Shown here piece after piece: positions 1 to 64,000 of a DNA stretch of 64,000 bases. Below the pieces are notes generated by a model that did no database searches, was not told the DNA's origin, and worked only from the letters and a program-made list of their open reading frames with translations. The position numbers and the translations under genes were made by a program. Location of the stretch: the NCBI RefSeq assembly GCF_003862495.1, contig NZ_RRCH01000003.1:186001-250000 (forward strand). Direction: 5' to 3'. Position 1 is the first letter of the stretch, and each line of letters opens with the position of its first letter. This DNA is from Halocatena pleomorpha. GTDB lineage: Archaea > Halobacteriota > Halobacteria > Halobacteriales > Haloarculaceae.

Positions 1-536
1 ATCGTAGCCGTGAGGTCTTCGACGTCGTAGTATCGAGCGGCAAGTTCGAGTACGAACAGCGTCCGATACCCCAATGGATCCGCCTTAGGGTCCGTCCGTC
101 CGAGATCCACGTCGTCCTCGGCTACCAGTTCATACCACGCGTTTTCCGCCCTGCCAACGCGCTTTCCGCCCTCGGTCGACGTATTGTACGCGATTACGAC
201 GGCGTTACTCGTGAACACCGAGTACCACGACGGATCTAGCGGCGCGTTGAACAACGCCGTGTCGGCCACCACGACGATATCCGGATGACGGATATCGTCC
301 GCAACCATTCTGGCGATCCGCGCCGAACCGTGGGTTTCGATCTGTACCGGCGTGTTGAGTGTTGGCGCAAGTCCGTTCGACAGCACGTTTGTGAGACTGC
401 CCGCCGCGAGGATTGTGACCGGACCAGTGTGACGATCGCCGGTCGGAAACCATCCCGTCTCAAGACAGCCCGACAGCCCGAGGAGTCCCGTGCCGAGCGT
501 TTGCAACACCGTTCGCCGCGACCGTTGTTTCGTCAT
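1..536 (-). CDS. Molybdate/tungstate ABC transporter substrate-binding lipoprotein (3' end cut by window)
   Basis: Predicted extracellular binding protein that delivers molybdate or tungstate to an ABC importer. The N-terminus has a twin-arginine motif (SRRTVLQ) and a lipobox (LSGC, Cys24), so it is probably Tat-exported and lipid-anchored. After the anchor comes the typical ModA/WtpA opening (VTILAAGSLTNVL), then a Ser-rich ligand region (HGSARIARMV), then DIVVVADTALF. The start at 536 is the Met directly before the Tat signal. The C-terminal part lies outside the window, so the metal-binding residues cannot all be checked. The divergent neighbour is a ModE/TOBE-type regulator, which supports an oxyanion role. 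Other binding-protein substrates cannot be excluded. Confidence 0.85.
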   Translation of the reverse strand, partial: MTKQRSRRTVLQTLGTGLLGLSGCLETGWFPTGDRHTGPVTILAAGSLTNVLSNGLAPTLNTPVQIETHGSARIARMVADDIRHPDIVVVADTALFNAPLDPSWYSVFTSNAVVIAYNTSTEGGKRVGRAENAWYELVAEDDVDLGRTDPKADPLGYRTLFVLELAARYYDVEDLTAT

Positions 537-566
537 AGACGTAACGGATCGTTATTGTGAGTTAGA

Positions 567-574
567 CATAAAGG
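567..574. promoter_or_regulatory. Shared divergent TATA box for the oxyanion-binding protein and the ModE-like regulator
   Basis: CATAAAGG on the plus strand reads CCTTTATG on the minus strand. It lies about 31-35 bases from each of the two start codons (603 plus, 536 minus). One A/T box could serve both leaderless transcripts, so they may compete for the same factors. The same octamer precedes the DoxX gene at 2226-2233. Confidence 0.5.
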
Positions 575-602
575 CTTTCCAGCTAGATTCGGATGAAAAC
601 GT

Positions 603-1295
603 ATGGACGCGGAATTCGAGACCCGATTACAGGCAAAAGATGTGTCGTTCGAGACTGCAGACGCGCGTCTGTTGCGTGCAGTCGATGATCAACGCTCGCT
701 TAACGCCGCCGCAGACGCATTGGGACGGTCGTTTTCTCGTTCGCATCGCCGGATCAAGGCGCTAGAGGCGGTGTTCGGCCCACTCGTCGAACGCCAGCGG
801 GGCGGCATCGATGGTGGCGGGAGTGAACTCACCGACAACGCCCGCGATCTCCTTGCGCGATTCGAACGGTTGCGAACCGCGTACGCCGGCACGGCCGAAA
901 CCGAGAAAACGGTCGTGTTCGGAACCGTCACCCAGCGCAGCGCAGAATTGGCAACCGTCCAAACGCCCGCCGGTACCGTCCGTGCGCTGGTGTCGACACC
1001 TGCCGATCGAGTGCAGGTCGTGCTCCGAGCGGACGCCATCACGCTTCATACCCCCGACGCCGTACCGTCGACCGACGGGATGAGCGCCCGAAATCGACTG
1101 GCCGGAACGATCTCCTACATCGATCGCGGCGAGTCGATCGCTCGGGTGGCGTGCGATGTCGGGATCGATGCGCCGCTAATCGCACTCGTCACCCAACGCA
1201 CGATCGACGAAGTCGGGTTTCGATCGGACGACCCCGTCGTTGCGTCGTTCAAGGCGACCGCGACCCGGACGATCCCCATGGAGCGTGATCGGTAA
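603..1295 (+). CDS. ModE-type regulator: winged HTH plus TOBE molybdate-binding domain
   Basis: Predicted transcription regulator that senses molybdate or tungstate. Residues about 18-85 form a LysR/ModE-like winged helix (SLNAAADALGRSFSRSHRRI, then a wing and ELTDNARDLLARFERL). Residues about 140-225 match a TOBE/Mop-like fold with the SARNRLAGTI start typical of oxyanion-binding TOBE domains. At 230 residues it is close to ModE length with one TOBE copy. It is transcribed away from a molybdate/tungstate-binding lipoprotein gene with a shared promoter, the usual arrangement for a regulator of uptake. The ligand is inferred from family and context. Confidence 0.85.
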   Translation: MDAEFETRLQAKDVSFETADARLLRAVDDQRSLNAAADALGRSFSRSHRRIKALEAVFGPLVERQRGGIDGGGSELTDNARDLLARFERLRTAYAGTAETEKTVVFGTVTQRSAELATVQTPAGTVRALVSTPADRVQVVLRADAITLHTPDAVPSTDGMSARNRLAGTISYIDRGESIARVACDVGIDAPLIALVTQRTIDEVGFRSDDPVVASFKATATRTIPMERDR

Positions 1296-1300
1296 CGCAC

Positions 1301-2146
1301 TCACTGAGCGAAAAACGCCTTGATCGGGTCGATCTGGTCGTCGGTGTTCAGGGCTGGGGCGTGCCCACAGTCGACAGTGATCGTCTTCGCGTTTGGTTGG
1401 CGGTCGATCATCCGTTCAAACGGCTCGCGGGGAAGAATCCCGGATGCTGTTCCACGAACCACACAGATATCGGCAGTGATCCCGTCCCATACCGCCCACG
1501 GATCCGTGTCCGATTCTGCCCTCGTGTCGAGGGCTTCGATGATCCGTGGATCATAGGCGGGCGTGAACTGGCCGTCGTCGGTGCGGCGTGCTGACGTTAC
1601 TGTGAACCGTCGCCACTCAGCATCGGTCATTTCGCTGAATCGTGGCTCGTAGATCTTCCGGTAGTACGCTTCTAACGCCGTTACAGTGTCGACAGCCGGT
1701 GGCTGTGGCACGTATTCGTTGATGCGTGCCAACGCCTGATCGTCGGCGTCGTGGATCGGATCGGGACTGATGTCGTTCACGACGAGGTGGGAGATCCGAT
1801 CGGACAGGGGACCACCGGCCAGCGCCATCCCGAGCCCTCCGCCCATGGAGGTTCCGATCCATCGGATCGATTCGAGTCCGAGTGTGTCACAGAATTTGAC
1901 TAGTCGCTCCACGGAGGCTTCATTCGTGTACGCAGTAGGATCGGCCCATCCACTCAGTCCCCGTCCGGGAAGATCCGGACACAGCACCCGGTACGTGTCG
2001 GTGAGTCGCCGCGCAATCGGGTCGAAATCCCGACCCACACGCGACAGTCCGTGTAAACACACTACCGGTGGCGCTGACGCCGCACCCCACGCCGAGTAAT
2101 GTAACTCGATCCCATCCACTGAACAGAACTGATCGGTCCGGTTCAT
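1301..2146 (-). CDS. Alpha/beta-fold hydrolase
   Basis: Cytoplasmic alpha/beta hydrolase of 281 residues. The HGL oxyanion motif is at about 32-34, the nucleophile elbow GTSMGG has Ser100, and the C-terminal DCGHAP supplies the likely catalytic His near residue 265. The start at 2146 (MNRTDQF) is preferred over the longer frame opening at 2287, because the extra 47 residues look like untranslated leader and family members begin near this point. The substrate is unknown; esterase, lactonase or C-C bond hydrolase activity are all possible. It is divergent from a DoxX gene. Confidence 0.85.
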   Translation of the reverse strand: MNRTDQFCSVDGIELHYSAWGAASAPPVVCLHGLSRVGRDFDPIARRLTDTYRVLCPDLPGRGLSGWADPTAYTNEASVERLVKFCDTLGLESIRWIGTSMGGGLGMALAGGPLSDRISHLVVNDISPDPIHDADDQALARINEYVPQPPAVDTVTALEAYYRKIYEPRFSEMTDAEWRRFTVTSARRTDDGQFTPAYDPRIIEALDTRAESDTDPWAVWDGITADICVVRGTASGILPREPFERMIDRQPNAKTITVDCGHAPALNTDDQIDPIKAFFAQ

Positions 2147-2225
2147 CGTTGTCGACAGACGAACACGACCGTATAATGTGTTTCGTCGATCCAGTTCGAT
2201 ACGTGAAGCGATGTTTCTCAGAAGA

Positions 2226-2233
2226 CATAAAGG
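2226..2233 (+). promoter_or_regulatory. TATA-like box upstream of the DoxX gene
   Basis: CATAAAGG is centred about 30 bases before the ATG at 2260, fitting a leaderless haloarchaeal promoter. It is identical to the box at 567-574. Confidence 0.45.
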
Positions 2234-2259
2234 AACGGCGTTAGAAATCGCAGACAGGT

Positions 2260-2691
2260 ATGTCAAACACAAATAAATGGGGTCCACTTCTCATCCGGAT
2301 TGGACTCGGTGCCGTTATGATTGTCCACGGAATTGGAAAACTGATGGGTGTCGGTCCGGCTGCGATGCCGATTTCTGATTTTGCGGCGACCATCGGCGGG
2401 CTGGGCTTTCCAGCGACCACTGGCTTGGCGTGGCTGGTCGCACTGATCGAGTTCGGTGGCGGCGTGTTGCTAGTGGCAGGGTTGTTCGTGCGATACGCCG
2501 CGATCGGAGTAGCGATCAACATGCTCGTTGCGACCGTTCTGGTCCACCTCCCACAGGGGTTCAGCGGGTATGAGTACACACTCGTGCTCTTTTTCATGGC
2601 GCTCTCGCTCGTCGCAACCGGTCCCGGCCAGTTCTCGCTCACTCACACGCTCTTCGATGGAGAACTGTACTGGCCGACAGTAGATGGATGA
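2260..2691 (+). CDS. DoxX family membrane protein
   Basis: Integral membrane protein of 143 residues with about four transmembrane helices. The opening (LLIRIGLGAVMIVHGIGKL) is the DoxX signature, followed by glycine-rich helices and a conserved IEFGGG segment. DoxX proteins are linked to quinone or thiol redox reactions in membranes, but the role in haloarchaea is not established. It appears monocistronic, and the next gene converges on it. Confidence 0.9.
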   Translation: MSNTNKWGPLLIRIGLGAVMIVHGIGKLMGVGPAAMPISDFAATIGGLGFPATTGLAWLVALIEFGGGVLLVAGLFVRYAAIGVAINMLVATVLVHLPQGFSGYEYTLVLFFMALSLVATGPGQFSLTHTLFDGELYWPTVDG

Positions 2692-2714
2692 GGGTCTCGA
2701 TCGGAGCTGATCGA

Positions 2715-5057
2715 TCATCTATCACCTCTGAGCGCGACGTGTCGCCACGGGAAGGGGATATCGTTGAACAGATCCGTGACGTACTCGGTGAGCGGTGTCA
2801 CGGTGAACTCGTATGGGACGGTGCCGGTTTCGTTGGGACGAGCCGCCCATGAGGCTGCGGTGACGATTCGATCGTATCCCGATCCCTCAAACGCGTCGTA
2901 CCACGTTTCGCTCGCGGAGCCGGCAAACGTCCGAGCGTCCAGCTGTTTGACTTCGGCTGTGCCGTTTTCGGTGACGCCAACAGCAGTGAACTGGTATTTG
3001 ACGCGCTCGCCGTGCACTTTACTGATATCCCGGAACGGATCGGTGTCTGATCCGTCGTAGGAAAGTCCTGCTTCCGGTATCTTGATGTTTCGGAGATACC
3101 AGCCGGTTCCTGGCATTGAACTGGAATTACCGTTGGTCGAGTAGTCAGTCATATACCGAAAGGAGATCAGCACTTCTTGACCACTGTACGCCGAAAGATC
3201 GAACGACTCAGTGGTCCACTTGCCATCCGTCTCGCCGGTGAATCCGGGGAGGTGATCGGTGATCGGTGGATATGCGCTTTCGGGTTCGGCCAGTTGCTCA
3301 CTCGTGTTTTCGTTCGACAACGTGGTCCACGTGTCGCCGCCGTCGGTCGACACCTGAACGAAGCCGTAATCCCACCCCCGTTCGATGTCGTAGTACGTTT
3401 CGAACGACAACGTCGCTGACTCGGTCTCCCGAAGATCGGCCGCCATGATGGCGTTGTTATCCATGCGGTTGCCGCGACCACTCCATAACACGGTCTCGTT
3501 CGAACGGTTCGACGCATTGCCAGTCGTCTCGGCGCCTGGTAGCGGAACCGTCTCCCACGGAAGTGGTCGGAACTCCGTTCCGTTGGCGCTGAACGCGAGA
3601 AGCGAATCGTTTACAGGACTCTCGAAGGCGGTGTAGGAACTACCCCACGCCGGTACCCGTCCGTTCGTGGTGTGCGTCATGCTCACGTTGACATCGATCC
3701 CTTGGAAGCGATACCGATCGGAACCATTTTTCCGAACTGAACCGGCAACGCTCTCTACGATCAACGCGGTCGAAAAGTCCTGATACACTCCATAGAAATC
3801 CTGGTTCACGCCCGTTTCATTGAGTGTCGTTTCAATGCTTTCGATCCCGTTGTCGGGATTACGGGCCAGCTTTTGGGTGAATGACTCACCATACTGCTGT
3901 GTCAGATACGTCTGGAACAATGCCGCTATTCCGTAATCTGCAAGGATGTTGATTCCCCCTTGGTCACCCCACTCGATGAGGGAATTGTTCGGCCGTTCCT
4001 CGAACGCCGCGATATGGTTCTGTGGAAACCCGTAGCCAGAAGCGTACTCTACGTACTCGGACATCCCCTCGTTGATCCACGTCGTCTCATCAGTGTCGTG
4101 GTCGTTGTGAATCAGGTGCTGCAGTTCGTGCGTCACGGTTCCCTCAACCGCGTGGGCGTCTGCCTCGCTCGCGTTCGTGCTCTCATTGGTGTCCAGACGC
4201 CACGGTGCGTCCATCGGTCCGAGTCGACCGTCCCAGTCGTGGGTGTCGATGGTCAAAACGTTCCGGTCGGTCCGGCGCTCGATGACTGGCGAGTAAAACC
4301 CGGACGTGAACACCGGATAGCTCTCATTGAAATAGTTCTTATCGCGGATGTTATCCACGAGAATGATCGTTCGGTTCTCACCATCCGGCGATCGGTAGTA
4401 GTCATCCGGAACGTCATTCTCTTCGGAAAGGGTAGCGTCGGTCCCGTCGCGGTCATCTGGAGCACCGAACAGCCGCTTGTTCGCGGGATACACGGTTGCT
4501 TCGTACTCCGTGGTGAGATACTCGATCTGTGTGTCTGTGACGGTCGGTGCCTCACGGGAATCGTTTTCTGGCCACGAGAGATCCTCTGCAACCCACACCG
4601 AACTGTTTTCGGTGTAGTCCCGAAGTGTGAAGTTCCGAAACGAATACTCTCCAGCTGTGTCGTTCAACGAGGGAAACATCTTCGTGGCCCCAACCGTCGG
4701 ACTGTCTCTCTCTGTCGTACCGTGATACGCACCCGACGTTCCGATCGCCTCGGGAACCGAGGATGGATCGAACGTGACGTTTTGGAGTTCTTTCGGTGAG
4801 AGTCCACGAGGACGATACTCAATCGTGGTTTCGTTCGATGATTCAGCCGTCTTCTCGGACCCCGTTTCGGTGTGATCCGAATGATGACCGGGGGATTCCC
4901 GGCTGTCACTGAAATCTATATGTGACACATTTGTGCTACCGTTCTCTTTTCCAGATATTATTTTTTCGTTATTAGTGGCGGCAGGTGACATGCCGACAAA
5001 TGCGGTTGAACTGGCAAGAATCATCATCGCCACGATGGCGACTATCGGGCGTTTCAT
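2715..5057 (-). CDS. Secreted zinc metalloprotease, immune-inhibitor-A/M6-like architecture
   Basis: Exported protein of 780 residues. A Sec signal peptide is at residues 1-27 (hydrophobic core IVAIVAMMILASSTAFVG). A long Asn/Ser/Thr-rich segment with many N-glycosylation sequons follows. The zinc site THELQHLIH is at about residues 307-315, with EGMSEYVEY downstream supplying a possible third ligand. A C-terminal beta domain near residues 520-640 (DYGFVQVSTDGGDTWTTL, SFRYMTDYS, GWYLRNIKI) resembles the MAM-like domain of immune inhibitor A proteases. The ATG at 5057 is chosen because a TTTATC box lies about 22 bases upstream; a GTG nine bases earlier is the alternative. Likely role is extracellular protein breakdown; the exact peptidase family is uncertain. 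Confidence 0.8.
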   Translation of the reverse strand: MKRPIVAIVAMMILASSTAFVGMSPAATNNEKIISGKENGSTNVSHIDFSDSRESPGHHSDHTETGSEKTAESSNETTIEYRPRGLSPKELQNVTFDPSSVPEAIGTSGAYHGTTERDSPTVGATKMFPSLNDTAGEYSFRNFTLRDYTENSSVWVAEDLSWPENDSREAPTVTDTQIEYLTTEYEATVYPANKRLFGAPDDRDGTDATLSEENDVPDDYYRSPDGENRTIILVDNIRDKNYFNESYPVFTSGFYSPVIERRTDRNVLTIDTHDWDGRLGPMDAPWRLDTNESTNASEADAHAVEGTVTHELQHLIHNDHDTDETTWINEGMSEYVEYASGYGFPQNHIAAFEERPNNSLIEWGDQGGINILADYGIAALFQTYLTQQYGESFTQKLARNPDNGIESIETTLNETGVNQDFYGVYQDFSTALIVESVAGSVRKNGSDRYRFQGIDVNVSMTHTTNGRVPAWGSSYTAFESPVNDSLLAFSANGTEFRPLPWETVPLPGAETTGNASNRSNETVLWSGRGNRMDNNAIMAADLRETESATLSFETYYDIERGWDYGFVQVSTDGGDTWTTLSNENTSEQLAEPESAYPPITDHLPGFTGETDGKWTTESFDLSAYSGQEVLISFRYMTDYSTNGNSSSMPGTGWYLRNIKIPEAGLSYDGSDTDPFRDISKVHGERVKYQFTAVGVTENGTAEVKQLDARTFAGSASETWYDAFEGSGYDRIVTAASWAARPNETGTVPYEFTVTPLTEYVTDLFNDIPFPWRHVALRGDR

Positions 5058-5075
5058 GAGATACACGCCTTTACG

Positions 5076-5081
5076 GATAAA
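5076..5081 (-). promoter_or_regulatory. TATA box (TTTATC) of the secreted metalloprotease gene
   Basis: Reads TTTATC on the minus strand, centred about 22 bases before the ATG at 5057. This indicates a leaderless transcript and supports that start. Confidence 0.55.
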
Positions 5082-5256
5082 CAGACATAATGATAACCCA
5101 TTTATACTTGCCCCATTTGGTCACTAATGAAAACTTATATGTGCATATACATCTATGCGATCCATCTCTTTCATCGATTATCTCCCTGAACTGGAACCAG
5201 AGCGCCGGTCGTTTGAGTGAAACGTGATTATGATGGCGCCCAAACGCCCATGGACA

Positions 5257-5724
5257 ATGGAGATCGTCACGATCGAAGAGATCGAAACGCCACCGACGAA
5301 CAGTCCCGCCGATGTCGTCCGGCCGCTTTCAACGGCGCTGGATACAAGCGAAATCGCAATCAACTACTTCGAGATCGCATCAGGGGAGAGTTTCGGCTAC
5401 GACTACCACCGACACAACGATCAGGAAGAGTTATTTTACGTACAGAGCGGGACAGCAACGTTCGAAACGGAATCCGGGGACGTTGCCGTTGAGGCTGGTG
5501 AGATGATCCGGTTTGCGTCTGGGGAATTTCAGCTCGGGACTAACCGGGGAGACGAGCGAGTGGTCGCTCTTGCTATCGGTGTTCCCCGTAATTCATCGGA
5601 GATCGAGTATCTCCGGGAATGTGCCCAGTGTGATGAGCGGACCATACAAACCGTCGTGACTTCAGAGCAGGCCATCACCATCCGGTGTTCGGAGTGTGAC
5701 ACCGAAGTCGACCGGATTCCCTGA
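5257..5724 (+). CDS. Cupin protein with C-terminal zinc ribbon
   Basis: Single-domain cupin (residues about 25-115) with the metal-binding pattern in YHRHNDQEELFYVQSG and the second motif AGEMIRFASGEFQ. The C-terminal 40 residues carry two CxxC pairs (CAQC and CSEC), a rubredoxin-like or zinc-ribbon knuckle. The start at 5257 (MEIVTIEEIE) is chosen because upstream in-frame Mets precede only an unstructured lead. The cupin may bind a sugar or small molecule, or catalyse isomerisation; the substrate is unknown. It is a free-standing gene. Confidence 0.8.
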   Translation: MEIVTIEEIETPPTNSPADVVRPLSTALDTSEIAINYFEIASGESFGYDYHRHNDQEELFYVQSGTATFETESGDVAVEAGEMIRFASGEFQLGTNRGDERVVALAIGVPRNSSEIEYLRECAQCDERTIQTVVTSEQAITIRCSECDTEVDRIP

Positions 5725-5783
5725 CAAAACGGCGACACCCAATGCGGTATTCGGTTGCTCTCGTTTTGTAGTCACTCGATCGC

Positions 5784-5789
5784 TTTATT
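5784..5789 (+). promoter_or_regulatory. TATA box (TTTATT) of the four-helix membrane protein gene
   Basis: TTTATT is centred about 30 bases before the ATG at 5816 and supports that start over the longer open frame. Confidence 0.5.
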
Positions 5790-5815
5790 ATTGTCGCGCG
5801 AATGCGGTTGTGCGT

Positions 5816-6325
5816 ATGGATGTCGTTCAGGTTGTCGGATTCGTATCCACAGACTTCGCGCTCGGCACGATCCGGATCGGGGCGTTCAGCCTCTGGTTGG
5901 GACTATGTGCGTCGCTCGTAGCGGTGCCGTTTCTTCTGAGCACCCGAATCCGCTCGTTGTTTCGACGTATCGGTCCGTTCAGTGGCTGGGTCGGAAACTA
6001 CACCGTGTGGATGACGGTGATCGGCGGTGGCGAAATCGCACTGTTTGCATTCGCTGCCGACGTGATCGCCGTCGAGTACGCCGATCCGGCAGTCGTCGAG
6101 CGACTCATCACCACCGCGAGCGCCGTGTTGGTCGTTGGATACGTCCTCCTATTACTGGTGTTGTTGTTGGTCGTTCTCCCACGCCTCGGAATCAACTGGC
6201 CCGAGCAGTACGACCGACGAACAGTCGGCTTGATCGTCGGAGGCGTCCTCTGGTACCACGCCGGCACCGTGTTACTTTCACCGTACGCTTTCGACTGGCT
6301 GATGTCACTCGCGCGTCCGGGGTGA
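5816..6325 (+). CDS. Four-helix membrane protein of unknown function
   Basis: Protein of 169 residues with four predicted transmembrane helices at about 17-40, 63-87, 98-122 and 138-160. The third helix is an almost pure Leu/Val run. There is an Arg-rich cytoplasmic loop after helix 1 (STRIRSLFRRIG). I do not recognise the family. The promoter box at 5784-5789 fixes the start. It ends 72 bases before the RtcB-type gene, which has its own start context. Confidence 0.7.
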   Translation: MDVVQVVGFVSTDFALGTIRIGAFSLWLGLCASLVAVPFLLSTRIRSLFRRIGPFSGWVGNYTVWMTVIGGGEIALFAFAADVIAVEYADPAVVERLITTASAVLVVGYVLLLLVLLLVVLPRLGINWPEQYDRRTVGLIVGGVLWYHAGTVLLSPYAFDWLMSLARPG

Positions 6326-6397
6326 CAGTGGCCGCGTGTGCGCTGGTGTCACACCCTAGCGAAACAGCCATCAACGAATGGAAACAAATCCTCACCA

Positions 6398-7837
6398 ATG
6401 AAGCAGATCACGGGAACACACACCGACGCTCGCTTCATGGTCGACGACGAGTCCCTCCTTGAATCGGAAGTCGTCGAGCAGGTTCAGGAACTGATCGATC
6501 ATCCGGCGTTCACCGAGCCGATCGTGATGCAACCCGACTGTCACCCTGGGTCAGGTGCGCCGATCGGATTCACGATGTCGTTGTCCGATCGCATCGTTCC
6601 AAACATTGTGGGCGTCGATGTCGGCTGCGGTATCACCGCAACGAACATCGGAACCGAACTACCGTGTACGGACGCCGAACGCGAGCGCCGAGTGCGATCG
6701 GCGGTACCGATGGGGCGGTCGGTACACGATTACGACGACGCACCGCATCTGATCGATACGTTCCCGTTTGAGCGGGCCAACAGGGTGTTTGACCGGTTCA
6801 ACGACGCCTACCGCGAGCAGTTCGGTCAGGAGATTGCTCCCATCGAATTCTCCTTCGATGGATACGACGGGGCGTATTTCAAGTCCCTCTGTCAGCGCGT
6901 CCTCGGTGGGCGATCTGTCGGGATGGGTCACGTGATCAAAAGCGCCGGCACCCTCGGCGGTGGGAACCACTTCGTTGAGTTCGCTCGCGCGCGTGAATCG
7001 GGAGAGTACTGGTTCGTCATCCACAGTGGCTCTCGATATCTCGGGATGGCGGTCGCCCAACACTGGCAGTCGGTGGCGACTGACCGGCGGAACGCAACAG
7101 CAGTCCGGGACGCGATTCCCGAGGAGTATTATGAGTACCTCAAATTCGATCCAGCGACGGTCAGTGACGCGGAATTACACACGTGGATAACGGGTGGGAT
7201 GGGTGAGTCACCAATCAAGAAAGACCGGCTCCGTTCGGAGTTCGAGACATCCGAAGTCGACGATGTGTTCCAAACACTGACAAATCTCCATCCCGAGGAT
7301 CGAAACGAGGCACTCGACTGGCTCGACGGTCGAGAAGCCCACGGCTACTACGTTGATATGCTGTTCGCACAGCAGTACGCCCGCTGGAACCGCGAGCTGA
7401 TGAGCGAAGCGATCTGTGAAGCGCTTGAGATCGAACCAGTCGAAACCGTCTCCAGCATCCACAACTACATCGATTTCGAAGATCTGATCGTTCGGAAAGG
7501 CGCAACCCCCGCCCGAGCGGGACAACGGCTCGTCATCCCGTTCAACATGGCGGACGGGTCGATCCTCGCTCACGGGCGCGGCAACGAACGCTACCATCGG
7601 ACTGCTCCCCACGGTGCCGGTCGGGAGATGAGCCGTCGAGAGGCCAAAAAGAACGGTTCGATGGACGCCTTCACGACGGCGATGGACGGGATTTACTCCG
7701 AGTCGGTGGTTGAAGACGTGCTCGATGAGGCCCCGATGGCGTACAAATCCGCTGACGCGATCGCTGAGGCGATCGAACCGACCGCGACCATCGTCGACCG
7801 TCTCGATGTTGTCCACAATCTGAAAGCGCTCGACTGA
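6398..7837 (+). CDS. rtcB: RtcB family RNA ligase
   Basis: Predicted RNA-splicing or repair ligase joining 2',3'-cyclic or 3'-phosphate to 5'-hydroxyl RNA ends, with Mn and GTP. RtcB hallmarks appear in order: IVGVDVGCG near residue 70, LGGGNHFVE near 188, HSGSRYLG near 208, the HNYID motif, and a C-terminal APHGAGREMSRREAKK that supplies the guanylated His region. The 479-residue length suits the family. The start at 6398 is the Met just before the conserved domain. In archaea RtcB joins tRNA exons after intron removal. The stop codon overlaps the next ATG by one base, so translation of the DsbA-like protein may be coupled. Confidence 0.9.
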   Translation: MKQITGTHTDARFMVDDESLLESEVVEQVQELIDHPAFTEPIVMQPDCHPGSGAPIGFTMSLSDRIVPNIVGVDVGCGITATNIGTELPCTDAERERRVRSAVPMGRSVHDYDDAPHLIDTFPFERANRVFDRFNDAYREQFGQEIAPIEFSFDGYDGAYFKSLCQRVLGGRSVGMGHVIKSAGTLGGGNHFVEFARARESGEYWFVIHSGSRYLGMAVAQHWQSVATDRRNATAVRDAIPEEYYEYLKFDPATVSDAELHTWITGGMGESPIKKDRLRSEFETSEVDDVFQTLTNLHPEDRNEALDWLDGREAHGYYVDMLFAQQYARWNRELMSEAICEALEIEPVETVSSIHNYIDFEDLIVRKGATPARAGQRLVIPFNMADGSILAHGRGNERYHRTAPHGAGREMSRREAKKNGSMDAFTTAMDGIYSESVVEDVLDEAPMAYKSADAIAEAIEPTATIVDRLDVVHNLKALD

Positions 7838-8502
7838 TGTCTGGGTCAGATCATCCTTCCCAAGGTCCGACTGCACGAAGACTGTCGCGGCGAGCACTGC
7901 TCACCCTCAGTGTGGGGGCCGTCGGATCGCTTGCCGGCTGTACCGTACCGTTTCTCGGTGGACCCGAACCACCTGATTGTACGGGTGACCAGATCACGGA
8001 GCTGCCAGCCCCCGCTTCCGGTCCCGAGGAGGCTCCCGTCACGGTTGCGATCTACACTGATTTCGATTGTCCACACTGTCGGGACTTTTTCACCGAGACG
8101 TATCCGACCGTCCGCGACCGAATTCCGACGAACAAAGCCCGGTTCGTACACCACGACTTCCCGATTCCCGTCTCCGAGTGGTCCTATCCCGTCGCAAACG
8201 CCGCTCGTGCGGTTCAGAACGCTCGATCTGAGGCAGCATTCTGGGACTTTTCCGAACGGGCGTATCGACACGAATCGGAGTATTCAACCGCCGTCCTCGA
8301 AGAACTCGCCCGAAAAACGAAGACCGATCCGGAGATCGTCCGGCGCGCGTCCGAACAACTGCCGTACTGCCAACTACTCAAACAGGAACGCGAGCACGGC
8401 AGAGATCGCGGCGTTGAAGGGACGCCAACCGTCTTCGTCAATGACCAGAAATTAGAAGCACCCTCCGCGGACGAACTCACCGCTGCGATCACCGACCCTT
8501 AA
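7837..8502 (+). CDS. DsbA-like thioredoxin-fold lipoprotein
   Basis: Tat lipoprotein of 221 residues. The twin arginines (RLSRRALLTL) precede a lipobox (LAGC) near residue 34. The thioredoxin fold carries the redox motif CPHC near residue 75 and the cis-Pro segment GTPTVFVN. It probably acts outside the membrane as a thiol oxidase or disulfide isomerase. It overlaps the RtcB stop by one base, which suggests shared transcription, though no functional link between RNA ligation and thiol exchange is known to me. Confidence 0.88.
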   Translation: MSGSDHPSQGPTARRLSRRALLTLSVGAVGSLAGCTVPFLGGPEPPDCTGDQITELPAPASGPEEAPVTVAIYTDFDCPHCRDFFTETYPTVRDRIPTNKARFVHHDFPIPVSEWSYPVANAARAVQNARSEAAFWDFSERAYRHESEYSTAVLEELARKTKTDPEIVRRASEQLPYCQLLKQEREHGRDRGVEGTPTVFVNDQKLEAPSADELTAAITDP

Positions 8503-8661
8503 CTGAGCGTCCGTCGAACAGTGTTCTCCAATAACATAATATATATTACACACAGATGGTCGAACAGCCACACATACGCGGCGTGGATCGACTTCGGAAA
8601 ATGACAGCTGCGGCTGTCGAATGGGAACCGGTTTCCGTCTTCCCTCAGTACAGGGGGATGT

Positions 8662-8949
8662 ATGTCACCTCCCGACACGTCGACTGGTAGCACGATTGAG
8701 CGTTCCTGTTCCGACTGCGAGCGGTTGCGCGATCAGTCCCCAAGCGCAAAACTGGTGTATCGGGTTCTCGATGAGAGCGAATCGCCGCTCACGACGCGGG
8801 CACTCAGTGACCGCACGCTGCTCTCACCGCGCACGACGCGGTATGCCCTCCGGCGGTTGCGAGAGGCGGATCTCGTTACTCGACAAACCAGTCCCGACGA
8901 TCCACGACAATACCAGTATCAGACGGCTAACATCGATCGCACGCGCTGA
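8662..8949 (+). CDS. Small winged-helix (MarR-like) DNA-binding protein
   Basis: Protein of 95 residues made almost entirely of one winged helix-turn-helix: helices from about residue 28 (SAKLVYRVLDES), a recognition helix LLSPRTTRYALRRLREADLV and a wing with DPRQYQYQ. A CSDC motif near residue 17 could bind metal or sense redox state. A G-rich tract (AGGGGG) five bases before the ATG may serve as a ribosome site. A small hairpin (GACAGC/GCTGTC) lies about 45 bases upstream. Targets are unknown. Confidence 0.75.
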   Translation: MSPPDTSTGSTIERSCSDCERLRDQSPSAKLVYRVLDESESPLTTRALSDRTLLSPRTTRYALRRLREADLVTRQTSPDDPRQYQYQTANIDRTR

Positions 8950-9041
8950 TCAGTCTCGGTGAACTCCGGGAGTGTAATCAAAACACCAAATAAACAATCC
9001 CTACCACGTTCGCACAGTCCACGACGGTTCGTACGAAGGAG

Positions 9042-9446
9042 CTACTCACTGATCCCGAACCCGAGCAGTTGTGATCCCGCCCAGACGGACAGTTCCATCA
9101 CCCGTGCTGAATCTGGAATATGCGCGTCGATATCTAGCGCTTGTAGACCTTCGATCGGAATTTCGAGCTCAAGAGATTCTCGGTTTGGCGATGACCGCTG
9201 GACAGCACGGGTGAATCGAGTCTGAGGTGTCGGATCTATGGACGGTTCACCAAACGCAAGGAGAAGTCCGAGCGCCTCGACAGAAGTCGGATCGAAGTAA
9301 AACTGTGCTCCAGGTCCCAAGCCGGTTGCTCGGATCGCATCCGTTATCACAAGAGCAGCGGTCCTATCTATTGCAGGCCGTGGAAGATCCACTGTCTGTA
9401 TTTTCGTGAGGGTTGTGGCAATGGATGACACGGAATAGCTGAACAC
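9042..9446 (-). CDS. Conserved-looking hypothetical protein
   Basis: Open frame of 134 residues starting at GTG. The centre (ALVITDAIRATGLGPGAQFY) has the rhythm of an AbrB/SpoVT-like swapped-hairpin protein, but I cannot confirm that. No signal peptide or membrane helix is seen. It sits in an AT-rich stretch between two small regulators. I do not recognise it; the codon pattern is consistent with a real gene. Confidence 0.5.
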   Translation of the reverse strand: MFSYSVSSIATTLTKIQTVDLPRPAIDRTAALVITDAIRATGLGPGAQFYFDPTSVEALGLLLAFGEPSIDPTPQTRFTRAVQRSSPNRESLELEIPIEGLQALDIDAHIPDSARVMELSVWAGSQLLGFGISE

Positions 9447-9684
9447 ACAGACCTATCAATGATAGTTATTCACACCCATTTCAACGTGTATCGTGTGCGC
9501 CAGCCAGTAGTAATCGAAGTAACCTTCCAATACGATTATATACAGTATTAATATCGTTTAATTTAGCATCTGATGAAAAGGATTGGGTTCAGATAATAAT
9601 CCATACTATCGAAAAATATTTACTACATTATAATAGAGAAACATTTGTGTACAGTGACAGACTGCGTGGCAACATCAACGAACA

Positions 9685-10056
9685 ATGACGCGACGAGATC
9701 CGACAACACACGTCGAACAACTACGTGAACTGTCTGATCAGGAGTCGTTTTTTGAGCCGATCAGCACGCTGCGTCGACGTACTGTCATTCGGTACATGAA
9801 CCGACTGTCTCCGACTGCTTCGGTCAGTACTAAGGAGCTTGCCCGCGTGTGTGCTTCGATCGAACAGAACGAACCCCTGTCAGCGCTGGCCCGGTCGGAC
9901 TTTCGACGATCCGTTCAGGGACTCCGACAACGAGACGTAACACGGCTTTCGATTGCCGGTGTTCTCGACACCCAAAACACCGATTCCATCGTTCGAGGCG
10001 AGCGGTTCGAGTTGTACGCCGACGTGCTCACAGCCATCGACGCGAAGCTCCAGTGA
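9685..10056 (+). CDS. Haloarchaeal HTH protein, DUF7344-like
   Basis: Protein of 123 residues. The pattern RRRTVIRYMNRLSPTASVST, then ELARVCASIEQNEP, then a basic helix (RSDFRRSVQGLRQRDV) and AGVLDTQNTDSIVRG matches the DUF7344 winged-helix family, abundant in haloarchaea and presumed DNA-binding. Targets are unknown. It lies 88 bases upstream of the Gfo/Idh gene in the same orientation; the palindrome at 10078-10096 lies between them, so it is a candidate regulator of that gene by position only. Confidence 0.7.
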   Translation: MTRRDPTTHVEQLRELSDQESFFEPISTLRRRTVIRYMNRLSPTASVSTKELARVCASIEQNEPLSALARSDFRRSVQGLRQRDVTRLSIAGVLDTQNTDSIVRGERFELYADVLTAIDAKLQ

Positions 10057-10077
10057 GGGGATTGTCGATTGCGTTCA

Positions 10078-10096
10078 GGGAGTTATTTAAACTCCC
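10078..10096. promoter_or_regulatory. Palindrome enclosing a TTTAAA box before the Gfo/Idh gene
   Basis: Seven-base arms GGGAGTT and AACTCCC flank ATTTA, so the TTTAAA box at 10086-10091 lies inside a perfect inverted repeat. A protein bound there would block TBP, so it looks like an operator. It could instead be a weak hairpin terminator for the upstream gene. The downstream ATG is at 10145, implying a leader of about 30 bases. Confidence 0.5.
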
Positions 10097-10144
10097 GGAT
10101 AGCAACCTTCATTACGTCCGGCGTCACAACAGTCAACAGTTGAC

Positions 10145-11233
10145 ATGGTTGGACCGATACAGACTGGAATCGTTGGTTTGGGCACGATCGGACAGTATCA
10201 CGCGGATCAGCTCACGTCGCTTGCCACCCAGCACGAGGTGGCGCTCGCTGGTGGAATGGATATTGCTGATTCGGCCCGGAAACGGTTCCAAAAGATGTTC
10301 GATGTTCCCACATTCGATTCGCATGCGGCCCTGTATGAGGCCGTTGACGCGGTGATCATCACGACGCCGAACCGGTATCACGAGGAGTGCGCGATCGCCG
10401 CCTTGAAGGCTGGACTCGACGTGCTCATCGAAAAACCACTCGCTCATACCACAGAGAGCGCCCAGCGCATCACGCGCGCGGTAGAGGACGAGGAGTCCGT
10501 CTGTCGGGTTGGGTTTCACAACCGTGTTGCCAACCCTGTGGCGGTGTTGGTGAGCTATCTTCGGGATGGTCGGTTCGGGGAGGTGTATCACATTGAGGCA
10601 AACTACCTCCGTCGTCGGGGGATTCCCGGCCGCGGCTCGTGGTTTACGAACGAGGCGACGGCAGGTGGTGGGGCACTCGTCGACATCGGCGCGCACGCGA
10701 TCGATCTCGCGTTATACCTGCTCGAATTTCCGGAGGTAATGGACGTGTCGGGCGTGACGCGGTCGGTGTTCGGTGATCGGTCGGAGTACACGTACCTCGA
10801 CATGCACGGGACGGAGGGAGATGGAGCGTTCGATGTCGATGATTCTGCGAGCGCGTTCATCCGGTGTGGGGATGACACGACAATCGCGCTCGATGTCGCC
10901 TGGGCGGCCAACCGCCCCCCCACGACCGATTTCGTGCTCCACGGGACAGAGGCTGGCGCGAAGCTCGATCTCCATACAGGAGAGTTGACGATCTTCGAGA
11001 CCGACGCCAGTGGTGCACCACACTTCGCTGACAGCACGATCACGACGCGTGAGGACAACGCCCACCGGGTCGAACAGCGCCGATTCCTCGACGCCGTTGC
11101 CGGTACCGAAACGCCACTCGCAACGGTTGAACAAGCGCTCACTACCCAGCGCGTCCTCGAAGCCATCTACCGATCGAGCGACGACGATACCGACGCGTCC
11201 CTCAAACCGAAACCACTGCTCACGCCCGAGTGA
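10145..11233 (+). CDS. Gfo/Idh/MocA family NAD(P)-dependent oxidoreductase
   Basis: Soluble dehydrogenase of 362 residues. The N-terminal Rossmann fold (GIVGLGTIGQYHADQL) is followed by TTPNRYH, the EKPLAHT motif (the conserved Glu-Lys-Pro at about residue 97), then the C-terminal alpha/beta domain with GGGALVDIGAHAIDLALYLL. Such enzymes oxidise or reduce a sugar, inositol or sugar-nucleotide hydroxyl. The substrate cannot be told from sequence. It is followed by a crotonase gene with 68 bases between. A palindrome over its TATA box suggests tight regulation. Confidence 0.9.
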   Translation: MVGPIQTGIVGLGTIGQYHADQLTSLATQHEVALAGGMDIADSARKRFQKMFDVPTFDSHAALYEAVDAVIITTPNRYHEECAIAALKAGLDVLIEKPLAHTTESAQRITRAVEDEESVCRVGFHNRVANPVAVLVSYLRDGRFGEVYHIEANYLRRRGIPGRGSWFTNEATAGGGALVDIGAHAIDLALYLLEFPEVMDVSGVTRSVFGDRSEYTYLDMHGTEGDGAFDVDDSASAFIRCGDDTTIALDVAWAANRPPTTDFVLHGTEAGAKLDLHTGELTIFETDASGAPHFADSTITTREDNAHRVEQRRFLDAVAGTETPLATVEQALTTQRVLEAIYRSSDDDTDASLKPKPLLTPE

Positions 11234-11301
11234 AGCGACGAAATGTCTCCACCGTGGTCGTGAGACAACGGAGTTACGACACTCCGATCGAAAACGAAAG
11301 C

Positions 11302-12072
11302 ATGGCAGAGATAACAGTCAGCCGCAATGACGAAGCCGCGACCGTCACGATCTCGAATCCCGGCCGAATGAACGCGCTTTCGTCAGCGGCGTGTGAAACG
11401 ATGGCTGAATCGTTGCGGACGATCGCTCACGACCGTTCAGTACGGTGTGTGGTCGTTACCGGTGTTGGCGAAGCGTTCTGTTCCGGTATCGATCTTGCAA
11501 GTGGAATCGGGGCTGAGGGACCAGCAGCCGAACTCGAAGGCGGACTGAACGCCATTGCGACAAGCCTCCTCCGAATGGAAAAACCAACCGTGGCGTCAGT
11601 GCCCGGCCCGGCGATCGGTGCCGGTGCCTCGATCGCTACGGCGTGTGACTTCGTGTACGCTGGTGCGTCTGCCGAGTTCGGATGGGGATTCACAGACATC
11701 GGATTGGCCCCCGACACTGGTGCGACCTACGTCCTTCCTCGGCTCGTGGGAATGCGTCGAGCGATGGAACTGCTCACGACTGGCCGACGGATCGATGCTG
11801 AAGAGGCCGTCGAGCTCGGTGTCGCAACCGAGGTGGTCTCGGACTCGAACCTAGACGATGTCGTTGATAAGCGAGTCAAGATGCTGTGTTCGCGACCAAC
11901 GCGAGCGGTTGGGGAAGCGAAACGGCTACTCTTCCGGAACACACACCGCTCGCTAGAGGAAGCGCTTGCTGCTGAGACGCGTGCCCAAAAGCGGATGGTG
12001 ACCACCGAAGACTTCACAGAAGGAATCCAAGCGTTCGCTGAACAGCGAGACCCTACGTTCACTGGTCAGTAG
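11302..12072 (+). CDS. Enoyl-CoA hydratase/isomerase (crotonase) family, PaaG-like
   Basis: Protein of 256 residues with the crotonase pattern: oxyanion-hole segments GEAFCSGIDLA near residue 60 and GPAIGAGASIATACDFVYA near residue 100. The usual hydratase Glu position before the IGL turn is not Glu here (GFTDIGLAPDTGATYVLPRL), and the PDTGAT segment resembles PaaG-type isomerases, which use an Asp. It may therefore be an isomerase (aromatic-epoxide or delta3-delta2 enoyl) rather than a hydratase. The start at 11302 (MAEITVSR) is chosen since the domain begins there. Confidence 0.85.
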   Translation: MAEITVSRNDEAATVTISNPGRMNALSSAACETMAESLRTIAHDRSVRCVVVTGVGEAFCSGIDLASGIGAEGPAAELEGGLNAIATSLLRMEKPTVASVPGPAIGAGASIATACDFVYAGASAEFGWGFTDIGLAPDTGATYVLPRLVGMRRAMELLTTGRRIDAEEAVELGVATEVVSDSNLDDVVDKRVKMLCSRPTRAVGEAKRLLFRNTHRSLEEALAAETRAQKRMVTTEDFTEGIQAFAEQRDPTFTGQ

Positions 12073-12209
12073 TTCTCTCCTATTGTGAACGAGACGTTTG
12101 ATCACTCGGCGTCACACGCTATGTCCGTACTCGTGACTCCAACCACCAGCGTCACAGTTCACATACATTAGGTTAAATACAATTCTATCTATCAAGTAGT
12201 CAGAAGCAA

Positions 12210-12215
12210 TTTATG
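12210..12215 (+). promoter_or_regulatory. TATA box (TTTATG) before the small gene at 12238
   Basis: TTTATG is centred about 25 bases upstream of the ATG at 12238, giving a leaderless transcript for the small gene and probably for the NTP transferase behind it. Confidence 0.45.
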
Positions 12216-12222
12216 CGGGTGT

Positions 12223-12238
12223 GTGGTACTAATACACA
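12223..12238 (+). promoter_or_regulatory. Shared start-proximal element, copy 1
   Basis: GTGGTACTAATACACA ends on the first base of the ATG at 12238. A copy differing at one of sixteen positions occurs at 16843-16858 ahead of another small orphan gene. Possible common operator or conserved initiation region. Confidence 0.35.
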
Positions 12239-12477
12239 TGAACCAGGACAGTGGCGTTCTGTTCTCTGGGGAGAACATTCACGAATCGAACCGTCTGCAC
12301 GCACCCATCAACACAGCGTCGATTTCTGCAGGCACTACTGTATATCGCTCCGTCTTCACGTTCGGTGAGATCAATCCTGTTTGGCTCGGAACACGGGGAG
12401 CCACCTGTTCGAAACTGCCGAGAGCGGCTCTCGACCGTGACGGTGAGGCGGCCGTTCGGAGCGTGATGTCCGCGTGA
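12238..12477 (+). CDS. Small hypothetical protein
   Basis: Open frame of 79 residues (MNQDSGVLFSGENIHESN...). No family recognised, no signal peptide or membrane helix. Support for it being real: a TTTATG box at the right distance and a four-base GTGA overlap with the next gene, which suggests translational coupling. Against: no recognised homologue and ordinary composition. It could be only the leader of the NTP transferase mRNA. Confidence 0.45.
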   Translation: MNQDSGVLFSGENIHESNRLHAPINTASISAGTTVYRSVFTFGEINPVWLGTRGATCSKLPRAALDRDGEAAVRSVMSA

Positions 12478-13100
12478 GCGAAACCGATCTCCCGGTTCTA
12501 GAGTCTGCGAACTACGATGTCGAACCGGATGATGAGGTGGGATGTGTTCTTCTCGCCGCAGGACGTGGCACCCGCTTTAGTGAGGGAAACAAGCTCTTAC
12601 ACGAGATCGACGGCGTACCGATTATCAGGCGAGCGGTACAGCCATTTCTCGCCGTCGCTGAGGATGTCGTCGTTGTCGTCGGTCACGACGCATCCGCCGT
12701 GCGGGCCGCGCTTGATGGTTTAAACGTCACTTTCGTAGTAAACGAGGCGTATCTCCACGGCCAGAGCACGTCACTCCACTGTGGCATCGTTGTGGCCCGC
12801 AATCGAGGATGGAATGGGGTCCTGTTCGGATTGGGAGACATGCCGTTCATCACTTCCCAATCGGTCCAACAACTAGTGAACGTCTACGCAGAATCGACGT
12901 ACACCATCCTCGCGGCCGCCTATGAGGGGATGCAGGGGAATCCAACGCTGTTCGATGCTAGCCACTACGATGCGCTCATTACCATCGAGGGTGACCGGGG
13001 AGGACAGAAACTCATCACGAAATCGAACGAGGCCGTGCTCGTCGAAACGAACGATCCCGGCGTCGTTCGTGATATCGATACTGTTTCGGACATCAAATAG
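12474..13100 (+). CDS. MobA/MocA-like molybdopterin nucleotidyltransferase
   Basis: Protein of 208 residues of the MobA-like NTP transferase family. The nucleotide-binding signature VLLAAGRGTRFSEGNKLL is near residues 24-41, the metal-binding GLGDMPFI near 122-129, and GNPTLFD further on. Family members transfer CMP or GMP to molybdopterin (MocA, MobA); MocA serves xanthine-dehydrogenase-type enzymes. GTG start at 12474 overlaps the previous stop (GTGA). A MoxR ATPase gene follows 102 bases later. That pair recalls molybdenum-hydroxylase maturation clusters (mocA-like and coxD-like genes), but no hydroxylase subunit is in the window. Confidence 0.82.
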   Translation: MSETDLPVLESANYDVEPDDEVGCVLLAAGRGTRFSEGNKLLHEIDGVPIIRRAVQPFLAVAEDVVVVVGHDASAVRAALDGLNVTFVVNEAYLHGQSTSLHCGIVVARNRGWNGVLFGLGDMPFITSQSVQQLVNVYAESTYTILAAAYEGMQGNPTLFDASHYDALITIEGDRGGQKLITKSNEAVLVETNDPGVVRDIDTVSDIK

Positions 13101-13202
13101 CACCGTTGACATGATGCACAATACACGTGTTCTTCTGACGAATTGTTGATGAAAGCTAACAAGATACAGTAATAATATGTAGCTAACGTGTCGAGAACAG
13201 GT

Positions 13203-14150
13203 ATGGAAATCAGCGACGCTACCGCCCGGTGTGATGCGGTCCTCGAAGCCATCGAGACTGCCGTCATCGCTGATCGGGAAGTTCTCGAAACAGTGTTGGT
13301 GGGACTCCTCGCTCGGGGTCACGTCCTGTTAGAGGACGTTCCCGGGACAGGTAAAACACTGACCGCTCGGAGTATGGCTACGGCACTCGGACTTTCGTTT
13401 TCTCGCATTCAGTTCACTCCCGACCTGCTACCCGCAGACATTACGGGTACACACGTCTTCAACGAGCAAGATCGGACGTTCGAATTCTCGCCGGGACCGA
13501 TCTTCACACACATCCTCCTCGCTGATGAGATCAATCGTGCGCCACCGAAAACACAAGCTGCGCTCTTAGAAGCGATGGAAGAAGGACAAGTCACGGTCGA
13601 CGGTGAAACACACGCGCTGCCTGACCCGTTTTTCGTCATCGCAACGCAAAATCCGATCGACATGGAAGGCACGTTCGCGCTTCCTGAAGCACAGGTCGAC
13701 CGCTTCATGATCAAAGCAAGCCTCGGATACCCCGATACGGATGGTGCGATCGAACTTCTGGACCGCCGACTCACTCGTGACCAACAAACACCGTCCGTTC
13801 AAGAGGAGATCACGACCGACCACGTCCGAACACTTCAATCCGTGCCCGAATCGGTCCACGTCGATTCGGATCTTCTTGCGTACATCGTTGCGATTACGGA
13901 AGCGACACGGCAGCAGCCACACGTTTCGGTGGGCGTATCGCCGCGGGGGACACAACGGTTGCTTGAGGCGACCCGAGCGTACGCCGTGCTTCAGGGCCGA
14001 AAGTTCGTCACGCCCGATGATATCAAAACGCTCGTGCCGCCCGTGCTCGCTCACCGACTCGTCCGAACCCCAGAAGCCGCCGTCGAAGAGTTATCAGAAC
14101 GAGAGATCGTTCAAGACATCCTCACCAGCGTTCCCGTGCCGACCGTGTGA
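13203..14150 (+). CDS. MoxR family AAA+ ATPase
   Basis: Protein of 315 residues. Walker A EDVPGTGKTLTA is near residue 43, Walker B LLADEINRAPPKTQAALLEAMEE near 103, followed by sensor I (FFVIATQNPID) and the C-terminal lid with GVSPRGTQRLL. MoxR ATPases act as chaperones for metal-cofactor insertion or protein-complex assembly, normally beside DUF58 and von Willebrand-factor-A genes; none of these is present. The upstream neighbour is a MobA-like transferase, so a CoxD-like role in molybdenum-enzyme maturation is possible. Start at 13203 (MEISDAT) is chosen over one 15 bases earlier. Confidence 0.9.
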   Translation: MEISDATARCDAVLEAIETAVIADREVLETVLVGLLARGHVLLEDVPGTGKTLTARSMATALGLSFSRIQFTPDLLPADITGTHVFNEQDRTFEFSPGPIFTHILLADEINRAPPKTQAALLEAMEEGQVTVDGETHALPDPFFVIATQNPIDMEGTFALPEAQVDRFMIKASLGYPDTDGAIELLDRRLTRDQQTPSVQEEITTDHVRTLQSVPESVHVDSDLLAYIVAITEATRQQPHVSVGVSPRGTQRLLEATRAYAVLQGRKFVTPDDIKTLVPPVLAHRLVRTPEAAVEELSEREIVQDILTSVPVPTV

Positions 14151-14219
14151 TCTCTACTGGATTTGAAGAATCGAACACTTCCTCGTGCCGTTTCCGCGAC
14201 GCGCTTGTCATTCATTGTT

Positions 14220-14244
14220 AGCCACGTATGGAGCAGCCACGTAT
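14220..14244 (+). repeat. Direct repeat AGCCACGTAT x2
   Basis: Two exact 10-base copies at 14220-14229 and 14235-14244, 15 bases apart start to start, in the AT-rich spacer after moxR. A third near-copy (AGCCACGTA) is at 16790-16798. Possible protein-binding sites; could be chance. Confidence 0.4.
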
Positions 14245-14340
14245 CTATTGTATTTCACTATCAATAGACATCATATATTTATTATATTTTATCCGTACTA
14301 CCGGAACTATTATATTAATAGATATAATATTGGAAAGTAG

Positions 14341-14712
14341 ATGTTGATCTGGAGCCGAGAGATCAATGCGGATGACATCGATGTGTGGATTGCTGCGTTA
14401 CGCTTGACCGACGAGGAAAGCGGAGATGTGGGAGTAGAACCCATCGTCCGGACAACGTTACTTGCAATGGCAGCGAGCGACGAAACGTACACGGGCAAGG
14501 ATTTATACCGTGTGTTTCACTCGCCAGTTCGGCGCAAGCAGTTCATCTCGAACGAACAGGATGAAACCACAGTAAGCGGGCGGTCGATGGTCGAACTTTC
14601 GATGGTTGATCAAGCGACGTACTCCCGACTGGCGAATCGGGTCCTGTCGTGTTTCCAGTCAAGTACTGAGCAAACGACGACGGCCGATCATCGTGGTGGA
14701 CGGGTGTCCTGA
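14341..14712 (+). CDS. Hypothetical protein
   Basis: Open frame of 123 residues with an acidic N-terminal half (INADDIDVWIAALRLTDEESG) and a basic, Ser-rich tail. No recognised family, signal peptide or membrane helix. AT-rich sequence with TTAATA-type boxes precedes the ATG. It stands alone between moxR and a long spacer. Coding status is likely from length and composition. Confidence 0.5.
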   Translation: MLIWSREINADDIDVWIAALRLTDEESGDVGVEPIVRTTLLAMAASDETYTGKDLYRVFHSPVRRKQFISNEQDETTVSGRSMVELSMVDQATYSRLANRVLSCFQSSTEQTTTADHRGGRVS

Positions 14713-15065
14713 TTTACAGTATCAGTGGACAGATCCCAGCAATCGACAGGTGACATGTCTTACGGAACTAATCTTCTTATTTGATAAGTCAGATGAGGTT
14801 ACGGCACTATTCTCGTAATTATATGGCATCGACATAGTGTTCATATGCTACATATCAAATTGCACAATAAGATTTAATATTATTACGATCAAATTTCACT
14901 ACCAATCGTCGGGAATAGACGAGGGACACGGTTGTGGTATTTCCTCGCCTCACGTAAGTTTCAATCGGATTATCCAGGATCCAAAGCGAATACAGCCGAT
15001 ACGGCAGAAGCGTCCGCTGTCCGTAACATAACTGCTCAGATAAATAAAGGGTAGAGACTCGATTG
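14713..15065. other. 353-base AT-rich spacer
   Basis: Lies between the ends of a rightward orphan gene and a leftward arylsulfotransferase-like gene. I see short A/T runs but no convincing gene, RNA, repeat or terminator hairpin. Confidence 0.5.
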
Positions 15066-16514
15066 TCAACTAGTGCGAAGTCGGCATACGTGGCGACGAA
15101 GCACTGTGCTGATCCGTCCGCGATGGATGAAAAACTCTCCACCGCCCCAGACAACGCCGACGAGTGCCCCACAGCTGAGGAGGAAAAATCCGTTAGGACT
15201 CAGCCAGACGGGACGGATCCACGGAGCGACTTTGCTGAATCGATCGAGACCAGCCGCGATCACGTGATCTCCCGGAACCCCTTCGGTGGCTGTGGCGATC
15301 TGGTCTGTGAGTTTCGGGCCAGTGATATCCTGTCTCGGGTTCACCGATCCGTTCGTGAGGGAGTGGCTTCCCGTTTGGTTCAGTTCCTGCATCGTCGGTC
15401 CATCCGGTTCATGCCCATGTGCGGGCCGTTCCACGTCATAGGGGAGCCACGGCGCACTGTACTCCCAAACAACAGTGCCGTTGGGAGAGATCTCGATAAC
15501 CCGGTGGTTGAGAGTGTCCGTGATCAGGGTGTTGCCGGTGGGAAGCCGATCGGCGTCCCGTGGCCACGAGAGTTGGTCAACGCCAGCCTCCCACGTCTGA
15601 TTCCAATCACAGTTTGGTTTCATATCACCGTCGAGCGGGTGATCTGAATCGGCTCGGTCGCAGGCGTATTCGACGACTCGATCGTTCTCGCTGTCGGCAA
15701 CGAGGAACGTCGGTCGTCCATCGGGACCCTGAAGATACGACGGATTGTGTTGCTCATACAGTGTCGAATGGCTCTCATCCTCACCTAATCGCATGACGAT
15801 TTTATTGGTCGATCGATTGATGACGATGACTTCGTCGAAATTCCGTGGCGAGACCATGTACAACCCGGGGGAAATGATGTCAACATCGTTGACGTGTGTC
15901 CAGTCGTCCGAGGAAACGCCCGCATCGGTTTCGTTCGGATAATGGTCACGGAAACGCCACTCCCAGTCGATTTCGTCGGTTGTTCGGTTGTAAACGTACA
16001 AACGGTCATTACTGGTGCCGTTTTCCGTGTTGCGCATGTTTGCCACGAGTAGATTCCCGTTTTCGGTCAGGGTGATGTCGTGGGTATCCCACAACGGAAG
16101 CGTTTCAGACCATTTGACGGTACCCGTGTCTGGTTCGACACGCAAAACGCGTGTTTTTTGTTTTTCGATCGTGCCGACGACAAGAAGATCGCCGTTCGCA
16201 AGCGGATCGACATCGTAAAACCACGATACGTCAAGTTGATCACCAGAAGTGTGCCACCCGAGGGAACCGTTCGGGGCGACTGAAAGAAGCCGTGCCGGCT
16301 TCTGTGGATTTGTTACTCCCCAAATGTTATACCCTTGAACAGAAATGACAGTATCCCCCGGTGGCTCCCGATCGATAGAAACTGGATGTACTTCCGGCGG
16401 CGAGTAGCCAATCGTCGCTGACACTGCTGAGACACACAGAAGGAGGATTACCAAACCAAGACACAGACGAACGACACCCAAACGACCCGACAGTAACGAA
16501 CGGAGAGCACTCAT
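15066..16514 (-). CDS. Membrane-anchored arylsulfotransferase (ASST)-like beta-propeller protein
   Basis: Protein of 482 residues. Signal or anchor helix at residues 11-34 (LGVVRLCLGLVILLLCVSAVSA), then repeated propeller blades with Trp/Asp/Asn signatures (SWFYDVDPLANGDLLVVG, WPRDADRLPTGNTLITDT, NHRVIEISPNGTVVWEYS), and a C-terminal helix near 440-465 (FFLLSCGALVGVVWGGGEFF). It fits the ASST-type family, which in bacteria moves sulfate between phenolic compounds. Many haloarchaeal members exist without known function. The catalytic His cannot be assigned safely here. A TATATATTT box about 32 bases upstream supports the start. Confidence 0.75.
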   Translation of the reverse strand: MSALRSLLSGRLGVVRLCLGLVILLLCVSAVSATIGYSPPEVHPVSIDREPPGDTVISVQGYNIWGVTNPQKPARLLSVAPNGSLGWHTSGDQLDVSWFYDVDPLANGDLLVVGTIEKQKTRVLRVEPDTGTVKWSETLPLWDTHDITLTENGNLLVANMRNTENGTSNDRLYVYNRTTDEIDWEWRFRDHYPNETDAGVSSDDWTHVNDVDIISPGLYMVSPRNFDEVIVINRSTNKIVMRLGEDESHSTLYEQHNPSYLQGPDGRPTFLVADSENDRVVEYACDRADSDHPLDGDMKPNCDWNQTWEAGVDQLSWPRDADRLPTGNTLITDTLNHRVIEISPNGTVVWEYSAPWLPYDVERPAHGHEPDGPTMQELNQTGSHSLTNGSVNPRQDITGPKLTDQIATATEGVPGDHVIAAGLDRFSKVAPWIRPVWLSPNGFFLLSCGALVGVVWGGGEFFIHRGRISTVLRRHVCRLRTS

Positions 16515-16541
16515 TACGAATTTGCTCGTGTGTCATTACCA

Positions 16542-16550
16542 AATATATAC
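16542..16550 (-). promoter_or_regulatory. TATA box of the ASST-like gene
   Basis: Reads GTATATATT on the minus strand, centred about 32 bases before the ATG at 16514. Confidence 0.55.
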
Positions 16551-16830
16551 CGATTCAATAAGCAATTGTTACTAATCTATTATTTATTGTATTCAGATCG
16601 GGACCGTATTTGTAATCCAACGATCCTCTTCGAGGTCTACGGATCATACTGAGAAGTGATCGGTTGAATGACACAACGCCGAAACCCGTTTGGGAAATCA
16701 CTACCGATTCAGAATCATATACCAAAAATTCTGAGAAAATTTAATACATGAAGACAAATGATATACAAGCAGAAGGAATGCTATCTACTAGCCACGTAAC
16801 CTGGTGTCACAGCGACCGATAAGGTTCCCT

Positions 16831-16858
16831 TACCACGATATTGTGGTAGTAATACACA
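16831..16858 (+). promoter_or_regulatory. Inverted repeat plus shared start-proximal element, copy 2
   Basis: TACCAC (16831-16836) and GTGGTA (16843-16848) form an inverted repeat. The right arm begins GTGGTAGTAATACACA (16843-16858), which matches the element at 12223-12238 at 15 of 16 positions. Both sit just before a short orphan gene. Candidate binding site of a shared regulator. Confidence 0.4.
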
Positions 16859-16862
16859 AAAT

Positions 16863-17153
16863 ATGGTTCGATCCATGACCGATCACGACTGCCGTCGTAC
16901 CGTTCGCAGTGCAGCACTGCGATCTCTCACCGAGCGCCGGAAGCCCCCGACACCGAAAGCGGTGAGAACCATTACCCTTCAGGCGTTGTACACTCACCAT
17001 CCGCACGTGGCACTCGAAGACGTACTCGAACTTCGCGTGCTGCTTGAGGGTCCCCGGCGTGAAACACCGATCGACGAGCAGGTCGACACGGTCCTTGAAA
17101 CCGCGCTCAACGAACTTACGAAATGGAATATGGTTTCGCCGGTGTCCGTGTGA
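16863..17153 (+). CDS. Hypothetical protein
   Basis: Open frame of 96 residues, basic at the N-terminus (DHDCRRTVRSAALRSLTERR), helical throughout and ending in a leucine-rich segment (LEDVLELRVLLEG). A second Met at 16875 is an alternative start. Possibly a small DNA-binding or adaptor protein; no family recognised. It converges on the chorismate mutase gene. Confidence 0.55.
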   Translation: MVRSMTDHDCRRTVRSAALRSLTERRKPPTPKAVRTITLQALYTHHPHVALEDVLELRVLLEGPRRETPIDEQVDTVLETALNELTKWNMVSPVSV

Positions 17154-17195
17154 CTGCCAGAAACACCGAGAACGAGTCGTCGACGGAGCGGACCG

Positions 17196-17501
17196 TCACC
17201 GGGATTCCCGTTGATGAACTTTGTTTATTTCGATAAGTAACCTAAAAATGGCTTTCACGAGGTTTGCATCCACGTCAAAACGGGCCGCGTTCTCGCCCGC
17301 TCGCTCCATCACCTGCTGTTCCTGTGATTCGTCCGTCGTTGGCAGTCCTCGCTCACGCTTGACGGAGGCGATCGATTCAGCGACGTACGTGCGTTGTGCG
17401 ATCAGTTCCACGATTTCTTGATCGATCGTCTCGATCTCATCGCGCAGTTGTTCAAGGGTCATTTCCTCTGTGCTCCGTCCGTCCGTGTTGTCGTCAGCCA
17501 T
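17196..17501 (-). CDS. Chorismate mutase
   Basis: AroQ-type all-helical chorismate mutase that turns chorismate into prephenate for Phe and Tyr synthesis. Signature ELRDEIETIDQEIVELI-like start (LEQLRDEIETIDQEIVELIA), then SVKRERGLPTTDESQEQQVM and a final FRLLIEINKVHQ helix. Start 17501 gives 101 residues, in line with haloarchaeal homologues I recall, and overlaps the shikimate kinase by 43 bases. An alternative ATG at 17462 overlaps that stop as ATGA and gives 88 residues. Either way translation is coupled. The partner prephenate dehydrogenase is at 54.8 kb. Confidence 0.9.
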   Translation of the reverse strand: MADDNTDGRSTEEMTLEQLRDEIETIDQEIVELIAQRTYVAESIASVKRERGLPTTDESQEQQVMERAGENAARFDVDANLVKAIFRLLIEINKVHQRESR

Positions 17502-18304
17502 GTGTTTCCGTCGTACGTGTTCCACCGTTCTTGGACCTGTTCGAGTTCCGATTGATCACCGACTGCAACGAAGCTTGGCCCCGTTCCCGATAAGGTGACA
17601 CCACGGGTGTGAGGCATAGCCGTTATGAGTGGCTCAGTCGGGAAGCCGAGTGCTGCGGAGTAGGCCAACCCGTTCACGGTCATCGCCCGTCCGTAATCGC
17701 CCGCCATCGCTAGGTCAGCCACGAGATCGGCCATGGGTGCGATCGTTTTACACCGGTCGACATCGGCATCAGTACTGAACGCTCGTTCGTTCGGTGTCCA
17801 AACGAGCACATCCCAATCGACGGTGTCGTGATCGAGCAACTCATCACGCGCGTTGTCGGTGATCGTCAATCCGCCGAGCATGCTTGCGCTGGCGTCGTCG
17901 AACGCCCCTGTGACGGTAACGCCGGTGTCTCTGGCGGCAGTAACGCCGATTCGAGCCGCGTCCTCGCGGGGACAGGAAGCGTCGAGCGCGTCGAGCGTTG
18001 CGAGCACCGTCGCGTTTGCGGCTGCGCTCGAACTCTTCAATCCGGCTGCCATCGGAATCTCGCTTTGGGTTCGTACCGTTCCACCGTGTCCATCACCGAA
18101 CCGTTCGACGACCAGTTCAACACACCGTTCGATGAGCCGTGTGTCGGCGTCTGGTGCGTCCGCTATCTCGCCAGTGATCGGCCCGTCGGGCGTGAGCTGG
18201 ACGGTTGCAGTTATCTCACTGTCGATGGCGAACGCTGACCCGATCCCGGTTGCAAGCGCGTTCAAAACAGTGCCAGCAGCAGGGGCTATTGCTCGGCCGT
18301 TCAC
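17459..18304 (-). CDS. aroK: Archaeal shikimate kinase (GHMP type)
   Basis: Phosphorylates shikimate in the aromatic amino acid pathway. This is the archaeal GHMP-kinase form, unrelated to bacterial AroK. Motifs: GRAIAPAAGTVLNALATG at the start, the ATP loop PMAAGLKSSSAAANAT near residues 84-98, and the C-terminal GVTLSGTGPSFVAVG. Start GTG 18304 (VNGRAIAP) matches the usual family start; another GTG lies eight codons upstream at 18328. It forms an operon with chorismate mutase. Confidence 0.92.
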   Translation of the reverse strand: MNGRAIAPAAGTVLNALATGIGSAFAIDSEITATVQLTPDGPITGEIADAPDADTRLIERCVELVVERFGDGHGGTVRTQSEIPMAAGLKSSSAAANATVLATLDALDASCPREDAARIGVTAARDTGVTVTGAFDDASASMLGGLTITDNARDELLDHDTVDWDVLVWTPNERAFSTDADVDRCKTIAPMADLVADLAMAGDYGRAMTVNGLAYSAALGFPTEPLITAMPHTRGVTLSGTGPSFVAVGDQSELEQVQERWNTYDGNTWLTTTRTDGAQRK

Positions 18305-18413
18305 ACGTGTCCCTAACGGTGGGTACACTTACCACTGGTGGTCCTGGCCAAGGTTACACAGAAACACAGAAATTATTTGACAAGATACGAAAAGAAACCA
18401 GTGCGTGCTTCTC

Positions 18414-18419
18414 TTATAG
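18414..18419 (+). promoter_or_regulatory. TATA box (TTATAG) of the DUF5796 gene
   Basis: Centred about 24 bases before the ATG at 18440, indicating a leaderless mRNA and supporting that start over the longer frame. Confidence 0.5.
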
Positions 18420-18439
18420 GCGTCTCGAATACGTGTTTT

Positions 18440-18871
18440 ATGGGCAAACGAAGCGAGATTTCTCCGGACACTCTTCGGATCGCTCTCGAACCGGAAGGGG
18501 TCGAGGTGGAATACTTAGACGATCGAAGCGTGTTCTATCACGGCGTTCCGGAGAAAACGAGTGGGCCGGTCCGTGCGCCACCAGGTACTCAGGTACACGT
18601 CCTCGTCACCGATCCCACAGAGACTGAGGGCGTGATGATCTACGTGAATGATCGGAAGACCGCCGATGAAATCCTCCGCAACACTGGTGTCGGACGAGTG
18701 CTAGTAGAAACCGATGAAGAGCGATCGATCTTTCCGGGCGTTACAGTGCAGCGATCCGGCTATCAGATCGAAGTCGCTTCCGATCCGTCTGCTGCGCGCG
18801 GGCGCGTGTTCGTCTTCGCTGAAGACGAACGCGCAGAACGATCGTGGGAGATTGTCGCTGCAAGCGAGTGA
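18440..18871 (+). CDS. DUF5796 family protein
   Basis: Protein of 143 residues that matches a haloarchaeal family I recall as DUF5796. Recognisable segments are VEVEYLDDRSVFYHGVPE, QVHVLVTDPTETEGVMIYVN, NTGVGRVLVETDEE and RVFVFAEDERAE. Soluble, acidic, beta-rich; function unknown. It converges on the subtilase gene with seven bases between the ends. Confidence 0.8.
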   Translation: MGKRSEISPDTLRIALEPEGVEVEYLDDRSVFYHGVPEKTSGPVRAPPGTQVHVLVTDPTETEGVMIYVNDRKTADEILRNTGVGRVLVETDEERSIFPGVTVQRSGYQIEVASDPSAARGRVFVFAEDERAERSWEIVAASE

Positions 18872-18878
18872 GTCCGTA

Positions 18879-20144
18879 TTATTCGACACCGACCGCGGCG
18901 GGAACATCGAGCAGTCCAGTGCCGGCTTCGGTTTCTGATAGTCCGATGTCTTCGGCGGTCGCAGTGAGTCGTTCGGCCGCTTCGGTGTTCGAATAGCCGT
19001 CGTTCATCAACATCCCACCGACACCGGCGACGTGCGGACAGGCCATCGACGTTCCCGAGAGGGACTGATACGAGCTCAGAATGGAGAGATACGTCGATCG
19101 GATGTTCGCTCCCGGCGCAACCAGATCGACCTCTGGTCCGGTCGAAGAAAACGAAGCGAGTGCGTCGTCGCTGGTCGTTGCCCCGACACCGACAACCTCT
19201 GGATAAGCAGCTGGGAAACTAACACAGTCGGTACAGGGACCGCTGTTACCTGTAGCGGCCACTAAAAGCGTACCTTGATCGGTAGCGTACTGGCAGGCCT
19301 CCCGGAGAAGCGCTGAATCCTGCATTAAACCGAGACTCAGACTCCCGGCATCCCATCCTTGGTTGGCGACGTATTCGATTCCGGAAGCAATATCCGACGC
19401 GGTACCACTCCCCAATGCTGTGAGTACCTTGACCCCGTGTAGCGTCGCGTCGGGACTCACACCGATGACACCGTTCGTGTCATCGACGGCAGCCACGATG
19501 CCGGCACAATGCGTTCCATGACCGTTGTCGTCCTGCCAGTCGGGAATGAGTCCGCCTTGTGTGGTTGCTTCCTTGCGTGTTGCTGTCTGTTTGACCCGCT
19601 TGCGCTTGCGTTCAGCACGTTGCTGCTCGCTCGATTCCGAAAGGATTCCGATCCCGAGTGTAAACGAATCACCCTCACCGATGTTTGCGTCGAGATCGGA
19701 GTGATAGCTATCGATACCGGTGTCGATGATGGCGACATCGCCACCACTGCCGGTCCGTCCGTGTTCGTGAGCCACATCGCTATCGACGCGGTCGATCCCC
19801 CACGGTAGTTGCTGCTGGAACGCCTGAGCAGCTTTATCCTGTTCGACATACCGCACCGAATCGTCTGCCTGGAGGGTCTGGACCGACCCGTCTGAAAGGA
19901 ACGGTTTGGGAACCGCGACAGTCGCTGCGCCCCATGCGTACGTGCGAAGGAGGTCGATGTCGTTTACCAACGTGCCGATCGTATCGAGCACGCCGTCATC
20001 GTGGTACCCCACGTTGATCGCAACGAGATCCGCCGCGATCTCGTCGATTACATCAGAAACCAATCCGAACGCGCCAACACCGGCGACAGAGCGGAGGACA
20101 TCACGTCGGCTTGGATCGAAATCGTTGGAGGGACTTTCTGTCAT
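18879..20144 (-). CDS. Tat-exported subtilisin-like serine protease (S8)
   Basis: Halolysin-type protease of 421 residues. Tat motif SRRDVLRSVAGVG near residue 12. An inhibitor-like prodomain runs to about residue 120. The catalytic triad is Asp near 140 (AIIDTGIDSYHSD), His near 210 (GHGTHCAG) and Ser near 364 (GTSMACPHVAG). A strongly basic insert (QQRAERKRKRVKQTATRKEA) lies near residues 170-190 between Asp and His. This is odd for an acidic haloarchaeal exoprotein and may be an exposed loop or autolysis site. No C-terminal polycystic-kidney-type extension. Start 20144 is backed by a TTTATT box about 22 bases upstream. Confidence 0.92.
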   Translation of the reverse strand: MTESPSNDFDPSRRDVLRSVAGVGAFGLVSDVIDEIAADLVAINVGYHDDGVLDTIGTLVNDIDLLRTYAWGAATVAVPKPFLSDGSVQTLQADDSVRYVEQDKAAQAFQQQLPWGIDRVDSDVAHEHGRTGSGGDVAIIDTGIDSYHSDLDANIGEGDSFTLGIGILSESSEQQRAERKRKRVKQTATRKEATTQGGLIPDWQDDNGHGTHCAGIVAAVDDTNGVIGVSPDATLHGVKVLTALGSGTASDIASGIEYVANQGWDAGSLSLGLMQDSALLREACQYATDQGTLLVAATGNSGPCTDCVSFPAAYPEVVGVGATTSDDALASFSSTGPEVDLVAPGANIRSTYLSILSSYQSLSGTSMACPHVAGVGGMLMNDGYSNTEAAERLTATAEDIGLSETEAGTGLLDVPAAVGVE

Positions 20145-20162
20145 ATATGGTAACATAATTAC

Positions 20163-20168
20163 AATAAA
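20163..20168 (-). promoter_or_regulatory. TATA box (TTTATT) of the subtilase gene
   Basis: Minus-strand TTTATT about 22 bases before the ATG at 20144. It is too close to the alternative start at 20156, so it decides between them. Confidence 0.5.
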
Positions 20169-20389
20169 CCCGATAACATATAGGATTATCTGAATTTATT
20201 TTATATGTGTCCATAAGTATATAGTTAATTAATATCATGTAAATGTAGGTATGTTTGGTGCAGAAGTGAATCACGCGACGAGAGACGGTCACTGACCCCA
20301 AGCCGTGGCAACAGTAAAAACGCGTTCGGGGCCGGCAAGGTCGTCCGTCTTCGTCATTCCCATCCGCTAGATACAGGTAGGAACGATCA

Positions 20390-21502
20390 ATGACAGCGAA
20401 TCTTTTCGACCCATTACCGCTGCGTGAGACGACACTTCCGAATCGGGTAATGGTCTCCCCAATGTGCCAGTATTCATGCGAATCTGGCGACGGCGTAGCG
20501 ACGGACTGGCATTACGTCCATCTCGGGAGTCGCGCGATCGGCGGAGCGGGCATCGTGATGACTGAAGCGACGGCTGTCGAGCCGCGTGGTCGTATCACGC
20601 CGCAGGATCTTGGTATCTGGGACACTGAGCACGCTGACGCGCTCGCACCGATCGCGTCGTTCGTCCGCGAGCAGGGAAGTGTTCCAGGGATCCAGTTGGC
20701 TCACGCCGGGCGGAAGGCATCGAAGCGTCGGCCGTGGGACGGAAGCACGCCGCTTTCGCCTGACAACGGTGGCTGGGAAGTGCTTGCCCCCAGCTCCGAC
20801 CCGTGGCCCTACGAGGACGACGCGCCGCCGACGCGTGCAATGAATCAAGACGACATCGAAACCGTCATTGGGGCGTTCGAGAACGCTGCACAGAACGCAC
20901 TCGCTGCGGGGTTCGAGATCGCAGAGGTTCACGCTGCACACGGGTATCTCCTCCATGAATTCCTCTCGCCAGTCACGAATCAGCGGACCGACGACTACGG
21001 CGGGAGCTTCCAGAACCGGACACGACTGCTTCGTGAGGTAGTTTCTGCTGTGCGCTCGGTGTGGCCCGACGATCAACCCGTGTTCGTTCGGATTTCAGCC
21101 ACTGACTGGCTTCCCGACCGGGACGCGTGGACGGTCGAGGAGTCGATTCGTCTAGCAGATCAACTCGCCACGAACGGTGTGGATCTCATCGACGTGAGCG
21201 GGGGCGGCATTCATCCCGGCCAGCAACTCCCCGACACTGGGCCAGGCTATCAAACAACCTACGCCCAACGGATCGGAGCGGAAACGACGGAAGACATCCG
21301 TGTCGGCGCCGTGGGCGGGATCACGACGCCCGAGCACGCCGACGCAGTCGTCCGGACTGAACAGGCCGACCTCGCCGTCGTCGGTCGTGAACACCTCCGT
21401 GACCCACAGTTCACGCTCACCGCTGCGTCTGAGCTCGGTGCCGAGGAGATCACGCCACCGCCGCAGTACTACCGGGCATACCCCGGAATCGCCCCGGAGT
21501 AG
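20390..21502 (+). CDS. NADH:flavin oxidoreductase, Old Yellow Enzyme family
   Basis: FMN-dependent TIM-barrel ene-reductase of 370 residues, YqjM-like. Motifs: RVMVSPMCQYSCE near residue 20 (the Cys that tunes FMN in this class), GIQLAHAGRKAS near 100, FEIAEVHAAHGYLLHEFLSP with the paired His-Ala-Ala-His, TDDYGGSFQNR, and a C-terminal VGAVGGITTPE. It reduces activated C=C bonds of unsaturated carbonyls with NAD(P)H; the natural substrate is unknown. The gene appears monocistronic. Confidence 0.92.
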   Translation: MTANLFDPLPLRETTLPNRVMVSPMCQYSCESGDGVATDWHYVHLGSRAIGGAGIVMTEATAVEPRGRITPQDLGIWDTEHADALAPIASFVREQGSVPGIQLAHAGRKASKRRPWDGSTPLSPDNGGWEVLAPSSDPWPYEDDAPPTRAMNQDDIETVIGAFENAAQNALAAGFEIAEVHAAHGYLLHEFLSPVTNQRTDDYGGSFQNRTRLLREVVSAVRSVWPDDQPVFVRISATDWLPDRDAWTVEESIRLADQLATNGVDLIDVSGGGIHPGQQLPDTGPGYQTTYAQRIGAETTEDIRVGAVGGITTPEHADAVVRTEQADLAVVGREHLRDPQFTLTAASELGAEEITPPPQYYRAYPGIAPE

Positions 21503-21535
21503 ATCTGTTTCGCTGACGCCGATCCATGCTCGGTG

Positions 21536-21542
21536 TTTTATG
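21536..21542 (+). promoter_or_regulatory. TATA box (TTTTATG) of the pyrimidine reductase gene
   Basis: Centred about 27 bases before the ATG at 21566, matching a leaderless start. Confidence 0.55.
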
Positions 21543-21565
21543 CGTTCACGGAAATCGATCCCACT

Positions 21566-22225
21566 ATGCACGTTCTCGTTAACGCCGCGATGAGCGCAGA
21601 CGGCAAGCTCGCCACCCACCGCCGCGAACAGCTTCGTATCAGCGGTGACGCCGACTTTGCTCGCGTCGATCGCAGGCGGGCCGAAGTCGATGCAATCGTG
21701 GTGGGTGTCGGAACGGTGATAGCCGACGATCCGTCACTGATCCGCTTTGACCGTGAGCGTCGATCCGAAATCGAGCCGACAGGTGTGCCAGCCCGCGTCG
21801 TAGTGGACTCCCGGGGACGGACCCCACTCGACGCTGGGCTGCTTTCCGGCGACGCACCAACATATCTGCTCACCAGTGAGGCCACTCCGCCAGAGCGACG
21901 CGACGCGTTCCGAGACGCCGGCGCACGGGTTATCGTCGCTGGCACCGATCGCGTGAATCTCCCTGACGCGTTCGGTGCCCTTGAACGCGAGGGGATCGAG
22001 CGACTGCTAGTTGAAGGCGGCGGCGAACTGATCTTCTCCTGCTTCGAAGCGGAGCTCGTTGATGAGCTTTCGGTGTACGTCGGATCGCTCGTCATCGGAG
22101 GCCAAGACGCGCCGACGCTCGCTGACGGGAACGGATTTGTTGAATCGTTTCCGGCGTTGACACTCCGTGGTGTCGAACGCCTCGGTGACGGTGTGCTACT
22201 CCGGTGGCGCGTTGAAAACGAGTGA
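21566..22225 (+). CDS. 2,5-diamino-6-(ribosylamino)pyrimidinone 5'-phosphate reductase
   Basis: NADPH-dependent reductase of archaeal riboflavin and F420 precursor synthesis, RibD C-terminal/ArfC type. Motifs: VNAAMSADGKLAT at residues 5-17, RAEVDAIVVGVGTVIADDPSL, RVVVDSRGRTPL, IERLLVEGGGELIFS and a final LTLRGVERLGDGVLLRW. The 219-residue length is typical for the archaeal enzyme. Leaderless promoter at 21536. The downstream neighbour converges. Confidence 0.92.
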   Translation: MHVLVNAAMSADGKLATHRREQLRISGDADFARVDRRRAEVDAIVVGVGTVIADDPSLIRFDRERRSEIEPTGVPARVVVDSRGRTPLDAGLLSGDAPTYLLTSEATPPERRDAFRDAGARVIVAGTDRVNLPDAFGALEREGIERLLVEGGGELIFSCFEAELVDELSVYVGSLVIGGQDAPTLADGNGFVESFPALTLRGVERLGDGVLLRWRVENE

Positions 22226-22246
22226 CTGCCTGCCCTACAAACGGAC

Positions 22247-22537
22247 TCAGTGATCGTGTCCGGTCGCCTGAGCGAACGTCATCCCGAAATGCTCCTCGAA
22301 CACGGCCATCATCCTGTCTTCAACAGCAGAAAGGTCTTCATCTATCTCTTCCTCACCGTGATGAACGAGCGCGTGAACGCGCTGTGCACACGACAGGACG
22401 AGGATGTCACTCACAACGTCGGAAGCCGTCTCTTCTTCGTTCGAAAGTGCATCGAACAACGACTCCGGTAGCGCGACCTCTGTTTCGTCGTTCGGCCCTG
22501 CAATCGTAATGACAACGTCGTTTGCGTCTGTCGTCAT
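22247..22537 (-). CDS. Small haloarchaeal conserved protein (DUF7545-like)
   Basis: Acidic protein of 96 residues: beta-strands (DVVITIAGPNDETEVALPE), then a helix that includes CAQRVHALVHHGEEE, then a C-terminal helix with EEHFGMTF and a GHDH end. I recall a Halobacteria-specific family of this kind (DUF7545). His-rich segments might bind metal, but function is unknown. Start 22537 (MTTDANDV) is the Met directly before the conserved part. Confidence 0.65.
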   Translation of the reverse strand: MTTDANDVVITIAGPNDETEVALPESLFDALSNEEETASDVVSDILVLSCAQRVHALVHHGEEEIDEDLSAVEDRMMAVFEEHFGMTFAQATGHDH

Positions 22538-22663
22538 ACCCCCCGTTTGACCGACGACCACTAACCTCTGTTGGGTACAAGCGGCAGAAGCAAGCCCCAT
22601 CAAATGCTGTACACACGACACGCCGTTTGAGGCGTTGCTACGGGCATTTTCTTTTATCGATCC

Positions 22664-22867
22664 GTGCCAACGGAGAGTACGGTAGAGACCCCGTCTCAAA
22701 CTCAAACCCGACCAAATGATGTCTCCCGCGAGATACTCGCTGAGCGTCGCAAACGCCTCGATCTGATCGCCGTACCGATCTATCTCTCTATTTTTTCATC
22801 AATAATCTTTTTTAAAATATACTTACTGTTTGGGGATAAAGTACTGTGTTGTCACCGACGGCTATAG
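22664..22867 (+). pseudogene. Possible 5' fragment of a small membrane-protein gene
   Basis: GTG-started open frame of 67 residues. The first 38 residues (ESTVETPSQTQTRPNDVSRE, then ILAERRKRLDLIAVPIYL) look like a real charged N-terminus running into a first membrane helix. The following sequence is A/T-rich and ends in a non-membrane tail (GDKVLCCHRRL). It ends inside the fragment read the other way (22812-23027), so both appear to have lost their 3' parts. It may be a short real gene instead. Confidence 0.3.
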
Positions 22868-23027
22868 GTGCTCTCAGGAGGTGAGTGAGAATCGTATACC
22901 CGTTGTACGTCTCCTGTTCGATATACCTAGCTTCAATGACAACCGGACAGCCTGCGGGGATAGCCGTCGCACCCACAGCGCTACCGTGTCGCAAAACTGT
23001 CCGGCGGGTCCACCGTTCCGACCCCAT
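22812..23027 (-). pseudogene. Possible 5' fragment of a Tat-lipoprotein gene
   Basis: Open frame of 71 residues. It begins like a Tat lipoprotein (RRTVLRHGSAVGATAIPAGC, where a normal lipobox would be close to A-[AG]-C) but then has no recognisable domain and ends after a short low-complexity stretch. It meets the rightward fragment at 22812-22867. Together they suggest a deletion that removed the 3' ends of two convergent genes. Could be chance. Confidence 0.3.
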
Positions 23028-23175
23028 ATTATGTATCTAAACTGATTTTTCAAGTGTGGCAGTATCTCGGTGACAACAGCACATCCATCCCAGCATACAA
23101 CGGTAATATGTCTATAGTGCAATAATATATTATGGTTTATACCGATGAGAATGCATGAGTGGGTCGTGGCAGTGC

Positions 23176-24216
23176 TCAGTCGTCGGATTCGGCGGCAGCC
23201 ACCTCGGCCTGCTGGGTTCTAGCGAGCTGATCGAGATAGTCGTCCGCGTCGAGTGCGGCCTTGACGCCCATTCCGCCAGCGGTTGCAGCCTGTTGATAGT
23301 GATAATCAACGACATCGCCAGCGCCGAACAGCCCTGCAACGTCGGTACTGGTTTGGCCGCTGCCCCGACCGCCATTGGTGATGATGTATCCGTCTTCGTC
23401 GGTTTTCACGCCCGTTCCATCGAGATACTCGGTGTTGGGCGTGTGACCGATGGCGAGGAAGACGGCCCCCACGTCGCGTTCGGTGGTTTCTGTCTCCGGT
23501 TCATCGAGTTTCTCAGAGGGATAACCAGACTCGTTGTGTGCGAGTGTGACGTGCGAAACGCCCTCCTCTTGGCTTCCGTGGATCTCAGTCAGTTCCGTGT
23601 TGCGGAGGATCTCGATCTCCCCATCGTCAACCATTTCTTGAACGCGATCCACCCAGTACTGTTCGGCGCGGAACGATTCCCGGCGATGAGCGAGATACAC
23701 TTTCGAGGCGAACTTCGTGAGGAAACTGGCTTCTTCCATCGCGGCGTCGCCACCGCCGACGACGAGCATTTCCTCCCCACGGAAGAACGCGCCATCACAC
23801 GTCGCACACGTCGAGACGCCGTAGCCCATCAGCTCGTCCTCTCCGGGAACACCGAGGGTGCGCGCGCTCGCTCCCGAGGCGACGATCACCGCGTCAGCGG
23901 TGTAGGTCGACCCGTCGTTACATTCAACCCGGAACGGGCGATCGGTGTCATCGATTTCGGTGACCACACCGTGTTCGATGTCGGCTCCAAAGCGAGTCGC
24001 CTGCTCTTTCATCCGGTCGACCAACTCCGGCCCGGAGATTCCTTCTGGAAAGCCCGGATAGTTGGCGACATCAGTTGTGAGCGTGAGCTGTCCGCCTGGT
24101 TCGGTTCCTTCGATCACGAGTGGATCGTTGTTCGCCCGACCCGCATAAATCGCAGCGGACAGGCCGGCGATCCCCGTCCCCGTGATAATGAGCCGTCGGT
24201 GTGTGGCGTCAGTCAT
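23176..24216 (-). CDS. trxB: Thioredoxin reductase / NAD(P)-FAD disulfide oxidoreductase
   Basis: Flavoprotein of 346 residues that passes electrons from NAD(P)H to thioredoxin-like proteins. FAD-binding GTGIAGLSAAIYAGRA is near residue 12, the redox pair CATCDG near residue 137, NAD(P)-binding VVGGGDAAMEEA near 152, and the C-terminal GLFGAGDVVDYHYQQAATAG. After the FAD-binding core there is an acidic tail (EVAAAESDD). A longer open frame on the opposite strand is a shadow. The nearest thiol partner in the window is the DsbA-like lipoprotein at 7.8 kb, but that one is extracytoplasmic. Confidence 0.93.
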   Translation of the reverse strand: MTDATHRRLIITGTGIAGLSAAIYAGRANNDPLVIEGTEPGGQLTLTTDVANYPGFPEGISGPELVDRMKEQATRFGADIEHGVVTEIDDTDRPFRVECNDGSTYTADAVIVASGASARTLGVPGEDELMGYGVSTCATCDGAFFRGEEMLVVGGGDAAMEEASFLTKFASKVYLAHRRESFRAEQYWVDRVQEMVDDGEIEILRNTELTEIHGSQEEGVSHVTLAHNESGYPSEKLDEPETETTERDVGAVFLAIGHTPNTEYLDGTGVKTDEDGYIITNGGRGSGQTSTDVAGLFGAGDVVDYHYQQAATAGGMGVKAALDADDYLDQLARTQQAEVAAAESDD

Positions 24217-24303
24217 CAGTATCGGTAGTAGTCACGGGCGACATTAGTAGCTTGTTCAATCCCGAGGGGATTCCGATATCTCGGTCGTGGTGCGGCGCAA
24301 TAA

Positions 24304-24765
24304 TCACGTTTCAGAATTCCCTGTCTGTTGTCGGTACACGAATTGGGGGAGGAGGAACACCACGAATCCAAGACCGAACAACGCACATCCGCCAGCAACA
24401 AACGAAGCCTGAACCGTGCCCTCCTCACCCTCATACTGTATTTCAAACGCGTAGTAGCCACCATTGTATTCGACCACGTTGTTAGCGAAAAACTGCAACG
24501 ACGCACCGCCGACAGAGGCGGCTCCACCGCCACCCGAGCCTTGCTGCTCAGGAACGATTCGATCGAACAGCTCTTTCTGTGATGAGGTGAGGTTCTCGTA
24601 TGGTACCGATTCGTTCACAGACGAACTCTCATTTTCGAGTTGCACTAGATACGGAGACGACTGGGATCCGGTGTAGAGACCGAAACTCGCACTGGTGATA
24701 CCAACGAGAAGCATCCCGATAGCGACTGCCTGAACCGCTGTGCCCCAGTTGACTTTCTGTAGCAT
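24304..24765 (-). CDS. Two-helix membrane protein of unknown function
   Basis: Protein of 153 residues with membrane helices at about 11-33 (VAIGMLLVGITSASFGLYTG) and 120-142 (FVAGGCALFGLGFVVFLL). The loop between has a Gly-rich linker (QQGSGGGGAASVGGASL) and a short beta-like part (YYAFEIQYEGEEG). Both ends face the cytoplasm by charge. Family not recognised. It lies directly downstream of nothing obvious; trxB follows in the same direction with 87 bases between. Confidence 0.7.
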   Translation of the reverse strand: MLQKVNWGTAVQAVAIGMLLVGITSASFGLYTGSQSSPYLVQLENESSSVNESVPYENLTSSQKELFDRIVPEQQGSGGGGAASVGGASLQFFANNVVEYNGGYYAFEIQYEGEEGTVQASFVAGGCALFGLGFVVFLLPQFVYRQQTGNSET

Positions 24766-24881
24766 ACCGATTCATACCAATATCTATTACAAATATTTTT
24801 GGTATTATAATTATTAGCTACCTGACGCTCCGACTCCGCTGGATCCAAACCGTTAATCGGACATCCGGGTTGACGTACGGT

Positions 24882-25166
24882 ATGGCCGCGGATCTCGAAG
24901 AGAAGACCGACCGGTACGAGCGGTTGTTAGCCGAGGCGCTTGCGGAAGCCACGATCGCGCCACCGAAAGAGACACCGCTGAGAGAGAGCGCGGCTGAGTA
25001 CCACGAGATGGCCAACTCGTATCTTGAGGACGGACGGCACTTCCGTGAGCAGGGAGACGACGTGAACGCGTTGGCTGCCTTCTCGTATGGCCACGCGTGG
25101 CTCGACGCGGGCGCTCGCATCGGACTGTTTGACGTGCCAACCGACGGTCACCTCTTTACAGTGTGA
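24882..25166 (+). CDS. DUF357 family protein
   Basis: Small archaeal helical-bundle protein of 94 residues, DUF357. Typical segments are KTDRYERLLAEALAEATIAP, YHEMANSYLEDGRHF and the C-terminal ALAAFSYGHAWLDAGARIGL. Function unknown; often found near genes of RNA and translation. Start 24882 (MAADLEEK) agrees with family members and lies about 30 bases after a GTTAATC box. Confidence 0.85.
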   Translation: MAADLEEKTDRYERLLAEALAEATIAPPKETPLRESAAEYHEMANSYLEDGRHFREQGDDVNALAAFSYGHAWLDAGARIGLFDVPTDGHLFTV

Positions 25167-25183
25167 GTGTTCGATCGTCCACC

Positions 25184-25300
25184 TTACACGATATCGTACT
25201 CGGCCAACACCACGTACAGCTCGTATAGAAAGATAAGACAGACGAGCGCGATCGACCCCCACGTCACCACCGTGAAGACGGTCGGCCCGATCGTGATCAT
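25184..25300 (-). CDS. 38-residue single-helix membrane peptide coupled to the symporter
   Basis: Short open frame starting MITIGPTVFTVVTWGSIALV and continuing through one membrane helix (about residues 8-31) to a short acidic tail (AEYDIV). Its ATG overlaps the TGA of the symporter gene as ATGA, so the two are translationally coupled. Small membrane subunits (for example DUF3311 or DUF4212 proteins) accompany many sodium:solute symporters, usually encoded upstream. This one is downstream and shorter. Likely an accessory subunit; no family match made. Confidence 0.6.
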   Translation of the reverse strand: MITIGPTVFTVVTWGSIALVCLIFLYELYVVLAEYDIV

Positions 25301-26793
25301 CGCTCATCACCGCCAGTATCATCGACACCGTGATCGAACCGCGTAATCGTTCGGTCGAGCCGATCGAAATCGATCCGCGATCGTCCGACGGCCGCAGCCA
25401 GGGCCGTCACACCGCCCGACACGATCGCGGCACCCAGAAACGACCTCAAATACGTCGCGGCTGGCAGGGACGGCTCCAGCGCCGACAGCAACGGCCGAGC
25501 GATCGGGAAGAACAACACCCCGACGAGCAATCCGGTGAGGCTCGCCAGCAACGCTCCGTGGCCGGACAGCCGCCTCGCGTACAGTCCGGTCAGCAAGGGG
25601 ATGAACGTCGCCACAGCGAGCAGATCGGCCACGAAAAAGAGTGTGAGCACGCTGTACCCCTGTGCGCCGATCACGATGGCCGCCAGCGCGACGATCACCG
25701 TCAGCACGCGCGCGCTGGTGGTGAGCGTCTTCTCGCCTGGATCGAGAATTCGAGGGAGATCGGCGGTTACGATGCTCGAAATAGCGTTGAACAGCGTGTC
25801 TGCGCTACTCATCACGAGCAACACAGCGAGGATCACGATCCCCAGAACAGCTGTGTCGGGAAACACCTCCGTGGTCACGAGAAAGAAGGCGATGCTCGCA
25901 TTGCCCTCCACCAAACCGAGGCCTTGCGCAGCCAATCCGAACAACCCGGCAACGAATATCATCGGGACGACCGCGACGGCCGTCACGAGAAACGACCGTG
26001 TGAGCACCCGTTTGTTTTCGGCCGCGTAGACGCGCTGCCACCACGCTTGATTCAACATCTCCGCTCCGAGCACTGAGACGGCGATGTAGACGCCTGATTC
26101 CACACCGACAGCAAAGCCCAGATCTAACAGCTGCGGATTCGACGCCACAACGCTCTCGTAGACGGCGCGGGTTCCGCCGAGTTCAAGCAGCGCAACACCG
26201 AAGCTAACCGCAAGCAGCGGGAGGATCACCAACGCTTGGACAGTATCGGTGAAAATACTCGCTCGGAGTCCACCATACGTGGTGTACGCGAGAACGAACC
26301 CACCGATCAACAGCGCAGTTTGCCACATTGGGACGCCTGCGACCAACGACAACGCCCCCGTGATACCCGTCATCTCCGCCGCCAGAAACACGAACATGTA
26401 CCCCACGCTCACAAGGAGCACGTATCCGTACATCAGCCGACCAAACCGGGCGTACGTATACTCCGTCAGTGTGTGGCCCGCAGGGATCAGTTCTCGGATG
26501 CGCGGCCCGATCACCGCGTAAATCACCATCGGAACGGCACTCCCGACCGCGTATCCTAAGACAGCGGTGATACCGCCGAACGCAGCGCCCGCCTCTGCGG
26601 GCGATAGCAGGATCCACGCGCCCATGCTTGACGCGACGAGCGTCGCTGTGAGCGTCCCCGTCCCGGCGCTGTCTCTCGCACTGATGTAATCTTCCACGCT
26701 GCCGATCCGGCCACGCACGAACCACATCCCGACCACCGATACCCCACCCACCACGAGCGCGGTCACACCGAGCGCGACCGACGAGGAAATCAC
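25297..26793 (-). CDS. Sodium:solute symporter (SSS family)
   Basis: Polytopic transporter of 498 residues with about 13 membrane helices and the LeuT-like SSS pattern: an N-terminal GRIGSVEDYISARDSAG segment, the conserved YTYARFGRLMYG near residue 120 and AEMLNQAWWQRVYAAEN near 245. It couples uptake of an organic solute (amino acid, proline/panthothenate-type or organic acid) to sodium. The substrate cannot be told. GTG start at 26793 with a GGTGGT tract about 8 bases before it. Forms an ATGA-coupled pair with the 38-residue peptide. Confidence 0.9.
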   Translation of the reverse strand: MISSSVALGVTALVVGGVSVVGMWFVRGRIGSVEDYISARDSAGTGTLTATLVASSMGAWILLSPAEAGAAFGGITAVLGYAVGSAVPMVIYAVIGPRIRELIPAGHTLTEYTYARFGRLMYGYVLLVSVGYMFVFLAAEMTGITGALSLVAGVPMWQTALLIGGFVLAYTTYGGLRASIFTDTVQALVILPLLAVSFGVALLELGGTRAVYESVVASNPQLLDLGFAVGVESGVYIAVSVLGAEMLNQAWWQRVYAAENKRVLTRSFLVTAVAVVPMIFVAGLFGLAAQGLGLVEGNASIAFFLVTTEVFPDTAVLGIVILAVLLVMSSADTLFNAISSIVTADLPRILDPGEKTLTTSARVLTVIVALAAIVIGAQGYSVLTLFFVADLLAVATFIPLLTGLYARRLSGHGALLASLTGLLVGVLFFPIARPLLSALEPSLPAATYLRSFLGAAIVSGGVTALAAAVGRSRIDFDRLDRTITRFDHGVDDTGGDER

Positions 26794-26990
26794 TCACGAC
26801 CACCTCTCAGAATCATTACTCGGTGATATTTACCGCTGATACATAGATGTGGTGACTGCGATCGTAGGCGACGAAACATTCATATTGTTGGTCGATACCA
26901 CACCCCACCATGTTCGGTTCGTTCCAGTTCGGATAACTGACGTTCATCGTCACGCAGTCAATCGGTTTTTCGCCTCCAGAGAGCGAAACA

Positions 26991-26997
26991 TTTATAT
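26991..26997 (+). promoter_or_regulatory. Upstream TFB promoter: BRE plus TTTATAT box
   Basis: GCGAAACA followed by TTTATAT looks like a strong BRE/TATA pair about 94 bases before the tfb ATG. An inverted repeat TTTCGC (26968-26973) / GCGAAA (26983-26988) covers the BRE, a possible autoregulatory site. Confidence 0.5.
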
Positions 26998-27050
26998 GCC
27001 TTACGGACTTACGGTGGGTAAGGCGATAGGTGCGGTCGACGGGTTCCTGA

Positions 27051-27058
27051 TTTATTTA
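27051..27058 (+). promoter_or_regulatory. Proximal TFB promoter (TTTATTTA)
   Basis: Centred about 33 bases before the ATG at 27088, giving a nearly leaderless transcript. With the box at 26991 this gene may have two promoters. Confidence 0.5.
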
Positions 27059-27087
27059 CCCGCGAGCCGCGCCCATCAGATATAATC

Positions 27088-28068
27088 ATGAGTGATACGA
27101 CAATCCGAGAATACACGGAAGAGTCGAGAGAATCGACCACTGAACGGGAGGACGAAGAGGAACAAGAGTCAGTCTCGACGTGTCCGGAGTGTGGCGGTCG
27201 ATTGATAACCGACAGCGAACACGGAGAGACCATTTGTGAGGAGTGTGGGCTGGTTGTTGAGGAGGACTCAATAGACCACGGTCCGGAGTGGCGGGCATTC
27301 GACGCCCAAGAGAAAGACGAGAAGAGCCGTGTTGGTGCGCCGACCACCACGATGATGCACGATAAGGGGTTGTCGACGAACATCGGGTGGCAGAACAAGG
27401 ACGCCTACGGCAACTCACTGTCATCGCGCCAGCGCCAGAAGATGCAGCGGCTACGCACCTGGAACGAGCGCTTTCGGACGCGGGACTCCAAAGAGCGCAA
27501 CCTGAAACAGGCGCTGGGTGAGATCGATCGGATGGCGTCGGCACTCGGCCTTCCCGAAACCGTCCGCGAGACCGCGAGCGTCATCTACCGGCGTGCGCTG
27601 TCGGACAACCTCTTGCCGGGGCGGTCGATCGAGGGCGTCGCTACTGCGGCATTGTACGCTGCCGCTCGTCAAGCCGGTACGCCACGGAGCCTCGATGAGA
27701 TCACGATGGTGTCCCGAGTCGATAAGATGGAGCTGACGCGAACCTACCGGTACGTGGTGCGCCAACTCAACCTCGAAATCAAGCCAGCCGACCCCGAGAG
27801 CTACGTCCCTCGGTTCGCCAGCGATCTCGACCTCACTGAAGAGGTCACGCGCCGTTCTCGGGACCTCATCAGCAACGCTCGTGAAGCGGGAATCCTCAGC
27901 GGCAAAAGCCCGGTCGGACTGGCAGCGGCAGCGATCTACGCCGCGTCACTGCTGTGCAATCAGAAGGTCACCCAAAGCGAAGTGTCAGATGTTGCCAACA
28001 TCTCCGAGGTCACGATCCGGAACCGCTACAAGGAGATCCTCGAAGCGGATGCCAATCCGACAGCCTAA
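27088..28068 (+). CDS. tfb: Transcription initiation factor IIB
   Basis: Archaeal TFB of 326 residues that bridges TBP on the promoter to RNA polymerase. After an acidic 30-residue lead comes the zinc ribbon (CPECGG, CEECGLVVEE) at about 31-60. The B-reader/B-linker region has DKGLSTNIGW and SSRQRQKMQRLRTW. Two cyclin repeats cover about 125-215 and 225-305, the second ending with the recognition helix SEVTIRNRYKEI. Haloarchaea carry many TFB paralogues; which one this is cannot be said. Two candidate promoters lie upstream. Confidence 0.95.
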   Translation: MSDTTIREYTEESRESTTEREDEEEQESVSTCPECGGRLITDSEHGETICEECGLVVEEDSIDHGPEWRAFDAQEKDEKSRVGAPTTTMMHDKGLSTNIGWQNKDAYGNSLSSRQRQKMQRLRTWNERFRTRDSKERNLKQALGEIDRMASALGLPETVRETASVIYRRALSDNLLPGRSIEGVATAALYAAARQAGTPRSLDEITMVSRVDKMELTRTYRYVVRQLNLEIKPADPESYVPRFASDLDLTEEVTRRSRDLISNAREAGILSGKSPVGLAAAAIYAASLLCNQKVTQSEVSDVANISEVTIRNRYKEILEADANPTA

Positions 28069-28130
28069 ACTGACGTGTCTTCTCACACAAATAGTAGTGA
28101 AAGTGAAATTTTCTGAGTAGTTGGTCAACC

Positions 28131-28137
28131 TTTTTAG
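28131..28137 (+). promoter_or_regulatory. TATA-like box of the zinc-ribbon gene
   Basis: TTTTTAG centred about 27 bases before the ATG at 28161. Confidence 0.45.
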
Positions 28138-28160
28138 TACTGCGTGTACATCTTTCGAGT

Positions 28161-28343
28161 ATGCCGACAGAAACGTACGTGAGATTGCTTTGTCCGGAGT
28201 GTGGCAAGCAATGGACCGCATCACCGGGAGATCTGCCGACGCCCGGTACAACGTATCACTGCCCTGGTTGTCACGCGAGTCGACGTCTGTCGGAATTTGC
28301 GCGCACAGAGCACGAACTTGAGACACTCAAAACGTTCGGGTAG
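28161..28343 (+). CDS. Small zinc-ribbon protein
   Basis: Protein of 60 residues with two CxxC knuckles (LCPECGKQW and HCPGCHAS) about 22 residues apart, giving one zinc ribbon. The short C-terminal helix is acidic (ARTEHELETLKTF). Similar small zinc proteins are common in haloarchaea (a family I recall as DUF7836). Possible nucleic-acid or protein contact; function unknown. It has its own leaderless promoter. Confidence 0.75.
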   Translation: MPTETYVRLLCPECGKQWTASPGDLPTPGTTYHCPGCHASRRLSEFARTEHELETLKTFG

Positions 28344-28549
28344 GTCTAGCATATAGACACGTTTCTAGCAACTACCGAGCACTATATTGATATACATTGT
28401 TTGATGAATCGATCTTCTTTCTTTCCACTGCTTAATCGCCAGAAGGATGAAACCCCTTTGAGCAGGCGCCACAGGGCTTCTATCGCAGACAAATGGTAAC
28501 GTGTCTCAGGGTAATACTATATGCCCGGAGTTACTATGTGTTTCCGACC

Positions 28550-28789
28550 ATGAAAAAGCAGGAACTGATCCACCTTCACGGTCTGCTTGCAGAGGTATGC
28601 AACCACTACGAACTTCGAAGCGAGAACGCTGTTGATCATACGGCATACGACGAACTCGGTGTGCAGCCGACATCTATTCACAAATCGAAAACTGACCACA
28701 AAGAGGCTGTTTTTGCGTTGGCTGAAGGGATTACGGGCGAAATAACGACCGTCGAAGACGAGCAGCCCATCTCAGCAACTGCTGACTGA
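28550..28789 (+). CDS. UPF0058 family protein
   Basis: Archaeal protein of 79 residues. The opening MKKQELIHLHGLLAEVCNHY is the UPF0058 signature, then YDELGVQPTSIHKSKTDHKE and a helix. Small helical protein of unknown function, possibly a nucleic-acid-associated factor. A TATA-like ACTATATG at 28516-28523 lies about 30 bases upstream and supports this start over the earlier frame. Confidence 0.88.
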   Translation: MKKQELIHLHGLLAEVCNHYELRSENAVDHTAYDELGVQPTSIHKSKTDHKEAVFALAEGITGEITTVEDEQPISATAD

Positions 28790-29051
28790 TATCGCCACCC
28801 AGTATTCTGCGGATACCGACACCGACTGACAGTGCATTCTCCGATTGTGGATCCGTTCATCACGAAGTAGCATCATCCTACCGATAGTACGGGCAGGATA
28901 CATCAGATTATGTAATGATAATTCATCAACAGTCGAGAAATACGCGTCTCATCCGATCGGTTCGAACAGCGGTTCCGCTCTGGGGTCACCTGCTTGTTAA
29001 CCGTTCGTTTTGTGCGCCGCTCACGATGTCGTTCGCCGTCGAGTGTGACGG

Positions 29052-29522
29052 TCAGTTCTCCTCCATCAGATCTTGGAAATCTGGGAGCAGATCCTCGTCA
29101 TCTGTCTCTTCGGCTTTGTTGGTCTCTGCGGACGTCTCTCCGGAATCAGACTCCGATTCGGAGTCGGAGTCGGAGTCGGAATCGGAATCGATCGTTTCGA
29201 CGTCGATGATGTCGAGCGGTACCTTCTGCATTCGCTGGCCGATCTCTTTGCGTGCGATGCGCGATGCGTGCTCTTCGTCTTCGACGTTGAACACCGTCAT
29301 TTCGAGTTCGAGGGCGACTAAGGCCTCGTCAGCGGCGACGAACGCCGGCTCCATCTCCTCGCCACAATGCGGACACGAACGCGTTCCCATCGAGATCTCG
29401 ACGTAGTTGAGATCGGGATTGAGCATGTCCCCTGTCTTCGAAATCGCGATGCGCACGGCTTCATCGGCGGAACCGACATCGTAGACGGGTATTGCCGCCT
29501 CGACGACGACACGACAGTCCAT
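29052..29522 (-). CDS. DUF555 (UPF0212) family protein with a Ser-Asp repeat tail
   Basis: Protein of 156 residues. The core (about 1-110) matches the archaeal DUF555 family, with CPHCGEEMEPAFV as a zinc-binding CxxC pair near residue 50 and EDEEHASRIARKEIG. The C-terminus carries an SD/SE repeat (SDSDSDSDSESESDSG) then an acidic end (DLLPDFQDLMEEN). The tail is longer and more repetitive than the core needs. Function unknown. Divergent from the OGG gene with 77 bases between. Confidence 0.85.
   Translation of the reverse strand: MDCRVVVEAAIPVYDVGSADEAVRIAISKTGDMLNPDLNYVEISMGTRSCPHCGEEMEPAFVAADEALVALELEMTVFNVEDEEHASRIARKEIGQRMQKVPLDIIDVETIDSDSDSDSDSESESDSGETSAETNKAEETDDEDLLPDFQDLMEEN
29141..29190 (+). 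repeat. Tandem hexamer-like repeat (GAGTCG/GAATCG) coding a Ser-Asp/Glu tract
   Basis: About eight imperfect copies of a six-base unit inside the DUF555 gene, coding Ser-Asp and Ser-Glu dipeptides on the minus strand. Copy number is prone to slippage. Confidence 0.6.
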
Positions 29523-29599
29523 AGTTCCTTTTCGCTGTCTGACCGTATGAACCTTCGCCTCGATCGAAAGCTCGAAAACCTCATCGATCGTTACTGGGG

Positions 29600-30523
29600 A
29601 TGATGGAGCAGGGCGTCATCTCGCTCGATTCTGTCGGCGCGTTCGATCTCCAATCGACGGTTGAGAGCGGACAGAGCTACACGTGGTCGCGCGAGGATGG
29701 ACGGATGTATGACCAAACACACACGTACGGCGGGTCTGCGTGGTACTCTACTGTGCTTCCTGCGACGATGGTCGGTCAGCCCGCCGTCGTCCGCGTCCGG
29801 CAACGCGATGGACGGCTGGAGTGGGAATCGACGATCGACGCCCACGAGCCGCTTGTGGATCTCCTCCGTCTCGATGATAATCTCGACGCGATCATGGATG
29901 AGACGGCAGACGAACCGCTGATTCGGGAGGCATACGAGGCGTACCGGGGACTACGTCTCGTTCGCGATCCCCCGTTTTCCTCGCTTGTCTCGTTCATCTG
30001 CTCGGCACAGATGCGGGTGTCGCGCATTCACGAGATGCAACGTTCGCTCGCCCGTGCGTTCGGAGATCCAGTCGAATTCGACGGACAGACGTACCACGCG
30101 TTTCCGACGCCCAAGCAGCTGGCAACTGCGACAGAAGCCGAACTCCGTGAACTCAAGCTCGGCTACCGAGCACCGTACGTTGTGGCGACCGCAGAGATGG
30201 TCGCAAACGGGGAACTCCACCCTACAGACGTGATCGACATGGATTATGAACAGGCACGAGAACGCCTCACAGAGTTCGTCGGTGTGGGACAGAAGGTTGC
30301 TGACTGCGTGCTGTTGTTCTCATTGGACTTCCTCCAAGCCGTCCCACTCGATACGTGGATCCGAGGCGCGATCGCCGATCAGTTCCCTGACTGCGACCGC
30401 GACAGCTATACGGAGATGTCGCGGGCGATTCGGGAGCGATTCGGGGCGGAGTACGCGGGCTACGCGCAAACGTACGTGTTCCACTACCTCCGAGAAGCCG
30501 AGGAGACAGACGTTGCGGCATAA
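29600..30523 (+). CDS. ogg: 8-oxoguanine DNA glycosylase, HhH-GPD family
   Basis: Base-excision repair enzyme of 307 residues that removes oxidised guanine and can nick the strand. An N-terminal OGG-type domain (FDLQSTVESGQSYTWSR) precedes the helix-hairpin-helix-GPD module (LKLGYRAPYVV, EFVGVGQKVADCVLLFSLD), with the catalytic Lys near residue 230 and the essential Asp near 248 (AVPLDTWI). A second Met directly follows the first. Divergent from the DUF555 gene and upstream of acylphosphatase in the same orientation. Confidence 0.92.
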   Translation: MMEQGVISLDSVGAFDLQSTVESGQSYTWSREDGRMYDQTHTYGGSAWYSTVLPATMVGQPAVVRVRQRDGRLEWESTIDAHEPLVDLLRLDDNLDAIMDETADEPLIREAYEAYRGLRLVRDPPFSSLVSFICSAQMRVSRIHEMQRSLARAFGDPVEFDGQTYHAFPTPKQLATATEAELRELKLGYRAPYVVATAEMVANGELHPTDVIDMDYEQARERLTEFVGVGQKVADCVLLFSLDFLQAVPLDTWIRGAIADQFPDCDRDSYTEMSRAIRERFGAEYAGYAQTYVFHYLREAEETDVAA

Positions 30524-30572
30524 ACAGGAGATGTCCCCGACGGTTTTGTTCGTTCGGACGGAATCACCCAGC

Positions 30573-30851
30573 ATGTCCGACCGAACACGTGCACACGTTT
30601 TTGTCTCGGGACGGGTCCAAGGCGTGTATTATCGTGCGACGACGCGCGAAGCGGCTACCGAGCGGGGCGTCGACGGCTGGGTGAAGAACTTGGACGACGG
30701 CCGCGTCGAAGCAGTGTTTGAGGGACCCTCCGGCGCGGTTGAGTCGATGGTCGAGTGGTGTCACACAGGAAGCACACGGGCTGATGTGAACGACGTGACT
30801 GTCGAATACGGCGATCCCGAGGGTGTTGCGGGCTTTCAGGTCCGGCGATAA
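30573..30851 (+). CDS. acyP: Acylphosphatase
   Basis: Small enzyme of 92 residues hydrolysing acyl phosphates. Signature VSGRVQGVYYRATTREAA (phosphate-binding Arg near residue 20) and GWVKNLDDGRVEAVFEG with the catalytic Asn. Start 30573 is chosen because the family begins immediately after it; the longer open frame upstream is a shadow of the OGG gene. It lies 49 bases after OGG. Confidence 0.93.
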   Translation: MSDRTRAHVFVSGRVQGVYYRATTREAATERGVDGWVKNLDDGRVEAVFEGPSGAVESMVEWCHTGSTRADVNDVTVEYGDPEGVAGFQVRR

Positions 30852-30873
30852 CGCGGTCCGACGGCCCCGTAGG

Positions 30874-30878
30874 TTTAA
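30874..30878 (+). promoter_or_regulatory. TATA-like box (TTTAA) of the NAD(P)HX repair gene
   Basis: Within GGTTTAACC, about 28 bases before the ATG at 30904. Confidence 0.4.
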
Positions 30879-30903
30879 CCCCCGAGCAAGCAAACGTCCG
30901 GCC

Positions 30904-32337
30904 ATGATTACGATCGAAGAGATGGCCGTCGTGGACGCGAACGCGGCCGCACTCGGTGTTCCCCGAAAGCAGCTGATGGAATCGAGCGGCCGTGCTGTCG
31001 CCCGTGTCGTTCGAGAGCATGCCGAACCCGATGACGATGTCGTGATCGTTGCAGGCCGAGGAAACAACGGTGGAGATAGCTTCGTGGCTACGCGGTTTCT
31101 CGACGCGTACGATCCGACGGTGTTGTTGCTCGGGCGTGCAAAAACGATCAGCACGGAGATCAGCTGGGAGAATTGGGTGGCCCTCAATCGAGGGGAGTAC
31201 GACATCCGTGAGGCGCGTGATTCGCGTGATCTCGACCTCGGAACCCCGGATCTCATCGTGGACGGAATCCTCGGAACCGGCGTGCGAGGCGCGCCCCGTG
31301 AACCCGCGCACACGGCGATCGAACGGATCAACGAGAGCGACGGAACGGTTGTCTCCGTCGACGTTCCGTCCGGGATGGACGCGAACAGTGGCACCGTAGC
31401 CTCCGTCGCCGTCGATGCGGATCACACGGTCACGTTCCACGACATGAAACCAGGATTGGAGTCACCAGAGCAGTCAGTGACGGTTGCCGACATTGGGATC
31501 CCTGCGATGGCTGACACACTCGTCGAGCGCGGTGATCTGCTCCGACTTGGACGAGCCCCAAACAGCCACAAAGGAGACAACGGAACCGTACTCGTTATCG
31601 GCGGCGGTCCGTACACGGGCGCGCCGGCACTGACCGCACAGGCTGCGCTGGCCGCCGGTGCTGACATCGTCCGGGTTGCCTGTCCCACCGCGGTGGCGGA
31701 GACCGTGCAGAGCTTCAACGAAGGCCTCATCACGACGCCACTGACCGGTGACCGGTTGGATTCCGACCACGTCACATCACTCCTCGAAGCGGCTGCTGAG
31801 GTTGATGTCGCCGTTCTCGGTCCCGGATTGGGTGCCCACGATGAGTCACTGGCTGCCGCCCAATCGTTCATTTCCTCGTTCGATGGTACGTGTGTCGTCG
31901 ACGCCGATCCTCTCGGTGTGGTCCCCGACGCGGCTGATACCGACGCGTCGCTCGTCTGCACCCCACACGCTGGCGAATTCCGGCGCATGGGTGGAGATCC
32001 GAGCGACAGCTGGCGCGACCGGATGGACGATGTCCGAACGCTTGCGACGGATCTCGGTGTGACAGTGTTATTGAAAGGACGATACGACGTGATTGCCGAT
32101 GGATCTACCGGACGAACGCGCGTCAACCGCAGCGGAACGCCCGAAATGACCGTCGGCGGAACGGGCGACGTGCTCGCGGGTATCGTCGGGGCGTTCGCGT
32201 CGGTTCTCGATCCGATCCACGCCGCCGCGATCGGCGCGTACATCAACGGCCGGGCCGGTGAGCGAGCCAGCAACGAACGAGCATCGATCTCCCCACTCGA
32301 TCTCATCGAAAACGTTCCGGTGGTGCTAGACGCGTGA
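30904..32337 (+). CDS. nnr: Bifunctional NAD(P)H-hydrate epimerase / ADP-dependent dehydratase
   Basis: Repairs damaged hydrated NAD(P)H. The N-terminal YjeF epimerase domain (about 1-215) shows GRGNNGGDSFVATR and LIVDGILGTGVRG. The C-terminal carbohydrate-kinase-like dehydratase (about 230-477) shows HKGDNGTVLVIGGG, LGPGLG, TPHAGEFRRM and MTVGGTGDVLAGIVGAF near 410. The length is normal for the fused enzyme. Start 30904 is supported by the TTTAA box. Its stop overlaps the moaC start (GTGA), so the two are coupled. Confidence 0.95.
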   Translation: MITIEEMAVVDANAAALGVPRKQLMESSGRAVARVVREHAEPDDDVVIVAGRGNNGGDSFVATRFLDAYDPTVLLLGRAKTISTEISWENWVALNRGEYDIREARDSRDLDLGTPDLIVDGILGTGVRGAPREPAHTAIERINESDGTVVSVDVPSGMDANSGTVASVAVDADHTVTFHDMKPGLESPEQSVTVADIGIPAMADTLVERGDLLRLGRAPNSHKGDNGTVLVIGGGPYTGAPALTAQAALAAGADIVRVACPTAVAETVQSFNEGLITTPLTGDRLDSDHVTSLLEAAAEVDVAVLGPGLGAHDESLAAAQSFISSFDGTCVVDADPLGVVPDAADTDASLVCTPHAGEFRRMGGDPSDSWRDRMDDVRTLATDLGVTVLLKGRYDVIADGSTGRTRVNRSGTPEMTVGGTGDVLAGIVGAFASVLDPIHAAAIGAYINGRAGERASNERASISPLDLIENVPVVLDA

Positions 32338-32813
32338 CCGATGCGTTCTCACACATTGATGATGAGCGCTCGGTCCAGATGGTCGACGTGGGTCGAAAGC
32401 CCGATACAAAACGCCGAGCGGTCGCCACTGGAACCATCGAGCTTCGACCATCGACTGTCGACGCCGTCCATGCCGACGAGATCGGAAAGGGGAACGTTCT
32501 GGCGACCGCCCGCGTCGGAGCAGTCCAAGCGGTCAAGCACACGTGGGAGTCGATCCCGATGTGTCACCAGATTCCGATCACGAACGTCGACACCGACTTC
32601 GAAGTAGCAGAGGACCGACTGTCGCTGACGGTCGCCGTCGAAACCATTGGCAAAACCGGCTGCGAGATGGAGGCACTCACCGGCGTTACGACCGGGCTGA
32701 ACGTCGTCTGGGACATGGTGAAAGCCGCCGAAAAAGACGAGCACGGCGAGTACCCCACCACCCGGATCAAGGACGTGCACGTCCACAGCAAGGAGAAAAC
32801 GACGATCGAGTGA
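32334..32813 (+). CDS. moaC: Cyclic pyranopterin monophosphate synthase
   Basis: MoaC, second step of molybdenum cofactor synthesis, acting with MoaA on GTP-derived intermediate. Motifs: VQMVDVGRKPDTKRRAVATG, then IGKGNVLATARVGAVQA, MCHQIPITNVDTDF and KTGCEMEALTGVTTGL. 159 residues, GTG start overlapping the previous stop. It joins ModA, ModE and the MobA-like gene elsewhere in the window as part of molybdenum metabolism, but the genes are not clustered together. Confidence 0.94.
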   Translation: MTDAFSHIDDERSVQMVDVGRKPDTKRRAVATGTIELRPSTVDAVHADEIGKGNVLATARVGAVQAVKHTWESIPMCHQIPITNVDTDFEVAEDRLSLTVAVETIGKTGCEMEALTGVTTGLNVVWDMVKAAEKDEHGEYPTTRIKDVHVHSKEKTTIE

Positions 32814-32837
32814 TGACACACGCGGCGGACGACGGTC

Positions 32838-33023
32838 TCAGTTCAGTCGCAATGGACCAGATCGGTCGTCACCAGCATCCGCGTCGAACAGTCGGAGAAA
32901 GACCGGTACGTAACTGAACCAGGCGAGGAGAATGTCAAGCGCTTTGACGGTGTTGCCACGCGCGATGCCGAGTGTCTTCTGAATCTCGCGGCCGGGAACC
33001 GTTTCAGTGGTGACAAACTCCAT
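32838..33023 (-). pseudogene. Truncated UPF0145 (YbjQ-like) gene
   Basis: The first 28 residues (FVTTETVPGREIQKTLGIAR, then GNTVKA) match the N-terminus of the UPF0145 heavy-metal-binding family, which is normally about 105 residues and continues with RNVGRDI. Here the match stops abruptly and 33 unrelated hydrophobic residues (LDILLAWFSYVPVFLRLF) follow before a stop. The promoter (TTTAATT, 33047-33054) is intact. This looks like a 3' deletion with a new tail; the product may still be made as a 61-residue protein. Confidence 0.6.
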
Positions 33024-33046
33024 GGTAGATATGTATTGTAAGGTAT

Positions 33047-33054
33047 AATTAAAC
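33047..33054 (-). promoter_or_regulatory. TATA box of the truncated UPF0145 gene
   Basis: Reads GTTTAATT on the minus strand, centred about 27 bases before the ATG at 33023. Confidence 0.45.
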
Positions 33055-33226
33055 GTTTGAATGAGTTCCAATCTGTTTCCGTATCGAACGGCGGCGTCCG
33101 TTCCGTGCGGTCGGTAAGAGCAACCTGTCCGTTGGAGCCGATGACGACAATATATATACAAATTCGGCCGTGGTCGTCCGGGTCGGAAATCAGGGTTTTT
33201 TTGTTGAATCGTGGGGTATGGGGGAT

Positions 33227-33418
33227 ATGGCATTCGATGAAGACGACACCGTGGTGTTACACGATCAACACAGCGAGCACGACGGTGACGTTGGGACGAT
33301 TACCCAAGTGATGGAGACGATGTTCGGTGACGCGACGTACACAGTGAGCTTCGAAGACGGACAGGAACAGGGCGTGCCGGAAGACGCTCTCGAACCTGCT
33401 TCGGATTCAGAGGAGTAA
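33227..33418 (+). CDS. DUF1918-like small protein
   Basis: Protein of 63 residues with an SH3-like beta barrel look: DDTVVLHDQHSEHDGDVGTI then TYTVSFEDGQEQGVPEDALE. This resembles DUF1918-type domains common in haloarchaea. Start 33227 (MAFDEDD) follows a GGGGGAT tract; an ATG nine bases upstream is the alternative. A TATA-like ATATATATAC at 33150-33159 implies a leader of some tens of bases. It is followed after nine bases by the RNA-binding protein gene. Confidence 0.75.
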   Translation: MAFDEDDTVVLHDQHSEHDGDVGTITQVMETMFGDATYTVSFEDGQEQGVPEDALEPASDSEE

Positions 33419-33427
33419 CGACCGGCC

Positions 33428-33865
33428 GTGTCGGGTGTTCCGTTCCACTACGTCGATCTTCAGGCGTTTTGTTACGCCACTGAGGACGAACCCCGCGTTG
33501 AGCGTGCTCTCCGAACGTTTCTGCCGGAGGAGTTCGAAATCGAGCGCGTTGAGAATACGGGGTATGCTGGCGACCGCATCGTCGTGTTATCGGCGCGGGT
33601 CGAAAGCGCGGACGCGATCCGACACGTCCTCGCACAACTCGACCAGTTGTCTGCCGAGGAGTGGACACAGTTGCGTGATGAACTCGATCGACGAGTGACC
33701 GAAAACTGCGAGCTGTATCTGTATCTCGACAAACAAGCCGCTCTGGCTGGAGAGGTAACGCTCGGAAAGGGGCTTTCGTTCCGTGGGAAGGTCGAAGCGT
33801 ATCCAGCTAAAAAAGAATCCGCGATCGAGAACGTGATTGACGCGTTCGATCCGCTTTCAGAGTGA
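33428..33865 (+). CDS. Predicted RNA-binding protein (COG1325 type) of the RNase P cluster
   Basis: Protein of 145 residues. The start (VDLQAFCYATEDEPRVERAL) and the C-terminal CELYLYLDKQAALAGEVTL plus SFRGKVEAYPAKK match the archaeal COG1325 family, which is related to ribosomal-protein-L5-like folds and is regularly encoded before the RNase P Rpp30 gene. Presumed to act on RNA; exact role unknown. GTG start. The next gene starts eight bases after its stop, so it is in the same operon. Confidence 0.85.
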   Translation: MSGVPFHYVDLQAFCYATEDEPRVERALRTFLPEEFEIERVENTGYAGDRIVVLSARVESADAIRHVLAQLDQLSAEEWTQLRDELDRRVTENCELYLYLDKQAALAGEVTLGKGLSFRGKVEAYPAKKESAIENVIDAFDPLSE

Positions 33866-33873
33866 TCTGATCC

Positions 33874-34569
33874 ATGTATGAGGCCGTTCACGCGCGTCCT
33901 GATGGGACAAGTACAGTTTCCCGCCTCGCGCTCACCGCCTCCGAACTGGAGTACGACGGTCTCGTCGTTCGGTGTCACGACGACGCCATGGCGGAGTATG
34001 ATCCAAACGAGATCGCAGCAGGCTTCGGCGTCGATCTGGTTGCGGGCGTGGAGCTCCGTGCCGATGACCGGTCGTCGATGGCGAGCGCGATCACGCGCCA
34101 CCGATCGCGTCAGACGATCGTCTGTGTCCACGGCGGGCAACACAATCGGTTGGCGTGTGAGGACGAGCGGGTCGATGTCCTCGCCCACCCGATGGCCGAC
34201 GGCGATTTCAACCATGTCCTTGCGCGCGCCGCGGCGGATAACGGTGTCCACATCGAGTTCAATTTCGCGCGCGTGCTACGCGCCGACGGCGGCGAACGCG
34301 TCAACGCGCTTCGAGATCTTCGGCGGCTCCGCACGCTCGTCGACAAGTACGACGTTCCGTACGTCGTGAGCGGCGATCCCCACAGCCACCTGGAACTGCG
34401 GGCCCCTCGGGAACTCGTGGGAGTTGGAACCGTCATCGGATTCACTGACGACCAGATACGCCACGGGCTACTGGCGTGGAAGGAGATCGCAGCGCGCAAC
34501 CGGGATCGACGGTCCGAGTCGTTCATTGAGCCTGGCGTCCGTATCGGACGGTATGAAGAAGACGATTGA
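33874..34569 (+). CDS. rnp3: RNase P protein subunit 3 (Rpp30)
   Basis: Protein of 231 residues, PHP-like TIM-barrel subunit of archaeal RNase P, which trims tRNA 5' leaders. Visible segments: GLVVRCHDDAM, GFGVDLVAGVELRADD, DVLAHPMADGDFNHVLARAA, GVHIEFNFARVLRADGGERV and YVVSGDPHSHLELRAPRELV. It pairs with Pop5 (rnp2) encoded two genes downstream. Its end overlaps the methyltransferase start by 17 bases. Confidence 0.94.
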   Translation: MYEAVHARPDGTSTVSRLALTASELEYDGLVVRCHDDAMAEYDPNEIAAGFGVDLVAGVELRADDRSSMASAITRHRSRQTIVCVHGGQHNRLACEDERVDVLAHPMADGDFNHVLARAAADNGVHIEFNFARVLRADGGERVNALRDLRRLRTLVDKYDVPYVVSGDPHSHLELRAPRELVGVGTVIGFTDDQIRHGLLAWKEIAARNRDRRSESFIEPGVRIGRYEEDD

Positions 34570-35176
34570 GGAACACGCGGCACGGTTCGACGACCACGCT
34601 GGGGCCTACGACGAGCAGCAACCCGAAAACGAGGAGTATCGCGCGTGTGTGAGCCTCGTCATTGACCACGCGGCTCCGGAGCCATCGGACACCGTTCTCG
34701 ATCTCGGCACCGGTACTGGCGCGATCGGACTGTCTCTGGCGGCTGACGCGGCACGGGTCGTCGGCCGGGACATCAGCGACGGAATGATGGACCAAGCCCG
34801 AGAGAAAGCAGCCGCTCACGACATCGAAAACGTGGCGTTCGGAACTGGTACGTTCCGCGAACCGAACTACGACGGTCCCGTCGATATCGTCGTTTCGAAT
34901 TTCGCGCTCCACCACCTGAGCGACGATGAAAAACGAGCAGCGATCAAAACGATCGCCGCACTCGGTCCCCAGCGATTCGTCCTCGGAGACGTGATGTTTT
35001 TCGACACCCCAGATCCTGACGAGCCGTACTACGATCCCGAAGTTGACGACCCCTCGACAGTGGGCGTACTGGCTGACGCCCTGACGGACGCCGGATTCTC
35101 GCTGACCGCCGTCGAACGGATACACGAGCAAGTCGGCGTGTTGGTCGCGGAGCGAACCACCCGAAGCGAGGAGTGA
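34553..35176 (+). CDS. Class I SAM-dependent methyltransferase
   Basis: Protein of 207 residues with the Rossmann methyltransferase pattern: motif I VLDLGTGTGAIGLSLAAD near residue 46, an acidic VVGRDISDGMM in motif II, DIVVSNFALHHLSDDEK in motif IV and the post-I helix. The substrate is unknown. The gene is a regular member of the euryarchaeal rnp3-MTase-rnp2-psmA string, which suggests an RNA or translation-related target. Overlaps rnp3 by 17 bases. Confidence 0.9.
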   Translation: MKKTIEEHAARFDDHAGAYDEQQPENEEYRACVSLVIDHAAPEPSDTVLDLGTGTGAIGLSLAADAARVVGRDISDGMMDQAREKAAAHDIENVAFGTGTFREPNYDGPVDIVVSNFALHHLSDDEKRAAIKTIAALGPQRFVLGDVMFFDTPDPDEPYYDPEVDDPSTVGVLADALTDAGFSLTAVERIHEQVGVLVAERTTRSEE

Positions 35177-35179
35177 ACC

Positions 35180-35659
35180 GTGCGCCATCTTCCAAAGCAC
35201 CTTCGTCCGCGGTGGCGTTATCTCGGCGTCGAGATCGAGGCGTGGCCAGACGCGCAGATCACCCGCGGACAGTTCCAACGGGAACTGTATTACAACGCCC
35301 AGAACCTCATCGGAGACGTTGGAAGTGCGGAGGTGGATTTGAGCGTGTTCGGGTTCTCGTTCAGCAACGGCGACGGAGCGGCCGTCGTCCGCGTACGGCG
35401 CGGGGAAGTTGAGCGCGGACGGGCAGTGATCGCCTGTATCGATCAGATCGATGACCAGCCAGTACGGGTGGCCGTGCGCGGTGTCGGTGGAACGGTCCGA
35501 GCCTGCGAAGAAAGGTATATACGGCGTCCGTTGGAAACCCCAGAGGAAAGAACCGTTGCGTTCGAGAATGCCGATCGGTTCGCGTTCGTTCGGGAGCGAC
35601 GTATCGCGGTACGAACCGATAACGGGTTCGCGGGTGCGACCGACTTCGATATCGAGTAA
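35180..35659 (+). CDS. rnp2: RNase P protein subunit 2 (Pop5)
   Basis: Protein of 159 residues. The start (MRHLPKHLRPRWRYLGVEIE) and SVFGFSFSNGDGAAVVRVRRGEVE-like centre match Pop5, which binds Rpp30 and the RNase P catalytic domain. The archaeal protein is usually 120-160 residues. GTG start at 35180, three bases after the methyltransferase stop. The C-terminal VFENADRFAFVRERRIAV-like part is somewhat extended. Confidence 0.9.
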   Translation: MRHLPKHLRPRWRYLGVEIEAWPDAQITRGQFQRELYYNAQNLIGDVGSAEVDLSVFGFSFSNGDGAAVVRVRRGEVERGRAVIACIDQIDDQPVRVAVRGVGGTVRACEERYIRRPLETPEERTVAFENADRFAFVRERRIAVRTDNGFAGATDFDIE

Positions 35660-35661
35660 CT

Positions 35662-36414
35662 ATGCAGGGACAAAGCCAACAGCAAGCCTACGACCGGGGG
35701 ATTACGATCTTCTCACCGGACGGACGGTTGTATCAAGTAGAGTACGCTCGTGAGGCGGTAAAACGTGGCTCGGCAAGCGTCGGTGTCAGGACGGCCGATG
35801 GGGTCGTTCTTCTCGCTGATAAACGGATCAGATCGCCGTTATTGGTGGGCGAAAGCGTCGAGAAACTCCACAAGGCCGACGACCACGTCGGCATCGCCAG
35901 CGCGGGTCACGTCGCTGACGCCCGACAGCTCATCGACTACGCTCGGCGCTACTCACAGGTTAACCAACTGCGCTACGGCGAGCCGATCGGGGTGGAAACG
36001 CTGACGAAGGCCGTCACTGACAACATCCAGCAGTACACGCAAGTCGGTGGCGCGCGGCCGTTCGGCGTCGCGCTCATTATCGGTGGCATCGATGATGGTC
36101 AGCCACGGCTGTTCGAAACGGATCCCTCGGGAACGCCCTACGAATGGAAAGCGCTCGCAGTCGGCGCGAACCGCTCGGACATCGAAGAGTACCTCAAAGA
36201 ACAGTACCAAGCGGAGATGGATCTCGAAGGCGGCATCGGACTCGCTCTTGAGGCACTCGCGTCGGTCAACGAGGACGGTCTTGAGGCGGAAGGACTCGGC
36301 GTCGCAACCATCGACAGCGAAACCGAACAGTACCAGGTACTCGATGAGGACGAGGTCGAATCGTATCTTGACGAGCACGATCTCCTCCCCGACGACACGG
36401 ACGACGAAGAGTAG
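35662..36414 (+). CDS. psmA: Proteasome subunit alpha
   Basis: Alpha ring subunit of the 20S proteasome, 250 residues, which gates substrate entry. The N-terminal gate and signature (QQAYDRGITIFSPDGRLYQV, EYAREAVKRGSASVG) is intact, followed by DKRIRSPLLVGESVEKLHK and GEPIGVETLTKAVTDNIQQY. The C-terminus is highly acidic (EHDLLPDDTDDEE), typical for haloarchaea. Starts two bases after the rnp2 stop. Beta subunit not in the window. Confidence 0.97.
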   Translation: MQGQSQQQAYDRGITIFSPDGRLYQVEYAREAVKRGSASVGVRTADGVVLLADKRIRSPLLVGESVEKLHKADDHVGIASAGHVADARQLIDYARRYSQVNQLRYGEPIGVETLTKAVTDNIQQYTQVGGARPFGVALIIGGIDDGQPRLFETDPSGTPYEWKALAVGANRSDIEEYLKEQYQAEMDLEGGIGLALEALASVNEDGLEAEGLGVATIDSETEQYQVLDEDEVESYLDEHDLLPDDTDDEE

Positions 36415-36574
36415 TGCGTTCACGCTTCGACAGCGACATTGCGAGACACTGGCCACATACGGCACCTCGGTTCCCGCTTGATCGATTTATTTCTATTGGG
36501 TTCGAAAGCATTCATTGAAAATCATTAGGAAGATTAAAAAGAGATTAATGCGTTCTTATGGGTAGTGATGTCGT

Positions 36575-38446
36575 ATGTCCGACACTGAGCAGACACCGCT
36601 CGAAGCGCTCGCTGCCCTCCCGACGTTCTACCATCCGACCGCGTCGCCCGACGGATCTGAAATCGCGTTTTACTACGACGAGACCGGTCGCAACGAGTTG
36701 TTTGTTCTCGATGTTGAGACAGGGGACCGACGACGGATCAGTGACGGTGTTGTTCCGCGCAACGCTCGTTGGTTCATCAGATGGGACGCCGATGGTGAGC
36801 GGGTGTTCTATCACCGCGATGTCGATGGCGACGAGCAAAACGACATCTACGCACTCAATCGAGACGGGACAACAGAGCCAGTCGTCGAACTCGATGGACA
36901 AACGATCTTGGCGGACGTTTCCTCCGATGGATCGTCTCTGTTGCTCCAATCGACCACTAACGGACAGATGAATCTCTACCGGCACTGTCTCACGACAGGG
37001 GAGACGACCCGGCTGACGGCGTATGATCACGCTGTTGTGGGTGGTGTTTTCTCGCCCGACGGAACGCGCGTGGCCTACACCACGAACGAGAGCGACGAGG
37101 TTACGAACAAAGACGTGTACGTCGCCACCATTGGAGATTGTGTGCACGATCCCCCACCGACCACCGGTGACGATAGCGGTGAAGAAAAGGAATCACCGGC
37201 TCGCAATCTCCGGATCGGTGAAACGGGCACTGAGGCCACCGTTGTCGATTGGGGACCCGACGGCGACAGATTGCTCGTGACCGACAACACCGAAAACCGT
37301 TCTCGGTGTGGAATTTACGACCTCCGAACGGACGAAATCGAATGGTACGGTGAATCCCAACACGAAGAGCGTGCTGTCTGCTTTTTGCCGGATGGATCCC
37401 AGTTTATTGCCCACCGAACTAGTCGTGCGTCCGTCCGAGCGGTCGTGTACGACACGGACGGGGCCGCTCGTGAACTCGATCTCCCAGAGGGATTTACGTC
37501 GTTCCCTGCTCCCGACGGCGAGGCAGTGCTTTCGGAGAATCGTGTTCTGCTCTCGCATACAACGACCGACCGACGACCAGAGCTGCTTGCGTACGATCTC
37601 ACTACGAACGAGCAGACAGTACTCCTCGAAGCGGAATACGGTTCCTTTGAGCCGGATGGGTTCACTGACGCTGAGTATTTCCGATTCGAATCCCATGACG
37701 GGTTGGAGATCGGTGCTCTGCTGTACGATTCAGGAGTTCGTCCCGCACCGTTGATCGTCAATCCCCATGGCGGTCCCCGGTGGGCAGATTTCCGACAGTT
37801 CGATCTGTTTGCCCAGTTTCTCGTCGCGCAAGGATACAGCGTGTTGCAGGTAAACTACCGCGGATCGAAGGGTCGAGGGCGTGCGTTCATCGAGCGACTC
37901 AAAGGTGATTGGGGTGGCGACGAACAGGCCGACATCGCAGCTGCCGTCGAACACGTCAGAACAGATGACCGGATCGATGCCGATCGGATCGCCGTCTTCG
38001 GTGGCTCGTACGGCGGCTACTCGGCGTACATGCAACTGCTCTCCTATCCTGAACTCTACAGCGCGGGTGTTTCGTGGATCGGTGTGAGTGACCTGTTTGA
38101 CATGTATGAGAATTCGATGCCCCACTACCGGACCGAACTCATGGAGTGGTATCTGGGTCAGCCTGACGAGAATCCGGACCTGTATGCGGATCGGAGTCCG
38201 ATCACCCACGTCGAGAATCTCTCCGCACCACTGTTGATCTGTCACGGGGTCACTGACCGCCGCGTGCCGATCTCACAAGCCCGCCGCTTCCGGACGGCGC
38301 TAGAAGACGCCGGATATGAGCGGGGTGAGGCGTTCGAATACGTCGAGTTGGGCGCGGAAGGACACGGCTCCTCAGACATCGACCAGAAGATTCGCATGTT
38401 TACGATCCTCGATGACTTCCTCGATCGACGGTTCTCGGCGGACTGA
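36575..38446 (+). CDS. S9 family prolyl-oligopeptidase-like serine peptidase
   Basis: Protein of 623 residues: N-terminal seven-bladed beta-propeller (about 1-360, repeats such as ASPDGSEIAFYYDE and FSPDGTRVAYTTNES) and C-terminal alpha/beta hydrolase. The catalytic Ser is in FGGSYGGYSAYM near residue 478, Asp in HGVTDRRVPI near 560 and His in GAEGHGSSD near 597. No signal peptide, so intracellular; acyl-aminoacyl-peptidase or dipeptidyl-peptidase-like activity on short peptides is likely. It lies between psmA and SBDS, so it may finish peptides released by the proteasome, but this is only positional. It has its own A/T-rich promoter region. Confidence 0.92.
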   Translation: MSDTEQTPLEALAALPTFYHPTASPDGSEIAFYYDETGRNELFVLDVETGDRRRISDGVVPRNARWFIRWDADGERVFYHRDVDGDEQNDIYALNRDGTTEPVVELDGQTILADVSSDGSSLLLQSTTNGQMNLYRHCLTTGETTRLTAYDHAVVGGVFSPDGTRVAYTTNESDEVTNKDVYVATIGDCVHDPPPTTGDDSGEEKESPARNLRIGETGTEATVVDWGPDGDRLLVTDNTENRSRCGIYDLRTDEIEWYGESQHEERAVCFLPDGSQFIAHRTSRASVRAVVYDTDGAARELDLPEGFTSFPAPDGEAVLSENRVLLSHTTTDRRPELLAYDLTTNEQTVLLEAEYGSFEPDGFTDAEYFRFESHDGLEIGALLYDSGVRPAPLIVNPHGGPRWADFRQFDLFAQFLVAQGYSVLQVNYRGSKGRGRAFIERLKGDWGGDEQADIAAAVEHVRTDDRIDADRIAVFGGSYGGYSAYMQLLSYPELYSAGVSWIGVSDLFDMYENSMPHYRTELMEWYLGQPDENPDLYADRSPITHVENLSAPLLICHGVTDRRVPISQARRFRTALEDAGYERGEAFEYVELGAEGHGSSDIDQKIRMFTILDDFLDRRFSAD

Positions 38447-38471
38447 TCTCCCTTTCCAAGGGAGAACACAC

Positions 38472-38477
38472 TTTACC
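38472..38477 (+). promoter_or_regulatory. TATA-like box (TTTACC) of the SBDS gene
   Basis: Centred about 30 bases before the ATG at 38504. Confidence 0.4.
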
Positions 38478-38503
38478 GCGCCCCGAATACCCAGAGTCAT
38501 CCC

Positions 38504-39229
38504 ATGATATCCCTTGACGAAGCGGTGACAGCGCGGCTCGAATCCCACGGCACGCGGTTCGAAGTACTCGTAGACCCAGACGCGGCGCTCGCCATCAAAC
38601 GCGGTGAGTTCGAGGATGATCTCGAAGACGTGATCGCCGCCGAAGACGTGTTTGAGGACGCTTCAAGCGGCGACCGGCCGGCAGCCAACGACCTCGAAAC
38701 GGTGTTCGACACCACCGAGCCACTAGAGATCATTCCAGAGGTGATACAACGCGGCGACATCCAGATCACCGCCGAGCAGCGGCGGGAGATGCAAGAGAAA
38801 AAACACAAACAGCTCATCGATCGGATCGCTCGGAACGCCGTCAACCCACAGATGGACGACGCGCCACATCCCCCCGAGCGCATCGAGCGCGCGCTCGAAG
38901 AGGCGGGATTCACGGTCGATCCGATGGAGCCAGTCGAAAATCAGGTCGACGACGCGCTTGACGCGCTCCGGCCCATCATCCCGATCCGGTTCGATGAGGT
39001 GATCATCGCGGTGAAGCTACCGGCCGAGCACGCCGGGAGCGGGCAGGCACGGATCCGGGAGTTCGGGGATCTCCAGCGCGAAGAGTGGCAGTCTGATGGC
39101 GGCTGGGTCGGTGTCCTCGAATTTCCCGCAGGACTGCAAAACGACTTTTACGATCTTGTCAACGAAGTCTCCAGCGGCGGGGCAGAAACCCGCGTCGTCA
39201 AAGACGAAGACGAAATCAGTACGCGGTGA
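38504..39229 (+). CDS. SBDS family ribosome maturation factor
   Basis: Archaeal homologue of the Shwachman-Bodian-Diamond protein, 241 residues, helping to mature the large ribosomal subunit. Domain I (about 1-90) has SHGTRFEVLVDPDAALAIKR and LEDVIAAEDVFEDASSGDR; domain II (about 95-165) has QITAEQRREMQEKKHKQLID and NPQMDDAPHPPERIERALEE; domain III (about 170-241) has IIPIRFDEVIIAVKLPA. Often adjacent to psmA in archaea; here the S9 peptidase gene separates them. Confidence 0.95.
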   Translation: MISLDEAVTARLESHGTRFEVLVDPDAALAIKRGEFEDDLEDVIAAEDVFEDASSGDRPAANDLETVFDTTEPLEIIPEVIQRGDIQITAEQRREMQEKKHKQLIDRIARNAVNPQMDDAPHPPERIERALEEAGFTVDPMEPVENQVDDALDALRPIIPIRFDEVIIAVKLPAEHAGSGQARIREFGDLQREEWQSDGGWVGVLEFPAGLQNDFYDLVNEVSSGGAETRVVKDEDEISTR

Positions 39230-39275
39230 CATCCCCTCTGTGGCTCCTGTGGGGTGAGCGGCTCTCAATCGTCCC

Positions 39276-39280
39276 GGAGG
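39276..39280 (+). promoter_or_regulatory. Shine-Dalgarno GGAGG fixing the hflX GTG start
   Basis: Perfect GGAGG six bases before the GTG at 39286. Notable because most genes here look leaderless; it means this start is used on a leadered or polycistronic mRNA. Confidence 0.7.
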
Positions 39281-39285
39281 ATTAA

Positions 39286-40632
39286 GTGACCAGACCGCCT
39301 ATTTTTTCACGAGTGACGGGAACACCACACGATCCGGAAAGCGCGGTCATCGCAGCGCGCGGGCCGTCGGGGTCGTCAGATCCCGAGACCGACGAGATTC
39401 GGGATCTGGCCCGCTCTGCTGGCTACCGCATCGCTGGCGAGATTACCCAAACACGAACGGAGGACCCAGCGCTCTGTCTCGGTTCGGGAAAAGTCGACGA
39501 ACTCGCTCGGTTGCTCGAACGGACAGACGCGGGCGCTGTCGTTTTCGATAACCGATTAGGGCCGTACCAGACGTACAATCTGGGGACCCGGCTCCCTGAC
39601 GGTGTAAACATCGTCGATCGGTTCCGGCTCATCCTCGACATCTTCGGGCAGCGCGCCCAGACACGGACGGCACAACTCCAGGTCGAACTCGCTGAACTCA
39701 GATACGAACTCCCGAGAGTCGAAGCCAAAGTGAGTCTCGCAAAGCGCGACGAACGCCCCGGCTTCATGGGTCTCGGTGAGTACGATGAGAGCCGAGAGCA
39801 GGACATCAAAAACCGTATCAGTCGGATCCGAGAGGAGCTGACCCAAATCGAAGAAGAGGAGGAGAAGCGCCGCGAACAGCGCCGGGAATCCGGTTTTGAT
39901 CTCGTCGCGCTCGCAGGATACACCAACGCCGGAAAGTCAACGCTGTTGCGCCAACTCGCCCGCGACCTCGCTGTCGACGAGAACGAAAACCAACACCCCG
40001 ATCTCGACCCGACGGCTGAATCCGAGGATCGGCTGTTTACGACGCTCGGAACCACGACCCGGCGGGTCGACATGGACCGGCGGGACGTTCTCGTAACCGA
40101 CACGGTTGGTTTCATCTCGGAACTTCCCCACTGGTTGGTCGAGTCGTTCAAATCCACCCTTGATGCCGTCTATCGGGCCGATCTCGTGCTCCTCGTCGTG
40201 GACGTTACGGAACCAATCGAGGAAATCCGCGAGAAGCTCATCACCTGTCACGACACGCTGTATGAGCGCAACGAGGCACCGATTGTCACTGTATTGAACA
40301 AGATCGACCGCGTGGACAAAGAGGAGTGTGAACGAAAGATGAACGCCCTCTCAGCACTCGCACCCCATCCGATCACCGTGAGTGCTGTCGAGGGGACCGG
40401 TACGGATGAGCTACTCGACCGGGTCGATCGTGAACTTCCGCCGTTCGAACACGAGCGGCTGGTGCTGCCGATGACTGATGACACGATGAGCCTCGTTTCG
40501 TGGATCCACGACAACGCTCGCGTCAATGACGTTACCTACGGCGAACAGGTCGTTGTTGACTTCGAAGCACGGCCGGCCGTCGTCGAACAGTCAAGAGCAA
40601 AAGCTGGGACACTCACCGTTCCCGCCGAATGA
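39286..40632 (+). CDS. hflX: HflX-type GTPase
   Basis: Ribosome-associated GTPase of 448 residues that can split or rescue stalled ribosomes. The N-terminal HflX domain (about 1-115, with CLGSGKVDELARLL and VVFDNRLGPYQTYNL) is followed by a charged coiled coil (about 165-195, REELTQIEEEEEKRREQRRE). The G domain has G1 AGYTNAGKSTLL near 212, G3 DTVGFISELP near 273 and G4 NKID near 341. GTG start set by the GGAGG site. It converges with the VirB4-like ATPase gene, 62 bases between ends. Confidence 0.94.
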   Translation: MTRPPIFSRVTGTPHDPESAVIAARGPSGSSDPETDEIRDLARSAGYRIAGEITQTRTEDPALCLGSGKVDELARLLERTDAGAVVFDNRLGPYQTYNLGTRLPDGVNIVDRFRLILDIFGQRAQTRTAQLQVELAELRYELPRVEAKVSLAKRDERPGFMGLGEYDESREQDIKNRISRIREELTQIEEEEEKRREQRRESGFDLVALAGYTNAGKSTLLRQLARDLAVDENENQHPDLDPTAESEDRLFTTLGTTTRRVDMDRRDVLVTDTVGFISELPHWLVESFKSTLDAVYRADLVLLVVDVTEPIEEIREKLITCHDTLYERNEAPIVTVLNKIDRVDKEECERKMNALSALAPHPITVSAVEGTGTDELLDRVDRELPPFEHERLVLPMTDDTMSLVSWIHDNARVNDVTYGEQVVVDFEARPAVVEQSRAKAGTLTVPAE

Positions 40633-40694
40633 ACTGAAACACCCTCGTCAGGTCCCGATTCGTGGTTGGCACGAACGATATCGACACCGCTCAG

Positions 40695-43600
40695 CTATCG
40701 ATCAGACGATCGATCGTCGAACTCGCCGCCGTTCGTCGAAACTGATTGCTCGAACGTGGTCGTCACGTCCTCCTCACGGTCTCCGATCACCGCCTGTTCG
40801 GACGCATCAGGGGATCGAGCCGAAGTTCTCGAAAATCCGTCCCAGTTCATTCTGAGATACTGGTCAAAGTCGCCGTGTTTGCGCCCCGCGTAGTTCCAGA
40901 CGATATCCTCGAACGGACTGGCTTCGATGTGGCTCTCCCACCATCCTTCCCGATCCTGGAAGTGGATGAGACACTCCGAATACTGGCTTTCTGAACTGCC
41001 TGTGACGGCCGTGTTCCGCACGAAGTCGGCTTGATTCCGGTTTTGTCCCAATCCCTCCATGAGCAACTCCGGTTCGATCCGAGGCGTGCGGAACGTCTGG
41101 ATGGTCGAACACTGATCCAAGATGGTTCGACGCTGATTCTCTTGGCCCTCACCGATTGACTGTGCGCGCTCAATGAACTCCCGCGGTGATTGGGTAACGA
41201 ACCACAACGCCGCGTCGTATCGCGCCCAGCTCCGAGCCGCGTCCTGCAGATACTCGATCATCTCTTCGCTGTGGAGCAGGAAGTGAGCCTCATCGATCAA
41301 GAAGATGATCTCTCCTTTGGTTCGCTTGACCTTCTGGTACACCTGCCCGAAGATCAGATGGAGCATAACTGATTTTTCGGCTTCAGACGCCTCATTGAAC
41401 TGACTGAGATCGATGTACGCCATATCTGTCTCGCGGTCGAGGATGCCAGTTTCGGTCTCACCGACCATGTGGTGGTATTTCCGGTTCTCTTTGAATCCAC
41501 TGAGTTTGTCGAGGAGATCGGAAACGACGCGAACGCGCTGTTCGGCCTCGCGCTCATGACCAGTGAACGTAAAGCGTTCGGGGGTGTTGAGCATCTGTTC
41601 TAATACCGAAACGAAATCCTCGATCGTTGGGCTTGCCTCGTCGTGGGTCTCCGGATCGTGGGTGATCCCAACGGATTCGTACGTTTCTTGGACCGCGTCT
41701 TCGATCGTGGAGATGTACCCCGACGGGTCGATCCCTTGTGCCCGAAGGATGCCAGCAAAGAAGCTTGTAACCTCGTCGATTTTCATCTGGAAGTGATTCG
41801 ATTCCCCGACGCTCGATTCACGGATGCGCTTTGGTGGTCGTTGGATATCAAACGGATTGATCGTCTGCTGACCGTCGACGACGATGTGTTTCCCGCCACA
41901 GAGTTGGGTGAGACCTTCAAATCCTTGCTCAGTGTCACAGACGATGAGCGTTCGAGACGGATCCGAACAGTACCATTCTGCGAGTGCAGTTTCGACTGAG
42001 TACGTCTTTCCTGAACGGGTCTGTCCGAGCGTGAGAAGATGGGGAGCACCGCGTTCGAACGGGTCCGCGAAAATGGCCGAACCGTTCTGTTTGTTGCGCC
42101 CGAATCGAAGCCCACCGGATTCTTGCATGGTTCCGGCACACCACGGGAACATCGCTGCGATCGCACCCCCAAGCATGCGTGTTCGCTTTGGCTTGTCGCC
42201 TTTTTCGTGGTAGAGATCCGCTCCAGTCGGAGATGACGATTCGAACATATCGAGTGCAGACATATCAGAACTGGGCTGGCGAGGGCCGAGTCCAGCGGGT
42301 GCGCTCGTCAGCACTTCGAGAACATCGTCACAGGCGTCTTCGAGCGCCCGAACCTTCGCTAGATACAGGTTTTCCGTTTCACGGCCCATCTGTTGTGCGT
42401 ACTCGTATGCTTCCTCCGGTCCGACGCGGACTGTCACGTACATACTCACCTGCCACGGTTGCGCCGTCGTGTTCCGGAGGAGCAGATACATCTTCCGGAC
42501 CGCATCCTTATCGTTTTGGATCTGTATCTTACTCGCGTCCATGTTCTGGGCGCGCTCCATCTCCTCGGACTCGACATCTGCGTACAGCCGTTCGAGTTCC
42601 TCGATCGACCGTTGCTTGTACTCGGGTTCGACATGGACACGAACGTCGACGTTCGCCTTTCGCATGGTGAATAGGTCTCCGAGAAACAACGGTGGGGGTT
42701 CGACCGGCCACCCCATGACACAGAACGTTTTACAAAGCTCGTCTCCGACCGTGACACGGCCGTTTTGGGCGTCAAGCTCGCTCGGAGTGAGCATGCGTTC
42801 GGTCGGGGTCTCTCCGACGCTGACCCGGTTATCGTCGTTTGCCATCGCTTCTCTCACTTCCGTTCCGAGAGACAGTGACGGCTCTCCCGACCAGTACCGT
42901 AACAGCAGACGGGCGTGGTCGAGAACGCCCGCTCGACCGCTGTCGATCCCTTCTACTGAGGCGAGCGCGCCTCGGATCGTGTTCATTCGATCGTCGAGCT
43001 CTGCGCGTAGTTCCGAGTCTAGCGCCCGGTTCTCTTCGGTGTCGTCAGTCGATGAGAACAGCCCAAACAGTCCGGAGTCACCCGTGTCAGCGGATATCGG
43101 CCCCGTGGTTACGTCCTCAGGACTGACCTCGACGACGATGTAATACTCCCAGTCGTTGGCGTCCCATTTGGGTGATTCCGTCTCGACGAACCACGAGGAC
43201 ACGTTGAGCAACAGCTCCCGAACGTACTCATCTGCCCGAGCGGTGCCAGCGAGCGATTCGTTCGTCCGCTCGCTCTCTTCGACACACTCCGTTATATGCT
43301 CGATCAACTCCTCCGTCTCGAACGTGTCTGACGTTGCGTATATGGAAAACGGGATGTCCTTGATCTGTTCGTCGATACCGCTCGTGAGTGCCCCGACGTA
43401 CGTGTGTGCTTCTTGGGAGGTGATCCGGCAGGCGTTCATCCCCTTAACACCAATGAGACCGACTCGGCGGCCGTCGGTCATCTTAGCGGTTCCATCTGGA
43501 TACAGACGTTCCACTCCGTGTATTTGTCGTCCAAGCGTTTCGTGATAATGATAGGGGAACTTCTGTTGGATCCGACGCGACTCAATGAACCGTTCGAACC

Positions 43601-43874
43601 GCTCGCGCGAGGAGAGATAGTACGGATTAGTGTACGTGAGATACAGTACTGTTGGCAGTGCGACGAGGGAAATCGCAAACGAAACGACGGCGATTATCGT
43701 GGCGTCGATCGACCATGCCAGTAACGCAATGATCAGTGTGGCGAACGGAATGGCGAACGAGTAGATGTTATCGAGCGTAACGGCACCTTTGATCGTCACA
43801 TCCGTATCAACATGGGGTAATATCAGGCCAGTCTGATCTGATTGTGTGTTTGAGCTCTGTGAGTTCGTACTCAT
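40695..43874 (-). CDS. VirB4-like (CedB/TraC-type) transfer ATPase with VirB3-like N-terminal hairpin
   Basis: Protein of 1059 residues. Two membrane helices at about 38-82 (SFAIPFATLIIALLAWSI, then FAISLVALPTVLYLTYT) form a hairpin like VirB3, which is fused to VirB4 in many type IV secretion systems. The middle region (about 100-560) is the VirB4 N-domain. The ATPase part has Walker A LGQTRSGKTYS near 618, Walker B GEIIFLIDEAHFL near 858 and WFVTQSPREF near 895, the typical VirB4/HerA sequence. It ends with a disordered acidic tail. Predicted to power DNA or pilus movement from the inner face of the membrane. It is last in a three-gene leftward operon; a TATTTATTGG box at about 43920-43929 may give it a second promoter. 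Confidence 0.85.
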   Translation of the reverse strand: MSTNSQSSNTQSDQTGLILPHVDTDVTIKGAVTLDNIYSFAIPFATLIIALLAWSIDATIIAVVSFAISLVALPTVLYLTYTNPYYLSSRERFERFIESRRIQQKFPYHYHETLGRQIHGVERLYPDGTAKMTDGRRVGLIGVKGMNACRITSQEAHTYVGALTSGIDEQIKDIPFSIYATSDTFETEELIEHITECVEESERTNESLAGTARADEYVRELLLNVSSWFVETESPKWDANDWEYYIVVEVSPEDVTTGPISADTGDSGLFGLFSSTDDTEENRALDSELRAELDDRMNTIRGALASVEGIDSGRAGVLDHARLLLRYWSGEPSLSLGTEVREAMANDDNRVSVGETPTERMLTPSELDAQNGRVTVGDELCKTFCVMGWPVEPPPLFLGDLFTMRKANVDVRVHVEPEYKQRSIEELERLYADVESEEMERAQNMDASKIQIQNDKDAVRKMYLLLRNTTAQPWQVSMYVTVRVGPEEAYEYAQQMGRETENLYLAKVRALEDACDDVLEVLTSAPAGLGPRQPSSDMSALDMFESSSPTGADLYHEKGDKPKRTRMLGGAIAAMFPWCAGTMQESGGLRFGRNKQNGSAIFADPFERGAPHLLTLGQTRSGKTYSVETALAEWYCSDPSRTLIVCDTEQGFEGLTQLCGGKHIVVDGQQTINPFDIQRPPKRIRESSVGESNHFQMKIDEVTSFFAGILRAQGIDPSGYISTIEDAVQETYESVGITHDPETHDEASPTIEDFVSVLEQMLNTPERFTFTGHEREAEQRVRVVSDLLDKLSGFKENRKYHHMVGETETGILDRETDMAYIDLSQFNEASEAEKSVMLHLIFGQVYQKVKRTKGEIIFLIDEAHFLLHSEEMIEYLQDAARSWARYDAALWFVTQSPREFIERAQSIGEGQENQRRTILDQCSTIQTFRTPRIEPELLMEGLGQNRNQADFVRNTAVTGSSESQYSECLIHFQDREGWWESHIEASPFEDIVWNYAGRKHGDFDQYLRMNWDGFSRTSARSPDASEQAVIGDREEDVTTTFEQSVSTNGGEFDDRSSDR

Positions 43875-43958
43875 TGTTGATCGTGTATTTGCTGCGTATT
43901 TGGATTACTACCGTTCTCCCCAATAAATAGCCGGAATATCATTTAATAGTATGGATAC

Positions 43959-45407
43959 TTAGCGATTCGGACTCTCACTTGAGGCACCGAACTTCTTTTT
44001 CGGCTCTTTGTTAGAGTCGTCGTCATCATCGTCCTCAGATCTGTCTCGACTGCGACGATTAGAGGATCGTCTCTTTGAGTTGTTTCCACCCGGCGATCCT
44101 GTCGATATCCCGAAGACGCTTCCTGAGTTACCGACACTGAACGATGACTGGCTGTCAGGCGACTTGCTCGTCGCCCCATACCCGCCGGAACCATAGGATC
44201 TGTTCTGATTCTGTCCCCTCTGTCCACCACTGCTGCCGGATCCCCTGGGCTGACTCGTCGGATGGTGGGTCCCCGACGACGACCGATTTTGAGTGAGTAT
44301 GATCGATCTGGGGAACAGCTTCGTTACGAAAATGTACGGCAACCATATCAATGCGATCGAAAGCCCGGCGACGATCGCTATCACCTTGACCGCTATACCA
44401 CCAAGGCTGTCGTAGGGCAACTGATGGAGAAGGCGGAGAATCCCGCTCTGTGTGAACCGTAACAGAATGATTAAAGGGAGCATAGAGATCCCGACGATAC
44501 CGTACGATTGTAGATCTGATTGGGGTTGCACGCGAAGCGCCCAGAAGAGCGGCCAAAACGCAACCAAAATATATATAGACATATAAATCATTATTGATAT
44601 AATAAGTCCGATTCCGACGACAGTGCCTTTCGCCCAGATGAGTAACGCTCCAAACAGGAGTCCGAGACTGAGATCTGCAACACCGGACGTTGACGATATG
44701 AACTCATATCCACCCGGAGCGATCGCTTGTGTGAACTCGTTACCGAGATGGAGACAGAACGCGACCGCTGGAACACCGAGTATGATGAAAAACGCTGCCT
44801 TTCCGAGTTCGGTCAAACGTGTACGCCGTTGGTGAGGATCGACCGTGTCTATTGCGACCATAAACGAAGGCGTCAGCAGGGCGATCGCTACGGTCGTCAT
44901 GATTCCATAGACACCGTAGACAGCCGGCCACGGGTTTTCCGCTGATATCCACGTCGATACCTCGGTTGGATCCCCCGGTGCTGGCACACCAAGAATGTAG
45001 TCGTTGAACGTATCGATCGCTGAACTGATCAGTTCCATCGTCAAACTAACGATGAATTTGAACGCCTTTCTGATTATTTCACCAATATCAATGTCAACAA
45101 CGCCGATATCTATCGTGTACTTGTCACCGTCCCCATTATCCTGTTGGGGATAGACGCCATCGCCAGTCGGTCCGCCAAGCCAGTTCAGTCCGGAGACCGG
45201 TCGCCCTGTCCCGTCAACGAGAGAAAACCACGTGTCTGTGGTCCCTTCTGCCCGCATCTGCTGTGTCTGTTGACTCACGTGGTGTTGAGCATCCGTGGAC
45301 AATGAGCCATCAGTACCAGTCGGCGCACCGACGACAGGAGTCACAACGCCACACAAACAGATAAGACAAGTTAACACGACTATGCGATGGGTACTAGCAT
45401 GTATCAC
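43959..45407 (-). CDS. VirB6/TrbL/CedA-like polytopic membrane protein
   Basis: Protein of 482 residues. Signal peptide at 1-28 (VVLTCLICLCGVVTPVVGAP). A soluble extracellular part (about 30-115) precedes about seven membrane helices between 115 and 370 (for example GVYGIMTTVAIALLTPSFMV, LSLGLLFGALLIWAKGTVVG, GLIISIMIYMSIYILVAFWP, AVKVIAIVAGLSIALIWLPY). The C-terminal 110 residues are a Gly/Ser/Gln-rich disordered tail with a Ser-Arg cluster and an EDDDDDDSNKEPKKK end. Topology and position between a pilin-like gene and a VirB4-like gene match VirB6/TrbL, the channel component, or crenarchaeal CedA. Assignment rests on context and topology, not on a clear sequence motif. Confidence 0.6.
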   Translation of the reverse strand: MIHASTHRIVVLTCLICLCGVVTPVVGAPTGTDGSLSTDAQHHVSQQTQQMRAEGTTDTWFSLVDGTGRPVSGLNWLGGPTGDGVYPQQDNGDGDKYTIDIGVVDIDIGEIIRKAFKFIVSLTMELISSAIDTFNDYILGVPAPGDPTEVSTWISAENPWPAVYGVYGIMTTVAIALLTPSFMVAIDTVDPHQRRTRLTELGKAAFFIILGVPAVAFCLHLGNEFTQAIAPGGYEFISSTSGVADLSLGLLFGALLIWAKGTVVGIGLIISIMIYMSIYILVAFWPLFWALRVQPQSDLQSYGIVGISMLPLIILLRFTQSGILRLLHQLPYDSLGGIAVKVIAIVAGLSIALIWLPYIFVTKLFPRSIILTQNRSSSGTHHPTSQPRGSGSSGGQRGQNQNRSYGSGGYGATSKSPDSQSSFSVGNSGSVFGISTGSPGGNNSKRRSSNRRSRDRSEDDDDDDSNKEPKKKFGASSESPNR

Positions 45408-45420
45408 GCCGATTCCTCCA

Positions 45421-45894
45421 TTATGTGGGGAACAGGCATGAAGCGACGTCGATACCTGCAGTGTTCAGGAAAACAGGCACGAGAACAGGAAGAAGCGCCG
45501 CTACGAGCGAGTAGATACCACCTTTTGCCTCCTGTTTTCCTTGGGCCTGAGCACCGGAATCAGTGCTCCCGGCTTTATCTAGCCCGGTCATCATCCTGAT
45601 GAGGAATTTCAGTATGAAATACATTGATATCAATCCCAAGCCGACCGTGATTATCTGAGCAATATTGACGCCGGCTGAACCGTCACACAACACCTGTTCA
45701 GCTTCGGACACGCCCAATTGAGCCGCAACTGGCGTTGAATACAGCGGTATGAGAAACAACACCACGGTACCCATAGATAGATACAGATCGTGGCGTCCCG
45801 GCCGCGTGGCGATTCGTATAACTTGGTTAGTAATATTACTAACCATCTCAGTTATACGTTCTACACTCCTTGACAGAGGCGTCTTTTTGACCAT
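45421..45894 (-). CDS. VirB2/pilin-like small membrane protein
   Basis: Protein of 157 residues. After a 35-residue basic lead comes a signal-like helix (LSMGTVVLFLIPLYSTPVAA) with a plausible AxA-type cut at PVAAQ. The mature part has two membrane helices (IAQIITVGLGLISMYFILKF and YSLVAALLPVLVPVFLNTAG) joined by a short charged loop (QAQGKQEAKGG). That is the VirB2/TrbC/CedA1 pilin topology. Two cysteines (in VLCDGSAG and ASCLFPT) lie at the two ends of the mature chain on the same side and could form a disulfide. The stop is 13 bases from the next start. Start 45894 fits the TATA box at 45921. Confidence 0.6.
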   Translation of the reverse strand: MVKKTPLSRSVERITEMVSNITNQVIRIATRPGRHDLYLSMGTVVLFLIPLYSTPVAAQLGVSEAEQVLCDGSAGVNIAQIITVGLGLISMYFILKFLIRMMTGLDKAGSTDSGAQAQGKQEAKGGIYSLVAALLPVLVPVFLNTAGIDVASCLFPT

Positions 45895-46266
45895 GATATG
45901 AGTTAATATTAGAGTGAGGGTATAAAAAAGTACCGGAAAAAACACCATAAGGGTTATTTATTATAACGATACAAATGTCGTTCCAAATGATGATGATACG
46001 AGAAGCAATGGATAGTTGGTACAGATAGTATGTTAATGTTTTTTATCAGCATAGATTTATACCAGATTGGACGGTATCATTATACACGGGAGCCAGATGA
46101 GTGAAACATCGACCACCAGGAGTATTCCCCGAGAGAGTGTGAGACGACATGGATACGTATGATAGTCTGATAACGTACAGTAAAATCCTTATCGATATCC
46201 ACAACATAGTACGTTTATTGCAGTCTGGAACCGTCGCCCAACACAGTCGGTTGATACACTAGTGAC
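45895..46266. other. 372-base AT-rich divergent spacer
   Basis: Holds the operon promoter on the minus strand and a TTTATT box at 46214-46219 for the rightward beta-helix gene (leader about 25 bases). A 21-codon open frame at 46097-46162, with a TTTATA box at 46062-46067 ahead of it, may be a remnant. No other gene or repeat seen. Confidence 0.5.
45921..45927 (-). promoter_or_regulatory. Promoter of the pilin-like / VirB6-like / VirB4-like operon
   Basis: Reads TTTTATA on the minus strand, centred about 30 bases before the ATG at 45894, within a TTTTTTATACCC context. Strong leaderless promoter candidate for the whole operon. Confidence 0.6.
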
Positions 46267-47502
46267 ATGGCTACGAAGAAGACAACTAACAGGCGCCGGT
46301 TTCTCAAAACCGTCGGAGCTGCCGGGGGTATCGGCATGTCGTCAATAAGCGGTTGTCTGTCGATGTGGATCGGTGGCGACAATGGAGGAGGAAAGTATCC
46401 ATCGATGGAATTCGCTTCCCAAAAACACCGTGTTACCCGGGAAATGGCGACGCAGGTCGTTTCCGATCGGGCATCACTCCTCGAAGCAGTTCGAACTCCA
46501 GAAGCGACAGTGTGGATTCCAAACTCAGTCACAATCGATATGACGGGCGTAATCGGTGCTCCCATCGCACCGAACGTGACGATTGCCAGTGGCCGTAATT
46601 TGAACGACAAGAACGGCGGACAGATCAAAACGGATGGTTACGACAAAGGGATCTTCATCAACGATGCCGGTGGATGCCGGATCACTGGCCTTCGACTGCG
46701 GGGGCCGCGGCTGGATAAGTTCGAGCCGTGGCAAGGCAATAAAGACGAGGAGGATTTCGCGGCACTCGGATTCAATTTTCAGGGACAAACTGCGATCATC
46801 GATCACTGTGAGGTCTTCGGCTGGACGTTCGCCGGAATCGCTCTCGGAGCGGAAACCAAATACACGCAGGGATGGATCCATCACAACTCGATGCACCACA
46901 ACCAGATGAATCATCTCGGATATCCAATGGAATTATACAATGGATTGCATCTGATCGAGTGGAACACCTTTGATTACAATCGTCATTCTATCGCTGGCTT
47001 TGGGTACCCAACCAGTGGGTACGAAGCCCGGTTCAACGTTATCGGACCGAATGCAACCTTACACGCATTCGATATGCACTACCTTGGTGAGAATCTCGAT
47101 TATCTCAAAGGTTCCAAACTCGGAACCGTTGCCGGTACGTTCGTCAACATTCATCATAACGTGTTCAAACTGACCTCGTATCCGGCGTTTTCCATTCAGG
47201 GGTATCCCGAAGAATACGCCCGTTTTTGTAATAATTGGTGTGCTGAGCAGATAGATGGGGGTGAACCGGACGCTATAGGTAAGGTCGTTCTCTTTCCCAA
47301 CAAGGCAGACGTGCGCGTCAAAGGCAACACGTACGGTTCGAGTGCGGTCCTCTCCGGACAAGAACGACTCCGAGAAATCGAGCTTCAGGTAGCGGAATCG
47401 CAGAATTCGTCGACGGACGACCCGCCGAAAGCAACACCTACACCGATGAATCTCAAGCAATTGTTTCAGGGATCGACACAGAACGAATCGACGACACAAT
47501 GA
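46267..47502 (+). CDS. Tat-exported lipoprotein with right-handed beta-helix
   Basis: Protein of 411 residues. Tat motif NRRRFLKTVGAAGGIG, lipobox SISGC near residue 28. The body has pectate-lyase-like beta-helix coils (DMTGVIGAPIAPNVTIASGR, CRITGLRLRGPRL, AIIDHCEVFGWTFAGIAL, WIHHNSMHHNQ, NPARFNVIG-like turns), typical of polysaccharide lyases or adhesins. The His/Asn-rich WIHHNSMHHNQMNH turn is striking. A disordered Ser/Thr/Pro tail follows. Probably binds or cleaves a surface or environmental polysaccharide; the catalytic residues are not identifiable. It is divergent from the transfer operon. Confidence 0.75.
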   Translation: MATKKTTNRRRFLKTVGAAGGIGMSSISGCLSMWIGGDNGGGKYPSMEFASQKHRVTREMATQVVSDRASLLEAVRTPEATVWIPNSVTIDMTGVIGAPIAPNVTIASGRNLNDKNGGQIKTDGYDKGIFINDAGGCRITGLRLRGPRLDKFEPWQGNKDEEDFAALGFNFQGQTAIIDHCEVFGWTFAGIALGAETKYTQGWIHHNSMHHNQMNHLGYPMELYNGLHLIEWNTFDYNRHSIAGFGYPTSGYEARFNVIGPNATLHAFDMHYLGENLDYLKGSKLGTVAGTFVNIHHNVFKLTSYPAFSIQGYPEEYARFCNNWCAEQIDGGEPDAIGKVVLFPNKADVRVKGNTYGSSAVLSGQERLREIELQVAESQNSSTDDPPKATPTPMNLKQLFQGSTQNESTTQ

Positions 47503-47592
47503 GTCCGGGATTTCTCTCGACCACAATAGTAATATATAATCGATAAAATATAATTAAATGGGAGCTATATTCTCGATAACGGCTGTAATACG

Positions 47593-48573
47593 ATGTTATC
47601 AGTGCATAATCTCAGCTATACTCGACCGCTGCTGTTGTTCGTCATCGTTGGATCGATCGCTCTTTCCGGCTTAGCCATGCCGGCAAGCCCATCGACGATC
47701 GTTGATCAGTCAGCCCCACCACAAAACGTTAGCGACGAACACACGATGGTCATCAAAACGACGGACGAACCGATTCAGTACGTTCTTTCAGCAACGGGGA
47801 GAGTCAGGGGGGAGCCAAACGAAAGTGACGCTGTTCAGGGCAGAACACTGAGCGGTCGGGTTGGCGGTGTGTCGTGGAATAACACGACCGACGACACTAC
47901 AGACACCGTAACGTACACTGGTTACATCGAATCGTTCCAGCCCCGTGGCGGTGATCCACAACTCCGGATCGAGGGACAACAGATCTCACCGGACACGCTT
48001 TCGGCCAACCATCTCCGGATCGCACGGCCGAATTCCTCGACTAACAATCCCATCAACTACGAAATCACAGTCACCGGTGACGCTACGCCGGGGGAATCCA
48101 CCGAGGGGCAGGATCAGACGACAGTAGCCGGCGGAGCGAACGGGACCCGGATTCAGGGCCAACTCACCGACCAGTACGACTCGTTTTATTTCACAGGGAA
48201 CACGACATCCACGTCGTTCGATCGGCAGGCACGCGTTTTCATCAACGGACAGAACACCGCTGTTCAGAACAGTAATAATGGAACACAGACAGATACGCAT
48301 CCAACACCGATCGGGGGAGCAGCCACTGACGCCCCCGTACTCACGACAACCGAACGCACGACAAGTCAGCCGACAAACAGTCGAGACGCGTCACAAGCGC
48401 CGGCGGACAGCGGGAGAACCGACACTACGCAGGCAACGAGTAACGAGGGAGCCGAGTCGTCGGAATCTACATCACCGCTCGCATTTCTCTTCCGTGTGGC
48501 CAGTGGACTCGTCCTAGTAGCACTTCTCGTCGGCGCCGGCTGGTATTTCTTACCCAGACAGCAGCGCTGGTAG
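47593..48573 (+). CDS. Cell-surface protein with two copies of a haloarchaeal beta domain
   Basis: Protein of 326 residues. Sec signal (LLLFVIVGSIALSGLAMP), then two related beta domains at about 48-135 (HTMVIKTTDEPIQYVLSATG ... TYTGYIESF ... QLRIEGQQISP) and 150-218 (INYEITVTGD ... DSFYFTGNTTS ... RVFINGQ). A Thr/Ser/Gln-rich stalk with glycosylation sites follows, then a C-terminal membrane helix (FRVASGLVLVALLVGAGWYF) with RQQRW. The same domain pair ends the beta-helix protein at 58.1-60.2 kb. Likely displayed on the cell surface. It lies 90 bases after the beta-helix lipoprotein in the same direction. Confidence 0.72.
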   Translation: MLSVHNLSYTRPLLLFVIVGSIALSGLAMPASPSTIVDQSAPPQNVSDEHTMVIKTTDEPIQYVLSATGRVRGEPNESDAVQGRTLSGRVGGVSWNNTTDDTTDTVTYTGYIESFQPRGGDPQLRIEGQQISPDTLSANHLRIARPNSSTNNPINYEITVTGDATPGESTEGQDQTTVAGGANGTRIQGQLTDQYDSFYFTGNTTSTSFDRQARVFINGQNTAVQNSNNGTQTDTHPTPIGGAATDAPVLTTTERTTSQPTNSRDASQAPADSGRTDTTQATSNEGAESSESTSPLAFLFRVASGLVLVALLVGAGWYFLPRQQRW

Positions 48574-48653
48574 GCCGAATCGAGCTGACTAAACTTTCAT
48601 TTTTGTCGTTCCCGCCACGATCCGGTCTGCGTCTCCCGAAATTGAACCTCCAG

Positions 48654-49520
48654 TTACTGTTGGGGATCGATTCGGGATCGGAACTCCGGAACGCCGTTCA
48701 CATCGGGAGTGAAGCGAAACACCGCACCCGCACCGTTTCCTTCGACGGACCGGTCGTTGCCCGCTGTCGCGGTGGTGACGTAGGCGTGTTCGTAGTCAGG
48801 GCCGCCGAACGTGACACAAGAGACTTTCCGCGCAGGTAGAGAACAACGATCGACAACACGACCGTCGTCGGGATGATGGCGAACCACACACCCACCGTTC
48901 CACCGCGCTGACCAGATGTACCCCTCCGCATCCACCGTTAGTCCGTCGGGGAGTCCCGCGCCTCCGACAGTACTAACGAACGGTTTGCGATCGGACAGAG
49001 TGCCGGATTCGGCGTCGTACTCAAACGACCAGATCGTCTCTGCTTCGGTTTCAGCGAGATAGACGCGCGTGTTGTCCGGACTGAATCCCAAACCGTTCGA
49101 AACGGCGAGATCCGAGAGGAGTAGCGTCAACGATCCGTCGGTGTCGAGTTGATACAGTCGTCCATCAGGTGGCATCGTTCCACAGAGGACCCGTCCGTTC
49201 GGTCCCGCGATCACGTCGTTGAACCGTGAACCGCGCTCTTCGGGGATCTCCGAGACGACTGTCTCCTGCTGACCATCGTTCCAGATCGTAATCGAACCGT
49301 TTTCTTTGAACAACAGGAGTGAGCCGTCCGCTTGCATTGTGAATCCACCGATCGACGGGCCAGAGTAACACTGCTCTCGTTCGTCCGTCTCGAAGTCGTA
49401 CCGATACATGTGCCCGTTCGGGATATCGACCCAGTACAGACGATTTTCTTCAGGGTGGTACAACGGACCTTCTCCCGTTTCGTAGGCGTGGTCCACGAAT
49501 CGTTCCGGTTCAGCTACCAT
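48654..49520 (-). CDS. SMP-30/gluconolactonase family lactonase
   Basis: Six-bladed beta-propeller of 288 residues that hydrolyses sugar lactones. Conserved calcium and catalytic positions are visible: Glu near 17 (GEGPLYHPEENRLYWVDI), Asn near 103 (GSRFNDVIAGPNGRV), Asn near 144 (SNGLGFSPDNTRVYLAE) and Asp near 196 (GLPDGLTVDAEGYIW). Last gene of a leftward sugar cluster and the natural partner of a sugar dehydrogenase such as the Gfo/Idh protein upstream. A TTTATA box at 49547-49552 gives it its own promoter. Confidence 0.9.
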   Translation of the reverse strand: MVAEPERFVDHAYETGEGPLYHPEENRLYWVDIPNGHMYRYDFETDEREQCYSGPSIGGFTMQADGSLLLFKENGSITIWNDGQQETVVSEIPEERGSRFNDVIAGPNGRVLCGTMPPDGRLYQLDTDGSLTLLLSDLAVSNGLGFSPDNTRVYLAETEAETIWSFEYDAESGTLSDRKPFVSTVGGAGLPDGLTVDAEGYIWSARWNGGCVVRHHPDDGRVVDRCSLPARKVSCVTFGGPDYEHAYVTTATAGNDRSVEGNGAGAVFRFTPDVNGVPEFRSRIDPQQ

Positions 49521-49546
49521 TAATGCGCTACTACAGACCGCTTGGT

Positions 49547-49552
49547 TATAAA
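49547..49552 (-). promoter_or_regulatory. TATA box (TTTATA) of the lactonase gene
   Basis: Within CCTTTATAACC on the minus strand, centred about 29 bases before the ATG at 49520. Confidence 0.6.
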
Positions 49553-49612
49553 GGTTCGAGACGATCCGGTCGCCCTCGGGCGACCATACGCATCGAGTCG
49601 ATCTGCGATCGT

Positions 49613-50725
49613 TTATCCGATCTCAATCCATTCACCGCGTTCGTCGGACTCCTCAATCGCGTCCAAGACGCGCTGAACTGCCAGACCGTCGGCAAAGCTA
49701 GGTGTGTATCCGGTATTGTTTTGGACAGACTTGAGGAATTCGTAGTTTTCGTGGACAAACGTGTGTTCCCAGCCGATCGTGTGGCCGGGCGGCCACCAGT
49801 GATCGATGTACGGATCATCCGGGTCAGTGATCATGATCGTTTGGAATCCTCTATCTCCCGGTTCAAGCAGCTCCAACTCGTTCAATCGTTCGAGCGAGAA
49901 CCGAAGGCTGCCAGCGGAGCCGTTGATCTCGATCGTGTTGTCATTTTCGTGTCCGGTCGCAAACCGCGACGCCTCGAACGTTCCCATCGCACCCGAGGCG
50001 AACGTCACTTGTGCCGAATAGGCGTCATCGACCGTTACGGGACGGGTTTGCTCGCCTTCCGTGTCGACCGGCCGTTCATCGACGAACGTCCGGAGTTGCC
50101 CGGAAACGCGGTCGATTTGACCGGCGTCACCGAGGAGAAACCGCGCGAGATCGATGGAATGCGCCCCGAGATCGCCTAGCGATCCACTGCCAGCCATCTC
50201 TTCGGACAGTCGCCAGCTCCAGGGGGCATCCGGATCAACGAGCCAATCTTGGAGATACCGCGCTCGGACGTGGTGGATCTCTCCGAGGTCTCCACTCATG
50301 ATACGCTGGCGGGCGTACTGGACGGCGGGTAGATATCGGTAGTTGAATGCGATCCCCGCGATTGCGTTCGACTCACGGGCAGCCTCGGCCATCCGTTTTG
50401 CTGCCGACAGCGTCGGCGCGAGTGGTTTCTCACAGAACACCGACACACCAGCCTCCAGCGCCGCGATCGACGGCTCGACGTGAACGTGGTTAGGTCCGAG
50501 ATTGTACAGTACGTCGATATCAGAAAGGACATCGGCCCACTCCGTCGCGGTGTGTGAGAATCCGAGTTGGTCGGCCGCCGATTCGAGTGCCGTCTCGTTG
50601 CGGCCGATGAGAACGTGGCGGTTCACGTCCGGAGCGTCGGGAAAGAACATCGGCAGGCGAGCGAGAGCGTTGGCGTGGGCTTTCCCCATAAACCGGTAGC
50701 CGAGAACACCGATATCGAGTGTCAT
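49613..50725 (-). CDS. Gfo/Idh/MocA family sugar oxidoreductase
   Basis: NAD(P)-dependent dehydrogenase of 370 residues. Rossmann start GVLGYRFMGKAHANAL, then NLGPNHVHVEPSIAALEAGV, the EKPLAPT motif near residue 98, and the domain-2 core GSGSLGDLGAHSIDLARFLL near 180. The VDDAYSAQVTFASGAMGTFE strand is typical of inositol/sugar dehydrogenases. In a cluster with ThuA, a TIM-barrel isomerase/epimerase and a lactonase it probably oxidises a sugar or glycoside at a hydroxyl group, giving a keto-sugar or lactone. Substrate unknown. Confidence 0.9.
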   Translation of the reverse strand: MTLDIGVLGYRFMGKAHANALARLPMFFPDAPDVNRHVLIGRNETALESAADQLGFSHTATEWADVLSDIDVLYNLGPNHVHVEPSIAALEAGVSVFCEKPLAPTLSAAKRMAEAARESNAIAGIAFNYRYLPAVQYARQRIMSGDLGEIHHVRARYLQDWLVDPDAPWSWRLSEEMAGSGSLGDLGAHSIDLARFLLGDAGQIDRVSGQLRTFVDERPVDTEGEQTRPVTVDDAYSAQVTFASGAMGTFEASRFATGHENDNTIEINGSAGSLRFSLERLNELELLEPGDRGFQTIMITDPDDPYIDHWWPPGHTIGWEHTFVHENYEFLKSVQNNTGYTPSFADGLAVQRVLDAIEESDERGEWIEIG

Positions 50726-50814
50726 GCTTTTGGATTCTGAGAACTACCTCTTAGTGTTTTCCATTTCCACTATTCGTTCCGACGTAAAGAAAGAGGTAAA
50801 CATCGTTCGTACCG

Positions 50815-51783
50815 TCACTCCGCCCAGTAGGCTTCGCCCGGTGTCGTCTCGAACACAGCTCGGTCGAGGAGATCGACCGCCTTTTCTAACCCTTCCCGTC
50901 CGCTCGTGAGTGAATCTTCGTGTTCAATGGAGAGCACACCGTCGTATCCTACCATCCGAAGCGTAGAGACGACATCCTTCCAGTGGGCTTCGTCGTGGCC
51001 GTAGCCGACCGAGCGGAACAGCCACGACCGGTTCGGTTCATCGGTGTAGGGGGTGGTATCGAGCACGCCTTTCAATCGTTCGTTCGACTCGTAGACGCGG
51101 GTGTCTTTGGCGTGAACGTGGTGAATGGCGTCGTGATCTCCGAGATACCGGATCGCTTCCAGCACGTCGATCCCTTGCCAGTAGAGGTGAGACGGATCGA
51201 AGTTGGCCCCGATGTGCTCGTTGGTCGCCTTTTGCAATCGGACCAGTCCCGTGGGTTCGTACACCAACATGTTGGGATGCATCTCGATACCGACATTCAC
51301 GCCGTGGGACGCCGCATGGTCAGCGATGTCGCCCCAGTAGTCGGTAGCGACCTCCCACTGGTATTCGTGGCTCTCGGCGTGTTCAGGAGGCCACGGCGCG
51401 GTGATCCAGTTCGGCGTTTCGTCGTTCGGACCGCCACCCGGTAGCCCCGAAAAGCACGTTACGGTGTCGACGCCGAGTTGATCAGCGAGTCGAATCGCTT
51501 CCCGAAGCTCAGTGTCGGCCCGATCAGCACGCGTTTCGTCGGGATGCAGCGGGTTGTTGTGGGTCGCAAGCGCTGAGATCGAGAGACCGTTCGTTTCCAG
51601 TTGTTCGTGAAGCTCTGCTTGTCGATCCTCCGCGTCGAGAAACTCCGATCGGGGGAGGTGCTCGGATTCGGTAAAACCGCCGGTTCCGAGTTCCACCGCC
51701 TCGACGCCGAGTTCCGATAGATACTCGAACGCCTCATTTCGTGGTTGATCGTCGAGGACCGCTGTCAGAACACCGATCTGCAT
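50815..51783 (-). CDS. Sugar phosphate isomerase/epimerase (xylose-isomerase-like TIM barrel)
   Basis: TIM-barrel protein of 322 residues. Metal-binding barrel positions appear in ISALATHNNPLHPDE, VNVGIEMHPNMLVYEP (Glu near 158), IGANFDPSHLYWQG (Asp/His near 190), IHHVHAKDTRVYE and GVLSIEHEDSL (Glu near 295). Members isomerise or epimerise sugars or keto-sugars with divalent metal. Start 51783 is chosen because a TTTATT box lies about 27 bases upstream; the much longer open frame to 52206 overlaps the ThuA gene and is spurious. It is second in the sugar cluster. Confidence 0.9.
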   Translation of the reverse strand: MQIGVLTAVLDDQPRNEAFEYLSELGVEAVELGTGGFTESEHLPRSEFLDAEDRQAELHEQLETNGLSISALATHNNPLHPDETRADRADTELREAIRLADQLGVDTVTCFSGLPGGGPNDETPNWITAPWPPEHAESHEYQWEVATDYWGDIADHAASHGVNVGIEMHPNMLVYEPTGLVRLQKATNEHIGANFDPSHLYWQGIDVLEAIRYLGDHDAIHHVHAKDTRVYESNERLKGVLDTTPYTDEPNRSWLFRSVGYGHDEAHWKDVVSTLRMVGYDGVLSIEHEDSLTSGREGLEKAVDLLDRAVFETTPGEAYWAE

Positions 51784-51807
51784 GAGAGTTGAATTATTTC
51801 TAATACC

Positions 51808-51813
51808 AATAAA
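51808..51813 (-). promoter_or_regulatory. TATA box (TTTATT) of the isomerase/epimerase gene
   Basis: Within GTTTATTGG on the minus strand, about 27 bases before the ATG at 51783. It decides the start. Confidence 0.6.
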
Positions 51814-51853
51814 CGTTTTGGGGATCCCGCGCTGATCCCTCGGTGCCCAGCGG

Positions 51854-52594
51854 TCAGTGAACGGTTCGGTTGTCGGTCGTGTCGATTGACTCGATCGGAT
51901 CGCTGTTGCCGAACGTCGGAGTTGGACTGTCACCGGGTGCAGCCCACGCGACGGCGTTGGCGAGGATCTGCTGTACTGTCTCCTCGTGATAGATCGGATA
52001 CGTCTCGTGGCCGGGGCGGAAATAGAAGACGCGTCCGTTACCGCGGGTGTAACAACAGCCCGATCGGAACAGCTCCCCGCCTCCGAACCACGACAGGAAC
52101 ACCAGCGACTCGGGTGGTGGAACGTCGAAACGCTCCCCGTACATCTCCGTTTCGGGTAGTTCAACGTACTCGGGAAGCCCCTCCGCGATCGGGTGGCTCG
52201 GCTCAATGACCCACAGCCGTTCAGTTTCGGCTGCTTCGCGCCACTTGAGCGAACAGCTCGTTCCTAACAGTCGTCGGAAGATCTTCGAGTAGTGTCCGGA
52301 GTGGAGAACGATCAGCCCCATGCCTTCGAGGACGCGTTCGTGAACGCGATCGACCACCGCGTCGTTGACCTCCTCGTGGGCGTCGTGTCCCCACCACGTC
52401 AACACGTCCGTTTCCGCGAGAACGGTCTCGCTCAACCCGTGTTCCGGTTCATCGAGTGTGGCCGTTTGCGTCTCGAAGCCGTGATTAGCAAGCCCATCAG
52501 CGATGACCGTATGAATGCCATCTGGATACACAGAAGCGACGACATCAGCCTCACGTTCGTGCCGGTATTCGTTCCACACAGTAACCGTCGTCAT
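51854..52594 (-). CDS. ThuA domain protein
   Basis: Protein of 246 residues with the glutamine-amidotransferase-like ThuA fold: [37 protein letters not shown]-like strand ([20 protein letters not shown]), [19 protein letters not shown], the [20 protein letters not shown] segment and [19 protein letters not shown]. ThuA proteins act with Gfo/Idh oxidoreductases on disaccharides, and some work on 3-keto-glycosides. Here it is first in a leftward four-gene sugar cluster with that partner. Exact reaction unknown. Confidence 0.88.
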
Positions 52595-52618
52595 ACCACA
52601 CCATCCCCTACCGGCGTG

Positions 52619-53089
52619 TTAATCGTTCGGGTCCGACGGATCGACCGAGTTGTTATCAGCAGTACGCTCGGGGCGTCTCTTCGATTGCCACTGCCGGTAC
52701 TGGTCCGGATCGACCGTCAGTGCCTGATCGACACACTGCTGTGTGACCGTATCGAGTTGCTTGCTGACGGTGTGAATCTCGTGACGCAAGTACTGGGTTT
52801 CTAATGGGTTGGTCGTCTCATCGTGTTGTTCAAGGAGCGTTTCGAGCACCTCAAGCAGGCTCAGTACGGTGTCTACATTCTCGTTCGGATACGTGTGTCC
52901 ACACGGGTGTAGAGTCCGCACCGGCTCCAGTGTCTCCGTTCCGAACGGTGATTCGGACGGATCCAGATTTTCATCAAGAAGCAGTTGGATCGTGGGAGGA
53001 TCCGAATCAGTCCGAGAGGAACGGACCCGGTTCCACGTCTCGATGGCGTCTGGAACCGCCCCACACGACGGACAGACGAATCGTACCAT
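52619..53089 (-). CDS. Hypothetical zinc-finger-like protein
   Basis: Protein of 156 residues with a CPSC pair at residues 5-8 (RFVCPSCGAVPDAIETWNR) and a second CxH-type pair (LHPCGHTYPNENV) near 62-65, which together could bind one zinc. A helical region follows (VLSLLEVLETLLEQHDE) and then a charged tail. No known family recognised. It ends 24 bases before the ThuA start and could share its mRNA. Confidence 0.6.
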   Translation of the reverse strand: MVRFVCPSCGAVPDAIETWNRVRSSRTDSDPPTIQLLLDENLDPSESPFGTETLEPVRTLHPCGHTYPNENVDTVLSLLEVLETLLEQHDETTNPLETQYLRHEIHTVSKQLDTVTQQCVDQALTVDPDQYRQWQSKRRPERTADNNSVDPSDPND

Positions 53090-53329
53090 AACGGATGATC
53101 ACCTGTAAACCGACTAAATTTCGTTGCCTGCGCTCACAGCGGGTTTTTCCGTTAACCGTTCTCACGAACGGCTAGCAGCGACTGCAACAAACGAGTGCTG
53201 GCGGTATGGAATGACAGCAGTTGGACCCATTCGGGATGGATACGGTTGCCAGCTACAACTGTCTATAATAGACTGGTTACAAAAACTATTGTGGTGGATC
53301 AACGAGTGATTTGACCGGGATGTGGGGGT

Positions 53330-53506
53330 GTGGCTTTATTCCGTTGGAAACGAAACCTGACGACTGTGCTAGCGTACGCTGGGATCGAGTGGGTGAGTGA
53401 AACGTTCGGTCCGTTTCTCATTCCGCCCATCTTGTTCGTCGGTGGTGGGATCGGCTATGGCATCTTGTTACTTCTCAGTCGCCGCGGCTGGTCGCAGTTC
53501 GGGTAG
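53330..53506 (+). CDS. Small single-helix membrane protein
   Basis: Open frame of up to 58 residues from a GTG (alternative GTG at 53366 gives 46 residues). The core WVSETFGPFLIPPILFVGGG and the helix IGYGILLLLSRRGW form one membrane segment with positive residues after it. A TTTATT at 53335-53340 lies at the right distance for the shorter start. Small proteins of this kind are common upstream of haloarchaeal genes, but I cannot name a family. It ends 52 bases before the M24 peptidase. Confidence 0.5.
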   Translation: MALFRWKRNLTTVLAYAGIEWVSETFGPFLIPPILFVGGGIGYGILLLLSRRGWSQFG

Positions 53507-53529
53507 CGTCTCCGACGCGACAGCCAACG

Positions 53530-53534
53530 TTTAC
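53530..53534 (+). promoter_or_regulatory. TATA-like box (TTTAC) of the M24 peptidase gene
   Basis: Within CGTTTACTTC, about 27 bases before the ATG at 53559. Supports this start over the longer frame opening at 53397. Confidence 0.45.
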
Positions 53535-53558
53535 TTCATTGGGAATAAGATAGATGAT

Positions 53559-54731
53559 ATGCAGCCCGATACTTCGGATCTAGACAGATTCCTCACTGAT
53601 CGGAATGATGATGGCTATCTCATCGACGCGGACGGCGAGTTTCCGGATCAACGCTATCTGTCCGGGTTCAGCGCCCCCGATCCGTTCGTAACGGTGTACG
53701 CGGACGGCGTTCACATGCTGGTGTCAAGCCTCGAATACGGTCGGGCGAAGCGAGAGAGCAACGCGGAAACGGTCGCCCGATACAGCGATTTCGACTACCG
53801 GAAAAAACGCGGTCAGTACGGACAAACCGAGGCGAAAAACCGTGTCATTGCTGCGTTTCTGAAACGACACGGAGTCACATCGGTTTCGGTGCCCGAACGG
53901 TTCCCCCTGTCGAGTGCCGACGGACTGCGCGATCTCGGTATCTCTGTGACAGTCGATACCGAGAGCATGATCACGCAACTGCGCGCGGTCAAAACGGACG
54001 AGGAGATCGAACGGATCCGCACCGCTCAGCGGGCGAACGAGGCGGCGATGGGTCGCGCCGAGGCGCTCATCAGGGAGGCAACAATCGAGTCAGATGTACT
54101 CGTTCACGATGGGGAAGTGTTGACCAGCGAGCGCCTTCGTCGTGAGATCGAGATGGAACTCCTCCGAAACGACCACGCTCTCGATGAAACCATCGTCGCG
54201 TGTGGGGCCGACGCAGCCGATCCCCACGACCGGGGGAGCGGACCGCTTGCGCCACACGAAAGCATCATTATCGACATCTTCCCGCGCGGAAAGGAGTCGA
54301 AATACTTCGCGGATATGACCCGGACGTTCGTGAAGGGAACACCGTCTGAGACGATCCAGGAGTGGTACGACCTCACCCACACGGCCCAGCAAGCCGCGTT
54401 CGATGTCATCGAAGCCGGAGTGTCCGGTGGTGACGTTCATACTGCCGTCTGTGACGTGTATGAGGCTGCTGGCGAGCCGACGCTCAGAAGCGACGAATCG
54501 ACCGAAACAGGGTTCATCCACAGCACTGGGCACGGAATCGGCTTAGACGTTCACGAACAGCCGCGGCTCGCACCGGGGGGAGAGCAACTGGAAGTAGGCC
54601 ACATCGTCACTGTCGAGCCGGGACTGTACGATCCTGCTGTCGGCGGAGTTCGGATCGAGGACTTCGGTGTCGTCACCGAAGATGGCTTCGAGAACTTCAC
54701 CGAGTATCCGAAACAGTTGGTTGTGGAGTGA
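53559..54731 (+). CDS. M24 family (Xaa-Pro) metallopeptidase
   Basis: Protein of 390 residues. An N-terminal creatinase-like domain (about 1-135) precedes the pita-bread catalytic domain. The two-metal ligands are visible: Asp in IIIDIFPRG and FADMTRTFV (near 245-258), His in HSTGHGIGLDVHE near 325, Glu in TVEPGLYDP near 356 and Glu in VRIEDFGVV near 370. It cleaves X-Pro dipeptides or N-terminal residues. Start 53559 (MQPDTSD) is set by the promoter box and by the natural domain start. Confidence 0.92.
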   Translation: MQPDTSDLDRFLTDRNDDGYLIDADGEFPDQRYLSGFSAPDPFVTVYADGVHMLVSSLEYGRAKRESNAETVARYSDFDYRKKRGQYGQTEAKNRVIAAFLKRHGVTSVSVPERFPLSSADGLRDLGISVTVDTESMITQLRAVKTDEEIERIRTAQRANEAAMGRAEALIREATIESDVLVHDGEVLTSERLRREIEMELLRNDHALDETIVACGADAADPHDRGSGPLAPHESIIIDIFPRGKESKYFADMTRTFVKGTPSETIQEWYDLTHTAQQAAFDVIEAGVSGGDVHTAVCDVYEAAGEPTLRSDESTETGFIHSTGHGIGLDVHEQPRLAPGGEQLEVGHIVTVEPGLYDPAVGGVRIEDFGVVTEDGFENFTEYPKQLVVE

Positions 54732-54752
54732 CGCCGGCACGGTCGGACAGGC

Positions 54753-54761
54753 TTTTATATA
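54753..54761 (+). promoter_or_regulatory. TATA box (TTTTATATA) of the prephenate dehydrogenase gene
   Basis: Centred about 25 bases before the ATG at 54782; strong leaderless promoter. Confidence 0.6.
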
Positions 54762-54781
54762 CTGCAGAGGAATCGCGCAGC

Positions 54782-55504
54782 ATGAACGTACTCGTCGTCG
54801 GCGCTGGCGAGATGGGAACGTGGTTCGGTGGGGCAGTTCATGCGTCGGTCGCGTACGCGGACCGCAACAGGGCGGCTGCGGAGACCGCTGCTGCCGCGAC
54901 GGACGGCCGCGCTGTCGGTCTCGACACGACTGAGCAGTTCGATGTCGTCTGTTTCGCGGTGCCGATCCCTGCCGTTTCGGACGCGATCGCCGCCCACGCC
55001 GACCGCGCCACCCGCGCAGTGGTTGATATCACTGGGATCATGGAACCCGCTGTCGCTGCCATGCGGACACACGCGTCCGAGCACGAACGCGTGAGTCTGC
55101 ACCCGTTGTTCGGAGCCGCATACGCCCCAGGACGGATCGCCGTGGTGGCCGACGAATCCGGTCCCGTCACCGATCGGATCCGATCGACGTTGCTCGAACG
55201 CGGCAATGAACTGTTCGAGACCACTGCTGTCGAACACGATCGTTCGATGTCGACCGTCCAAGCCAAAACGCACGCCGCAATTCTCGCGTTCGGACTGGCG
55301 AGTGAACCGGTTCGAGAGGAGTTCCACACCCCGGTGTCCGAGCAGCTTTCGGCGCTCACGGACCGAGTCACTGGCGGTGATCCGGACGTGTACGCAGAGA
55401 TCCAAGCGGCGTTTGGGGGTGCCGAGGATGTCGCGGCCGCCACGCGCCGCATCGCTGAGGCGGACGCCGAAACGTTCGAAACCCTCTACCGCGACGCCCG
55501 ATAA
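54782..55504 (+). CDS. tyrA: Prephenate dehydrogenase
   Basis: Oxidises prephenate to 4-hydroxyphenylpyruvate in Tyr synthesis. 240 residues: NAD-binding VLVVGAGEMGTWFG at the start, then CFAVPIPAVSDAIAAHA, VDITGIMEPAVAAMR, and the conserved LHPLFGAAYAPGRI near 104. The C-terminal helical dimerisation part is short, typical for archaeal TyrA. It acts downstream of the chorismate mutase at 17.2 kb. The next gene follows after 18 bases, in the same orientation. Confidence 0.92.
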   Translation: MNVLVVGAGEMGTWFGGAVHASVAYADRNRAAAETAAAATDGRAVGLDTTEQFDVVCFAVPIPAVSDAIAAHADRATRAVVDITGIMEPAVAAMRTHASEHERVSLHPLFGAAYAPGRIAVVADESGPVTDRIRSTLLERGNELFETTAVEHDRSMSTVQAKTHAAILAFGLASEPVREEFHTPVSEQLSALTDRVTGGDPDVYAEIQAAFGGAEDVAAATRRIAEADAETFETLYRDAR

Positions 55505-55522
55505 CCGGACGTATCCGAGGCG

Positions 55523-56926
55523 ATGAACGACGACCAACGAACACAGGTGCGTGACAACGCTCGCTACCTGCGCAACGTCCGCCCGATCGATCCCGAAGAG
55601 CTGTATGAGTACGTCGAGGGGCAGCCCCATCCCGCGGCTGTCAGACAGGTGTTACGCGAACAGGCGTTCGAACTCGAACTGATCGAACAGGACGATGTTT
55701 TCGTCCCCGTTCCTGAGAAACCCGTCGAGGTTCCGTTTGACGGCGTCAGCGTTCCGACGGAGCACACCGAGCGACTCGACGCCCTGCTGTGTGAGCGGTT
55801 CGGGGCTGACTGGTCGACCGGCGAATCGGGCGAGCAACTCCGGGAGATCATCGTTCAGATCAAAGACGATTACCTCCATCAGCGTCCAGTTGAGTACGAT
55901 CGTGACACCGCGCTCGCGTACGCTATATACCACCTATATGATAATTATGCAGTTATACAGCACGCGCTGATGGAGTTGATTCGCGGGAATTTGGTGGACC
56001 ACCGGCTTCGCGTGTTGGACATCGGGGCGGGCGTCGGTGGACCGGCCTTAGGACTGCTCGACCTTCTGGAGCCGTGTCTGATCGACTACCACGCCGTTGA
56101 GCCGAGCGCGGCCGCATCAGTGTTCGAGTCACTCGTAGCGCCAGGCCGCAACCAGTCGGTCACGGTTCACCGCACCCGTGCAGAAGCGTTCGAACCGGCC
56201 GCGGAGTACGACTTAGTGCTGTTCGCCAACGTTTTGAGTGAACTGAACGATCCGGTGTCAACGGTTGATCGTTATTTGGACGCACTCACACCGGACGGAA
56301 CGTGTCTGTTGCTCGCGCCGGCCGATCGGAACACGGCAACGGGACTCCGTGAAACCGAGCGAACGCTGGCCGACGAGTTGGGATACACGGTGTACGCACC
56401 AACAGTTCGGCTGTGGCCGGAGTTGACACCGAGTTCCCGAGCAGAGGCGTGGTCGTTCGATGTCGAACCAGACGTGTCGGTGCCGTCGGTGCAGAGACGG
56501 CTCGCAGACGCAGCGTCAGAAACCGCGGAAACCGACGCCTCGGCGTTCATCAACACCGACGTGCAGTATGCGTACTCGATGCTCCGCCGGGACGACCGCC
56601 AACAGGTCACGATCACTCCTGATTCCTCGCGGTTCACACCGATGGCCGACACAGAAACCCACGTTTCGGACCGAATCGATCTCCTCTCTGTGAAGTTGAG
56701 CCACGATCTCGGCGGGGAGCATCCGCTGTTTCTGATCGGGGATGGAAGCCAGCAGATCGACCACTTCGCGGTGCTCGTCCACGAAACCGGACTTAACGAC
56801 GCACTCATCCACACGCCGTACGGCGGGCTGCTCGCGTTCGAGAACGCCCTCGTGCTCTGGAACGATGACGAATCGGCGTACAATCTGGTCGTGGACGGGG
56901 AAACGGTCGTGGATCGACTAGCGTAA
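55523..56926 (+). CDS. Rsm22-like small-subunit ribosomal methyltransferase
   Basis: Protein of 467 residues. An N-terminal helical part (about 1-140, with the conserved AYAIYHLYDNYAVIQHALME) is followed by a SAM-binding fold with motif I LRVLDIGAGVGGPALGLL near 157 and YDLVLFANVLSELNDP near 233. C-terminal half has LAPADRNTATGLRET and YAYSMLRRDDRQQ. This pattern matches the Rsm22 / COG5459 family, whose mitochondrial members help build small ribosomal subunits. Exact methyl target unknown. Probably co-transcribed with tyrA. Confidence 0.82.
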   Translation: MNDDQRTQVRDNARYLRNVRPIDPEELYEYVEGQPHPAAVRQVLREQAFELELIEQDDVFVPVPEKPVEVPFDGVSVPTEHTERLDALLCERFGADWSTGESGEQLREIIVQIKDDYLHQRPVEYDRDTALAYAIYHLYDNYAVIQHALMELIRGNLVDHRLRVLDIGAGVGGPALGLLDLLEPCLIDYHAVEPSAAASVFESLVAPGRNQSVTVHRTRAEAFEPAAEYDLVLFANVLSELNDPVSTVDRYLDALTPDGTCLLLAPADRNTATGLRETERTLADELGYTVYAPTVRLWPELTPSSRAEAWSFDVEPDVSVPSVQRRLADAASETAETDASAFINTDVQYAYSMLRRDDRQQVTITPDSSRFTPMADTETHVSDRIDLLSVKLSHDLGGEHPLFLIGDGSQQIDHFAVLVHETGLNDALIHTPYGGLLAFENALVLWNDDESAYNLVVDGETVVDRLA

Positions 56927-56973
56927 CGGTCGATAACGGGTCCTTTTTCGTCATCCACCCGAATCACCACGAA

Positions 56974-57762
56974 ATGAACATCCTGCTCACGAACGACGAC
57001 GGCATCGAGGAAACAGGACTGTACGCGCTGTACACCGCACTGTCGGACGTTGGTGACGTGACGGCGATCGCGCCCGCGAGCGACCAAAGCGCAGTCGGTC
57101 GTGCGATGTCGCAGCAGGTCGAAGTCGACTCCCACGAGCTCGGATACGCGGTCGATGGCACACCCGCCGACTGTGTCGTGGTCGGGATGCAGGCGCTCGA
57201 TACGGCGTTCGATCTCGTCGTTTCTGGCTGTAATCGTGGTGCGAACCTCGGGGCGTACGTGCTCGGTCGGTCGGGAACGGTGAGTGCCGCCGTCGAGGCG
57301 ACGTTTTTCGACGTGCCAGCGATGGCCGTTTCGATGTACATTCCGGGTGGTGATATCGACTTCCGTTCGTTCGAACCGTCCGTAGCAGAGTACGAGGAAC
57401 CGGCGCGTGCGACGCGGTATCTCGCGGAGACGACCCTCGAATCAGGAGTTTTCGAGCACGCAGATTACCTGAACGTCAACATACCGATGACCGAGGAAGG
57501 ACCGTGTGATATGAAGATCACCAAACCGTCACGAATCTACGAAATCGACGCGATCGAGAACGAGGATCACATCGTTCTGCGAGATCGAATCTTCGATCAG
57601 CTCGCGGACGGAACCATCGACGACCCGGACGGTACCGACCGACGAGCCATCGTCGACGGCCGCGTCAGTGTCTCACCCCTCACCGCACCGCACTCAATGA
57701 ACAATCACGAGACACTGACGGAACTCGCCAGTGATTACGCACACAGAGTAACGCCAGAGTGA
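56974..57762 (+). CDS. surE: 5'/3'-nucleotidase SurE
   Basis: Metal-dependent nucleotidase and phosphatase of 262 residues acting on nucleoside monophosphates. The metal-binding start NILLTNDDGIEETGLYAL and the active-site loop VVSGCNRGANLGAYVLGRSG (near 84-102) are intact, followed by YLNVNIPMTE and the final SVSPLTAPHSMNN. Normal length. 47 bases after the Rsm22-like gene. It converges on the small gene at 57783. Confidence 0.94.
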   Translation: MNILLTNDDGIEETGLYALYTALSDVGDVTAIAPASDQSAVGRAMSQQVEVDSHELGYAVDGTPADCVVVGMQALDTAFDLVVSGCNRGANLGAYVLGRSGTVSAAVEATFFDVPAMAVSMYIPGGDIDFRSFEPSVAEYEEPARATRYLAETTLESGVFEHADYLNVNIPMTEEGPCDMKITKPSRIYEIDAIENEDHIVLRDRIFDQLADGTIDDPDGTDRRAIVDGRVSVSPLTAPHSMNNHETLTELASDYAHRVTPE

Positions 57763-57782
57763 AGCCGCTTAGAACGAATCGA

Positions 57783-58004
57783 TCAGATCCTGTCGAACAG
57801 ATCGCACACGTCGTCGGGATGTGCGACGATGAACTCGTTGTCGCGGCGTATTCGGTTGGACGACGGAAGGAATACGAGATGTTCCTCCCCTCGACAGTGA
57901 GTGCTCGCCACCTCCCAACTGTCGATATCGTAGCCCAGATCCTGTTCAAGATCAGGATCTGGCGGTTGTTTGTTCCAGTCTGAGATGTCGTTCTCACTCG
58001 TCAT
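57783..58004 (-). CDS. Small conserved haloarchaeal protein
   Basis: Acidic protein of 73 residues: DWNKQPPDPDLEQDLGYDID, then EHLVFLPSSN and NEFIVAHPDDVCDLFDRI. No domain, signal peptide or helix anchor. I recall similar short proteins in haloarchaea but not a reliable family name. Start 58004 (MTSENDIS). An inverted repeat of ten bases at 57935-57962 lies inside its coding sequence. It lies just downstream of the large beta-helix gene, in the same direction. Confidence 0.65.
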   Translation of the reverse strand: MTSENDISDWNKQPPDPDLEQDLGYDIDSWEVASTHCRGEEHLVFLPSSNRIRRDNEFIVAHPDDVCDLFDRI

Positions 58005-58092
58005 CGTCCGTGGCTCGCTTCGACCGACCGGATAGAGAGATCCGGCAACTGATATCTCGAGATGTGACTTTCGTTGCGTACATCTGTGTCCG

Positions 58093-60213
58093 TTACTGTT
58101 GACCGAAACTGATGGCGGCGTCGCCGTCGACATCAAGCTCGGTGATCTGCCCGGAGAACCGGAAGCTGTCGCGTCGATCGGAGACGGTCCCGCGGGCTGT
58201 CGATCCCGAAACCGTGTCATCGCTTTCTGCGAACGTTCCTTTTTCGAGCGACCCGTTCACCGATAGGGCGTACTTCGACGCCCCGTTGGAGTTGCTCCCA
58301 TCGATGATGAGGGTGTGCTGTTTGTCACCCTCGGTACCGAGTGCGTTCGGGTCGACAGCTTGTCCGTCGACCTGTACGGTGAGGTTACCGTCTGTCGAGA
58401 ACGACGTTACGGAGCCGGTGAACAGGAACTTATCTGAGGAGTTGCTGACGGCACCGGACGACCAGTTTTCACCGACCAAGGTTTCGCTCGTGCAATCGAA
58501 CGACCCGGGATCTTCGTTCGGCTGAAGGGTGCCGTCGACAGCAAACGTGTAGTTGGCCTTCGAACCGTTCCCTTTGATCTCAAGCGTGTGGGTGTCCGCC
58601 CCGCTTGCACCGTTCTCGGTGGTAGCGTTCGCGCCGGCACCGCTTGCGCTTCCGACCAAGAGGTTGGTCATCTTCGAGAGGAGACCCTGAGAGGAGTCAG
58701 ACGACGATCCAGACTCGTTCTTGCTCTTACTCTTGTTCTTCTTCGAAGCGGACTTGGATCCAGCCCCGGATCCTGATCCAGAGCTACTGAGATCGAGCGA
58801 CGGCGCCGATCCGGAGTTACTGACGTTGATGGTCTTACCAGACGACGATTTCAACTGGACCGATTTCCCTGGCGTCTTGATCGTGGTGTTTTTGACGAGG
58901 GTGTTATCGGAATTCGAGAACACGATCCCTTTGCGGCCGGAACCGCTCTGCTCGATGTAGCTGTTTTTGATCTGCGAGCCGTTGCCCTGTCCGACCAGCA
59001 CGGACGGACCGCTCGCCGCTGAACCGGTGATCTTGACGCGGTCCATGCGGAGCCACCGGGGGTTCGGACTGGGACCGTGACGCCCCTGAGAGACCTGTTT
59101 CTCGCGACGGATGGCCGGCGCGCCGTCGTTGTTATACGTGATCCGGGTGTTTTTCACCTTCAGCGTGCGGCCGCCAGTCCAAACGGCGATCCCAGGCCCG
59201 CTGGTAGGGTTGTTTTCGATGGTGATGTCGGTGTTTCGGACTTTTGCGCCGGCTTCGTCGAAGTTGCCGCCGGTCGCGGACGAGGCGTTGCCCTGCTCGA
59301 ACAGCACACCGCGCATCGTGAACGCGTCGTCTTCGAGCGTGTGGGGACCGGAGTACTTCTGGGGGTTGACTTCGACGGTTGCCCCATCGACGTAGCTTCC
59401 CTCACCCGAAATCCGGATGCCACACACGTTGTTGTTCCGGTAGGTGCCGCCGATGACTTGCACCGAGCTGAGCGTCCGGCTTCCGTAGATGCCGTTGTTA
59501 CCGAACTCTTCGAGGTGGCAGTCGACGATCTTGACCGTGCCCTTCCCGCCGTAGACGGAGATGCCAGCACGACCGTCGCCGGATTTGTAGTGTGCCCACG
59601 CCGAGCCTTTCTTCGCAACGAAGTCTTTGAGAACGCCGGTCGAGTTGGGATCGTTCACCCGAAGCTGCCAACACCGGGTCACGTCGCTCGAATCGACGAT
59701 TGCGCGCCCGATGTGCTCGATGTTCTCCGCGTGAAAACCGCGTTCGGAGTTGATCCGGATCCCCGTGGCCGTCTGGTTGGCACGAACATCCACGTCGAAG
59801 TTCTCGAACAGCGCCTTATTACAGGTCGTGTTAATGAAGAACTCGTTATAGTTGGAGGGGAACGTGAACGTCACGTTGTCGTTTTTCCCCCGAATACCGA
59901 TCCGATCGGTGTCCGCAGTGATCGAACCGCCCCAGTGGTACGTTCCCGCAGGGAACTCCACGAGGGTCTGTCCGTCGAGTGCTGATTCAACTTTACTGGT
60001 AACGTCGCCGTTGCCGTTTGGATCACAGCCGAGATCCTTGACCGCGTCGACGACGTTGTTGAACGTGATACCGTGGCGCGTTTTCGCGCTTGCACGTCCG
60101 GCCTGTGTCGTTCCGAGTACGGAACCACCGATGACCGCTCCAGTAAGCTTGATGTAACTACGTCGTTCGAGATGTGACGAGTCATCCTCTCCGTTCTCTG
60201 AATCAGATCTCAT
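58093..60213 (-). CDS. Tat-exported right-handed beta-helix protein with tandem C-terminal beta domains
   Basis: Protein of 706 residues. Tat motif ERRSYIKLTGAVIGGSVLG near residues 17-35. The beta-helix body (about 50-440) has regular coils (ADTDRIGIRGKNDNVTFTFP, VQVIGGTYRNNNVCGIRI, LKVKNTRITYNNDGAPAI, QIKNSYIEQSGSGRKGIVFS). Next comes a low-complexity linker (about 470-510) of Ser, Gly, Lys and Asn. Two copies of a beta domain end it: about 544-625 (HTLEIKGNGSKANYTFAVDG ... KFLFTGSVTSF ... VQVDGQAVDP) and 629-706 (HTLIIDGSNSNGASKYALSV ... SFRFSGQITEL). The same domain pair occurs in the 47.6 kb surface protein. Likely a secreted polysaccharide-active or polysaccharide-binding protein. Confidence 0.8.
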   Translation of the reverse strand: MRSDSENGEDDSSHLERRSYIKLTGAVIGGSVLGTTQAGRASAKTRHGITFNNVVDAVKDLGCDPNGNGDVTSKVESALDGQTLVEFPAGTYHWGGSITADTDRIGIRGKNDNVTFTFPSNYNEFFINTTCNKALFENFDVDVRANQTATGIRINSERGFHAENIEHIGRAIVDSSDVTRCWQLRVNDPNSTGVLKDFVAKKGSAWAHYKSGDGRAGISVYGGKGTVKIVDCHLEEFGNNGIYGSRTLSSVQVIGGTYRNNNVCGIRISGEGSYVDGATVEVNPQKYSGPHTLEDDAFTMRGVLFEQGNASSATGGNFDEAGAKVRNTDITIENNPTSGPGIAVWTGGRTLKVKNTRITYNNDGAPAIRREKQVSQGRHGPSPNPRWLRMDRVKITGSAASGPSVLVGQGNGSQIKNSYIEQSGSGRKGIVFSNSDNTLVKNTTIKTPGKSVQLKSSSGKTINVSNSGSAPSLDLSSSGSGSGAGSKSASKKNKSKSKNESGSSSDSSQGLLSKMTNLLVGSASGAGANATTENGASGADTHTLEIKGNGSKANYTFAVDGTLQPNEDPGSFDCTSETLVGENWSSGAVSNSSDKFLFTGSVTSFSTDGNLTVQVDGQAVDPNALGTEGDKQHTLIIDGSNSNGASKYALSVNGSLEKGTFAESDDTVSGSTARGTVSDRRDSFRFSGQITELDVDGDAAISFGQQ

Positions 60214-60613
60214 CGGTTGGTAAAACGGGATTACTCAGAAGTACCTTCTGGCTACGTACGTGGCGTTTCGATACTAACGCCTTACCGATACCGAAGGTTA
60301 GCCACAATTACATACCGACCACATATAATGTTGGTAATATGATCATATTCCTCCGTAAGTCGCTCTTACACGTTGTAGGACGTGCTTACCCGTCGAAATC
60401 GTTGGGTACAGCGGAGCTGATGATCTGTGGTAGTGACAGTCTACCGGGCCTGCTGCGCGCTCGTCAGCACTCCTGACTATTGACGAGAAACAATAACAAA
60501 TTGGCACGTTAAATATTCTACCATCATTAGTGAGCGTTGCAGAACGATCTGCCTACCGGATTGAATGGATCGTCAGGAGACACATAACAATGGGTTCGAT
60601 CGGACGATTTCGC
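60214..60613. other. 400-base divergent spacer with a perfect 14-base palindrome
   Basis: Lies between the divergent beta-helix and Gfo/Idh genes. Holds the palindrome at 60336-60349 and A/T-rich promoter-like stretches (for example TTAAAT near 60508). No gene or RNA seen. Confidence 0.5.
60336..60349. promoter_or_regulatory. Perfect palindrome AATATGATCATATT
   Basis: Fourteen-base perfect palindrome in the spacer between two divergent genes. Size and position fit a dimeric regulator site, but an A/T-rich palindrome may be chance. Confidence 0.35.
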
Positions 60614-61726
60614 ATGATGGTCCTCAGAACAGCGGTCATTGGAGCAGGTATCATCTCTGGACAACATCTGTCGGCGCTTCGGGAGTGTCCGAACACGACG
60701 CCGGTCGCGGTTTGTGATCTCGATGAGGAACGGGCGGGACGAATGGCAAAAGAGCACAAGACAGCGGCGTACACCGACATCGAGGAGCTACTGGCCAGCG
60801 AGCAATTGCATTGGATCCACATCTGCACGCCGGTGCAAACGCACGTCGCACTCGCACGGACGGCGCTCGCAGCTGGTGTCTCCGTGCTGATCGAGAAGCC
60901 GATCACGATGACCAGCGAAGAACTACAGGAGCTGATCGAGACAGCCGACGCGAACGACGCTTCGGTGTCGTCGGTGCACAATCACATGTTCGACCCGGCG
61001 ATGCGAGAGGCCCAAACACTACTCGAACAGGGTGCGCTCGGTGAGCTTCGAGGCGTCGACGTGACGTACACTGGTGCGTCCTTTGCCGACGAGCCCAACC
61101 GTGGGTCGTGGACGTTTGAGTTGCCGGGGGGTGAGTTCGAGGAGGGGATCCCCCATCCCCTGTATCTCGCCCTCGGAACGGGTGGCTATCCGAGCGACGT
61201 TGACGAGATCGACGTTCAAACCGCGTTGACAACATCGTATGAGCAGTCGTTCACCTACGACACGACACAGATTCAGTACCGATCTGAGAACGGCACCCTC
61301 TGTTCGGTTCGCGTGAGTGCGGGCGGAGTCCCTGTCCACCGAATCGATGTACACGGCTCGGAGGGATCGGTAGTGATCGATCTCGTCTCCCAAACTGTCG
61401 TTCCACTCGGCGTGGATTACACGGCGTCGTCGATCCACCGCGCTAGGAACAACCTCGACCGTGCCGCTCGTCGGATGGTGGGCACGGCGACGGCGTTTTA
61501 CGACGTTCTCGCTAACCGGTTCAACAACAGTTGGGAAACCGAACGACAGCTAAATTCGCATTACTATCAGATCGACGCGGAAGCCGCTGCGTTGATTCGG
61601 GGGAACGCTCCGCCTGTTCCGATCGAACAGGCCGAGTGGGTGATCAGACTGATGGAACTGATCCGTGAGGAAGCAGAGGAAGGGGCCCCTCTCATCTCGG
61701 CACAGCAGTCGTTTGAACGGCCGTAG
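60614..61726 (+). CDS. Gfo/Idh/MocA family oxidoreductase
   Basis: NAD(P)-dependent dehydrogenase of 370 residues. VLRTAVIGAGIISGQHLSAL at the start, then CDLDEERAGRMA, HICTPVQTHVALARTALAAG, the EKPITMT motif near residue 95, and a domain-2 core GGEFEEGIPHPLYLALG in place of the usual GG.L.D.G.H. The C-terminus has an added helical part. Close in plan to WlbA/UDP-sugar or nucleotide-sugar oxidoreductases of surface-polysaccharide loci, which suits the neighbouring flippase. Start 60614 or 60617 (paired Mets) is chosen; an in-frame ATG at 60590 is possible. Confidence 0.85.
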   Translation: MMVLRTAVIGAGIISGQHLSALRECPNTTPVAVCDLDEERAGRMAKEHKTAAYTDIEELLASEQLHWIHICTPVQTHVALARTALAAGVSVLIEKPITMTSEELQELIETADANDASVSSVHNHMFDPAMREAQTLLEQGALGELRGVDVTYTGASFADEPNRGSWTFELPGGEFEEGIPHPLYLALGTGGYPSDVDEIDVQTALTTSYEQSFTYDTTQIQYRSENGTLCSVRVSAGGVPVHRIDVHGSEGSVVIDLVSQTVVPLGVDYTASSIHRARNNLDRAARRMVGTATAFYDVLANRFNNSWETERQLNSHYYQIDAEAAALIRGNAPPVPIEQAEWVIRLMELIREEAEEGAPLISAQQSFERP

Positions 61727-61731
61727 TGATC

Positions 61732-63213
61732 TCACTCCGTTACACTTTGGAGAAACGACTGCACCAGTGCGACGTCAATGAGTCCACTTACGAGCGCTAG
61801 TCCTGCCCACACCCCCCCAGCAAGGGCGATCACCGTGAGCAAGGAGACGAGATTGGAAACGAGGGGCAACAACACGACGACGACGACGGACATGAGCGCT
61901 GTGATCGCGCAGACGAGCAGCGTTTCACGACAGAGGCGTGTTCGTGCGATCGGGAACTCCTGATCGATGATGTATATCTCAACGCCGATCAACACGACGT
62001 AGGTGATAACCGTCGAGAGCGCAGCACCGACAACGCCGATGACAGGGATGAACAACACGTTCAAGACGACGTTGCCGACTGACGCCCCGGTTTTTGCAAT
62101 CGCACGATCGCGGGCGCGACCAACGAAATCGAGTCCGTCGTTGGTGATCTTATCGATCGCTCGGAGAACGATGTACACGCCAAAGACCTGCACGACGGGA
62201 ACGGCACCGAGATAATCGGTCCCGAACACGTACCGGATCGTCGGCTCAGAGACGAGTATGAGCCCCGCGCCGGCGGGAAGGTACAGCATGACTGTGTGAA
62301 CGAACGCGTGTTCGTACAGTTCCCCAGCCCGACCGAGCGCGTCACTCGCTTTCTGTTCGCCGTAGGCCGGTGAGACAGCAAAGCCGAGCGATGTCGCTGG
62401 CACTGTTACAAAATCGGCAATCTGTTTCCCGAGGACGTAGAACGCGACAGCAGCAGGATTCAAAAAGAACCCCACGAGGATGGTGTCAACGTTTTTGTCG
62501 AGCGTGTGACCGCTGCGTGTGATTGTGAGCGGGATGCTGTACCGGAGAATCTTCTTCGGTAACCCCGACTCCACACCACCCTTCCCAGCGTATTTGGGAA
62601 CGAATTGGACGAAAATGACGCCCAAACCCACAGCTGCGGCGAGTGCGTGCCCGAGTACGTAGCCCGCTAACGCACCGATGGCACCCAGTCCAGCGAGTAA
62701 GAAAACGACAGTGAACACCAGTAGGCTGACGTTCGCCAGCGCCCCAATGCACGCGCTCCAGCGCACGCGATTGAACCCCTGAAACACGACTGTTGTGAAC
62801 TTCGAGAGGGTCATCGTGACGATGTACAGCGATCCGATGACGAGAAACGGTTGAATACCTGGTTCGTTAGCTAACTCCGAAATAAACCCACTTCCCAACA
62901 CGAACGTCACGCTAACGACGATGATCGACACGAGATTGTACTGGAGGGAGGTGGTGACGATATGAGGAATCTGGATCGGATCTTTGGTTTTGTACTCGGT
63001 GATGTAGCGAGCGGCTGATTTGGCGAAGCCGAGATAGCTGAACAACAGCCCGGTTCCGAGCACGGACAACGAGAGGAACAACAATCCGTACTCATCGGGA
63101 GAGAGAAAGTAGTTCGCAAGCACGATAACGATAAGACCCTTGGACACCATGCGTGCTCCTTCAGCGACGAGCATGGCTTGTAGACCGCGCATAACCTTGC
63201 GTGCAATTGTCAC
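61732..63213 (-). CDS. Wzx/MVF-type polysaccharide flippase
   Basis: Polytopic membrane protein of 493 residues, 12-14 helices, polysaccharide-biosynthesis/oligosaccharide flippase family. The conserved start is GARMVSKGLIVIVLANYFLS and SPDEYGLLFLSLSVLGTGLL; later GYVLGHALAAAVGLGVIFV and RYSIPLTITRSGHTLDKNVD. It moves lipid-linked oligosaccharides across the membrane for glycan or S-layer glycosylation. GTG start 63213 (VTIARKVMRGLQAM) is chosen since family members start in this way; an ATG at 63192 is an alternative. Convergent with the Gfo/Idh gene, five bases apart. Confidence 0.88.
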   Translation of the reverse strand: MTIARKVMRGLQAMLVAEGARMVSKGLIVIVLANYFLSPDEYGLLFLSLSVLGTGLLFSYLGFAKSAARYITEYKTKDPIQIPHIVTTSLQYNLVSIIVVSVTFVLGSGFISELANEPGIQPFLVIGSLYIVTMTLSKFTTVVFQGFNRVRWSACIGALANVSLLVFTVVFLLAGLGAIGALAGYVLGHALAAAVGLGVIFVQFVPKYAGKGGVESGLPKKILRYSIPLTITRSGHTLDKNVDTILVGFFLNPAAVAFYVLGKQIADFVTVPATSLGFAVSPAYGEQKASDALGRAGELYEHAFVHTVMLYLPAGAGLILVSEPTIRYVFGTDYLGAVPVVQVFGVYIVLRAIDKITNDGLDFVGRARDRAIAKTGASVGNVVLNVLFIPVIGVVGAALSTVITYVVLIGVEIYIIDQEFPIARTRLCRETLLVCAITALMSVVVVVLLPLVSNLVSLLTVIALAGGVWAGLALVSGLIDVALVQSFLQSVTE

Positions 63214-63360
63214 TGTCGATCTCGTCCGTGGAGACTGGCTGTGGAGGGATAGTAATGTGTGCATTATCCGGTCGATCGTCGTCCTCGGAAGCTGTCCGTG
63301 CCGGCGTCATCGGCCGTAGCAAGGGAATTACGATAGCGGAGCAGTCGGAACGAAGGGACG

Positions 63361-64000
63361 ATGTACACACCGTCCCAGCTGTGGCGGGGGGTTCGACGAG
63401 GGGTACAGCGACCGTCGTTTTTCGGGCAGGAGTTGAACCGACTGTACAACCGCCGGTTGTATCGGCGTGAGTACAACACCGACGGCATCGATGTGATGGC
63501 CGAGGACTGGGACAACTTGATTATCCTTGATGCGTGTCGGTACGATCTCTTTTCTGCACAGCAACAGGAGTGCTCTGGAACGCTCGAACGACGCGAATCA
63601 AGAGGGTCACACACCGTGGAGTTCCTGGTTGGAAACTTTGCCGGTCGTACACTGATGGACACCGTGTACGTAACCGCGAGTCCGCAACTGTACCGCTGGA
63701 ACGACCGGATTGATGCGACGTTTCATGAAGTCATCAATGTCTGGAAACACGGGTGGGACGACACCCACAAAACGGTTCTTCCGCGAACGATGACCGATTA
63801 TGGGCGTCGCGTAGCGGCGCAGTACCCGAACAAACGGCTCATCATGCATTTCATCCAACCGCACTACCCGTTCATCGAGAACCCCGAAATCAATGTCGGG
63901 AACCGTCTTGAAGGAAGCGACAAGACGGACATCTGGGGACGACTCCGAGACGGAGACGCGGACGTCTCAGCGTCTGAGATTTGGGACGCTTATCGGAACA
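63361..64000 (+). CDS. Sulfatase-like (alkaline phosphatase superfamily) protein, 3' end cut by window
   Basis: The first 213 residues of a longer protein. A basic N-terminal lead (RRGVQRPSFFGQELNRLYNR) is followed by the conserved first metal-binding strand WDNLIILDACRYDLF near residue 55, then SPQLYRWND and IMHFIQPHYPFIEN near 160. These are typical of haloarchaeal arylsulfatase-like proteins in polysaccharide loci. Members hydrolyse or transfer sulfate or phosphate groups; the catalytic Thr/Ser/Cys context cannot be judged from this part. It is divergent from the flippase gene. Confidence 0.8.
   Translation, partial: MYTPSQLWRGVRRGVQRPSFFGQELNRLYNRRLYRREYNTDGIDVMAEDWDNLIILDACRYDLFSAQQQECSGTLERRESRGSHTVEFLVGNFAGRTLMDTVYVTASPQLYRWNDRIDATFHEVINVWKHGWDDTHKTVLPRTMTDYGRRVAAQYPNKRLIMHFIQPHYPFIENPEINVGNRLEGSDKTDIWGRLRDGDADVSASEIWDAYRN

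Follow-up and report, generated by a model that had tools for sequence, protein, structure and literature searches.

A locus of Halocatena pleomorpha, lying in a window of 64 kb (the whole stretch of DNA that we analysed), encodes an ATPase, a pilin-like protein and a putative membrane platform of a type IV secretion system (T4SS). We propose, with a probability of about 0.7, that this locus is a domesticated haloarchaeal mating-pore module, and it may be a cell-to-cell DNA channel. The word "domesticated" could overstate the change: because VirD4 genes are present elsewhere in the genome, perhaps only the linkage to VirD4 was lost. The features of the locus are as follows.

40695..43874, minus strand: VirB4-type ATPase, 1059 aa, with a C-terminal P-loop motor and two N-terminal transmembrane (TM) segments
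43959..45407, minus strand: VirB6-like polytopic membrane protein, 482 aa, with a signal-like N-terminus and a disordered Ser/Gly/Asp-rich C-terminal tail
45421..45894, minus strand: VirB2-like pilin of 157 aa with the probable start M19; the open frame extends to 45948 (175 aa ORF)
45895..45935, minus strand: core promoter, TATA TTTTTTATA at about 45929-45921, from a phylogenetic footprint of six genus loci
46267..47502, plus strand: TAT-exported lipoprotein with a right-handed beta-helix (RRRFLK...SGC), divergent from the trio
47593..48573, plus strand: secreted protein with a C-terminal membrane anchor (family f12), adjoining the beta-helix gene

The third gene of the operon securely encodes a full-length VirB4 ATPase. 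Its product carries Walker A (GQTRSGKT) and Walker B (FLIDEAHFLL) motifs and in profile searches matches NCBIfam NF045975 (E = 5e-33), CD1110 (2e-25), TraC-F (3e-17) and VirB4_CagE (9e-14), all of these conjugative VirB4 matches (9e-14 to 5e-33) falling below the equivalog cut-offs. Among PDB structures, it matches the VirB4-like 4ag5/4ag6 (E = 5e-9), so that profiles and structures alike supply the VirB4 that membership among T4SSs calls for. By contrast, the CedB model, which would point to a CedB/TedB-type ATPase, reaches only E = 0.012 and 14 bits, against a model cut-off of 700 bits, and the conjugative VirB4 models fit far better. Hydropathy places the two TM segments at residues 31-82; by position only, these may be VirB3-like, and the Pfam and NCBIfam profile searches gave no match to a VirB3/PrgI model.

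The small protein is supported as a VirB2-type pilin. Hydropathy and an AF2 model agree on a signal-like segment and two long hydrophobic helices, the signal peptide ending at VAA|Q ahead of a helical hairpin (95-125/130-162 in the model). Across an alignment of 21 homologues, A75, Q76, C87 and C170 (alignment numbering) are invariant and both cysteines flank the hairpin. Pfam T4SS_pilin (PF18895) matches 11 of these 21 homologues (best E = 3e-4), the window protein itself falling below the curated cut-off. A fold search of the PDB with the pilin model, which is too weak for this use, gave no pilin among the top matches, and PDB profile searches with the VirB2 and VirB6 alignments found nothing relevant. 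The homology of VirB2 to VirB6 that has been reported for Ced/Vir is unsupported here; the profile comparison aligned the signal-site residues alone. Just 5' of the M19 ATG, a block (CGGTACTTTTTTATACCC...CTAATATTAA) is conserved near-perfectly in six genus loci. Because this block places the TATA box about 26 nt ahead of ATG 45894, the protein most likely starts at M19, on a leaderless transcript. The start of the small protein is corrected accordingly (157 aa within an open frame of 175), and the conserved block supports the earlier note's claim of one strong promoter for the operon.

Fold comparison points, weakly, to the 482-aa membrane protein as VirB6-like. Hydropathy and its AF2 model (core pLDDT >90) agree on a signal plus about six more hydrophobic segments, bearing out how both membrane proteins had first been described. 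In a fold search of 350,542 PDB chains with this model, the top four matches are R388 TrwI/VirB6, with probabilities of up to 0.91, E values of only 0.13-0.18 (not significant) and low TM-scores. All of these best matches to R388 Trw have E >0.1; in contrast to Trw, neither VirB5 nor an outer-membrane core is expected in an archaeon. The position of the gene is fixed, always between VirB2 and VirB4 in the recurring loci. No Pfam or NCBIfam profile matches the protein, and within our sample of the phylum its family is confined to Halobacteria, with no match beyond them in 295 phylum genomes by a search that is weak for divergent members. For haloarchaea, we found no description of VirB2 or VirB6 in the open-access literature.

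The VirB2-VirB6-VirB4 order recurs in 32 of the haloarchaeal loci that we examined, down to ~20-30% identity. Since three genes recur in identical order in these loci and their dN/dS is low, a chance arrangement of ORFs is excluded, and the three-gene, same-strand operon proposed in the earlier note is confirmed. A VirD4 coupling protein lies near 21 of the 32 trios, mostly on plasmid-sized contigs, and four loci (L041, L043, L046 and L056) additionally have a relaxase and a MobC-like protein. The window ATPase has its nearest relatives in the conjugative-plasmid systems of haloarchaea, which include VirD4 and in some cases a relaxase. Halalkalicoccus jeotgali plasmid 4 carries the full set within 12 kb (TAT protein, VirB2, VirB6, "transfer complex protein", MobC-like protein, relaxase and VirD4), and its VirB2, VirB6 and beta-helix TAT protein are homologous to those of the window, in identical order. 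The window VirB4 is homologous to those of haloarchaeal conjugation plasmids (VirB4, T4CP, relaxase) including this one and Haloarcula pNG500, which was classed as conjugative in 2011 with its VirB4, T4CP and relaxase noted (PMC3158045). Unlike these plasmids, the window copy is chromosomal, genus-wide and without VirD4, MobC or relaxase. The relaxase of the plasmid relatives matches Pfam above the cut-off; MOB-suite calls one such relaxase-bearing plasmid non-mobilizable. An unrelated pathway linked to the ATPase would have told against a transfer machine, and no such linkage is seen; the fold search, for its part, points weakly to VirB6.

Beside the trio lie two surface-protein genes (46267-48573) that belong to the cassette; the earlier note missed them, as it did the VirD4 genes elsewhere in the genome. 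The lipoprotein matches the TAT signal model TIGR01409 (E = 0.0023), and Pfam Beta_helix gives 0.04 for the window protein and 3.6e-4 to 7e-9 for its homologues, most of which have a lipobox. Members of this family adjoin 21 of the 32 trios, mostly in divergent orientation. The f12 protein has hydrophobic segments at its N- and C-terminus and no Pfam match; every genus locus has its gene beside that of the beta-helix protein, and the two also lie near each other in plasmid loci L054 and L093 and in L096. Linked surface proteins, together with the lack of an adjacent coupling protein or relaxase, would suit a T4SS that carries no DNA and has been reused for protein export or surface attachment (a pilus adhesin). 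In such a system the beta-helix lipoprotein would be an effector or adhesin, and bacterial MOB-less T4SSs are commonly regarded as protein transporters (PMC3158045). However, the beta-helix family is also linked to relaxase-bearing plasmid systems, whose expected cargo is DNA, and the lipoprotein's own TAT signal and lipobox mean that a T4SS is not needed for its export. We consider this reading unlikely.

Neither PF10412 nor PF02534 matches anything on the window's 467-kb contig, leaving the locus without a linked VirD4, and the relaxase profile PF03432 has no match at E 0.1 in the organism's own genome, in keeping with the earlier claim that neither gene is nearby. The same genome holds a single VirB4 of this kind and four intact VirD4 genes on other contigs (PF10412 up to 6e-43), at least two of which adjoin Orc1/Cdc6-type replication genes (L071 and L074), and VirD4 is encoded somewhere in all 7 genus genomes. 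Because of these genes, the step from a missing neighbouring coupling protein to DNA import is weakened. The same findings favour a shared mating channel, in which co-resident plasmids would send out their DNA via the chromosomal pore, using their own VirD4 and an as yet unrecognised nicking enzyme. Against it, the genome lacks a PF03432 relaxase, the context of the VirD4 genes is unlike that of the trio (two have a metallo-beta-lactamase partner), and co-occurrence of VirD4 and trio is weak evidence because PF10412 matches are common across archaea, as in our Haloferax and Sulfolobus controls. On balance, we find this distinctly improbable.

The cassette is maintained by selection. The trio is chromosomal in 7/7 genus genomes, dN/dS relative to the nearest relative is 0.08 for VirB4, 0.23 for VirB6 and 0.12 for VirB2, VirB4 is about as constrained as psmA (0.07), and all five cassette genes are under purifying selection. 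These data largely refute the very improbable reading of the locus as a decaying, functionless remnant of an integrated conjugative element, which the missing coupling and nicking genes and plasmid-borne relatives might suggest but which intact copies in every genus genome and a conserved promoter contradict. VirB4 and hflX trees are concordant within the genus, and the window copy follows the species tree. In H. marina, the five-gene block is intact though both flanks differ; horizontal arrival of this cassette is unsupported, as VirB4 and hflX topologies are identical and a Halocatena clade is not rejected (VirB4, p-AU 0.12). A recent mobile element at the site is likewise rejected: the trio's flanks are core genes conserved within the genus and the 64-kb window has no tRNA genes. 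The chromosomal genus clade (support 100/100) is sister to a VirD4-linked copy, and in a second genus coupling-less chromosomal copies (L038-L040) are sister to the VirD4- and relaxase-bearing copy L041. Whether the coupling gene was lost or gained hinges on how the tree is rooted; under loss, the coupling-less state has at least two origins.

For the domesticated mating-pore module, we envisage the following course. The ancestor would be a haloarchaeal conjugative plasmid with VirB2-VirB6-VirB4, a beta-helix surface lipoprotein and VirD4, plus MobC and relaxase in some lineages; the Halocatena/Actinarchaeum lineage would have kept the genes for pilus and pore, fixed on its chromosome and from then on inherited vertically, but not those for coupling and nicking. 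VirB2 would be exported, cleaved at VAA|Q and held as a helical hairpin in the membrane, its two conserved cysteines facing outward and probably forming a disulphide. VirB4 hexamers would extract pilins through a VirB6 platform to build a short pilus or pore, and the lipid-anchored beta-helix protein and membrane-anchored f12 partner may work at the outer face, contacting or processing a neighbour's S-layer or glycans. Single-stranded DNA would then cross between cells, either by import as in Ced or by export served in trans by VirD4 encoded elsewhere.

A Ced/Ted-like compact set had been suggested. The part that holds is a T4SS core with no adjacent coupling protein or relaxase: like Ced (Sulfolobales) and Ted (Thermoproteales), the locus is a minimal chromosomal VirB2-like, VirB6-like and VirB4-like set without a coupling protein, and the signal site of TedC is, like that of the window pilin, of the AxA|Q type (PMC9905601). 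Kinship with Ced/Ted in particular is unsupported, because the ATPase fits conjugative VirB4 far better than CedB and its nearest relatives are on haloarchaeal conjugative plasmids. Unlike Ced/Ted, the window VirB4 has an N-terminal TM part and the set includes a beta-helix surface protein, and no HerA/Rad50 or Ups linkage was seen; the membrane proteins gave no sequence link to those of Ced/Ted, and profile and fold searches of PDB chains recovered neither CedA1 nor TedC. The resemblance is best read as parallel reduction, with separate derivation from haloarchaeal conjugative plasmids. The best VirB4 profiles come from Gram-positive and mycoplasma conjugative elements, as for MPF_FATA-type T4SSs (Firmicutes, Actinobacteria, Tenericutes, Archaea), and PF18895 has also been applied to pilins of Patescibacteria T4SSs (PMC12102498). 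In contrast to both, no VirB1, VirB8 or PrgB-type adhesin was identified in the window system.

According to papers of 2023 and 2025, neither the conjugative plasmids nor the genomes of archaea had yielded a recognised relaxase (PMC9905601, PMC12857230), despite the 2011 classification of pNG500. The haloarchaeal plasmids here combine a Pfam relaxase, MobC-like protein, VirD4 and VirB2/B6/B4. Together, plasmid and chromosomal loci offer concrete gene sets for knockout and transfer work. Gene exchange in haloarchaea is known chiefly from cell fusion in Haloferax. A genus-wide chromosomal T4SS core, if true, would join Ced and Ted as a third domesticated conjugation machine of archaea, and the parallel copy in a second haloarchaeal genus would indicate repeated domestication. 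More tentatively, we suggest that the mating pores of haloarchaeal conjugative plasmids may repeatedly (at least twice, in two genera) have become organs of DNA exchange that are encoded on the chromosome and inherited vertically, the Halocatena/Actinarchaeum copy possibly serving exchange within hyphae-forming, sporulating colonies and the beta-helix lipoprotein acting as a cell-contact or S-layer-processing factor.

The set of three genes reported in the earlier note is present as claimed, with all three open reading frames on the minus strand. The cassette is larger than this trio and has five members:

40695-43874, minus strand: VirB4-like gene (open reading frame)
43959-45407, minus strand: membrane protein gene, VirB6-like (open reading frame)
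45421-45948, minus strand: small protein gene, VirB2-like (open reading frame; probable start ATG 45894)
46267-47502, divergent from VirB2: right-handed beta-helix protein, TAT-exported, with lipobox (sequence features, family linkage)
47593-48573, accompanying the beta-helix gene: protein of family f12, with signal and C-terminal anchor

We favor ATG 45894 as the probable start of the small gene because a TATA-box promoter block about 26 nt 5' of it is kept in six genus loci. Conjugative NCBIfam VirB4 models match the VirB4-like protein at 5e-33, 2e-25, 3e-17 and 9e-14, and its P-loop part hits 4ag5, a VirB4-like ATPase of known structure, at 5e-9. In contrast, the CedB model reaches only 0.012, and these matches do not place the locus among the crenarchaeal Ced/Ted DNA exchange systems. 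The 21 homologues of the VirB2-like family carry a VAA|Q site, and an invariant cysteine stands on either side of their two-helix hairpin; Pfam T4SS_pilin matches 11 of them (best 3e-4). The VirB6 assignment is less firm. Profile searches found no sequence family for this protein, and its AF2 model, confident in the core, has R388 TrwI/VirB6 as all four top fold matches among 350,542 PDB chains. At E-values of 0.13-0.18 this ranking is support for a VirB6 identity, not proof, strengthened by the gene's constant place between VirB2 and VirB4.

The beta-helix family lies within 10 kb of 21/32 trios versus 2/29 other stretches (Fisher p 3e-6, with a comparison set that is not a random sample and a profile that derives from these same loci). 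Additionally, a single 706-aa protein (58093-60213, minus strand) matches both the beta-helix and f12 families (5.7e-31 and 8.3e-16) and seems to fuse relatives of the neighboring proteins encoded at 46267-48573, which suggests that the two proteins form a functional pair. They may serve in contact between cells or in processing of the surface.

Guglielmini et al. (PMC3158045) reported numerous VirB4 genes from archaea, and a single plasmid of haloarchaea that is conjugative. We find VirB4 relatives in 188/293 genomes of the order. Among about 60 profile-scanned stretches, the VirB2-VirB6-VirB4 order is retained in 32 loci, 21 of which have the coupling protein VirD4 inside the scanned stretch. 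One kind of VirD4 is long and immediately downstream of VirB4 (its match to a Pfam coupling-protein model is weak, 2e-4 to 5e-4); the other is short (TrwB_AAD_bind, 1e-38) and follows genes for a MobC-like protein (Pfam NikA-like, 2.5e-5) and for a relaxase (PF03432, 2.8e-7, above the cut-off). At the following places, haloarchaeal plasmids with VirB2-VirB6-VirB4 also carry MobC-like protein, PF03432 relaxase and VirD4 in one operon:

L043:4473-6914
L046:15659-18412
L056:12990-15483
L117 (Halalkalicoccus jeotgali plasmid 4), 21952-24319

On plasmid 4, which MOB-suite types as non-mobilizable, the entire set fits within 12 kb and is mostly annotated hypothetical. In gene content, the systems on these plasmids look to be complete archaeal conjugation systems, relaxase included.

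Variants also occur. VirB4 is about 1550 aa at L047:7410-12122 (-) and L049:7441-12072 (+); the L047 C-terminal extension has helix-hairpin-helix domains (PF14520, 1.9e-17), suggesting fusion to a DNA-binding part. An Actinarchaeum plasmid-sized contig has three VirB2-like genes upstream of VirB6 (L095:13667-16604). A second haloarchaeal T4SS subtype (L063, L065-L070, L107) has a distant VirB6-like protein and a VirB4 that is usually split (N-terminal protein of ~340 aa, motor protein of 650-760 aa); most of these loci also have a protein of 526-650 aa (f10) upstream.

Named relatives place the window copy in Halocatena/Actinarchaeum (VirB4 identity: H. marina 79%, Actinarchaeum halophilum 77%, YIM A00010 86%), a genus with members known for hyphae and spores (PMC10067837). 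All seven genus genomes have this copy, on contig C1 except in the window's assembly (a 467-kb contig). In five of six loci compared the same genes flank it, psmA and hflX to one side and genes of SMP30-like and oxidoreductase type to the other. H. marina keeps all five cassette genes together, but at a different place. Against the nearest relative, dN/dS is 0.08 for VirB4, 0.12 for VirB2 and 0.23 for VirB6, compared to 0.04 for hflX and 0.07 for psmA. Within the genus, hflX and VirB4 trees are concordant. In the VirB4 tree the genus is a single clade (100/100) beside a VirD4-linked Halegenticoccus copy, and elsewhere a VirD4- and relaxase-linked copy is sister to three coupling-less chromosomal copies of another genus. 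On the simplest account, capture of a mating pore from a plasmid, and its retention without the coupling genes, happened at least twice.

Ced imports DNA; for the trio, homology to conjugation makes a pore-and-pilus machine passing single-stranded DNA from cell to cell the most probable function. The earlier coupling-less reading holds near the trio, where there is no VirD4, but four VirD4 genes lie on other contigs of the same genome and at least one in every genus genome, so that export in trans is possible. A profile search of this genome found no PF03432 relaxase. Two of its contigs (C26, L071:2019-5637; C48, L074:5629-9402) carry a recurring set near Orc1/Cdc6-type genes: a small protein, a metallo-beta-lactamase-fold protein (PF00753) and a VirD4 with an N-terminal TM part. 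Lack of a nearby VirD4 is a likeness to Ced and Ted, which Beltran et al. describe as domesticated T4SS (PMC9905601). The window locus is a member of the T4SS superfamily. The most fitting description is a T4SS core of haloarchaea, domesticated on the chromosome and equipped with surface partners of its own.
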